DNA of 36,164 bases from an uncultured Bacteroidota bacterium (lineage in GTDB: Bacteria; Bacteroidota; Bacteroidia; UKL13-3). Location: NCBI GenBank assembly GCA_903834625.1, contig CAILJQ010000129.1, forward strand, positions 1 through 36,164. Direction: 5' to 3'. The translations under genes were made by a program, and so were the position numbers. The notes under the pieces are model-generated. The model had not been told where the DNA came from and did no database searches. It saw only the letters and a program-made list of their open reading frames with translations. Shown here piece after piece: positions 1-36,164 of the stretch. Position 1 is the stretch's first letter; the number at the start of each line of letters is the position of its first letter.

Positions 1-839
1 GGGATGTTTTTCCTCAATTGTTCCATCATATACATTTTCAGGTCATAGATATGTTTATGATCATTCTCGTAATGCGAATAAGCTAATTCTAAAGCTTTTG
101 CTAAGCCAACAATGCCATATACATTTTCGGTACCACCGCGCATATTTCTTTCTTGTGAGCCACCAGTAATATATGGTTTTAATTGTGCTTCATGGTTGAT
201 ATAAATAAAACCAACACCTTTAGGACCATTGAATTTATGTGCACCTGCTGCCAAGAAATGAACGTGTGTTTTCTTTAGGTCGAACCTAAAATGCCCCATA
301 GTTTGAACGGTGTCGCAATGGAATAATGCATTGTATTCACGACAGAGTTCGCCTACTTTGTCAATATCAATCATGGTACCTATTTCATTGTTAGAATGCA
401 TCAATGAAACCAAACAGTTTTCATTTTCTTTCAACAATTCAGCCAAATGAGAAAGGTCTATTCTCCCTTTTTCATCAAAGTTTACATAGTGCACTTTTAC
501 ATTGGCTTGGTGTTCTAATTCTTCGGCAGTATGACCAACGGCGTGATGTTCCAAAGCAGAAGTAATAATATTTTTTACGCCTTTGTGTGCAACAGACTGA
601 CGTAAGGCCATATTATCTGCTTCTGTTCCACCAGAGGTAAAGAAAATTTCACCGGGTGTACAATTCAACAAAGAGGCAACTTTTTTACGAGCATCTTCTA
701 TCAGTGTGCGTACAATTCTTCCGTGTGAATGCGTAGAACTTGGGTTGCCATATTCTGCCTTCATTACCTGAATCATTGTATCTATCACTTCCGAATCCAT
801 TGGAGTGGTAGCCGCATTATCAAGGTATACTTTCATCAT
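1..839 (-). CDS. Cysteine desulfurase (NifS/IscS family), 3' end cut by window edge
   Basis: PLP-dependent enzyme that takes sulfur from L-cysteine for Fe-S cluster or tRNA thiolation pathways. The reverse strand reads from ATG at 839 (or 836; MKVYLDNAATTP follows) and stays open to base 1, giving about 279 codons. Family marks visible in order are LDNAATTP at the N-terminus, GNPSSTHSHG, FTSGGTEADN, ALEHHAV, HSNNEIGT, HCDTVQT (the Asp that contacts the PLP ring) and AGAHKFNGPKG, where the Lys is the PLP Schiff-base residue. The loop with the catalytic Cys lies beyond the edge, so IscS-like and NifS-like groups cannot be separated. It follows the agmatinase-family gene on the same strand; the 57-base gap holds an 18-base perfect palindrome overlapping a TAnnTTTG box, so it may have its own regulated promoter. 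Family assignment is firm; the precise role is inference. Confidence 0.93.
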   Translation of the reverse strand, partial: MMKVYLDNAATTPMDSEVIDTMIQVMKAEYGNPSSTHSHGRIVRTLIEDARKKVASLLNCTPGEIFFTSGGTEADNMALRQSVAHKGVKNIITSALEHHAVGHTAEELEHQANVKVHYVNFDEKGRIDLSHLAELLKENENCLVSLMHSNNEIGTMIDIDKVGELCREYNALFHCDTVQTMGHFRFDLKKTHVHFLAAGAHKFNGPKGVGFIYINHEAQLKPYITGGSQERNMRGGTENVYGIVGLAKALELAYSHYENDHKHIYDLKMYMMEQLRKNI

Positions 840-854
840 TAGGTGTGTTTTAGG

Positions 855-872
855 TTTTGGTTCGAACCAAAA
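855..872. promoter_or_regulatory. 18-bp perfect palindrome over a candidate -7 box
   Basis: TTTTGGTTCGAACCAAAA is a perfect inverted repeat in the gap before the cysteine desulfurase. On the minus strand its left arm is part of TAATTTTG (868-875), which matches the Bacteroidota -7 consensus TAnnTTTG; no good -33 TTG is seen. The core GGTTCGAACC recurs at 3919, 10438 and 23285. An operator at the transcription start is a reasonable inference, not shown. Confidence 0.5.
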
Positions 873-896
873 TTAAATAATCTGTTCGAGTATAAT

Positions 897-1784
897 TTAT
901 TTTTTTAATGTTTGGTAACCAATAAGCTTATAAACCAATTTGGCCATGGTATATTCGGTTAAAATGTTTCCTTTTACAGGTGCAATTTCAACCACATCAA
1001 ATCCAACTACATTCTTTTTGGCAAAAACTTCTTTTAAAAACTGAATGGTTTCATTCCACATCATTCCATTAGGTTCTGCAGTTCCTACAGCAGGCACAAT
1101 ACTGGGATCAAAGCCATCGGCATCAATACTTACATATACATTTTTACCCAATGTTTTTAGGGCATCTTTTGCCCAATTTGGGTTTGAACGAATATCATGC
1201 GCATAAAATGTATGAATGTTCTTACTGTCTTTAATCAATTGAGCTTCCTCAATACATTGTGCCCTAATTCCTATTTGTGTAAGCGGAACCTCCAAATCAT
1301 GCACCCTTGCCATTACAGAAGCATGAGAATATTTGTTGCCATGGTATTCCTGACGTAAATCACTGTGTGCATCAATTTGCAATACGTGAACATCTGGTAC
1401 AAATTGTTTTACTGCCCTCACCGTTCCATAGGTAATGGTGTGTTCAGCGCCCAGTGTAATAGGAAATTTGTTATCTGCTAATAATTGCCTGGTATGTTTC
1501 TCAATGTGCTTAACAGCTTTTAAATCATGCAAACCCTTAAAATCCATTGGTTTTAGGGTACATATGCCACCCTTTAAGTAACTTTCTTGATCCAATTCTT
1601 CATCATATAACTCAACAAATTGGGAGGCATTTATGATGGCGGCTGGACCTTTATTCGATCCTGCTAAATAAGAAGAGGTATATTCATAAGGGGCAGATTG
1701 AATCACATAGCGTGAGTTTTCATAGGAATAGAGTTCCTCATTCTCAATGGCAAGGAAGTTCTTTTTGTGGTTATAGTATTTCAT
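897..1784 (-). CDS. Agmatinase/arginase-family ureohydrolase
   Basis: Binuclear manganese hydrolase that releases urea from a guanidino substrate, most likely agmatine (giving putrescine) or arginine. At 295 residues it has normal family length. Metal-site motifs are visible: LGAEHTIT (H115), QIDAHSDLR (D138, H140, D142) and SIDADGFDP (D221, D223), followed by the GTAEPNG substrate loop and a late FDVVEIAP segment. The first motif has Ala where most relatives have Gly (GGEH). It starts 11 bases after the map stop codon on the same strand, so the two are probably cotranscribed. No arginine decarboxylase lies in the window to settle the substrate; formimidoylglutamase or guanidinobutyrase activity cannot be excluded. 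Superfamily is certain, substrate is inference. Confidence 0.9.
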   Translation of the reverse strand: MKYYNHKKNFLAIENEELYSYENSRYVIQSAPYEYTSSYLAGSNKGPAAIINASQFVELYDEELDQESYLKGGICTLKPMDFKGLHDLKAVKHIEKHTRQLLADNKFPITLGAEHTITYGTVRAVKQFVPDVHVLQIDAHSDLRQEYHGNKYSHASVMARVHDLEVPLTQIGIRAQCIEEAQLIKDSKNIHTFYAHDIRSNPNWAKDALKTLGKNVYVSIDADGFDPSIVPAVGTAEPNGMMWNETIQFLKEVFAKKNVVGFDVVEIAPVKGNILTEYTMAKLVYKLIGYQTLKK

Positions 1785-1795
1785 AAAAATAAGGG

Positions 1796-2602
1796 TTAAA
1801 ATACAGATTCAGGTATCTCAAATTCACCGTTGATATCAGTTAAAACGAAGGGTTTGTCTTTGGTTACACAAATGGTATGTTCAAATTGAGCACTCAACCT
1901 GCCATCAATGGTTCGTGCTGTCCAGTTGTCTTTTTTATCAACCTTGCACCTAGCTTTACCCGCGTTAATCATTGGTTCAATAGTGAATATCATACCTGGC
2001 GCTAAAATAGGACCGGTGTTTTTATCAGCTATATGCGAAACCTCTGGCTCTTCATGAAATTTAAGGCCTACGCCATGTCCGCAAAATTCATAAACAGTTG
2101 AATAACCAAAAGAGGTGGCATATTTGTTTATTTGATATCCAATGTTGTTCAGAGGGTTTCCTATAAAGCATTCGCGTATCCCAATGGCCAAACATTCTTT
2201 GGTAACAGCTACCAATTTTTGTGCATGGTCAGAAACTTCACCTACCATAAACATAGAAGATGTATCGCCGTAATATCCATTTAAGATGGTGGTAACATCT
2301 ATATTAACAATGTCTCCTTCTCTTAATTCATATGGACCAGGTATGCCATGACAGACCACATCATTTACAGAGATACATGTTTCTTTTGGATACCCGTGGT
2401 AGCCCAATGTTGCAGGAACTGCTTTATGGTCTTGCATGAATTGAGCGCAAATTTTGTTTAAAAATTCAGTGCTTACGCCAGGTTGTACGAAAGGAGCAAC
2501 TTCTTTTAACGTTTGTGCAGCCAAAACGCTGCTTTCCCTAATGCCCTGAATTTGCTCAGGGGTTTTGATAATAATCTTACTTTTGGTGTCTCGAAATGCC
2601 AA
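1796..2602 (-). CDS. map: Type I methionine aminopeptidase
   Basis: Removes the initiator methionine from nascent cytoplasmic proteins. The 268-residue protein carries the five metal ligands of the pita-bread fold: D102 (VNIDVT), D113 (YYGDTSS), H176 (GHGVG), E209 (TIEPM) and E241 (AQFEHT), with the substrate His in CHGIP (H85). The frame offers no ATG near the expected N-terminus; the start used is TTG at 2602, just before AFRDTKSKIIIKTPEQ, where KTPEQI is the usual beginning of the family. A TACTTTTG box at 2623-2630 would place the transcript start about 15 bases upstream, which fits this TTG. Next gene on the strand is the agmatinase-family gene after 11 bases. Confidence 0.96.
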   Translation of the reverse strand: MAFRDTKSKIIIKTPEQIQGIRESSVLAAQTLKEVAPFVQPGVSTEFLNKICAQFMQDHKAVPATLGYHGYPKETCISVNDVVCHGIPGPYELREGDIVNIDVTTILNGYYGDTSSMFMVGEVSDHAQKLVAVTKECLAIGIRECFIGNPLNNIGYQINKYATSFGYSTVYEFCGHGVGLKFHEEPEVSHIADKNTGPILAPGMIFTIEPMINAGKARCKVDKKDNWTARTIDGRLSAQFEHTICVTKDKPFVLTDINGEFEIPESVF

Positions 2603-2622
2603 TGTTATTTTGCTATAAAGGG

Positions 2623-2630
2623 CAAAAGTA
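2623..2630 (-). promoter_or_regulatory. Candidate -7 box for map
   Basis: The reverse strand reads TACTTTTG, an exact match to the Bacteroidota TAnnTTTG element, about 21 bases upstream of the proposed TTG start. I see no clear -33 TTTG at the right distance, so this is a half-supported promoter. Confidence 0.45.
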
Positions 2631-2714
2631 GTGATTTTTGGGGTAATTTCAGACTTCTGAAAGGCCGACCTTGGAAAATTAAAGACGCACCTTTTTATAC
2701 CTATTGTTAAAAAC

Positions 2715-3062
2715 CTATAGGGTTTCTAAAATCGATTTAATTTCAGCAATTGACAACAATACCTGTTCTTTGATACGGTTGATTAAACCCGGCATTTGAT
2801 CAATATTGCTGCCATCTTTGCCATATTGCTCAAGTGATCTAATAAGGTTAAATAATTCATTGGCTCCCAACATTTGGATAGGAGCTTTCATTTTATGGGC
2901 CAAGTGTCCAATACCTTCATAATCATGTTTGGCAAGTAAATCACTAAACAATTCTGCTTCAGTGGCAGTAGAATTGATATACAACTCCAACATTTCTTTG
3001 ATGAAGCTACTATCGCCGCCAGAAATCTCTTTTAGGTATGTTAAATCAATAATGTTCGACAT
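2715..3062 (-). CDS. HPt-domain phosphotransfer protein
   Basis: A single-domain histidine phosphotransfer protein of 115 residues, expected to be a four-helix bundle in the cytoplasm that relays phosphate between hybrid kinases and response regulators. The phosphoacceptor motif is AHKMKAP with H56 and the usual Lys three residues later (K59). The N-terminal stretch DLTYLKEISGGD..FIKEML is typical of stand-alone HPt proteins. No histidine kinase or receiver domain lies nearby, so its partners are unknown (orphan). It diverges from the NlpC/P60 gene with 67 bases between starts. The stop is TAG. Confidence 0.88.
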   Translation of the reverse strand: MSNIIDLTYLKEISGGDSSFIKEMLELYINSTATEAELFSDLLAKHDYEGIGHLAHKMKAPIQMLGANELFNLIRSLEQYGKDGSNIDQMPGLINRIKEQVLLSIAEIKSILETL

Positions 3063-3129
3063 AGGTCCAATATTTTACGCACAACTATACGATAATTTTA
3101 TTTTAATTGCATAAAAAAATCTAAGCCCC

Positions 3130-3912
3130 ATGCAAACAGGAATTTGCCATTTAAGTTTGGTTCCTTTACGCGCCGACCCCACTAGCAAAAGCGAACAAGT
3201 TTCTCAATTATTGTTTGGTGAAACATATAACATTCTTGAACAAATAGCCGATTGGGTTAAAATAACCACCCACCTTGATAATTACACCGGGTGGATAGCC
3301 GATAACCAATTGTGTATTTGGGACGAAAAAGATAGAAGTCCAAGATTGGTGCATCGTTTCCCATGTTTAATAGCCATAGATGAAATAAATAATGTGCCTC
3401 TTCATTTGCCACCTGGCAGTATGTTGCATGAGTTAGAGTTGTTTGATGATAGCAGGGCCACCTTTATGGTGAATAAACACAAATATTCAGCACAATTATC
3501 AGAAACAGATTTGGATGTATTTGATTTGAGCCAAATGAGCAATTTCGCCTCCCAATTTTTAAATACTCCATACCTCTGGGGCGGAAGAACCATGTGGGGT
3601 ATAGATTGCTCTGGATTGACGCAATTATTGTATTCAAGTTTAGGAATTAAATTACCCAGAGATGCCTACCAACAAGCAGAATTGGGAACACAAATAGCTT
3701 TTTTAAATGAATCGCGCCTAGGGGATTTGGCCTTTTTCGATAATGAAGAGGGAAGAATTACCCATGTAGGTTTACTGATTGATTCGGGTGAAATTATCCA
3801 TGCAAGCGGTAAAGTGCGCAGAGATGTAATAGATAGTTATGGCATTTTTAATGAGGAAAAGGGCGCTCATACCCACAAATTAAGAACTATTAAGCGCTAT
3901 ATAAACTATTAA
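3130..3912 (+). CDS. NlpC/P60 cell-wall endopeptidase with N-terminal SH3-like region
   Basis: Probable gamma-D-glutamyl-L-diamino acid endopeptidase acting on peptidoglycan peptides. Residues 1-65 look like a bacterial SH3 domain (VPLRADPTSKSEQVSQLLFGE, then DWVKIT and YTGWI). The catalytic domain is about 135-255: C160 in WGIDCSG, H212 in ITHVG and H224 in IIHASG form the Cys-His-His set. The N-terminus (MQTGICHLSLVPLR) lacks a signal peptide, so it may act in the cytoplasm on recycled muropeptides, as YkfC-type enzymes do; that comparison is inference. Length 260 is normal for the YkfC-like group. Downstream, a GGTTCGAACC palindrome precedes the peroxiredoxin gene. Confidence 0.9.
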   Translation: MQTGICHLSLVPLRADPTSKSEQVSQLLFGETYNILEQIADWVKITTHLDNYTGWIADNQLCIWDEKDRSPRLVHRFPCLIAIDEINNVPLHLPPGSMLHELELFDDSRATFMVNKHKYSAQLSETDLDVFDLSQMSNFASQFLNTPYLWGGRTMWGIDCSGLTQLLYSSLGIKLPRDAYQQAELGTQIAFLNESRLGDLAFFDNEEGRITHVGLLIDSGEIIHASGKVRRDVIDSYGIFNEEKGAHTHKLRTIKRYINY

Positions 3913-3915
3913 GGG

Positions 3916-3960
3916 TTCGGTTCGAACCAAAACAAAACGAACGAAAATATGTTACCTTTA
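3916..3960 (+). promoter_or_regulatory. Palindrome plus -7 box upstream of the peroxiredoxin gene
   Basis: TTCGGTTCGAACCAAA at 3916-3931 contains the decamer GGTTCGAACC (3919-3928). TACCTTTA at 3953-3960 resembles the -7 consensus and would start transcription about 16 bases before the ATG at 3983. The palindrome then sits at or just upstream of the -33 position, as expected for an operator or activator site. Functional reading is inference. Confidence 0.4.
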
Positions 3961-3982
3961 CAACATTAATTTAAACACACAT

Positions 3983-4450
3983 ATGTCAATTAAAGTAGGA
4001 GATAAAGCTCCATCATTTAAGTTGGTTGATACCGACAAAAAAGAAGTTTCATTGGAAGATTTCAAAGGTAAAAACCTTATTGTACATTTCTTTCCAGCTG
4101 CTTTCACTGGTGTTTGTACCACCCAATTGTGCACAGTAAGAGATGCCATTAGCATGTATCAAAACGATGCTTGTGATGTAGTGGCAATTTCTGTTGACCT
4201 TCCTTTTACCTTAGGTAAATTCAAAGAATTGCAAAACCTTAATTTCACCCTGTTGTCAGATTTTAATAAAGAAGCCATCAATGCGTATGGTGCAATTTAT
4301 GAAAATTGGATTTTAGGTTTAAAAGGTGTGGCTAAACGTGCAGCTTTTGTTATCGACAAAGAAGGTGTAGTGCGTTATGCAGAGGTATTAGAAAGCGCTG
4401 GCGACTTACCAAATTTCACTGCTATCAACGAAACTTTAGCCGCTATTTAA
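3983..4450 (+). CDS. Peroxiredoxin (AhpC/TSA family, PrxQ- or AhpE-like)
   Basis: Thiol peroxidase that reduces hydrogen peroxide or organic peroxides in the cytoplasm. The active-site segment is FPAAFTGVCTTQLCTVRD: C45 is the peroxidatic Cys, with the preceding Thr of the PxxxT/SxxC pattern. C50, five residues later, is placed like the resolving Cys of PrxQ proteins, while the FTGVCT form is more like AhpE. Length is 155 residues with no signal peptide. A strong terminator follows 22 bases after the stop, so the gene is probably monocistronic. The palindrome upstream hints at regulation, perhaps by redox state, but nothing in the sequence proves that. Confidence 0.92.
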   Translation: MSIKVGDKAPSFKLVDTDKKEVSLEDFKGKNLIVHFFPAAFTGVCTTQLCTVRDAISMYQNDACDVVAISVDLPFTLGKFKELQNLNFTLLSDFNKEAINAYGAIYENWILGLKGVAKRAAFVIDKEGVVRYAEVLESAGDLPNFTAINETLAAI

Positions 4451-4472
4451 TATTTTAAGCCTTGGCTCACAG

Positions 4473-4510
4473 ACGGGTTTGGATTTTTTTCCAAACCCGT
4501 TTGTTTTTTT
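4473..4510 (+). terminator. Rho-independent terminator of the peroxiredoxin gene
   Basis: Perfect 10-bp stem ACGGGTTTGG (4473-4482) with CCAAACCCGT (4491-4500), loop ATTTTTTT, followed by TTGTTTTTTT. The first tail bases also form the TTTG -33 box of the tRNA promoter. Confidence 0.92.
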
Positions 4511-4530
4511 TAGGGATATGCCTACATTTG
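4500..4530 (+). promoter_or_regulatory. Promoter of the tRNA-Arg/tRNA-Leu unit
   Basis: TTTG at 4500-4503, a 19-base spacer and TACATTTG at 4523-4530 match the Bacteroidota -33/-7 consensus exactly. Transcription would start near 4537, about seven bases before the mature tRNA-Arg 5' end. Confidence 0.75.
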
Positions 4531-4543
4531 CAGCCCATCAAAT

Positions 4544-4620
4544 GGTTTCGTAGCTCAACTGAATAGAGCATCTGACTACGGATCAGAAGGTTACAGGTTT
4601 GAATCCTGTCGAGACCACCA
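4544..4620 (+). tRNA. tRNA-Arg(ACG)
   Basis: The acceptor stem GGTTTCG (4544-4550) pairs with CGAGACC (4610-4616) with one G-U pair. The D arm is GCTC..GAGC, the anticodon stem TCTGA/TCAGA holds loop CTACGGA with anticodon ACG at 4578-4580, and the T arm is ACAGG-TTTGAAT-CCTGT. Discriminator A4617 is followed by an encoded CCA (4618-4620). A34 is expected to be edited to inosine to read CGU/CGC/CGA. Confidence 0.96.
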
Positions 4621-4647
4621 AACCTTTGATTGTGTTCTTAGGTTGAT

Positions 4648-4732
4648 GCCCAGATGGCGGAATTGGTAGACGCGCTGGTCTCAAACACCAGTGAGCTTTA
4701 AACTCGTGCCGGTTCGACCCCGGCTCTGGGTA
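4648..4732 (+). tRNA. tRNA-Leu(CAA)
   Basis: A class II tRNA with a long variable arm. Acceptor GCCCAGA (4648-4654) pairs with TCTGGGT (4725-4731) with a terminal G-U pair. Anticodon stem CTGGT/ACCAG carries loop CTCAAAC with CAA at 4682-4684, reading UUG. The T arm is GCCGG-TTCGACC-CCGGC. The discriminator A4732 is followed by CGC, so the CCA end is not encoded, unlike the neighbouring tRNA-Arg, and must be added after transcription. Confidence 0.96.
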
Positions 4733-4741
4733 CGCTTCAAA

Positions 4742-4780
4742 AACCCTTGTAAATCCTATGATTTGCAAGGTTTTTTTTGT
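4742..4780 (+). terminator. Terminator after the tRNA pair
   Basis: CTTGTAAATC (4746-4755) pairs with GATTTGCAAG (4760-4769) with one G-U pair, loop CTAT, flanked by C-G and A-T pairs and followed by an eight-T run from 4771. Confidence 0.88.
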
Positions 4781-4828
4781 TTTACCTGGATTTTCATCAC
4801 ACTAATTTTCTTTTTTTTTGAAACACTC

Positions 4829-4859
4829 TTGCGAAACTAAAAGGTTGCGCATATATTTG
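4829..4859 (+). promoter_or_regulatory. Promoter of the arsR-like/SRPBCC-VOC operon
   Basis: TTG at 4829-4831, a 20-base spacer and TATATTTG at 4852-4859 match the Bacteroidota promoter consensus. The ATG at 4891 lies about 25 bases after the expected start site. Confidence 0.65.
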
Positions 4860-4890
4860 CTACCGATTGGTTGCATAATTAACTTTTAAC

Positions 4891-5205
4891 ATGAGAAGAG
4901 ACGTATTTCAAGCCATTGCAGATCCTACACGTAGAGCTATCATTAGCCTTATTGCCCTGCAAGCCATGACACCCAATGCCATTGCTTTACACTTTGACAC
5001 TTCTAGGCAAGCCATTTCTAAACACCTCAAAATATTATCTGAATGCGAGTTAATTAAGGCAAAACAGGAGGGTAGAGAGATATACTACGAATTAGAAATA
5101 AAACGCATGAAAGAAATAGACAAATGGCTTGAACAATTCCGCAAAATTTGGGAAAATAAATTCAGTCAACTCGATGATGTATTAAAGAAGCTAAAACAAA
5201 AATAA
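4891..5205 (+). CDS. ArsR-family winged-helix transcriptional regulator
   Basis: A 104-residue helix-turn-helix repressor of the ArsR type. Family marks: [18 protein letters not shown] near the N-terminus, the recognition-helix segment [15 protein letters not shown] and the wing EGREIYYEL. The metal-binding ELCVCDL motif of true arsenic sensors is absent, placing it with the non-metal ArsR proteins commonly encoded beside SRPBCC (AHSA1) genes. The downstream gene starts two bases after its stop, so they are probably translationally coupled. Known family behaviour suggests repression of its own operon through the promoter at 4829-4859. The C-terminus is Lys-rich (LKKLKQK). The inducing signal cannot be read from the sequence. 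Confidence 0.9.
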
Positions 5206-5207
5206 CT

Positions 5208-6179
5208 ATGAAAAACTCACTACTTTTTAATTTTGAAGCCGACAAGGGCTCAAATTGTATTTATGTTAAAAGAGAATTTGACGCGCCCATTCATTTGGTT
5301 TGGGATGCTTGGACGAAACCAGAATTACTTGACCAATGGTGGGCACCCAAACCCTATGTTACACGTACCAAAAGCATGAATTTTACAGATGGGGGAACGT
5401 GGCTGTATTGTATGGTAAGTCCTACCAATGAAGTGCATTGGTGTAAAGCAGACTATTCACAAATTCATCCACAAAAAAGTTACCATGCTGTAGATGCCTT
5501 TTGTGACGAACATGGTGTGCTTAACTCAGAAATCCCCAGGTCTCATTGGGATGTTTCATTCCAAAATAATGCAGAACAAAGCATTGTTTCTATTAAAATT
5601 CAATACGAGAGTTTAGCCCATCTAGAACAAATTATAAGTCTTGGTTTCAAAGAAGGATTTACCATGGCAATGGGTAATTTGGATGCCTATTTTGAAGCAC
5701 AATTTAAATTGAGAGCCTTCAATAAAACCAACAACCAGGCAAGGGTTTGTACCTATGTTAATTTCCCAGGAAATACAGAGGAGGCAATGCTATTTTACCA
5801 ACAAATTTTTAAAACACAGTTTACTGGCCAAGGCATCCAAAGATTTGGTGATTTGCCTGCAGATCCTACTCAAGCTCCTATGAGTGAAAGCCTCAAACAA
5901 ATGGTCTTACATGCAGAGTTGCCACTTATTGGAGGACATATTTTAATGGCTACTGATGCTCCAACAGAAATGGGATTTAATGTGGTTCAAGGCAATAATA
6001 TGCACATTAGCCTAGAACCAGAAAGCAAGGAAGAAGCTGATAGACTTTTTAATGAATTATCTGTTAATGGAAAAGTAAGTATGCCCATACAAGAAATGTT
6101 CTGGGGAGCTTATTTTGGTAGCTTTACCGACCAATATGGAATAAATTGGATGGTGAACTATTTACATCCAAAAGATTAA
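5208..6179 (+). CDS. SRPBCC (AHSA1-type) domain fused to a PhnB-like VOC domain
   Basis: A 323-residue cytoplasmic protein made of two families that are usually separate. Residues about 15-167 form an AHSA1/START-like hydrophobic cavity domain (VKREFDAPIHLVWDAWTKPELLDQWWAP, GGTWLY, then GFKEGFTMAMGNLDAYF). Residues about 178-320 are a VOC/PhnB domain of the 3-demethylubiquinone methyltransferase-like group (CTYVNFPGNTEEAMLFYQQIF, HAELPLIGGHILMATD, MFWGAYFGSFTDQYGINWM). The link RAFNKTNNQA is short and the frame is continuous, so this is a genuine fusion. The ArsR gene two bases upstream is the usual partner of single SRPBCC genes. Binding or turnover of a small hydrophobic compound is likely; the substrate is unknown. 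Confidence 0.87.
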   Translation: MKNSLLFNFEADKGSNCIYVKREFDAPIHLVWDAWTKPELLDQWWAPKPYVTRTKSMNFTDGGTWLYCMVSPTNEVHWCKADYSQIHPQKSYHAVDAFCDEHGVLNSEIPRSHWDVSFQNNAEQSIVSIKIQYESLAHLEQIISLGFKEGFTMAMGNLDAYFEAQFKLRAFNKTNNQARVCTYVNFPGNTEEAMLFYQQIFKTQFTGQGIQRFGDLPADPTQAPMSESLKQMVLHAELPLIGGHILMATDAPTEMGFNVVQGNNMHISLEPESKEEADRLFNELSVNGKVSMPIQEMFWGAYFGSFTDQYGINWMVNYLHPKD

Positions 6180-6194
6180 ATAACCCATGCCTAA

Positions 6195-6230
6195 AAACCC
6201 CGAGAAATGTTCTTGGGGTTTACTTTTTTT
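6195..6230. terminator. Bidirectional terminator between convergent genes
   Basis: AAACCCCGAGAA (6195-6206) pairs with TTCTTGGGGTTT (6210-6221), one G-U pair, loop ATG. A seven-T run follows on the plus strand, and on the minus strand the stem is followed by TTTTT over part of the same A run. The stop codon of the thioredoxin-like gene (6220-6222) lies in the stem. Confidence 0.85.
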
Positions 6231-6720
6231 GATAGGTTTTTGGGTCAATAGCAGCCGGTGTCCATGATTTTAAAAATTGAAAAGTTTTAGCTGCACTATA
6301 ACTTTTTCCCTCCTCCAAATACACTGAATTTTCTGTATGTAGTAATTTGCCATTGCCATCAATAATTAAAAACACTGGAAACCCAAACCTTTGAGGAAAA
6401 CCAAGGCTGGCAAATATTTCTTCATTTTTATTTTCCTTGCTATAATTTAAATGATATACAACATAATTGGCCTGAATAAGCGAATCAATAGATTTATCTG
6501 CTAACCTAAATCGATGAAACTCTAAACACCATTTACACCAATTTCCTCCGGCCTGAACCAATACATGTTTATTTTCTTTTTTTGCTTGTGTATAAGCCTT
6601 ATTCAAGTCTTCTTGCGCATTGGACATAGGGTTATATAAGCTTGGTGTTTCGGTTTGAGCCAATACATGCGCGCCAAAAGAGAGCATCATTGTAATCAAG
6701 AGTAAAATATTTTTATTCAT
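6220..6720 (-). CDS. Exported thioredoxin-like protein
   Basis: A 166-residue protein with a signal peptide (about 1-21, ending FGAHVLA before QTE), so it should act in the periplasm or be surface-attached. The thioredoxin fold shows an NWCKWCLEF active site (C62 and C65) and a cis-Pro region GFPVFLIIDGNG near residue 115. The WCKWC pair and the DLNKAYTQAKKENKHVLVQAG lead-in match the thioredoxin_7/DUF255-like group used in disulfide reduction in Bacteroidota. It is transcribed away from the phospholipase-like gene; the 119-base divergent gap contains a 14-bp perfect palindrome. Partner proteins are unknown. Confidence 0.88.
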   Translation of the reverse strand: MNKNILLLITMMLSFGAHVLAQTETPSLYNPMSNAQEDLNKAYTQAKKENKHVLVQAGGNWCKWCLEFHRFRLADKSIDSLIQANYVVYHLNYSKENKNEEIFASLGFPQRFGFPVFLIIDGNGKLLHTENSVYLEEGKSYSAAKTFQFLKSWTPAAIDPKTYQKK

Positions 6721-6774
6721 GATTCGAAATTACAGTTATTGTGATTTCTTTTTGTGAATATTTATGATGGAGTA

Positions 6775-6788
6775 TCAAGTATACTTGA
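6775..6788. promoter_or_regulatory. Perfect 14-bp palindrome in a divergent promoter region
   Basis: TCAAGTATACTTGA is self-complementary, and a second half site, ACAAGTAT, lies at 6799-6806. The pair sits between the divergent thioredoxin-like and phospholipase-like genes, a typical place for a shared operator. No regulator gene is adjacent; function is inferred. Confidence 0.35.
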
Positions 6789-6839
6789 AATGGTTTTAAC
6801 AAGTATTTTCATTTGACATAAAAGTGCGCATTTTGCCGC

Positions 6840-7808
6840 ATGAAGTTTTTGTTATTTGGAATGGCAGTTTTTTTGGGGTTTGATTCACCTTGTTACTCTT
6901 GGGGCTTTTATGCGCACAAACAAATAAATCAATTGGCCGTATTTGCACTGCCTGGTGAGATGTTCCCATTTTATAAAAGAAACATCAACTACATAACCGA
7001 GCATGCCGTAGATCCAGATAAGAGAAGGTATTTGGTAAAAGGAGAGGATGTAAAACATTATATCGACCTCGATTTATACGAACGCTCAATTCCATTAGAT
7101 ACTATTCCATTTACCTACAAAGAAGCAGTTCAAAAATATGGTAAAGACAGCCTACATGCCAATGGAATTGTGCCTTGGAATATTCAATGGAAATTGCAAG
7201 AACTCTCAGCAGCATTTGCTTCGCGCAACGAATTGCTAATCCTAAAAATTTCATCAGAATTAGGACACTACATTGCAGATGCACATGTTCCATTGCATAC
7301 CACTTCTAACTATAATGGCCAACAAACCAATCAACATGGAATACATGGGTTCTTTGAAACTCGTTTACCAGAGCTCTTCATGCAGCAATATGACTTTTTT
7401 GTTGCGCCAGCAAACTATATTTACCATCCTTTGCAATTTACCTGGGAGGCTGTTTCGGGCAGTTATGCTTGCCTCGACTCTGTATTTTTCTACGAGCATT
7501 TGGTTCAAACCGAAACCAAGCCAAGTCTTAAATATGTGTTTGAACCTAAAGGAACCTCATTGGTAAAAGTATATTCACCAGCCATGAGCGAGAAATATCA
7601 CCATTATTTGAAGGGAATGGTAGAGCGTAGAATGCGTGCAGCCATTTTTGCAGTGTCTTGCTTTTGGTACACCGCATGGGTAAATGGCGGTCAGCCCAAT
7701 TTAGATGATTTGAGAAACAAGAATTTACCCGTCATAGATTCTGTTAACCTAGAATTATCAGGTGATTTACCCAATCAAAAAATGATTGGAAGGCAAGAAA
7801 ATGAGTAA
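6840..7808 (+). CDS. Exported zinc-dependent phospholipase C / S1-P1 nuclease-fold enzyme
   Basis: A 322-residue phosphodiesterase-fold protein. A signal peptide (1-20) would leave Trp21 as the mature N-terminus; in this superfamily the N-terminal Trp is itself a zinc ligand, and H26 follows at the P1-nuclease distance. Other candidate ligands: D58 or D60, H73, H143 with D147 and H153 in ELGHYIADAHVPLHT, and H169 with E173 in HGFFE. The H-x3-D-x5-H and H-x3-E spacings match Bacillus cereus phospholipase C, where the last ligand is Glu rather than the Asp of S1/P1 nucleases. Substrate (phospholipid or nucleic acid) is therefore open. The ATG lies very close to any possible promoter; no clear -33/-7 pair is seen. 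Confidence 0.82.
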   Translation: MKFLLFGMAVFLGFDSPCYSWGFYAHKQINQLAVFALPGEMFPFYKRNINYITEHAVDPDKRRYLVKGEDVKHYIDLDLYERSIPLDTIPFTYKEAVQKYGKDSLHANGIVPWNIQWKLQELSAAFASRNELLILKISSELGHYIADAHVPLHTTSNYNGQQTNQHGIHGFFETRLPELFMQQYDFFVAPANYIYHPLQFTWEAVSGSYACLDSVFFYEHLVQTETKPSLKYVFEPKGTSLVKVYSPAMSEKYHHYLKGMVERRMRAAIFAVSCFWYTAWVNGGQPNLDDLRNKNLPVIDSVNLELSGDLPNQKMIGRQENE

Positions 7809-7850
7809 ATTGTTAAGCCTTAAGCCATCTATTTTTGTGCATAACTTGTT

Positions 7851-7881
7851 TTTGCAAGGTTGTGCACCTCCTTTATTTTTG
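7851..7881 (+). promoter_or_regulatory. Promoter of dnaN
   Basis: TTTG at 7851-7854, a 19-base spacer and TATTTTTG at 7874-7881 match the Bacteroidota consensus exactly. The transcript would have a leader of roughly 54 bases, A-rich before the ATG. Confidence 0.75.
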
Positions 7882-7941
7882 TTTGCAGGTGGAAATTGCT
7901 TTTTCACCTAATTATCCTGTAACTTAAAACATACCAAAACA

Positions 7942-9063
7942 ATGAAGTTTATTGTAAATAGCAGTGTATTGTTGCGCCATTTGTCTTATATAGACGGTGT
8001 AGTAGTGTCAAAGCCCATCATTCCAATTTTGAACAATTTTTTGTTTGATATTAAGGATGGTGTGTTAACGATTCATTCTACTGATTTGGAGACAACCATG
8101 AACACCAGCATAAAGGTAGATGCCAAAGAAGACGTGTCAATTGCCATTCCTTCTAAAACTACCCTTGAACTTCTTAAAACTTTGGCCGACCAACCATTGG
8201 CCTTCTCCATCAATGAGGAAAAAGGTTCTGTAGAAATTAAATATGAAAGCGGTCGTTTTAAACTTACCGCTCAAAAAGGTGAAGAGTTTCCTAAAACACC
8301 AGAAGTAGAAGGTGCGAGCACTTTTGAAATTGGTTCAAAAATACTGCAAAAGGCTATTAACAAAACCGTTTTTGCCACCAGCAGCGATGAACTTAGGTTA
8401 AACCTTACGGGAGTATACCTGCAATTGTTCAAAAACAACATCACCTTTGTAGCTACAGACGCCAATCGTTTGGTGCGTTTTACCAGAAACGATGTGAAGC
8501 CAGGTACCGAAGAAGCCTTGATTCTTCCTAAAAAGGCATTGAATTTGTTAAAATCGTGCCTGCCAAATGACGATACCCAAGTAAAAGTTCATTTCAACCG
8601 CCAGAACGCCTATTTCCAAATGGGAGATGTGAGTTTGATTTGTCGTTTAATTGATGAAAAATACCCTGATTATCGCGCCGTAATTCCTACAGAAAATCCA
8701 AACAAATTAACCATCGATCGTGGTGAGTTTTTAATGGCTGTTAAGCGTGTAAGTATTACCTCAAATAAAACCACGCATCAAATACGATTGAAATTGGCTG
8801 GTAGCGAACTTACTATTAGCGCAGAGGATATTGATTTTGAAAACGAATCACAAGAGAAACTTACTTGCTCTTATGAAGGTGAAGACATGGAAATTGGGTT
8901 TAACTCAAAATACCTACTCGAAATGCTTAATACCATGGATGCTTCTCAGGTTGTATTAGAATTATCTCAGCCAAATAGGGCTGGTGTAATTGTGCCTGCA
9001 GAAGGTGAAGCAGACGAAGATATCTTAATGCTTATTATGCCAATGATGTTGAATAACTACTAA
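7942..9063 (+). CDS. dnaN: DNA polymerase III sliding clamp (beta subunit)
   Basis: The ring-shaped processivity clamp of the replicative polymerase, also the landing site for repair proteins. The 373-residue length fits three clamp domains. Recognisable segments: the N-terminal MKFIVNSSVLLRHLSYIDGVV and PILNNFLFDI, the central FATSSDELRLNLTGVYLQL, DANRLVRF and EKYPDYRAVIP, and the C-terminal ILMLIMPMMLNNY, where the last residues line the peptide-binding pocket. It has its own promoter and is not next to dnaA or recF here, as is common in Bacteroidota. It converges on the unknown envelope gene with only 10 bases between stops. Confidence 0.98.
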   Translation: MKFIVNSSVLLRHLSYIDGVVVSKPIIPILNNFLFDIKDGVLTIHSTDLETTMNTSIKVDAKEDVSIAIPSKTTLELLKTLADQPLAFSINEEKGSVEIKYESGRFKLTAQKGEEFPKTPEVEGASTFEIGSKILQKAINKTVFATSSDELRLNLTGVYLQLFKNNITFVATDANRLVRFTRNDVKPGTEEALILPKKALNLLKSCLPNDDTQVKVHFNRQNAYFQMGDVSLICRLIDEKYPDYRAVIPTENPNKLTIDRGEFLMAVKRVSITSNKTTHQIRLKLAGSELTISAEDIDFENESQEKLTCSYEGEDMEIGFNSKYLLEMLNTMDASQVVLELSQPNRAGVIVPAEGEADEDILMLIMPMMLNNY

Positions 9064-9073
9064 GCTTTATCGC

Positions 9074-10291
9074 TTAGCTTGGTATTCTTCCTAGTTGCAG
9101 TTTACTGTTAACTTTCTTTAAAATCTTCCTAAAATCTTCTGGATAATAGCCAGAGGTTTTTACACGCCTGAAATAATTCATTGGGTCGCCTCCTACAAAG
9201 ATGCCCATACTGTTAATGCCTGTGTTATAAGGTGCTCCCAGTTGTACAAAATGTTCGTCATAAAAATACAAGGCATAATCTGGTGTTCTTGTATATGCCG
9301 AAACATCCTCAATAAATGAGGCTATCATGTAATTGGCAGTATCAAAGCTTACATCTGATTTGGGTTGCAATTGATCATCTACAAACACCCCTTTAAAATC
9401 GCCTCTATTCACTCTATTGGCATTGCTATTCATAAAGAACTCTACCTTACAAAAATCAAAATTAGCCCTAAACTCTTTGATGATATTGAGGTTTGTTTGC
9501 TCCTGTAGTTTACGTACGTAGCCTGCATCCGTTAGTTTTTGTTCTTGCATCAATTGTGAAATGAGCTTTTCATCTGGTTCTTCTAGCATAACCAATAATG
9601 TTCCTTGCGCTCGCTTGTTCAGCTCTTTTACCTGATTTTCTTCTGACCCATTAATCTTATTTCTAATTCTCACTGCGCTCAACCTAATCCCTACCTCAAT
9701 AGTACTTGGCCTTCCTTTAAAATATTGAGCGGTAGATGTATTGGTAAAACTGTGAACATACTTCATTTCAAAACTTGCTACATCACCCATGTTAACCGTT
9801 ATTCCAGCCATGGCGCAAAGGTCTATGTTGCCCTGCAGGTTTAAATTTTGGGTGTCTGAACCTATTTCTTTGTATGAACCAAATTCCATTAGTGAAGAGG
9901 ACGAAAAGGTTAAATAGGAGGGCCTCACACCAATAAACAAACGTAAATCGTCCGACATTCTATCTGGAACATAATTCACATAAAAACTTAAATCAAGGTA
10001 TTTGCTTTTAAATTTTTTATCGCTGTTTTTATCTCTAAACCCCGCACTAGCCATTGCTGCCTCAACAGTATAATCTAACCTATTTAAAAAAGAATTGCTG
10101 TGGTAAGGGCTGAATGGATTTTGGAAAAACACCCCATAACTTGTGTATGAGCTCCCAACATAATTGTCATATCTGCTATGAATGGTTGAAAAATTCCCAT
10201 TTAATATCATCCCATAATTAGGCTCTTGTAATCTTTGCGCCTGACTTTCTAGGGATAGGAGCGACAATAACATTGCTACAATTTTTTTCAT
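9074..10291 (-). CDS. Exported protein of unknown function, outer-membrane-like N-terminal part
   Basis: I do not recognise this 405-residue protein. A signal peptide (1-18, ending LESQA before QRLQEP) shows export. Residues about 20-215 alternate polar and hydrophobic residues with aromatic strand ends (YLDLSFYVNYVPD, LRLFIGVRPSYLTF, VASFEMKYVHSF, IEVGIRLSAVRIRN), as in outer-membrane beta-barrels. Residues about 220-405 look globular, with a charged helix-rich stretch (EKLISQLMQEQKLTDAGYV) and a later part containing YALYFYDEHFVQLG and FVGGDPMNYF. It begins four bases after the queG stop, so it is likely cotranscribed with queG, though no functional link is evident. A structural envelope role is inference only. 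Confidence 0.7.
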   Translation of the reverse strand: MKKIVAMLLSLLSLESQAQRLQEPNYGMILNGNFSTIHSRYDNYVGSSYTSYGVFFQNPFSPYHSNSFLNRLDYTVEAAMASAGFRDKNSDKKFKSKYLDLSFYVNYVPDRMSDDLRLFIGVRPSYLTFSSSSLMEFGSYKEIGSDTQNLNLQGNIDLCAMAGITVNMGDVASFEMKYVHSFTNTSTAQYFKGRPSTIEVGIRLSAVRIRNKINGSEENQVKELNKRAQGTLLVMLEEPDEKLISQLMQEQKLTDAGYVRKLQEQTNLNIIKEFRANFDFCKVEFFMNSNANRVNRGDFKGVFVDDQLQPKSDVSFDTANYMIASFIEDVSAYTRTPDYALYFYDEHFVQLGAPYNTGINSMGIFVGGDPMNYFRRVKTSGYYPEDFRKILKKVNSKLQLGRIPS

Positions 10292-10295
10292 AATT

Positions 10296-11264
10296 CTATT
10301 TAATCACAAAGTCAACATTTCTTTTCAATCCGTTGTATTTGGTTCTTTTGATGGCAGAGTTCTTAAATACTTTTCCAAATACCTCCTCACTTATTTCAAT
10401 AAAGCTGTTATAGTCCAAATCCAAGAGTTCTTTTTTCGGTTCGAACCGAGGTTCTTGGTGCTTTTGAGCAAACCTATTCCATGGACAAACATCCATGCAT
10501 ACATCGCAGCCAAATACCCAATTATTGAACTTTCCTTTCATTTCCGTTGGTATAGCTTCTTTGAGTTCAATGGTAAAATAGCTGATGCATTTACTTCCAT
10601 CAACTTGCTGCGGTGCGATGATAGCCTCGGTTGGACAAGCATCTATGCAGGCGGTGCATGTTCCGCAATGGTCAGAAACAACGCCATCTGGAACCAGGTC
10701 AAGGTCTATGATTAATTCAGCAAGAAAGAAATAAGAGCCTGCTTTTTTATGGATGATATTTCCATTTTTACCCATCCATCCTAAGCCACTTTTAACAGCC
10801 CAAGTCTTTTCTAAAACCGGCGCAGAATCAACAAATACTCGGCCCTCAACGGCTCCTATATGTTCTTGAATGGAGCTAAAAAGATCTTTGAGTTTATCTT
10901 TTACTACCAAATGATAATCTTCACCATAGGCATATTGCGAGATTTTTAGGGGTTCGATATCAAGTTTCTCAGGGTTATGATAAGGATATAAAAAACTCAC
11001 CACCGATTTGGCTCCTGGCACAAGAAGGGTTGGATTTAAGCGTTTATCGAAATGATTTTCCATATAATGCATTTCTCCATGTCGCTGCTCCTTTAACCAT
11101 TTTTCTAATCGTGGCGCTTCATCAGATAAATAGCCTGCCTTAGAAATACCACAGGAATAAAAACCTAGTCGTTTGGCCTCAGCCTTAATAAAATCGGTAT
11201 TTTGCTGTTTGTTCAAGTCAGATGCAATATATAAATGATTGGGCAGAATTCCTTTAATAGACAT
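10296..11264 (-). CDS. queG: Epoxyqueuosine reductase (start revised)
   Basis: Catalyses the last step of queuosine synthesis in tRNA, reducing epoxyqueuosine with cobalamin and two [4Fe-4S] clusters. The ferredoxin-like motifs are [12 protein letters not shown] and [11 protein letters not shown], with the single Cys of GSKCISY completing the second set; [12 protein letters not shown] and GLGWMGKNG are active-site segments of the family. The frame is open to an ATG at 11291, but the nine extra codons would run through the hairpin that ends the upstream rng transcript (11271-11303). ATG at 11264 (MSIKGIL) lies just past its T-rich tail and gives 322 residues, closer to normal, so I use it. The GGTTCGAACC decamer occurs at 10438-10447 within the codons of PRFEPK. 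Confidence 0.95.
10438..10447. repeat. GGTTCGAACC palindrome inside queG
   Basis: A copy of the recurring decamer, extended to TTCGGTTCGAACCGAG (10435-10450), encoding RFEP in queG on the minus strand. Confidence 0.5.
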
Positions 11265-11303
11265 AAACAAAAACGCCCCTATATGATACATACAAGGGCG
11301 TTT
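11265..11303 (-). terminator. Terminator downstream of the RNase G/E gene
   Basis: AAACGCCC (11271-11278) pairs perfectly with GGGCGTTT (11296-11303) around a 17-base loop. On the minus strand the stem is followed by TTGTTT (11270-11265). It lies between the rng stop and the ATG of queG at 11264. Confidence 0.65.
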
Positions 11304-11320
11304 AGGGTAAGCTAAAAGGT

Positions 11321-12877
11321 TTATAAAATTACTTCTTCCCCTTTGGCATCTATAAATTTATAGTTAATCAAATGCATGCTTTGATTAGGTGTAACTTTAA
11401 TCCATTGTTTGTATTGGCGCCACCAACGGAACCTTGGCGAGCGAAGCCAACCATCCTTTAAGAAGGCAGCTAAGAATGGGTGTACCTCAATGCTAAATCC
11501 TTTTAGATTTAAGTTCTCAATTAAGTATTTAATGTGGCTTTCAATATCATCAACAATACTTACACTCGATTGTATTTCGCCACTTCCCATGCAACTAGGA
11601 CACTTCTCGTTGGTTACCACAGCCATTTCTGGTCTTACCCTTTGACGGGTAATTTGTATCAAACCAAACGGACTCATTGGAAGAATTTTGTGCTTGGCTC
11701 TATCTGTTTTCATTACATCTTTCAATCGCTCATATACAAGTTTGCGATTTCCAGCTGTTTTAAGATCAATTAAGTCAATTACAATAATTCCCCCCAAATC
11801 GCGCAACCTTAATTGGCGTGCAATTTCTTCAACGGCTTCAATATTTACTTTAAGCGCATTTTCCTCTTGGTTTTCACCTTTGTTAGAGGTGTTCCCAGAG
11901 TTCACATCAATAACATGTAATGCCTCAGTGTGCTCTATGATGAGGTAGGAGCCTCCCATAAAATTCACCTCTTTCCCAAAGCTTGTTTTGATTTGTTTCT
12001 CAACACCAAACTGCTCAAAAATGGGTAATTTACCCGTATACAATTTCACAATATTTTCCAACTCAGGCGACTTACTCTTCAGGTAATTCTTGATTTTATT
12101 ATAAAGAAAATTGTCGTTTATCTGAATATTGGTATATGTCTCATTTACCAAATCTCTAACTAGGGTAAGGGTTCTATCGTTTTCACCTAAAACCTTTTGG
12201 GGTGGTTTGGCATCTTTGAGTTGTTTACACATCTCATTCCATTTCCCCATTAAATCTTTCAGGTCGTTTTGCAAATCTTCTATGCTTTCACCTTCGGCAT
12301 TGGTGCGAATAATCACTCCAAAATTTTCTGGTCTAATAGCATTCACCGCCTCTTTGAGACGTTTGCGTTCGTCTTGTTTGACAATTTTCTTAGAGATACT
12401 AATAGAATTATCAAAAGGCATCATCACTAAAAAGCGACCTGCCAAGGAGAGTTCTGAGGTTAAACGTGGACCTTTGTTAGATATAGGCTCTTTGCTTACC
12501 TGTATTAAAACTTGTTGATTTCTTTTAAGGAGCTCGTTTATTTTGCCTCCTTTGTTGATATCCACTTCTAAGTGCTCTGCGCGGATACTATTTTCTTTAG
12601 GACGGGAGCTACGCAGGATGCGCGTAAACTTTTGAGTAGATTGGAACTGTGGACCTAAGTCTAAATAATGAAGGAAGGCATCTTTTTCGTGGCCAACATC
12701 AATAAATGCGGCATTTAGGCCAGGCATTATTTTACCAACTGTACCTAAATAGACATCTCCAACCTGGAAGTTATTGTCAACCTTTTCATGGTGTAATTCA
12801 ATAAGCTTTCGGTCTTTGAGTATAGCTATATCTACCCCTCCCGATGGGTTTGAATTGATAATTAATTCGTAATTCAC
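11321..12877 (-). CDS. rng: Ribonuclease G/E family endoribonuclease
   Basis: Single-strand-specific endoribonuclease for rRNA maturation and mRNA decay. At 518 residues it is RNase G-sized, without the long disordered tail of enterobacterial RNase E. Domains in order: an S1-like RNA-binding part (about 35-125, starting [22 protein letters not shown]), a 5'-sensor/RNase H-like part, and the DNase I-like catalytic core with metal-binding Asp residues in HVIDVNSG and VIDLIDL. The zinc-link motif CPSCMGSG joins protomers in this family. The start codon is GTG at 12877, before [12 protein letters not shown], the normal beginning. A 14-bp hairpin at 12963-12999 separates it from the upstream small gene; terminators on both sides suggest a largely separate transcript. 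Confidence 0.95.
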
Positions 12878-12962
12878 TGCAATAATATGTTAGGCAATCA
12901 GCATTTGTTGCTGTTGCAATGTGAGGGAGGGTAATAATTGGATAACTTAAGAGGATAGAACA

Positions 12963-12999
12963 GAAAAAGAAGTAAGGAACTTAAACTTACTTCTTTTTC
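12963..12999. terminator. 14-bp perfect hairpin between the small basic gene and rng
   Basis: GAAAAAGAAGTAAG (12963-12976) pairs without mismatch with CTTACTTCTTTTTC (12986-12999), nine-base loop. It starts nine bases after the stop of the 29-residue gene. The stem ends in an A/T run but no long T tail follows, so partial termination or an RNA-stability element are both possible. A leader role for rng, whose relatives are autoregulated in other bacteria, is speculative. Confidence 0.6.
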
Positions 13000-13007
13000 A
13001 ATTCAGA

Positions 13008-13097
13008 TTACTTCTTCTTGTGTCTGTTCTTACGAAGACGTTTTTTGCGTTTGTGGGTTGCGATTTTATGACGCTTTCTTTTTTTACCGCTTGGCAT
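13008..13097 (-). CDS. 29-residue Lys/Arg-rich ribosomal-protein-like small protein (AURKAIP1/COX24-like)
   Basis: A complete tiny gene reading MPSGKKRKRHKIATHK and then a run of Lys, Arg and His residues to TAA. More than half of the residues are basic. The pattern GKKRKRHK..HKRKKRLRKNR resembles the AURKAIP1/COX24 C-terminal domain found in small bacterial ribosome-associated proteins such as mycobacterial bS22; this match is from memory, not a search. It starts one base after the TPR gene stop (TAA, C, ATG), which in turn overlaps HU, so translation is probably coupled. A role at the ribosome or on RNA is inferred from composition. A hairpin follows nine bases downstream. Confidence 0.82.
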   Translation of the reverse strand: MPSGKKRKRHKIATHKRKKRLRKNRHKKK

Positions 13098-13098
13098 G

Positions 13099-13941
13099 TT
13101 AATTAGATTTTTTTAGGTTATTAATCGTGATTTCAATGTTCTTTTTAGCCTCTGCATCTGGCACCAATCCTTTAAAAGTTTCAAAAGCCTTAATGGCTTC
13201 ATTCTTCTTACCCATCTGGCTATATGCCTCGCCAAGGTAATAATAAAACTCGGGATTCATAGGTTGAATACGAGTGAGCGCTTCAAATCGGGCTGCTGCC
13301 TTATCAATTTGGCCACTTCTCATAGACAACATACCTAGTGTATAGTTGGCGTCAATATTATTTGAATCTCTTCTCGTAACATCTTTTAACAACTGTACGC
13401 CTTTCATGATATCGAGGTCGTTTTGAATGTAACAAACTGCCAAGGTATTTTTAGCCTCAATGTTATTTTCATTGAGAGTAACTACCTTTTCTAAGGCCTG
13501 AATGGCTTGTTTATAGCCATAAATTTGCATAGAAGTGTCTTGACAGGTTGTGGCAAACTCGTAAAATCTCAAGCCTGAATTAAACCATGAATTTTCGTCA
13601 TTTAGTCTACCCGCAACTTTTGAAAAATACTGAGCTGAAACAAGCTTAAAACCTAAAGAATCCCAAAGGGAGACCAAAGATGCTATTTCATATATCTTAG
13701 CTTCAGGGGCAGAAGCTATTTTGGTTTGCTCAATAATTTGTTGCCAGGTTTCAGGAGAAACCGAGTCTTGAAGATGGCTCAGGTACTCATTAAAATCAAA
13801 CGGCTTCACCTGCTCCAAACCCGCTTTTTGCGGGGTAGGGAGTACATCAGGCGTGGATGATTTGTAATTCAGGTAAACCAGAATTCCAACCAAACCAAGC
13901 AGTACTGCTAAAATGATTACCTGAGCTTTGTTGAATTGCAT
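13099..13941 (-). CDS. Membrane-anchored TPR protein
   Basis: A 280-residue protein with one N-terminal hydrophobic segment (about 8-26, VIILAVLLGLVGILVYLNY) that should anchor it in the inner membrane with the rest outside the cytoplasm. Residues about 145-275 hold TPR-like helical pairs, such as NIEAKNTLAVCYIQ, NIDANYTLGMLSMRSGQIDKAAARF and NPEFYYYLGEAYSQMGKKNEAIKAF. Its ATG overlaps the last base of the HU stop (TAATG), so it is translationally coupled to the HU gene. A scaffold or assembly role is usual for such proteins; the partner is unknown. Confidence 0.85.
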   Translation of the reverse strand: MQFNKAQVIILAVLLGLVGILVYLNYKSSTPDVLPTPQKAGLEQVKPFDFNEYLSHLQDSVSPETWQQIIEQTKIASAPEAKIYEIASLVSLWDSLGFKLVSAQYFSKVAGRLNDENSWFNSGLRFYEFATTCQDTSMQIYGYKQAIQALEKVVTLNENNIEAKNTLAVCYIQNDLDIMKGVQLLKDVTRRDSNNIDANYTLGMLSMRSGQIDKAAARFEALTRIQPMNPEFYYYLGEAYSQMGKKNEAIKAFETFKGLVPDAEAKKNIEITINNLKKSN

Positions 13942-14282
13942 TAAGCTTCTTTTAAGGCTTGTTTAGCTTCTGCTTCTCTTTTAGCAGCAGTTGATTTAAC
14001 TACCTCACTTTTCTTGATTTTCTCAACAAAAGTTTTTGCTGGTTTAAAAGATGGAATGTAATGCTCATCAATTACCATAGCAGTATTTTTAGAAATATTG
14101 CGGGCAATTTTCTTTGCGCGTCTTTTGATGATAAATGATCCAAAACCACGGAAATAAACGTTCTTTCCTTCTGTCATGTTGTTACGAACCACTTTAAAAA
14201 ATGATTCAACTACTTCCTGCACTTGGTTTTTTTCTACCCCTGTTTTCAGTGAAATCTCTTGGATAATTTCTGCTTTAGTCAT
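13941..14282 (-). CDS. HU/IHF-family DNA-binding protein with basic tail
   Basis: Nucleoid protein of the HU/IHF family: MTKAEIIQEISLKTGVEKNQVQEVVESFF forms the helical part and VYFRGFGSFIIKRRAKKIARN the beta arm base. The domain ends near residue 90 (IPSFKPAKTFVEKIK, the usual terminal motif); a further 20 or so residues rich in Lys, Ala and Glu (TAAKREAEAKQALKEA) form an extension beyond the normal 90-residue length. It heads an operon with the TPR gene and the 29-residue basic gene. A TACATTTG box lies upstream at 14351-14358. It diverges from mutY. Confidence 0.93.
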   Translation of the reverse strand: MTKAEIIQEISLKTGVEKNQVQEVVESFFKVVRNNMTEGKNVYFRGFGSFIIKRRAKKIARNISKNTAMVIDEHYIPSFKPAKTFVEKIKKSEVVKSTAAKREAEAKQALKEA

Positions 14283-14350
14283 TGTTAATCTGTATTATAT
14301 GATTGAATGTTTTTACCTTTTAAGGCCCTTTTCATATGCGTAAGGGGTTG

Positions 14351-14358
14351 CAAATGTA
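14351..14358 (-). promoter_or_regulatory. Candidate -7 box of the HU operon
   Basis: Minus-strand TACATTTG matches TAnnTTTG and would give a leader of about 60 bases. A matching -33 TTTG is not evident. Confidence 0.4.
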
Positions 14359-14424
14359 TGTATTAGAACTGAAAATTGATGTTTTTTTTATAAAATATTT
14401 GAATTTTCTTGCCGTCCCTTACAC

Positions 14425-15456
14425 ATGCTGCAAAAACAACTGCTTCTTTGGTACAACCAAAACAAACGTAATCTCCCCTGGAGAAATACCGAAAATCCTT
14501 ATTTAATATGGTTGTCGGAGGTTATCCTACAACAAACTCGCGTGCAACAAGGTTTACCTTACTTCCAACGTTTTGTTGAAAATTACCCAAGTATTTCTGA
14601 TTTGGCTCGAGCCGAAGAAGACGAGGTAATGAAACTCTGGCAAGGATTGGGATATTATAGCCGGGCCAGAAATATGCACCAAACCGCAAAATTGATCGTA
14701 AATGAACATCAAGGTGTTTTCCCTCATACTTATGAAAAGCTGCTATTGTTAAAAGGAATTGGACCCTATACAGCAGCTGCAATTGCTAGCTTTGCTTTTC
14801 ATGAACCTGTGGCCGTGTTAGATGGAAATGTCTTTAGGGTTTTGGCGAGATTACATGCCGTTGATTTGCCCATTAACCAAAGCAGCTCTAGAAAATTGTT
14901 TCAAGAACATGCACAAAATTTTCTAGATAAAAAAAATCCTGCTACCCACAACCAAGCCATCATGGAATTGGGTTCACAAATTTGCACGCCCACTCAGCCT
15001 AAATGTGAAGAATGCCCAATTGCTGCCTCTTGTATTGCAAACAAATTGAAGCAACAAAACAAATTCCCTATCAAAGAAAAAAAGTTAAAAATTAAACATC
15101 GATTCTTATACTATTTTTGGATATCCGTGGGTTCAGAAATTTCAGTATTTAAAAGGGGAGAGGGAGATATTTGGCAAAACCTGTACGACCTACCATTTAT
15201 TGAATCAGCCCATGAATTAACCCAAGAAGAATTTTTAACCTTGATGACAAAAAAGAACATCATTTCAAAGGTAAACTTGGAAGATTTTGTTTTTGAGGCA
15301 AAGCATGTTTTAACGCATCAACGACTTTTTGCAAAATTTTACACCCTTAAATTGAATGAAAAGCCTGAGCTACAAGAGCCTATTATATGGGTTCAAACCG
15401 AACAATTTAAACAACTCCCTATACCAAGATTATTAGATAAATTTATTAAGCGGTAG
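14425..15456 (+). CDS. mutY: A/G-specific adenine DNA glycosylase
   Basis: Removes adenine mispaired with 8-oxoguanine. The 343-residue protein has all expected parts: LPWRNTENPYLIWLSEVILQQT with catalytic E32, the helix-hairpin-helix LLLLKGIGPYTAAAI (about 106-120), catalytic D133 in VLDGNVFRV, and the [4Fe-4S] loop C187-x6-C194-x2-C197-x5-C203. The C-terminal half (from about 220) is the NUDIX-like 8-oxoG recognition domain. It is followed by ssb, gldE and gldD, an order known from gliding Bacteroidota. Stop codon TAG. Confidence 0.97.
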   Translation: MLQKQLLLWYNQNKRNLPWRNTENPYLIWLSEVILQQTRVQQGLPYFQRFVENYPSISDLARAEEDEVMKLWQGLGYYSRARNMHQTAKLIVNEHQGVFPHTYEKLLLLKGIGPYTAAAIASFAFHEPVAVLDGNVFRVLARLHAVDLPINQSSSRKLFQEHAQNFLDKKNPATHNQAIMELGSQICTPTQPKCEECPIAASCIANKLKQQNKFPIKEKKLKIKHRFLYYFWISVGSEISVFKRGEGDIWQNLYDLPFIESAHELTQEEFLTLMTKKNIISKVNLEDFVFEAKHVLTHQRLFAKFYTLKLNEKPELQEPIIWVQTEQFKQLPIPRLLDKFIKR

Positions 15457-15478
15457 AATATGTTTCATAAGTGGGTTG

Positions 15479-15486
15479 TATTTTTG
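15479..15486 (+). promoter_or_regulatory. Candidate -7 box upstream of ssb
   Basis: TATTTTTG fits TAnnTTTG, 24 bases before the ssb ATG; no convincing -33 element, so readthrough from mutY may be the main route. Confidence 0.35.
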
Positions 15487-15510
15487 AAGACCTAAAACAC
15501 ACACCGTCGT

Positions 15511-15909
15511 ATGAGTCTGAACAAAGTGATGCTTATTGGCAATCTTGGCCAAGATCCTAGTATCAAGTATCTAGAAAACAATAGAGTAGTTGCGCACTTT
15601 TCTATGGCTACTCACGAGCAATTTACCGATAGAAATGGCGAGAGAAAAGTTGAAACAGAATGGCACCAAATAGAAGCTTGGGATCAATTAGCCAAATCCT
15701 TGGATCAACTAAAAATGAAAGGCATCTTGAAAAAAGGCACACAAGTTTTTGTGGAGGGAAAAATACGTAGTGAAATTTATAAAGATAAAAACGGAGTAGA
15801 GTTACCTAGAAAAAAAATTAAAGCCATTCAAATTCAATTGTTGGGTACGGCCAAATCTGGAGAAGAAAAGTCGCAAGACCATGAAGCAACACCCGAAAAT
15901 GGTGGGTAA
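15511..15909 (+). CDS. ssb: Single-stranded DNA-binding protein
   Basis: OB-fold protein that coats single-stranded DNA. MSLNKVMLIGNLGQDPSIKYL, VAHFSMATHE, TEWHQIEAWDQLAK and GTQVFVEGKIRSEIYKD are the family strands within residues 1-112. The length is 132, short for an SSB. The tail reads GEEKSQDHEATPENGG and lacks the acidic DDxxPF tip that most SSBs use to recruit partner proteins. The stop codon is clean, so this may be a secondary SSB paralog. It lies between mutY and gldE. Confidence 0.95.
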   Translation: MSLNKVMLIGNLGQDPSIKYLENNRVVAHFSMATHEQFTDRNGERKVETEWHQIEAWDQLAKSLDQLKMKGILKKGTQVFVEGKIRSEIYKDKNGVELPRKKIKAIQIQLLGTAKSGEEKSQDHEATPENGG

Positions 15910-15956
15910 GTTGACAATTTGATGTAATCAATTTTTCATTTATCCTTGGTAATGAT

Positions 15957-15964
15957 TACTTTTG
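15957..15964 (+). promoter_or_regulatory. Candidate -7 box upstream of gldE
   Basis: TACTTTTG fits TAnnTTTG, with a T-run (15932-15936) about 20 bases upstream in the -33 position. It would start transcription about 18 bases before the gldE ATG. Confidence 0.4.
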
Positions 15965-15988
15965 CCCATAAACCATTTTTAATCCCTT

Positions 15989-17329
15989 ATGGACGAGCCT
16001 CCTTCTGGTAGTTATTTATTACAGATCATAAATCCCCTTCTGAGTTCATCAGATACGCTCAGTATTGCCTTTGCATTGATTGGTATTGGCGTTTTGGTTT
16101 TTCTCTCTGCTTGTTATTCAGGTTCCGAAAATGCATTGTTTTCATTGTCGAAATTGAATTTAGAGGAACTGCTGGAAACCCAAGGTAGCAGAGCCAATGC
16201 CATCAGTTTTTTGGTGCGAAACCCCAAAAGATTATTAGCCACTATCCTTATAGCTAACACCTTCGTAAATATTGGTGTTGTATTGGTTAATACCTATTTA
16301 TTTTCCATCGTTTTTAATTTTCATGCATACCCACTGTTCGGATTCTTATTTGAAGTAGTGGTTGTAACCTTTGTTTTGGTGTTATTTGGCGAGGTAATTC
16401 CTAAAGTTTACAGCTTTCAATATAACATGAAAGTAACCAAACTACTCGCCATTCCTTTATATTATACCTACAAGTTTTTTCAACCATTGGTCTTCGTTTT
16501 GGAAAAAAGCACCTCTATCATTGATAAACGGATTACTAAAAAAGGACATATCCTTTCTGCTGATGAATTGAATCATGCGATAGAAATCACTTCAGAAAAG
16601 GATGCGCCAAAGCAAGAAAAAAACATCCTGAAAAGTGTAGTGAATTTTGGGAATACCAACGTTCGTCAAATTATGCGTCAAAGACCCGATATTGTTGGGG
16701 TTGACATTGAATGTACCTTTAAGCAATTGATGCTGCAGATTGTAGATTCTGGATACAGCAGGGTACCTGTATATGAAGAAAGTCTTGACCATATCAAAGG
16801 TATTCTTTTTACAAAAGACCTTTTACAACATATTCATGAAGATGATTCTTTTGATTGGAGAACTTTATTACGTGATGCTTACTTTGTTCCTGAAAGCAAA
16901 AAAATTGATGACTTGTTAAAAGAGTTTCAGACCAAAAGAATGCACCTTGCTATTGTGGCCGATGAGTTTGGTGGCACCAGTGGTTTGGTTTCTATGGAGG
17001 ATATTGTGGAGGAGATATTTGGAGAAATTCAAGATGAGTTTGATGAAGATGAACATATCTACACCCGTATCAATAATTACACCTTTGTATTTGAGGGTAA
17101 AATGCTCATCAATGATATGTGTAGGTATATGGAAGTGAATCCCGAGGTGTTCGATGAAATTCGCAACGATGCTGAAACCTTAGGAGGAATGCTACTTGAG
17201 CTGAATTCCTACTTGCCTAAATTGGGACAAGAAATAAAATTCAAAAACTTCTCGTTTAAAATAGAATCAGTAGATACCCGAAAAATTAAACGTGTAAAGG
17301 TTACCATTGAATCTTCTAAAAATGCATAA
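15989..17329 (+). CDS. gldE: GldE-like membrane protein (DUF21/CBS/CorC_HlyC)
   Basis: A 446-residue inner-membrane protein of the CNNM/HlyC family. The DUF21 region (about 25-190) contains hydrophobic segments around 26-42, 81-107 and 114-140, including FLSACYSGSENALFSLSKLNLEEL and FGEVIPKVYSFQ. A CBS pair follows (about 210-330, with RQIMRQRPDIVGVDIE, SGYSRVPVYEES and LAIVADEFGGTSGLVSMED) and a C-terminal CorC_HlyC transport-associated domain (about 350-440). Such proteins are linked to divalent cation transport. In gliding Bacteroidota GldE lies upstream of gldD, and this gene overlaps gldD by eight bases after mutY and ssb; that order supports the gld name more than the domains alone do. 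Confidence 0.9.
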   Translation: MDEPPSGSYLLQIINPLLSSSDTLSIAFALIGIGVLVFLSACYSGSENALFSLSKLNLEELLETQGSRANAISFLVRNPKRLLATILIANTFVNIGVVLVNTYLFSIVFNFHAYPLFGFLFEVVVVTFVLVLFGEVIPKVYSFQYNMKVTKLLAIPLYYTYKFFQPLVFVLEKSTSIIDKRITKKGHILSADELNHAIEITSEKDAPKQEKNILKSVVNFGNTNVRQIMRQRPDIVGVDIECTFKQLMLQIVDSGYSRVPVYEESLDHIKGILFTKDLLQHIHEDDSFDWRTLLRDAYFVPESKKIDDLLKEFQTKRMHLAIVADEFGGTSGLVSMEDIVEEIFGEIQDEFDEDEHIYTRINNYTFVFEGKMLINDMCRYMEVNPEVFDEIRNDAETLGGMLLELNSYLPKLGQEIKFKNFSFKIESVDTRKIKRVKVTIESSKNA

Positions 17330-17900
17330 ACTAAGCTTTGTAATTTTACTTCTCATGCTTGCCGGGGGCTGTAGCAGCGATCAAAAAGGAACACCTCGCC
17401 CAAGGGGATATGAGCGCATAGAATATCCAGAGAAAGTATATAAAAGGGTAGGGCTGAACCAATGTAATTATAGTTTTGAGATGCCTGTTTATGCAGAATT
17501 AAAACATGATCCATATCCTGCATCTGAAGAGTGCTGGTATAATGTACAGTACCTTCCATTTCATGCTACCCTGCACTTAAGTTACCGTAAAATAAAAGAT
17601 CGTAAAGACTTATTTAAACTAATCAATGATAGCCGTGAAATGGTTTTTAAACACGTGATGCGCGCCGACCAAATTATTGAGAACTATATTAAAACTGATA
17701 AGTTTCAAGGCATTTTTTATGAATTAGATGGGAGCACGGCTACCAATGCCCAGTTTTATGTAACAGATAGTACCCAACATTTTTTGAGAGGTTCTCTGTA
17801 CTTTAATTTTAAAACCAACCAAGATTCCATTGCCCCTGTTTTAAAATTCATTAAAGCAGATATGCTTAAAATGATGGAAACACTTGAATGGGTGAAATAA
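17322..17900 (+). CDS. gldD: Gliding motility lipoprotein GldD
   Basis: A lipoprotein required for gliding and type IX secretion in Flavobacterium relatives. The signal sequence MHKLSFVILLLMLAGGC places the lipid-modified Cys at residue 17. The next part, PRPRGYERIEYPEKVYKR, is the characteristic start of the mature GldD family (proline-rich, then GY..I..P). The frame opens at 17307, but ATG at 17322 overlaps the gldE stop (ATGCATAA) and gives a compact signal peptide, so I prefer it (192 residues). It ends 10 bases from the convergent giant secreted gene, whose C-terminal domain marks a T9SS substrate. Confidence 0.92.
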   Translation: MHKLSFVILLLMLAGGCSSDQKGTPRPRGYERIEYPEKVYKRVGLNQCNYSFEMPVYAELKHDPYPASEECWYNVQYLPFHATLHLSYRKIKDRKDLFKLINDSREMVFKHVMRADQIIENYIKTDKFQGIFYELDGSTATNAQFYVTDSTQHFLRGSLYFNFKTNQDSIAPVLKFIKADMLKMMETLEWVK

Positions 17901-17909
17901 GCTTTGGGT

Positions 17910-20900
17910 TTATCTCAAAAGGGTGAAATTGCCTTTTCTTATATATCTGCTTTCATCCCATCCAGTATAGGTAACTATATAAAAATAAACATCAGTTTGG
18001 GATTCTTTGCCCTTATAGTTGCCAGAAAAACCCTCTTTTTTATCGTAAGTTTCAAAGATGCGTTCTCCCCATCTATTATAGATTTGAAGGTGATAATCCT
18101 TAACAAATACGGGTACAGTTCGGAATTGATCATTTAAACCATCTCCGTTTTCTGTATAGGCATTTGGAGTGTACAAAATGGGTAGTTGGATGAGGTCTAT
18201 GGTATTAGATCGACTCATTTGCTTATTGGCAAAAATATTTTCATAAGCCACCACCGTATATTGATACAAACCATTATCATAGTTCAGGCTGTTATCTTGG
18301 CTAAACAAGGGCTTTTCTCCTAAAGTTTTAAATAAATTATCGGTATATAACCCAGGTTCTGTCTTTAATAATTCGTACCTATTTATTCCTTGTGCCCAAT
18401 ACTCATAAGGCAACCAATTCATGTTATTCGTAAACGGAACAGCATCTCCCTTCAATAAAATACTACAAGCTTCCTTATGGTTGATACTTGAATTTCCACA
18501 AACATCAATGTTCACTAATTTATAACAATAACTGTGGTCATCAACTTTAACATCTTCATCAATAAAGATTGTATCACCCACATTTCTTACTTCCGAAACT
18601 AACTCGTAAAGCGCAGTATTTCTATCTTTTTTCTTTAATACCTGATAACGCCAGAAACTGTCTACCACTGCTTTTTCCCATACCAACTGTATTTCTTTAT
18701 CCTCTACAACTGTTACCGTGTACAATGTTAATGAGGGGGCAGGTGTGTTGTTGTCTTGAATGCATGAAAGGGTAGAGGTATCGCCAAAATAACCACAAAC
18801 ATCGCTACTTGTAAAACTATAACATACCTTTAAATTAGGGTTATATTTAAACACATCAACATAGTTTTGGGTGCTTAAATTATCAAAACTACTTACCAAG
18901 CTTCTTATACCATTAACGGTTCTAAATAAATAGAGTGTTTTGGTAAAAGTTCCGGTTTGAACCGAAGGCCATTCAATAAGCACCGAATCTTTGCTTATTA
19001 TTTTTGGACAATAATTTACTGGTGCTTTGATAGGTTTAGTTGGCAACACATAGAACAAAATTCTCTTATTTGCTTGTTTGATGTTTGGACAAGAGTTGTC
19101 TCTAACCACAACCAACAATTCGAGGGTATCTGCATAAATATCTGTACAGGTTGGAATCCATGAAACCTGCATGTTTGCAATGCCTAATCCGTTTTGAAAG
19201 TTAACTTTACTTTTTCCATTTTGCATAAAAGATCCTGTAGGTTTTAAATAAACAGAATCCAATGGATTGATATCTGAAATAGAAAAATTATAGTTAAATG
19301 TATCAAAAGCATTGAGAACATATCTTTCCGTTTCTATACCTGTAAAATGCGCATTGGAACTGGTATCGCCCTCAACAATACTGCACATAAGTCTTGATGA
19401 ATCACTTTTAACCCTGCACCTATTTAAAGCAATAATTTGATAACAATAATTTGTATCCAAATTGTTAGGGGCAAGTATATCAAGATAAGAGGTGCCTAAC
19501 ATGGTTGGCATGGAATCAATTAAGGTAAACTGACCATTATTTTTCTTCCGGTAAATTTGGTAATTGAGGAAATTAGGGTCGGGTGTTGCATTAATCCAGG
19601 TAACATTTAATGTTACGTCATCAACTATTCTTATACAATCTAAATAGGGTGGTGAAATGGGTTCAGACCGCACCAATATTTTTATTTTGCCCAACTTTTC
19701 ATTAGGTATCGGACAGGCGCCATCTGTTACTTTTACTTCAATAATGATGGTGTCTCCGGGTCCTGTATAATCCGAACATAAGGTGTTCCAAACCAAGGTA
19801 GCGTTGGTATTTCCTGGGTTAATTGAGTTAATAGTAATAGTTGCTTTGTTATCGGGTCTGGTAAGCACATCACCTGTAAATTCAACTGTAAGTATGTCGC
19901 CACCCGGATCAGTTGCAGAGAAGTTATAGGTTAAATTCTGTCCGGCATAAACCACCAATAAGGTATCTTGGAACTGTGGCGGAATGATATACGTGCGCAT
20001 ATCAAATTTAAAAAGACCTAAATTACACCCTCCAATATTCGTATTAAAAGCTCTCTTCCCTGGGTTAACCCTGCTATATGCATCAGGGGTTGTAGGGAAG
20101 TCGTTTAATCCGCCGCAACCTGCACAAACAGCTTGGTAAACCACACCAGATTTATCAAAATGACTGGTTCCTCCATCTACATGTTCCTGACTTTGTATGC
20201 CACCATAAAAGCTTGCATATAATAAATTGCTAAAGTTTTGGTTCAAAACCATCAGGTAAAAATCTGAACCATCTGTTGTTTTCTGAAAGGCATCAGAAGA
20301 GGTGGTAAGACCAAAAACATTGTCTAAGCCATTATGGTAAGACGAGTTTGTTCCTCCGCCCCAACCGCTCACATATATTCTACCGCAAACATCAACAAGA
20401 AATGCTGAAGGTGCCAAAGAAGGCTCGCTTCCTCCCGCTTTGCCAAATGTGGTTGATAATAATCTACTTGTTAGATCGGATGCATATTTTTCTAAAAATT
20501 GTTTGCCATTTGCCACACCATAGGTACCTGCACTTTTGGGCATATTACCATTGGTTTGCCCCATAGTATAAATATTATTTGATTCATCTGTTTGAACAAA
20601 AAATACTTGATCATACCCTGAAGAGCCCGTATATATTAATCTTTGTTTGGCACCATTGCTACTAAATTTGGCAATAAATCCATCTACACCGCCATTAGAC
20701 GGGAAACTACTTGTTCCAAATTGTAGGCTATTACTTGTAGAACCACCCCCTACAATGGGTTCATTTAGATTGTTGATACAAATAGAGTTGGCTGTTTCAT
20801 CACCTGAACCACCAATATAAGTGCTAAATAAAATATTACTGAGTGCTTTATTTAATTTAACTATATAACCATCTTGCATGCCGCCTCCAAAGGCACTTTG

Positions 20901-22265
20901 ACTAGCATTTACAAGAGGTAAGCCTTGAGATGGAGAAGATTTTGAACAAGTACTCACATAAATATTTCCAGCTAAATCTGTAATTACTTCTCCTCTAAAC
21001 CAATCGGCATAATTGTAAGGCAAAGAATGTGTTTGAGCAGGAAAAGATTGGTGTGCATCCCCGTTAATTCCGTCTTCCTGACTTCCACCAATATACGTTG
21101 ATCCTAAAAGGGTGTTTCCGGCTGCATTAAGTTTTAAAACAAAAATATCTGCATTTCCATTAAAGGTATTGTCGTATGATCCGTTGGTAACCGGAAAATT
21201 AGCCGAATAGGTTGTACCAAAAATAATCAATTCACCATTGCTAAATGTCACGCTATGTGGTTGCTCATTGTCTGAACCGCCAATAAATGTTCCATACAGT
21301 AAGGAAGTACCTGTAGGATTAAATTTAGCAATAAAGGCATCTCTTGCATATTCGCCATTTGCGCTGCTTCCACCATTAAAACTAATATCATAGGCACCAG
21401 TTGTAAAAGGAAAGTTTGCTGCATAAACAGTTCCTGCACCATAAGCATTTCCTAGATTATCATAACTAGCAGCAAATCCAAAATTGTCGGCAGCACTGCC
21501 CATATAGGTTCCAAAAACTACTGCAGGGTCTAGTATCAAATCTTTATCCTTACTGTAATTCGCAACCTTAAATCCAACGTGGTTTTTATACAAAACAAAT
21601 TGTGTGGCTATTTTTGTTTTGGCTGAACCTATTTGTTGGAAGCTAATAGGTTTGTCTTCTACCATTTCTCCTAGGCTGGTTTGGATGCGTAATTGTTGAT
21701 TTTTAAGAAACAGTTTATCAGCTCCTGTGTAATCTAGGTGAATGATAGATGGATTGGCCCCAGGATGTATGATGAAATTTATTTTTATGCCATCACCTTG
21801 GGCAAGAATTTCTAAATCTATTTTTGGGTAAATGTCTTTAAATAAGAGTTTTTTATAAGCGTACACATTACTTGCCCATTTGCTAGGATGTCCAACAAAA
21901 TAATTGTAATACTCATCACTTCGAATACTTGCAACTACCTCTGGCTGTGGGTTTGCACCTACAAACTTTACTTTAACAGAATGAAATCTAGCTTTGCTAA
22001 TATTCTTTCCATGTTGCCTTTCATGGGCCGCTTCTTTGTCAACAAACAAATAAGTTAGCACATTTTTCTCAATGAAAAGATTACCAACTGGGATATCAGC
22101 TTTGTAAAGCACGTTAGGTTCCCACTGACCTTTATTCTCTGTAAATTGGATGGCACCTTTTGGCAAACTCATTGTAAAAACTGTTGATGTTTTTATCATG
22201 AAGGTGAGTAATAATCCTATAAGGAGAATTCTTTTTTTTAGATATGTTTGCCTTGCCTGTTTCAA
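17910..22265 (-). CDS. Giant secreted beta-propeller (SBBP) protein with CHU_C/T9SS type B sorting domain
   Basis: A 1451-residue surface or secreted protein. The signal peptide has a basic start and the core ILLIGLLLTFMI. Residues about 35-250 resemble the DUF7948-type N-terminal domain (GAIQFTENKGQWEPNVLYKAD). Residues about 250-760 repeat SBBP-like blades with the core L..[ST][TF]xxGG (LLYGTFIGGSDNE, LLGSTYIGGSQEDG, ILFSTYIGGSGDET, LLYASFYGGIQSQ). Then come Ig- and FN3-like modules, and the end (about 1365-1451: PNAYTENGDGLNDQF, DYHLQIYNRWGERIFET, VYFYIVTYTGWD) is the gliding-motility-associated C-terminal domain used for type IX export. The start is TTG at 22265, because an in-frame TGA lies six bases upstream; ATG at 22199 is possible but spoils the signal peptide. 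Function after export is unknown. Confidence 0.9.
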   Translation of the reverse strand: MKQARQTYLKKRILLIGLLLTFMIKTSTVFTMSLPKGAIQFTENKGQWEPNVLYKADIPVGNLFIEKNVLTYLFVDKEAAHERQHGKNISKARFHSVKVKFVGANPQPEVVASIRSDEYYNYFVGHPSKWASNVYAYKKLLFKDIYPKIDLEILAQGDGIKINFIIHPGANPSIIHLDYTGADKLFLKNQQLRIQTSLGEMVEDKPISFQQIGSAKTKIATQFVLYKNHVGFKVANYSKDKDLILDPAVVFGTYMGSAADNFGFAASYDNLGNAYGAGTVYAANFPFTTGAYDISFNGGSSANGEYARDAFIAKFNPTGTSLLYGTFIGGSDNEQPHSVTFSNGELIIFGTTYSANFPVTNGSYDNTFNGNADIFVLKLNAAGNTLLGSTYIGGSQEDGINGDAHQSFPAQTHSLPYNYADWFRGEVITDLAGNIYVSTCSKSSPSQGLPLVNASQSAFGGGMQDGYIVKLNKALSNILFSTYIGGSGDETANSICINNLNEPIVGGGSTSNSLQFGTSSFPSNGGVDGFIAKFSSNGAKQRLIYTGSSGYDQVFFVQTDESNNIYTMGQTNGNMPKSAGTYGVANGKQFLEKYASDLTSRLLSTTFGKAGGSEPSLAPSAFLVDVCGRIYVSGWGGGTNSSYHNGLDNVFGLTTSSDAFQKTTDGSDFYLMVLNQNFSNLLYASFYGGIQSQEHVDGGTSHFDKSGVVYQAVCAGCGGLNDFPTTPDAYSRVNPGKRAFNTNIGGCNLGLFKFDMRTYIIPPQFQDTLLVVYAGQNLTYNFSATDPGGDILTVEFTGDVLTRPDNKATITINSINPGNTNATLVWNTLCSDYTGPGDTIIIEVKVTDGACPIPNEKLGKIKILVRSEPISPPYLDCIRIVDDVTLNVTWINATPDPNFLNYQIYRKKNNGQFTLIDSMPTMLGTSYLDILAPNNLDTNYCYQIIALNRCRVKSDSSRLMCSIVEGDTSSNAHFTGIETERYVLNAFDTFNYNFSISDINPLDSVYLKPTGSFMQNGKSKVNFQNGLGIANMQVSWIPTCTDIYADTLELLVVVRDNSCPNIKQANKRILFYVLPTKPIKAPVNYCPKIISKDSVLIEWPSVQTGTFTKTLYLFRTVNGIRSLVSSFDNLSTQNYVDVFKYNPNLKVCYSFTSSDVCGYFGDTSTLSCIQDNNTPAPSLTLYTVTVVEDKEIQLVWEKAVVDSFWRYQVLKKKDRNTALYELVSEVRNVGDTIFIDEDVKVDDHSYCYKLVNIDVCGNSSINHKEACSILLKGDAVPFTNNMNWLPYEYWAQGINRYELLKTEPGLYTDNLFKTLGEKPLFSQDNSLNYDNGLYQYTVVAYENIFANKQMSRSNTIDLIQLPILYTPNAYTENGDGLNDQFRTVPVFVKDYHLQIYNRWGERIFETYDKKEGFSGNYKGKESQTDVYFYIVTYTGWDESRYIRKGNFTLLR

Positions 22266-22286
22266 AAATCAGGTAAATATAATTAA

Positions 22287-22997
22287 ATGGTAGATAATAA
22301 TAAACCCGTTTTGGTTGTATTAAGCGGTGCGGGAATTTCTGCAGAAAGTGGATTAAAAACTTTTAGAGACTCCGATGGCTTGTGGGAGGGCTATAATATT
22401 GAGGAAGTAGCTACTTTTGAGGGGTGGAAATCAAACCCCAAAATGGTATTAGATTTTTACAATTTAAGGAGAAAAGCAGCCAATCAGGCACAACCAAATT
22501 TAGCACATCAAATTTTAACTGAGTTAGCGTCTAATTTTGAGGTGAAAATAATTACTCAAAATGTAGATGATTTGCATGAAAGGGCAGGGAGTAAAAATAT
22601 ATTGCACCTTCACGGTAAACTGAATGAAAGCAGAAGCTCGGTTCAGCCCGATTTAATTTACCCCATTTTGGGTGATGATTTAAATTTAGGCGATTGCTGT
22701 GAATTTGGATCTCAATTGCGACCAAATATTGTTTGGTTTGGTGAAGAGGTTCCTGCCATAACTCAAGCCGCAGATTTGGTTGCCACTGCCGATGTGTTTT
22801 TGATTATTGGCACCTCCTTACAAGTATACCCTGCTGCTGGATTGGTGAATTATTTTCCTTCACATAAGCCTTTGTATATTATAGATCCAAAGCCAATGCC
22901 CTATATAAGAAATAGTCAATTGCGACACATTCAAAAAACGGCCATTGAAGGCATGAAAGAACTTAAAGAAATACTAATTTTACCACATGGAAGTTAA
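22287..22997 (+). CDS. NAD-dependent protein deacylase (sirtuin, CobB-like)
   Basis: Removes acyl groups from lysine using NAD+. Sirtuin motifs are GAGISAESGLKTFRDSDGLW, TQNVDDLHERAG, the catalytic His in HLHGKL, LRPNIVWFGE and GTSLQVYPA. FYNLRR supplies the Tyr-x-x-Arg pair that marks class III enzymes preferring succinyl or malonyl lysine. The zinc-ribbon cysteines are not in place: after HLHGKL the first CxxC is replaced by SRSSV and only a CC pair (GDCCEFG) is present, so this subgroup probably does not bind zinc in the usual way. At 236 residues it is compact and cytoplasmic. The last 11 bases overlap the nitrilase-family gene. Confidence 0.92.
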   Translation: MVDNNKPVLVVLSGAGISAESGLKTFRDSDGLWEGYNIEEVATFEGWKSNPKMVLDFYNLRRKAANQAQPNLAHQILTELASNFEVKIITQNVDDLHERAGSKNILHLHGKLNESRSSVQPDLIYPILGDDLNLGDCCEFGSQLRPNIVWFGEEVPAITQAADLVATADVFLIIGTSLQVYPAAGLVNYFPSHKPLYIIDPKPMPYIRNSQLRHIQKTAIEGMKELKEILILPHGS

Positions 22998-23775
22998 AGA
23001 GGTTTTACAAGTTGTAACCGTTCAAGTTAATTTGATCTGGGAGGATATTTCTGCCAATATCAAAAATATTTCAACGCATATTGAAAGTCTTCCAAAAGGA
23101 ATTGACCTCATTGTATTGCCCGAAATGTTTACTACTGGTTTTAGTATGCAACCTCATTTGTTTGCTGAATCAATGGATGGTTTGGCTGTAAATGCCCTAA
23201 AAAATTGGTCAGAAAAAACTTCGGCTGCCATATGTGGAAGCTTTATGTACAATGAAAATGGCAAGTATTATAATAGGTTTATTTGGTTCGAACCGAATGG
23301 CAAGTGCATTTGGTATGATAAAGCGCACCTATTTAGAATGGGTGAAGAACAATTGCATTACACAGCAGGAATCCAAAGGGTTATTATAAACTATAAGGGA
23401 TGGAAAATTGCTCCCTTTATATGTTACGATCTACGATTCCCTGTATGGATTAGAAAGACCCAATCCTTTGATTATGGTTTGCTTATTTTTGTAGCAAATT
23501 GGCCTCACAAAAGAGTGAAGCATTGGGATCTTTTAGCCTATGCCCGTGCCATTGAAAACCAATCATACCTCATTGCAGTTAATAGGATAGGAGAAGATGC
23601 TAATGGTATGCAGCACTCTGGTCATAGCAAAGTAGTTGACCCTATGGGCGATTTACTCTATTTAGGTGAGGAACTAGAGGAGTGTAAGGTCAGTTCCATT
23701 AATTACGACTACCTTTCACAATACAGAAATAGCTTTCCCGTTGGTTTAGATGCAGATAAATTTGAATTATCTTAG
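22987..23775 (+). CDS. Carbon-nitrogen hydrolase (omega-amidase/YafV-like)
   Basis: A 262-residue member of the nitrilase superfamily. The catalytic triad is visible: E46 in VLPEMFTTGFS, K112 in YDKAHLFRMGE and C146 in PFICYDLRFP. The pattern CYDLRFPVW and FVANWPHKRVKHW is close to YafV and mammalian Nit2, which hydrolyse alpha-ketoglutaramate and similar compounds, so an omega-amidase is the best guess. It overlaps the sirtuin gene by 11 bases and is probably translationally coupled. The segment IWFEPN includes one of the four GGTTCGAACC palindromes (23285-23294). Stop codon TAG. Confidence 0.9.
   Translation: MEVKEVLQVVTVQVNLIWEDISANIKNISTHIESLPKGIDLIVLPEMFTTGFSMQPHLFAESMDGLAVNALKNWSEKTSAAICGSFMYNENGKYYNRFIWFEPNGKCIWYDKAHLFRMGEEQLHYTAGIQRVIINYKGWKIAPFICYDLRFPVWIRKTQSFDYGLLIFVANWPHKRVKHWDLLAYARAIENQSYLIAVNRIGEDANGMQHSGHSKVVDPMGDLLYLGEELEECKVSSINYDYLSQYRNSFPVGLDADKFELS
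23285..23294. repeat. GGTTCGAACC palindrome inside the nitrilase-family gene
   Basis: A copy of the recurring decamer in a TTTGGTTCGAACCGAA context, encoding WFEP. Confidence 0.5.
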
Positions 23776-23829
23776 GCATGCAACGATATTGCAAAAGATT
23801 TCATCCAGATATAAACAGAAAAAATAAGT

Positions 23830-24966
23830 ATGACATTTCATAAAGTCCTTTTGTTCGCACTTTCATTTGTAACCTCTGCTACTTCATTTGCCCAAAAAAA
23901 AGGGGCACAAAAAACCGAGGTAAAAGAATCTTTTCAGGTTGTTAATCCAGGCAAAGGGGTATTAGAATTTGACTACCTAAGATTTGATTTTGGTAGTATT
24001 AATGAAAAAGGTGGAAGGGTTTACCATGATTTCCATTTTATAAACAATGGACAAGGTCCAATTACCATAAAAAATGTTATTACCTCTTGCGGTTGCACCC
24101 ATTCAGATTGGACAAGAAATCCCATTTTACCAGGAGATTCAGGCATCGTTAGGGCTTCCTTCGATCCAGATGGTAGACAAGGAAAATTTGATAAAAACTT
24201 AGTGGTAGAAACAGATGGTTCGCCAGCTTCTATCTCCTTAATTATAAAAGGGCATGTTTATCCTTCAAGGTTTAATTTTACGGATACTTACAAATATCAG
24301 TATGGAAATTTAGCTGTTAAGACCAACTCTTTGCGGTTTGATCATGTAAAGACCAACTCCTATGACTCAACTGAAATTGGTTTTTATAACATGAGTAACA
24401 AGAAAATTTATGTATATAAAATTGTAGCTCCTAGTAATATAGTTACCATTAAGCCATACGATCATATGCCTCCTAATACTGATATGCGCATTAAGGTGAA
24501 ATATTACCCTGCCCAACCCTTTGAGTATGGTCCTGTAAAACAGGAAATTAAGGTTTATACCAATGATGATTCTATTCCAGTGAAAGTGTTTTATATTCAA
24601 GCTAATATTGAAGAGGACTATAGCGGATTAACAAAGTCGGAACTAAAAAAATCGCCCAAAGTTAAACTCAATACCAATACCGTTGATTTGGGAAATGTTT
24701 CACTTTTTAGCACACCAACTGCCAAATTTACCATTACCAATTCGGGTAAATCAGATCTTGTTATCAGAAGAGTAATAAGAACCTGTAATTGCTTAAGTCC
24801 CGAACTGTCGCAAACAGTTATTCCTAAAGGAAAAACGGCTACATTGGATGTGGTATATTCTTTGGCAAATATGGCTGGCCCAGACACTAAAACACTTAAG
24901 ATTATTACAAATGACCCTACACAACCAGAAATTACATTGTCAGTGAAAATCAACGTGACCGAGTAA
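23830..24966 (+). CDS. Exported protein with two DUF1573 (ASH-like) domains
   Basis: A 378-residue protein with a signal peptide (1-21, ending ATSFA before QKK). DUF1573 appears twice: about 40-140 (LEFDYLRFDFGSINEKGG, VITSCGCTHSDW, PGDSGIVRASFDPDGRQGKF) and about 285-378 (VDLGNVSLFSTPTAKFTITN, VIRTCNCLSPELS, KTLKIITNDPTQPEI). A middle region, about 150-265, has a similar immunoglobulin-like strand pattern without the Cys signature. DUF1573 proteins are common exported proteins in Bacteroidota; their job is not known. An inverted repeat followed by TTATTTTT downstream (24990-25011) may end the transcript. Confidence 0.88.
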   Translation: MTFHKVLLFALSFVTSATSFAQKKGAQKTEVKESFQVVNPGKGVLEFDYLRFDFGSINEKGGRVYHDFHFINNGQGPITIKNVITSCGCTHSDWTRNPILPGDSGIVRASFDPDGRQGKFDKNLVVETDGSPASISLIIKGHVYPSRFNFTDTYKYQYGNLAVKTNSLRFDHVKTNSYDSTEIGFYNMSNKKIYVYKIVAPSNIVTIKPYDHMPPNTDMRIKVKYYPAQPFEYGPVKQEIKVYTNDDSIPVKVFYIQANIEEDYSGLTKSELKKSPKVKLNTNTVDLGNVSLFSTPTAKFTITNSGKSDLVIRRVIRTCNCLSPELSQTVIPKGKTATLDVVYSLANMAGPDTKTLKIITNDPTQPEITLSVKINVTE

Positions 24967-24979
24967 TTTTTGGCAGGTT

Positions 24980-25011
24980 TTTGTCGTTAAATGCCACAGG
25001 CATTATTTTTG
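24980..25011 (+). promoter_or_regulatory. Promoter of the HtrA-like gene, with an inverted repeat in the spacer
   Basis: TTTG (24980-24983), a 20-base spacer and TATTTTTG (25004-25011) match the Bacteroidota consensus. Within the spacer AATGCC and GGCATT (24990-24995 and 24999-25004) form a six-base inverted repeat around ACA, which could be an operator or, with the T-run, a weak terminator for the DUF1573 gene. Confidence 0.65.
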
Positions 25012-25048
25012 ATTCCTGAGAATTTTGTCAAAATTATTTTCTTGAAGT

Positions 25049-26476
25049 ATGAATAAATTAGCTATTGTAGCCATTGGCTTTGTGGGCGGAATATTTGGCG
25101 CCTTAAGTATTGCCCAATTTCAAAAAAAAGAATTCCATTTAGATACTGTAAATGGTAGTCCAGTAAACACCATTGATTACAAAGGAACTTCACTTGCCAG
25201 TGCAGATTTTGTGAAGGCATCGCAAGCAAGTATTCACAGCGTTGTTTTTATTAAAACACTTACCAACCAAAGAATGTATCAAGACCCATTTTATGATTTT
25301 TGGAGTGGTATGGACTTTTTTGGTCGCCGCGGACCAGTGGCCAGTTCTGGATCTGGAGTGATTTTAACCGCCGATGGTTACATAGTGACCAATTTACATG
25401 TAGTGAAAAATGCCGACCAAATTGAGGTTATTATGAATAACAACAAGCAATCATACAAAGCAAAGGTGATTGGCACTGATCCTTCAACCGATTTAGCCTT
25501 GTTGAAAATTGATGCAAACAATTTACCTCATGTGGTCTTAGGAAATTCAGACCAAGTGCAAGTAGGTGAATGGGTTTTGGCAGTGGGTAATCCATTTAAT
25601 TTAACTTCAACCGTTACCGCTGGAATTGTAAGTGCGAAAGGAAGAAATATTAATATTGTGAATAACCAATTTCCTATAGAAAGTTTTATTCAAACGGATG
25701 CAGCCATTAACCCAGGTAATAGTGGTGGGGCTTTGGTTGACTTAGAGGGTAAACTCATAGGAATTAACACGGCCATCGCAAGTAATACGGGCTCTTATAA
25801 TGGTTATGGATTTGCTATTCCAGTAAATATTGTAGCCAAAATTGTTAAGGATTTGGTTGATTACAAAGCTGTACAGAGAGGCTTTACTGGAATGGAAGTA
25901 AAAGAAATTGATGGAGCCACCGCGCTTCGTCTTAAAATAAATAATAACCATGGGGTTATTGTGGATTATGTGCTTCCTGAAGGGCCAGCCGAGCAAGCAG
26001 GAATTCGTGTGGGAGATTTGGTCCTAAAAATTAATGAAAAGGATATTGATAGTAAAGCCAATTTAGATGAACAAATTGCCTATTTAAGACCTGGTGATAA
26101 AGTGAAGGTGAATTATATAAGAGATGGTAAAACAGAAGTTACCACCCTAACTTTATTAAATGAACAAGGAACCACAGCCATAATGAAGAAGGGGACTGTT
26201 AGTTCAGATATTCTTGGTGCCGATTTTCAACCCATTTCAAAAATTGAAAAAGATAAATTAGGCGTAAGTTCAGGCTTTAGAATAAGCAATATTAGGCAAG
26301 GACGTATTGCAAGTATGGGGATTCAGGAAGGATTTGTGATTACCGGACTTAATAAAAAGTCTTACGACAATGTAGATGATTTAATAAAGGCAATTGAAAA
26401 TGCAAGAGGTCAAGTTTCCATTGAAGGAATCTTTGCTAATGGAGGTAGGGGTGTATTTTCATTTTACATGTATTAA
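25049..26476 (+). CDS. HtrA/Deg-family periplasmic serine protease
   Basis: Envelope quality-control protease of 475 residues. An N-terminal hydrophobic segment (4-22, LAIVAIGFVGGIFGALSIA) is a signal peptide or anchor. The trypsin-like domain carries H117 (VTNLHVV), D148 (STDLALL) and S225 (NPGNSGGAL). Two PDZ domains follow, about 275-375 (VQRGFTGMEVKEIDG, AGIRVGDLVLKINEKDI) and about 385-475 (SKIEKDKLGVSSGFRIS, GFVITGLNKKSYDNVDDL). Its promoter lies in the 82-base gap. Members of this family degrade or refold damaged exported proteins and are often stress-induced, which the spacer palindrome could mediate; that is inference. Confidence 0.95.
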   Translation: MNKLAIVAIGFVGGIFGALSIAQFQKKEFHLDTVNGSPVNTIDYKGTSLASADFVKASQASIHSVVFIKTLTNQRMYQDPFYDFWSGMDFFGRRGPVASSGSGVILTADGYIVTNLHVVKNADQIEVIMNNNKQSYKAKVIGTDPSTDLALLKIDANNLPHVVLGNSDQVQVGEWVLAVGNPFNLTSTVTAGIVSAKGRNINIVNNQFPIESFIQTDAAINPGNSGGALVDLEGKLIGINTAIASNTGSYNGYGFAIPVNIVAKIVKDLVDYKAVQRGFTGMEVKEIDGATALRLKINNNHGVIVDYVLPEGPAEQAGIRVGDLVLKINEKDIDSKANLDEQIAYLRPGDKVKVNYIRDGKTEVTTLTLLNEQGTTAIMKKGTVSSDILGADFQPISKIEKDKLGVSSGFRISNIRQGRIASMGIQEGFVITGLNKKSYDNVDDLIKAIENARGQVSIEGIFANGGRGVFSFYMY

Positions 26477-26567
26477 TATTTCTGTAAGGTTTTAACCAGA
26501 AGGGCAATTTATTTTTTAGATAGCGGAATTTTCATCATCTTGCACCTTCTACATAAAAGCTCAACAC

Positions 26568-27338
26568 ATGATTAATTTTGAATTTTTAGAGGCAAATAAA
26601 GACAAGTTTAGGAAACAATTTTTAGAAGCGCAACCTTTTCCGCATATAGGTATTGATGGTATTTGTGACGAAGAAAAATTAACAGAATTATATAATCAAA
26701 TCCCTGAGATCGATACTCCTAGTGCTGATTACGTATTCGCGAAAAACAAATTTGAAAAGAGCAAATATTATGAGTTAGGTGGTTTGTTTCTTGAATTGCA
26801 TAACGACTTCCTGAATCCCAAATTTGGTGAATTGGTTAGCTACATAACCAATGAAGATGTGTTTATTGATCCTACCTTTTACGGAGGTGGAATCCACCAA
26901 GGTAAAAATGGTAGCTTTTTAGATATGCATGCTGATTTTAACTACCATCCGTTAAAAGAAACTTGGTTTAGGAACCTTAATCTTTTATTGTATATCAACA
27001 AAGATTGGAAAAAAGAATACGGTGGAGAGCTGAAATTGGAAGATGGCAGAACAGGCGTAAAAACAGAAGTAGACGTGCCTTTTAACAGATTAGCAATTAT
27101 GCATTGCAGAGGGTATACATTGCATGGGTATGACCCAATCCGTTTTCCTGAAAATATGGCAAGGACCTCTATTGCGGCATACGCTTATACCATCCATGAA
27201 AAGCAATTGGAGTCGAGCAGAACAACTGTATGGCATGTAGAAAAGGAAAATCCTATTAAGTATTTGATTTCAAAAATTTGGGTGCCTGCAGTTAAAATTA
27301 AAAGCTATTTTAGTAAAAGTAAAACAGCCGATCATTAA
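26568..27338 (+). CDS. 2-oxoglutarate/Fe(II)-dependent oxygenase (prolyl 4-hydroxylase-like)
   Basis: A 256-residue cytoplasmic hydroxylase of the double-stranded beta-helix fold. The iron site is H121 and D123 in FLDMHADFNYHP plus H186 in YTLHGYDP; R199 in ARTSIAAYAYT should bind 2-oxoglutarate. The LYINKDWKKEYGGELKLED strand is typical of the 2OG-Fe(II) oxygenase superfamily-3 group. The N-terminus (LEAQPFPHIGIDGICDEEKL) is the usual opening of small-molecule or protein hydroxylases of this group. It stands alone between the protease and the TonB receptor genes, so its substrate cannot be guessed from context. Confidence 0.9.
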   Translation: MINFEFLEANKDKFRKQFLEAQPFPHIGIDGICDEEKLTELYNQIPEIDTPSADYVFAKNKFEKSKYYELGGLFLELHNDFLNPKFGELVSYITNEDVFIDPTFYGGGIHQGKNGSFLDMHADFNYHPLKETWFRNLNLLLYINKDWKKEYGGELKLEDGRTGVKTEVDVPFNRLAIMHCRGYTLHGYDPIRFPENMARTSIAAYAYTIHEKQLESSRTTVWHVEKENPIKYLISKIWVPAVKIKSYFSKSKTADH

Positions 27339-27369
27339 TTGAAATAATGTTTTCTTTGGTTCATACCGA

Positions 27370-29772
27370 ATGAAAATGTTTTTCAAAAAAGCCATGAAAA
27401 CTAAACTTCTTTACCTCCTTTTATGGGTTGTTTTGCTTGCATTTACTGAACAGTTGCAGGCTCAAAAAATAACCTTAAGTGGTTATGTAAAAGACAGTGC
27501 CACGGGCGAAACCTTAATTGGTGCAGTGGTTAAAAATCCTGAGGGTAACCTTGGTACTGTTACCAATACCTACGGTTTTTTCTCTATCTCATTTCCTGAA
27601 AATACTCCCTATTTTATCTGTTCTTATTTGGGATACAAAGCCCAGAAAATTACTTTAAATGGTAAAAGTAAAACCTACCAGATTAGCCTTATTAGGCAGA
27701 ACTTAGAAGAAAAAGAGGTGGTTATAAATGCAGAACGATTAGATAAAAATGTTCGCAGCACCGAAATGAGCAGAATTGAATTGAGTGGTGATAAAATCAA
27801 GTCATTACCCGTAGTTTTTGGCGAACCAGATGTATTAAAAGCTATAACATTATTACCCGGTATAAAAAGTGGAGGAGAAGCCAGCACCGGCTTTTACGTT
27901 AGAGGGGGAGGTCCCGATCAAAATTTAATTTTAATGGACGAGGCAGTGGTGTATAACCCCTCTCACCTGTTTGGTTTTTTGTCGGTCTTTAACTCAGACG
28001 CTGTAAAAAATATAGACATCATTAAAGGGGGAATGCCTGCAAATTATGGCGGGAGATTGTCTTCTATTTTAAATGTGAACATGCGTGATGGAAACAACCA
28101 AGAATTCAAATCGAATGGTGGAGTTGGATTAATTTCTACGCGCTTATCGGCTGAAGGGCCAATATCTAAAGGTAAAAGTAGCTTTTTAGTAGCTGCACGA
28201 AGAACCTATATTGACGTATTAGTAAAACCATTTTTACCTGCAGATATTAAAGGGAATAGTTACTATTTTTATGATATGAACCTAAAACTGAATTTCATTT
28301 TAGGTGAAAAAGACCGCTTATTTATTTCAGGTTACTTTGGAAGAGATATCTTAGATTATAAAAGTCAATTAAACAGGGCTGTTCAATTTAACTTTGGATG
28401 GGGTAATTCTACTGCTACTGCGAGATGGAATCATGTGTTCAATTCAAAGCTTTTTAGTAATACAAGCATCATTTTTAATAGATATGAATTGTTCAACGAT
28501 TTTCAATTTGGTGCAGGTGGGTTTATGGTAAGAAGTAGCTTGCGCGATTGGAATTTTAAGTCGGATTTTACGTGGTTTCCTAAAGATAACCATGAGGTAA
28601 AATTTGGTATAAACTACACTTATCATACCTTTCAACCAGGCATCCTTACAGGAAATATTGGTTCAATCCAAATAGGTGAAACCATTAACAAACAATACGC
28701 GCATGAATACGCCGCCTATTTATTGGACGATTTTAAATTGAATCACCGTTGGGCATTTAATTATGGGGTGAGATTGGTTGCTTTTCAATTGGTTGGGCCC
28801 TACACAAAGGAGGATTTTGATCTAGATACCCAACTGCCCAATGGCAATAAAACCAACTATAGTCCCGGTCAAACCATTGCCTATTATCCTCGGTTTGAAC
28901 CAAGGGCGAGCGCCAATTATTTGTTAAATGAAGAATCAAGTATCAAAGGAAGTTATACCCAAACTTATCAATTTCTTCATTTAGCCACTAGCTCGGGTGC
29001 ACAATTTCCTGTAGATTTATGGGTTCCAAGCAGTAGTTTAGTAAAGCCTCAAATGGCTAGGCAATTTGCCTTAGGATATTTTAGAAATTTTCAGAAGAAT
29101 GCCTACGAATCTTCTGCTGAAATCTATTACAAACCTATGAAGAATCAAATAGAGTTCAAACCAGGTGCCTCATTGTTCTTTAACCAAAACCTAGAAAGTG
29201 AAATGGTTTTTGGAGAAGGTTTGAGTTACGGATTGGAATTATTCTTAAGGAAAAAAACAGGCAAATTAAACGGCTGGATAGGGTATACCTGGAGTCGCAC
29301 GACAAGGCAATTTGACGCATTAAATAATGGCAAACCTTATTTTTATAGGTATGATAGAACCCACGATATTTCTTTGTTATTGAGCTATCAATTTAATAAG
29401 AAATGGGCAGGTAATTTTGTGTTTGTCTTTGGTACTGGAAATGCCACTACCTTGCCCGATTCACGTTATGCCTATCGTTTTGGGGTTGATCCAACCACAG
29501 GTGAACCAAAATTTGTGATAGTTGATAAATATGGTGCTGTGAACTCGTTCAGAATGCCTGCATACCATAGAGCAGATATTTCTTTTACCTATATGGTGAA
29601 ACAAACCAAGAAATTTGAAAGTAGCTGGAACTTCAGTATCTATAATATTTACAACAGGGCAAATCCTTATTTTATTTACTTTTTACCAGATACCGAAACG
29701 CAAACAGTGAAAGCCTTTATGGTTTATTTATTCCCTATTTTGCCTTCTGTACAATGGAATTTTAAATTTTAA
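27370..29772 (+). CDS. TonB-dependent outer-membrane receptor with CarboxypepD_reg-like domain
   Basis: An 800-residue outer-membrane transporter energised by TonB. After the signal peptide (ending EQLQA before QKIT), residues about 35-115 are a carboxypeptidase regulatory-like domain (LSGYVKDSATGETLIGAVV). The plug follows, about 125-240 (FGEPDVLKAITLLPGIKSG, FYVRGGGPDQNLILMDEAVV), then the beta-barrel to the C-terminal LPSVQWNFKF, with aromatic Phe at the end as expected. The second Met (27394, MKTKLLYLLLWVV) would give a tidier signal peptide. The DUF4249 lipoprotein gene starts four bases later, the standard pairing for this receptor group. The imported ligand is unknown. Confidence 0.94.
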   Translation: MKMFFKKAMKTKLLYLLLWVVLLAFTEQLQAQKITLSGYVKDSATGETLIGAVVKNPEGNLGTVTNTYGFFSISFPENTPYFICSYLGYKAQKITLNGKSKTYQISLIRQNLEEKEVVINAERLDKNVRSTEMSRIELSGDKIKSLPVVFGEPDVLKAITLLPGIKSGGEASTGFYVRGGGPDQNLILMDEAVVYNPSHLFGFLSVFNSDAVKNIDIIKGGMPANYGGRLSSILNVNMRDGNNQEFKSNGGVGLISTRLSAEGPISKGKSSFLVAARRTYIDVLVKPFLPADIKGNSYYFYDMNLKLNFILGEKDRLFISGYFGRDILDYKSQLNRAVQFNFGWGNSTATARWNHVFNSKLFSNTSIIFNRYELFNDFQFGAGGFMVRSSLRDWNFKSDFTWFPKDNHEVKFGINYTYHTFQPGILTGNIGSIQIGETINKQYAHEYAAYLLDDFKLNHRWAFNYGVRLVAFQLVGPYTKEDFDLDTQLPNGNKTNYSPGQTIAYYPRFEPRASANYLLNEESSIKGSYTQTYQFLHLATSSGAQFPVDLWVPSSSLVKPQMARQFALGYFRNFQKNAYESSAEIYYKPMKNQIEFKPGASLFFNQNLESEMVFGEGLSYGLELFLRKKTGKLNGWIGYTWSRTTRQFDALNNGKPYFYRYDRTHDISLLLSYQFNKKWAGNFVFVFGTGNATTLPDSRYAYRFGVDPTTGEPKFVIVDKYGAVNSFRMPAYHRADISFTYMVKQTKKFESSWNFSIYNIYNRANPYFIYFLPDTETQTVKAFMVYLFPILPSVQWNFKF

Positions 29773-29776
29773 GCGC

Positions 29777-30628
29777 ATGAAAACTACCAACCTCTTTTTC
29801 TTTTTTATGTGTGTAGGACTCGTGTTTTACTCTTGTGAAAAAGAAATACAAATAGATGTACCACCCGCAAAAGAAGAATTGGTTGTAGAAGCCTCTATTA
29901 ACCAATTAACACCCACATTAAACTACGTACTCATTTCAAAAACCCTCGATTATTTTAACCCAAGTTTGAGTGTGAACGCAGTTTCTGGGGCCGCCGTGTA
30001 CATTACAGAGGGCAATATAGTAGGGAATGATACTTTGTTCGATAGTGGAAACAGAACACAATTTTTTGATGTTCTGGATACGCTTATTCCTGGATTATAC
30101 ATCAATCCATTCTTTACAGGGAATATTGAAAAGCCTTATTTACTGGAAATAGAGCTTACAGATGGCCGAAAAATTACTGGCAAAACATTTATTCCTAAAC
30201 CAAGTACTTTTGATAGCATTCATTATTGGTTCGAGAAAAACAACCAAGATACCAATGCGTTTTTCTATCTGCAATGGATGGATGGTCCAGAGCAAAATAA
30301 TTACAGAATGGTGCTTAAGAAGGGTTTCTTGCCCTTTTTAACAGGCTGGGGATATGGTGACAGGTTTTATACTTTTGACGACAGTCAGATCAATAACAAG
30401 CCCAGGCCGTTTCTTATGTTGAACCCATTTAAATATGGTGATACCGTTAATATTTATCTTTCTCAAATAGGAAGATCTGAATATTTGTTTTGGGATTCAT
30501 TTAGGTCGGCTGCAAACAACGGCGGGCCATTTGCAACCCCGGTTAATGTCAAATCAAACGTAGAAGGTGCAATAGGGTCGTTTACAGGTTATGCCCTTAC
30601 TCAAACCCAATTGATTTTAAGAGAATAG
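29777..30628 (+). CDS. DUF4249 outer-membrane lipoprotein
   Basis: A 283-residue lipoprotein with lipobox FYSC (Cys20) after a Phe-rich signal sequence. EKEIQIDVPPAKEELVVEASI followed by GAAVYITEG is the characteristic N-terminal part of DUF4249. Such proteins are encoded directly after TonB receptors with a regulatory-like domain, as here with a four-base gap, and are thought to be surface partners of the receptor, by analogy with SusD; that role is inferred. Cys20 is followed by Glu-Lys-Glu, not a strong inner-membrane retention signal. The gene ends one base from the convergent DUF1801 gene. Confidence 0.9.
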   Translation: MKTTNLFFFFMCVGLVFYSCEKEIQIDVPPAKEELVVEASINQLTPTLNYVLISKTLDYFNPSLSVNAVSGAAVYITEGNIVGNDTLFDSGNRTQFFDVLDTLIPGLYINPFFTGNIEKPYLLEIELTDGRKITGKTFIPKPSTFDSIHYWFEKNNQDTNAFFYLQWMDGPEQNNYRMVLKKGFLPFLTGWGYGDRFYTFDDSQINNKPRPFLMLNPFKYGDTVNIYLSQIGRSEYLFWDSFRSAANNGGPFATPVNVKSNVEGAIGSFTGYALTQTQLILRE

Positions 30629-30629
30629 C

Positions 30630-31091
30630 CTATTTTTTTCTGGTATCTAAAATGGAAGTATAAATTTGAATCCATTCATCCACGCTCATTTTCGACATCA
30701 ATTCTTCTATCAATTCAAAAGGAATATCCTCTGGTTTTTTGAAGCGAATACAGCTTTTCCCCATGTCTAATTTTTTCTTTGAGTGCTTGGGAAACTCCGC
30801 AACAAACCAATCTAATAATTCAGGTTTGCTATATATGCCCATATGGTAAATGGCAATAAAATTCTTTTGTGATGCCAAACTAATAAAGGGGAGAGGCAAT
30901 TCAGGCGAACAATGATAACCATTAGGGTATTTTGAAAAAGGCACCACATATCCTATCATTCCATAACTCATTTGCTCCTCGGCACCTTTTATTTGTTTTT
31001 TACAAATAGCTCTAAGCCGCATCATGGCATCCTTTCTGTCTTCCGGGATCTCCTTCAGGTAGTCTTCAATTTGTTTTGCTGAACTTTGCAT
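30630..31091 (-). CDS. DUF1801 (YdhG-like) protein
   Basis: A 153-residue cytoplasmic protein of the DUF1801 family, whose members have a frataxin-like fold and are sometimes annotated as iron chaperones. Visible marks: VDxYL-like start AKQIEDYLKEIPEDRKDAMMRLRAICKKQ, the EEQMSYGMIGYVVPF core, NFIAIYHMGIY and the closing GKSCIRFKKPEDIPFELIEELM. No metal site is obvious. It lies between convergent DUF4249 and the split OmpA gene; its function is unknown. Stop codon TAG. Confidence 0.85.
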   Translation of the reverse strand: MQSSAKQIEDYLKEIPEDRKDAMMRLRAICKKQIKGAEEQMSYGMIGYVVPFSKYPNGYHCSPELPLPFISLASQKNFIAIYHMGIYSKPELLDWFVAEFPKHSKKKLDMGKSCIRFKKPEDIPFELIEELMSKMSVDEWIQIYTSILDTRKK

Positions 31092-31106
31092 AGGTGAAAT
31101 TAAATA

Positions 31107-31874
31107 TTAAAAGAAAATAGATAATTCAATTCGTCTGTTTTTTATTCTACCTTCTTTGGTAGCATTGTCGGCTATGGGCTTAGTATCACCATACCCCGAA
31201 AAATAAAGCCTAGCACTGTCAATTCCTTTAGATAACAAATACATCTGAACAGCTCTTGCTCTATTTTCAGATAACTCCAGGTTGGTGGCGGGATCACCCA
31301 CATTGTCGGTATGTCCGCCAATGAGTAATCTATAGTCTGTATTTAGCTCTAATAAGGTAGCAACTTGATTTAAGGCTTCAAGACTTTGCTTTTGTAGAAC
31401 CGCCTTGCCTGGCTCAAATTGTATACCCAAGGAAGCTTTTTGCAAAGTCTTTTTTAGGTCGGCTTTTATTTCTGGACAGCCTTCAAGACTTTCTATTCCA
31501 GCCACCTTTGGACATTTGTCTATGTTTTCTAAAATCCCATCACCATCAACATCGGGGCAACCATGTAATGCAGTAAAACCTTTCAGATCTGGACAATAAT
31601 CCTCAGAATCCATAACGCCATCAGCATCCTTGTCTGGACATCCCTTTAAACTAATTGCTCCGGAAGTTTCAGGGCATTTATCTAGATAATCGGGTATTCC
31701 ATCTCCATCTTTATCAGGACAACCGTCTAAGGAAGATGCACCAATAATGAGGGGACATTTATCTTTTTCATCTGGCACTCCATCCAAATCAGTATCTAAA
31801 GGAGTAGTTTGAACGACAACTTTTTGATTTTGTTCTACATGAGTAGAAGGGACAGTTTCTTTTTTTCTTTTTAT
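31107..31874 (-). CDS. Downstream half of a split OmpA-family protein: TSP3 repeats and OmpA domain
   Basis: This frame is open from just after a TGA (31875-31877) to TAA at 31107, 255 codons. It begins IKRKKETVPSTHVEQ, continues through thrombospondin type 3-like calcium repeats (DTDLDGVPDEKDKCP, GCPDKDGDGIPD, GCPDKDADGVMD, GCPDVDGDGI) and ends with a peptidoglycan-binding OmpA domain (about the last 115 residues: LLIGGHTDNVGDPATNLELSENRA, FSGYGDTKPIADN, NRRIELSIFF). It has no ATG and no signal peptide of its own; the only usual start is TTG at 31787, inside the first repeat. In frame with the upstream barrel half, it must have formed one protein. Either the TGA is read through, or it is a nonsense mutation or sequencing error. 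Confidence 0.85.
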   Translation of the reverse strand: MKRKKETVPSTHVEQNQKVVVQTTPLDTDLDGVPDEKDKCPLIIGASSLDGCPDKDGDGIPDYLDKCPETSGAISLKGCPDKDADGVMDSEDYCPDLKGFTALHGCPDVDGDGILENIDKCPKVAGIESLEGCPEIKADLKKTLQKASLGIQFEPGKAVLQKQSLEALNQVATLLELNTDYRLLIGGHTDNVGDPATNLELSENRARAVQMYLLSKGIDSARLYFSGYGDTKPIADNATKEGRIKNRRIELSIFF

Positions 31875-32555
31875 TCAGAACGCTGGAGTGCCAGTAACTT
31901 TCGAGGGCTTACCAAACAAATAGCTAACCCCTATAGAATGGTTCCAAAATTGGTCAAAAGAAAACTTGGTATAAGCTGGATTTCCTTCAACAATGTCTCC
32001 GTTGGTCCAAGCGTAGTGACTTTGAATGTTCAATAGAATGCGCTCCTCACAACGAATATTAAGGCCCAAGCCAACTGGTATAACTGCATTCATCACTGAA
32101 CTCTTTCCATAAGCATTTCCATCTTTAAGATTAACTCTTCTCATTCCAAGTCCACCAAGCAGATAGGGAGAAAATTTTGCATTATCATTACCCATGAATT
32201 TCCAACGGGCTGTTGCATCTAAGTAAATGAATTTTGAATAGAAATAGCTATTTACATTATTGTAGATTCCATGCTCACCAAACGAAGCCGAAAGGGTAAA
32301 GTCAACTTTGTTGGTATAGTATTTAGACGCGCTGATACCTAAATAAACGGGCTTGCTATTGGTTAAAGTTAATTTGTTGTCGGCATAAATACGTTTTGGA
32401 AGTAAATCAAATTTCAAAAAACCATTTCCTAAATCTCCTGAATATTCTGAAATTCCTGCATTTACACCAATTGCCCAATTAAAGTTACGGTTTTGAGCCG
32501 ACGATACATTTACCACATAAACCAGCAAAGCCAAGCTGAGTATTAATTTTCTCAT
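31875..32555 (-). CDS. Upstream half of a split OmpA-family protein: signal peptide and outer-membrane barrel
   Basis: The 226-residue product has a signal peptide (1-20, ending VVNVSSA before QNR) and an eight-strand-like outer-membrane barrel: FNWAIGVNAGISEYSGDL, PVYLGISASKYYTNKVDFTLSASFG, FIYLDATARWKF, YLLGGLGMRRVNLKD and the closing HSIGVSYLFGKPS. It ends VTGTPAF followed by TGA. The same frame continues without another stop into TSP3 repeats and an OmpA domain, an architecture normally made as a single protein of about 480 residues in Bacteroidota. TGA is used by no other gene in this window. As it stands the barrel would lack its peptidoglycan anchor. Confidence 0.85.
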   Translation of the reverse strand: MRKLILSLALLVYVVNVSSAQNRNFNWAIGVNAGISEYSGDLGNGFLKFDLLPKRIYADNKLTLTNSKPVYLGISASKYYTNKVDFTLSASFGEHGIYNNVNSYFYSKFIYLDATARWKFMGNDNAKFSPYLLGGLGMRRVNLKDGNAYGKSSVMNAVIPVGLGLNIRCEERILLNIQSHYAWTNGDIVEGNPAYTKFSFDQFWNHSIGVSYLFGKPSKVTGTPAF

Positions 32556-32666
32556 ATTTTCGTTTTATTCAATGCAGCTAAATTAAAAAAATCATATGAA
32601 TAATTGGGTATTGATTTAAAAATTACAATAAATAATTTCAGCATTCAGGTATTCAGTTAAAATAAG

Positions 32667-32674
32667 TAAGTTTG
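32667..32674 (+). promoter_or_regulatory. Candidate -7 box of the DUF2520 gene
   Basis: TAAGTTTG matches TAnnTTTG; a TTC lies about 20 bases upstream in place of TTTG. Transcription would start near 32681, after the in-frame TGA at 32673, which supports the TTG start at 32697. Confidence 0.4.
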
Positions 32675-32696
32675 AGCAGAAAGAAAGGGTAACAAG

Positions 32697-33458
32697 TTGA
32701 TAAAGGTTTTTATAGTTGGTTCAGGCCGATTGGCGCATAATTTGGTTAATACCTTTACCCAAAATGGAGTAGAGGTGACTGGACTTTATGCCAGAAATTT
32801 GAACAAAGGAAAACTGTTATCACAAAAATACGATGTTTCATTTTTTGCTGATTTGACGAGTATTCCAGTTAATTGCGACGTATACTTTTTGGCTGTTTCA
32901 GACAATGCAATTGAAGGTGTTTCAAATCTAATTAAAGTGAACGGCCTTGTAGTTCATTGCTCTGGAATGATGGACACAAAATTGTTACATGCGCATGCCA
33001 ACTGTGGTGTGTTTTGGCCTGTGCAATCATTGAATGAGGAGAAATTGTCAGACTTCAAACATGTTCCCATTTGCATTGAATCTTCAGATGATAATAACAA
33101 AAGAATATTAGAAGTTTTGTCTGATAAAGTTAGTAGTACAACATTGTTCGTATCTCAAGAACAAAGGAATAAACTTCATTTAACTGCTGTTATGGTTAAT
33201 AATTTTTCAAATCATTTGTTTCACTTAGCAAACGATTTCTTAGAGAAAAATAAACTTCCATTTTCAGTGTTATTTCCGCTTATTGAGGAAACATTTGAAA
33301 AGGTAAAATACCTACATCCTAAAGAAGCGCAAACGGGTCCGGCGGCAAGAAAAGATCATAATACCATTGAAAAGCAAATGGCATTATTAGCAGATGACCC
33401 CAAATTACAATTAATTTACAAAGTATTTACAGATAGTATTTTACAGAATAAATATTAA
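32697..33458 (+). CDS. Rossmann-fold/DUF2520 dehydrogenase-like protein
   Basis: A 253-residue protein with an N-terminal NAD(P)-binding fold (MIKVFIVGSGRLAHNLVNTF, with GxGxxA-like GSGRLA) and a C-terminal helical DUF2520 domain (about 125-250: CGVFWPVQSLNEE, RNKLHLTAVMVNNFSNHLF, GPAARKDHNTIEKQMALL). The build resembles pyrroline-5-carboxylate reductase and 6-phosphogluconate dehydrogenase relatives; the substrate of this family is not established. The start is TTG at 32697: no ATG is available and a TGA lies in frame eight codons upstream. It is followed after eight bases by the secreted gene at 33467. Confidence 0.88.
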   Translation: MIKVFIVGSGRLAHNLVNTFTQNGVEVTGLYARNLNKGKLLSQKYDVSFFADLTSIPVNCDVYFLAVSDNAIEGVSNLIKVNGLVVHCSGMMDTKLLHAHANCGVFWPVQSLNEEKLSDFKHVPICIESSDDNNKRILEVLSDKVSSTTLFVSQEQRNKLHLTAVMVNNFSNHLFHLANDFLEKNKLPFSVLFPLIEETFEKVKYLHPKEAQTGPAARKDHNTIEKQMALLADDPKLQLIYKVFTDSILQNKY

Positions 33459-33466
33459 ATCATTAC

Positions 33467-34732
33467 ATGAAATTGAATCGTATCATATTATTTGCGTTGT
33501 TTTGGATTTCTACCTCACAGAGTTTTGCAACTAGGCTGCTTATTCCCATGGATGATGAACAAAAAAATCATCTGAAAGCCTATGGTATTTCTTATTGGGT
33601 TTTAAAACAAGACTTAGAAGTAAATTGGCTTCTTAACTATAAAGGTGGAAGCTTCATGATGATGTATCAGGAATCCATAGAAAAGGAACTGCGCATAAGA
33701 GGTGTGAGTTATGATGTATTGAGTGAGGGTCAGGTTACTTCAATCTTAACGGAAATATCCAGACCAGAGGTAAACATGGAAATGGTTAGGTTGCTAAAGG
33801 CCCCCAAAATTGCCGTGTATTCTCCTAAAACCAAGCAACCATGGGATGATGCCGTAACGCTTGTATTAACCTACGCTGAAATACCTTACGATGTTATTTA
33901 TGATGACGAAGTACTGGATGGGAAGTTGCACTTATATGATTGGTTGCATGTGCATCATGAGGATTTTACTGGTCAATATGGAAAGTTTTATTCAACCTTT
34001 GGTCACACAGCTTGGTACCAAGCAGATCAGAGAGAGAATGAGGCAATGGCCGCAAAACATGGTTATTCCAAGGTTTCACAACTCAAATTAGATGTTGCAA
34101 AAAAAATACGGGATTTTGTTTTAGGAGGCGGATTCATGTTTGCTATGTGCAGTGCAACAGATACATGGGATATTGCACTTGCTGCAGATGGTTTAGATAT
34201 TTGTGAGCAAGTATTTGATGGGGATGGGGCAGATTGGGGAGCTGATAAGAAGCTAGACTTTAGTAGAGGCTTTGCGTTCAAAGATTACAAATTGTATTAC
34301 GATCCCATGATTTATGAGCATAGTTATATTGATGCTATGCAAGGTACCCGACCCATTTCAGAAGATAATGATGTTTTTTCATTGTTTGAATTTAGTGCCA
34401 AGTGGGATATGGTGCCAGCCATGCTGAACCAAAATCATACGTCAACTGTAAAAGGTTTTTGGGGGCAGACAACCGCATTTAGAAAGCCTTATTTAAAAAG
34501 TGAGGTAACCATATTAGGAGAGAATAAGAGTTTAAATGAGGCAAGATATATCCATGGAACATCTGGAAAGGGAACTTGGACGTTTTATAGTGGTCATGAT
34601 CCTGAAGATTACCAACATCAGGTAGGAGAGCCACCAACAGATCTTGCCTTACATCCTAATTCTCCTGGGTATCGCTTAATTCTTAATAACGTACTTTTTC
34701 CTTCAGCCCAAAAGAAAAAGCAGAAAACATAG
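33467..34732 (+). CDS. Exported conserved protein with a GATase1-like Cys motif (often mislabelled asparagine synthetase B)
   Basis: A 421-residue protein with a signal peptide (about 1-21, ending SQSFA before TRLL). The mature start LLIPMDDEQKNHLKAYGISYWVL is one I recall from Bacteroidota proteins named asparagine synthetase B, yet nothing here resembles the AsnB glutaminase (no N-terminal Cys2) or synthetase domain. KIAVYSPKTKQPWDDAV..AEIPYDVIYDDEVL and GGGFMFAMCSATDTWDIAL look like the core and nucleophile elbow of class I glutamine amidotransferase/ThuA-like folds, with C228 in the elbow. HVHHEDFTGQYGKF is another conserved-looking block. A secreted hydrolase or a binding protein are both possible. 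Stop codon TAG. Confidence 0.75.
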   Translation: MKLNRIILFALFWISTSQSFATRLLIPMDDEQKNHLKAYGISYWVLKQDLEVNWLLNYKGGSFMMMYQESIEKELRIRGVSYDVLSEGQVTSILTEISRPEVNMEMVRLLKAPKIAVYSPKTKQPWDDAVTLVLTYAEIPYDVIYDDEVLDGKLHLYDWLHVHHEDFTGQYGKFYSTFGHTAWYQADQRENEAMAAKHGYSKVSQLKLDVAKKIRDFVLGGGFMFAMCSATDTWDIALAADGLDICEQVFDGDGADWGADKKLDFSRGFAFKDYKLYYDPMIYEHSYIDAMQGTRPISEDNDVFSLFEFSAKWDMVPAMLNQNHTSTVKGFWGQTTAFRKPYLKSEVTILGENKSLNEARYIHGTSGKGTWTFYSGHDPEDYQHQVGEPPTDLALHPNSPGYRLILNNVLFPSAQKKKQKT

Positions 34733-34999
34733 GTAAAACACCTAGTTATTTGCTATTTTAACTTTACATGCTACCGTTTTTGGGGCGCAAATTTTGCTTT
34801 TTATGTTTTTTTCGGCGTGCAATTGTAAAATTTGCATTAAAACTGATAAAAAACTATCCACCACCAAATTTCACCCATTGATATAATATAATCTGTAAGT
34901 GCCCATTTATAAAAGGGCCTGAGGGTTTATTTCATATGGGTAATATTCCTATGTGAGTTGCCGAATAATAGAAGATTACCTCCATTTAATCATTTGGAC
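34733..34999. other. Gene-free AT-rich stretch
   Basis: No coding sequence, tRNA or strong terminator is seen here. A weak inverted repeat GCAAA-T-TTTGC (34787-34797) before a T-rich run could help end the preceding transcript, and GCCC..GGGC at 34901-34918 is a short imperfect hairpin. Together with the promoter and leader that follow, this makes a 402-base gap. Confidence 0.5.
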
Positions 35000-35029
35000 T
35001 TTGCGTTTTAACTTCCATTTATACCTTTG
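35000..35029 (+). promoter_or_regulatory. Promoter of the small membrane protein gene
   Basis: TTTG (35000-35003), an 18-base spacer and TACCTTTG (35022-35029) match the Bacteroidota consensus. It would give a leader of about 100 bases. Confidence 0.65.
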
Positions 35030-35033
35030 TATC

Positions 35034-35076
35034 ATCAATTCAGCAATTGATATTGATAAATGAGCCATTTATCAAT
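35034..35076 (+). promoter_or_regulatory. Two tandem perfect hairpins in the leader of the small membrane protein gene
   Basis: ATCAATT (35034-35040) pairs with AATTGAT (35045-35051) around CAGC. Directly after, ATTGATAAAT (35052-35061) pairs with ATTTATCAAT (35067-35076) around GAGCC. Both stems are perfect and lie in the predicted transcript, 58 bases before the ATG. No known riboswitch consensus is recognised. Confidence 0.5.
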
Positions 35077-35134
35077 GAATATTCTGAATAACTTAAAACG
35101 AAACCTAATACTCTAAAAATTAATAATTGTACCT

Positions 35135-35371
35135 ATGAAAACGAACAACCCCAATTCTAGCGGCATCTTATTTACATTAGCCTTTATTGGTTTATTCTTT
35201 GTGTCGCTTATTGTCATTCTTGTAGCAGACGTTGAAATTGGTTCTTTTTTGGAAGGCCAAGTGAATGGCGCTATCAATAGTCAGGTAGATTCTAAAATTG
35301 GATCTGTTGCAGCTACTGCAGCCAGTGGAGGAAATGTAAACAATTCCTTGTTTTACGAATTTGGTAACTAA
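35135..35371 (+). CDS. Small single-pass membrane protein, unknown function
   Basis: A 78-residue protein I do not recognise. One strong transmembrane segment spans about residues 10-31 (GILFTLAFIGLFFVSLIVILVA), preceded by a short polar N-terminus and followed by a Ser/Gly/Ala/Asn-rich tail of about 45 residues (GQVNGAINSQVDSKIGSVAA, then GGNVNNSLFYEFGN). The hydrophobic stretch is too long and lacks a clear cleavage site, so an anchor is more likely than a signal peptide. Coding is supported by a consensus promoter, a clean terminator, and isolation in a long gap. It converges on trpS. Confidence 0.7.
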   Translation: MKTNNPNSSGILFTLAFIGLFFVSLIVILVADVEIGSFLEGQVNGAINSQVDSKIGSVAATAASGGNVNNSLFYEFGN

Positions 35372-35424
35372 GAATTTTTAGCCATGAAAACCTATTTAGG
35401 GATGTTGTAAATCAAATCCCTACC

Positions 35425-35457
35425 AAAAAAAAGACGCTCATTGGCGTCTTTTTTTTT
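35425..35457. terminator. Bidirectional terminator between the small membrane gene and trpS
   Basis: A-run plus GACGC (35425-35437) pairs with GCGTC plus T-run (35444-35456) around TCATTG. The T-runs on both strands serve both convergent genes. Confidence 0.92.
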
Positions 35458-35459
35458 GA

Positions 35460-36164
35460 TTAAAATGATTTGAACCCAATTGCTTCTCTGCATTCTTGAA
35501 GGGTTCTGTTTGCGCTTTCCGATGCTTTCTCTTTTCCCATTTCAACAACCCTGCGAAGCATGTTTTGGTCATTATCTATTTCAGATATTTTTTCTCTTAT
35601 CGGTGCCAAAAATTGAATCATATCTTCTGCTAAATCTTTCTTCAAATCGCCGTACCTAATACTACATTCAGCATAGCTTTTTTGATAGTGCGACAGCTTA
35701 TCATTTGAGGATACAATTGACAATAAATCGAAGAGATTTTGAACAGGTTGAGAAGGTGTTGTGTTCGCTTCTGTTGGACCAGTATCTGTCACCGCCTTGC
35801 TCATTTTTTTGCGAATGATCTCTGGCGTATCAATGAGGTTAATTACATTTCCGTCGCCATCACTTTTGCTCATTTTTCCTCCACCTAACAATCCAGGGAT
35901 TTTTACCAATTCTTTTCCATAATTAAATGCAAATGGCTCTGGAAATATTTCTTTTCCATACATTCTATTAAACCTATTTCCAAAGGTCCTTGCCATTTCA
36001 AGATGTTGTTCTTGATCTTTTCCAACAGGAACCTTACTTGCCTTGTGAATAATAATATCTGCCGCCATTAAAACAGGATAGGTTAACAATCCCGCATTGA
36101 TATTATTTGGTTGTGTACGAGCTTTTTCTTTAAATGAGGCCACACGCTCCAATTCACCTTTATA
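35460..36164 (-). CDS. trpS: Tryptophanyl-tRNA synthetase, 5' part cut by window edge
   Basis: Class I aminoacyl-tRNA synthetase that charges tRNA-Trp. The frame is open through the right edge (reading YKGELERVASFKEKAR at the edge), 234 codons visible. The KMSKS signature occurs as GGGKMSKSDGDGNVINL, preceded by SKVPVGKDQEQHLEMARTFGNRFNRMYG, the characteristic TrpRS core; the N-terminal HIGH-type motif lies outside. The C-terminal part with ECRE(A)IGF is the tRNA-binding helix bundle. The TTG at 36152 is an internal Leu, not the start. A shared terminator separates it from the small membrane protein gene. Confidence 0.96.
   Translation of the reverse strand, partial: YKGELERVASFKEKARTQPNNINAGLLTYPVLMAADIIIHKASKVPVGKDQEQHLEMARTFGNRFNRMYGKEIFPEPFAFNYGKELVKIPGLLGGGKMSKSDGDGNVINLIDTPEIIRKKMSKAVTDTGPTEANTTPSQPVQNLFDLLSIVSSNDKLSHYQKSYAECSIRYGDLKKDLAEDMIQFLAPIREKISEIDNDQNMLRRVVEMGKEKASESANRTLQECREAIGFKSF

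Follow-up and report, generated by a model that had tools for sequence, protein, structure and literature searches.

The closest described counterparts of the gene analysed here are OmpA-type outer-membrane proteins. In OmpA of the Bacteroidota member Capnocytophaga gingivalis (PDB 5wtl/5wtp), TSP3 repeats are followed by an OmpA domain, and the same order occurs in the 36,164-nt stretch of DNA analysed here (hereafter the window), with 48% identity across 231 alignment columns. However, in the window a stop codon parts the TSP3/OmpA portion from the barrel. The OmpA of E. coli (1bxw for the transmembrane domain, 9a2m for a model) likewise combines an eight-stranded barrel with a periplasmic anchor (PMC7553776), but it lacks a TSP3 spacer, is uninterrupted and shares about 20% identity with the window's gene. 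In NspA (1p4t), as in five barrel-only orthologues of the window's gene (G008, G011, G010, G012 and G016, described below), the barrel ends soon past its last strand. Unlike these, the window's barrel carries a 12-residue tail after the last strand and anchor sequence still lies downstream. The locus also resembles in-frame stops reported in conserved bacterial genes (PMC7918605; PMC11017572), where a single stop is followed by an open, conserved frame. In the cases of PMC7918605, sharing between species was required before readthrough was argued, whereas such sharing was not seen for the window's TGA.

The split gene occupies the minus strand of the window, running from 32555 to 31107 (Table 1). 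Its translation begins MRKLILSLALL and continues to VSYLFGKPSKVTGTPAF, followed by the TGA, then IKRKKETVPSTHVEQNQ, the TSP3 repeats, the OmpA domain and a TAA. The original prediction, which left the strand unstated, placed an in-frame TGA at 31875-31877 with an open continuation into TSP3 repeats and an OmpA domain; the sequence confirmed this, and the codons it quoted downstream of the TGA matched exactly. Its figure of 256 codons for 31107-31874 holds if the stop is counted, as the frame after the TGA comprises 255 sense codons plus TAA. It had also described the second half as lacking both an ATG and a signal peptide. The latter was correct and the former nearly so: the first in-frame ATG past the TGA lies 87 codons in, within the TSP3 repeats, and is not preceded by a signal peptide. 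Chance as the source of the 255-codon open frame was excluded, because, among the 19 other TGA-ended ORFs that reach 100 aa in 308 kb of the same genome, 17 had in-frame extensions of just 0-32 codons and because the anchor half carries PF00691 and PF02412. The two longer extensions were considered as further split genes and rejected, one being an adjacent, different gene (L215) and the other a low-complexity antisense ORF (L223).

Table 1 Features of the split gene and its conserved neighbours in the window.
Feature	Position	Strand	Basis or remark
TonB receptor	27370-29772		
DUF4249 gene	29777-30628		
Downstream DUF1801 gene	30630..31091	minus	Adjoins the locus in G013, G002, G010, G012 and G016; not found beside the G008 locus
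Anchor half, continuing the barrel's frame through a lineage-specific linker, four TSP3 repeats and an OmpA-like peptidoglycan-binding domain to TAA	31107..31874	minus	
TAA stop of the anchor half	31109-31107	minus	
In-frame TGA, in the linker (pLDDT < 50) between barrel and TSP3 repeats	31875..31877	minus	Sequence and AlphaFold2
Barrel half, 226-aa ORF: N-terminal signal-like segment and predicted complete eight-stranded beta-barrel	31878..32555	minus	ORF; AlphaFold2; syntenic orthologues in 8 genomes
Start codon ATG	32555-32553	minus	Sequence reading
DUF2520/Rossmann gene, divergent	32697..33458	plus	Conserved upstream neighbour used for synteny
Conserved flanking gene	33467-34732		

The two halves were recognisable to differing degrees. 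The anchor half matched PF00691 (OmpA) at 83.7 bits (cut-off 27.2), identifying a C-terminal peptidoglycan-binding domain, and PF02412 (TSP_3) at 52.7 bits, and Foldseek returned C. gingivalis OmpA (5wtl, 48% identity) as the solved structure nearest to the periplasmic part. The barrel half had no Pfam match, and NCBIfam gave a weak PorG match alone, far under the cut-off. Its fold was apparent when the read-through protein was modelled with AlphaFold2 from an alignment of 10 (mean pLDDT 70.7, pTM 0.39, at which the relative orientation of the barrel, TSP3 and OmpA parts is not interpretable). Eight long strands (26-38 ... 201-214) were predicted, and the barrel's Foldseek matches were E. coli OmpA (1bxw) and NspA (1p4t), in keeping with the eight-stranded N-terminal barrel of OmpA-type anchored proteins. 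The last strand ended at residue 214, ahead of the stop at 227, which lay within a low-confidence stretch (residues 217-250); the TSP3 and OmpA parts beyond were confidently predicted. On this model, truncation at the TGA would leave the barrel complete. The linker in the window's anchor half stands where relatives have their first TSP3 repeat.

Read-through searches located the syntenic locus in seven genomes of the same genus as the window's genome, G000 (G013, G002, G008, G011, G010, G012 and G016), and in one from another genus of the family (G022). Conserved flanking genes included the TonB receptor, DUF4249, DUF1801 and DUF2520 genes and the gene at 33467-34732, with some local losses; synteny was judged as far as contigs reach in the seven same-genus genomes and was partial in G022. 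Three states of the locus were observed. In G013 (509 aa), G002 (509 aa) and G022 (520 aa) there was one open fused gene, its barrel and OmpA domain in a single uninterrupted frame, which in the window is broken by the TGA (31877-31875). This agreed with the earlier statement that barrel, TSP3 repeats and OmpA domain are normally one protein. G008, G011, G010, G012 and G016 encoded barrel-only proteins of 216-217 aa ending 2-3 residues past the last strand, and tblastn, even at relaxed settings, gave no convincing trace of an anchor downstream of these genes; at these loci (L163 and L164 in G008 and G011; L165-L167 in G012, G010 and G016) the OmpA anchor half was completely gone. The window's genome represents the third state, with both halves kept and the TGA between them. 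The comparison with relatives proposed in the original prediction gave an open frame in three genomes and no anchor in the other five. A stop at the equivalent place with an anchor half beyond it occurred in none of the eight syntenic relatives.

The sequences indicate that the fused state is ancestral, since the outgroup G022 and two members of the genus share it. In the barrel tree, the five barrel-only species grouped together (92/91) with the window's gene outside, and in the flanking-gene tree G000 clustered (92/97) with G002, which is fused, and with the barrel-only pair G010/G012, whereas the barrel-only pair G008/G011 fell in another part of the tree, which implies separate losses. As the former tree unites the five species and the latter splits G008/G011 from G010/G012, one or two earlier anchor losses are suggested. 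The window's own loss is best read as a separate event, given its position outside the barrel-only group and, by flanking genes, beside G002 and G010/G012; the anchor was lost more than once. Barrel-only orthologues in five relatives also point to anchor loss being a recurrent and tolerated event at this locus.

These comparisons bear on whether the halves are two real genes, the anchor half being translated separately through reinitiation. It does lie directly downstream of the barrel and in frame. However, because no ATG occurs before codon 87 and a signal peptide is absent, a separately translated anchor half would stay cytoplasmic. The original prediction had regarded separate full-length homologues of each half in relatives as evidence for two genes; barrel-only genes were present in five relatives but a separate anchor-half gene was found at the locus in none. 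We consider this arrangement highly improbable.

Despite lying behind a stop, the anchor half does not look like a pseudogene. Against a profile of other family members it scored 168.5 bits (relatives, 199-205), whereas neutral stop-free simulants at equal identity reached 75 ± 10 bits (maximum about 102), which argues that its evolution is not neutral and that it still looks selected. Second codon positions were conserved relative to third positions (0.26-0.29 vs 0.57-0.61). We also estimated how long the frame would survive without selection (765 bases, 4% of changes giving stops): the chance of staying open falls to 5% once neutral changes reach 0.098 per site if indels are ignored, or 0.028-0.044 per site if indels arise at 5-10% of the substitution rate. 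Since the anchor half has not decayed and scores well above neutral, the TGA is young, an error, or read through.

Sequence divergence was nevertheless raised in the OmpA domain. Identity between the window and G013, G002 and G022 was ~50%, compared to 67-88% among those three; for the barrel, the corresponding contrast was small. In a Tajima-type relative-rate test with G022 as the reference outgroup, unique changes in the OmpA domain numbered 32 vs 8 (P = 0.00015) and 29 vs 8 (P = 0.0006) for the window versus relatives, whilst those in the barrel numbered 32 vs 20 (P = 0.10) and 28 vs 21 (P = 0.32). This suggests that the anchor half has evolved faster in the window's lineage than in the fused relatives, which is less clear against the barrel directly, where the contrast in rate was borderline (Fisher test, P about 0.07). 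The OmpA domain within 31107-31874 thus combines a rate several times that of the fused relatives with a retained family profile.

The original prediction had offered TGA recoding or readthrough, yielding a peptidoglycan-anchored and an anchor-free form of an outer-membrane protein, as one option. TGA is an ordinary stop in the window's genome: in the 308 kb sampled, the 200 ORFs that reached 150 aa ended in TAA (156), TAG (26) or TGA (18), and the RF2 gene prfB was present (471.7 bits, over the cut-off). The 28 tRNA genes found included tRNA-Trp(CCA), and none (0/28) had a UCA anticodon of the UGA-reading, suppressor or Sec type, although some tRNA genes may be missing from the list for this draft. 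A change of genetic code was rejected on these three counts. Programmed or leaky readthrough would agree with the open and conserved frame past the TGA, and UGA is leaky; in bacteria, in-frame stops can coexist with purifying selection (PMC7918605). On the other side, RF2 was not lost and a UGA-reading tRNA was not found; the TGA was not common to related species with selection acting beyond it, the relatives being open or having the anchor deleted; the RNA 3' of the TGA had no unusual structure (z -1.5); and the fast evolution of the OmpA domain speaks against a newly refined two-form device. Readthrough to two protein forms therefore found no positive support and is very unlikely. There is an equally slim prospect, if not a slimmer one, that leaky UGA readthrough supplies a small anchored fraction beside a majority of free barrel, as an intermediate toward the anchor-less barrels of the sister species.

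A consensus or assembly error is a more serious contender. The living organism would then have a sense codon at this site and make the full anchored protein, in line with an intact anchor half whose motifs are conserved. Errors in assembly have been documented as a major source of false internal stops (PMC11017572), and this assembly is a draft (309 contigs, 97% complete). We drew a background of split genes from sampled contigs (657 kb of the window's genome and 400 kb of G013). At least two lone in-frame lesions occurred in the 657 kb, and no clear lone-stop case was found in the 400 kb of G013. The second lesion, on contig C30 (L220:8998-12486), is an in-frame TAA that follows residue 237 and precedes 925 open codons; it was present in no relative, the same-genus orthologues being open there. 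The product of that gene is a secreted multi-domain surface protein whose C-terminal tail resembles a sorting domain for type IX secretion. Consensus errors and recent real nonsense mutations would each account for two lone lesions followed by intact frames, and a single lesion of this kind also looks like a real mutation. Moreover, five sister species normally carry barrel-only versions of the same gene and the OmpA domain was already sped up in this lineage, which makes a genuine loss plausible. We regard an error as a substantial possibility, though short of even odds.

The most likely explanation, with a probability of roughly 55%, is ordinary truncation, in which a recent nonsense mutation left a complete eight-stranded barrel without its anchor. 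Among the options first put forward (nonsense mutation, sequencing error, recoding), this one fits best. Orthologues were intact, the lesion was single and the downstream frame was undecayed, as for a recent nonsense (unitary) lesion. An ancestral single gene would have encoded an eight-stranded outer-membrane barrel, a TSP3 spacer and a peptidoglycan-binding OmpA domain, and one in-frame nonsense codon would recently have arisen in the linker. Translation would halt at the TGA, yielding a secreted, complete 226-aa barrel without a peptidoglycan anchor, and the anchor half would no longer be produced in the periplasm. We infer that the stop is real and of recent date, and that the barrel folds and functions by itself. 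Loss of the anchor is probably tolerated, as the window's genome has six other OmpA-domain matches and the anchor half had been changing rapidly in this lineage beforehand.

By itself, a lone in-frame stop is ordinary for a draft genome. The comparative interest lies in one conserved locus in one genus at which the OmpA-type peptidoglycan anchor is present, absent, or cut off by a single stop. This variation across species suggests that the barrel has an anchor-independent function, and the loss of outer-membrane tethering could be studied at this locus.

Other origins of the interruption were also considered. A small mobile insert bearing the stop was rejected: the 33 nt through the TGA occurred once in the genome (3 mismatches allowed) and a 23-mer from it was absent from viral contigs, in which no close copies were found. 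An exchange of the anchor half for sequence from another paralogue was not demonstrated; in trees the anchor half joined G013/G002 through a long branch (59/95 support), and the wider grouping was not rejected (p-AU 0.24). The window's genome additionally contained a barrel-only paralogue at a contig end (L168, G000:C267:6122-6739; 35-36% identity), with relatives in G010, G012, G016 and G002.
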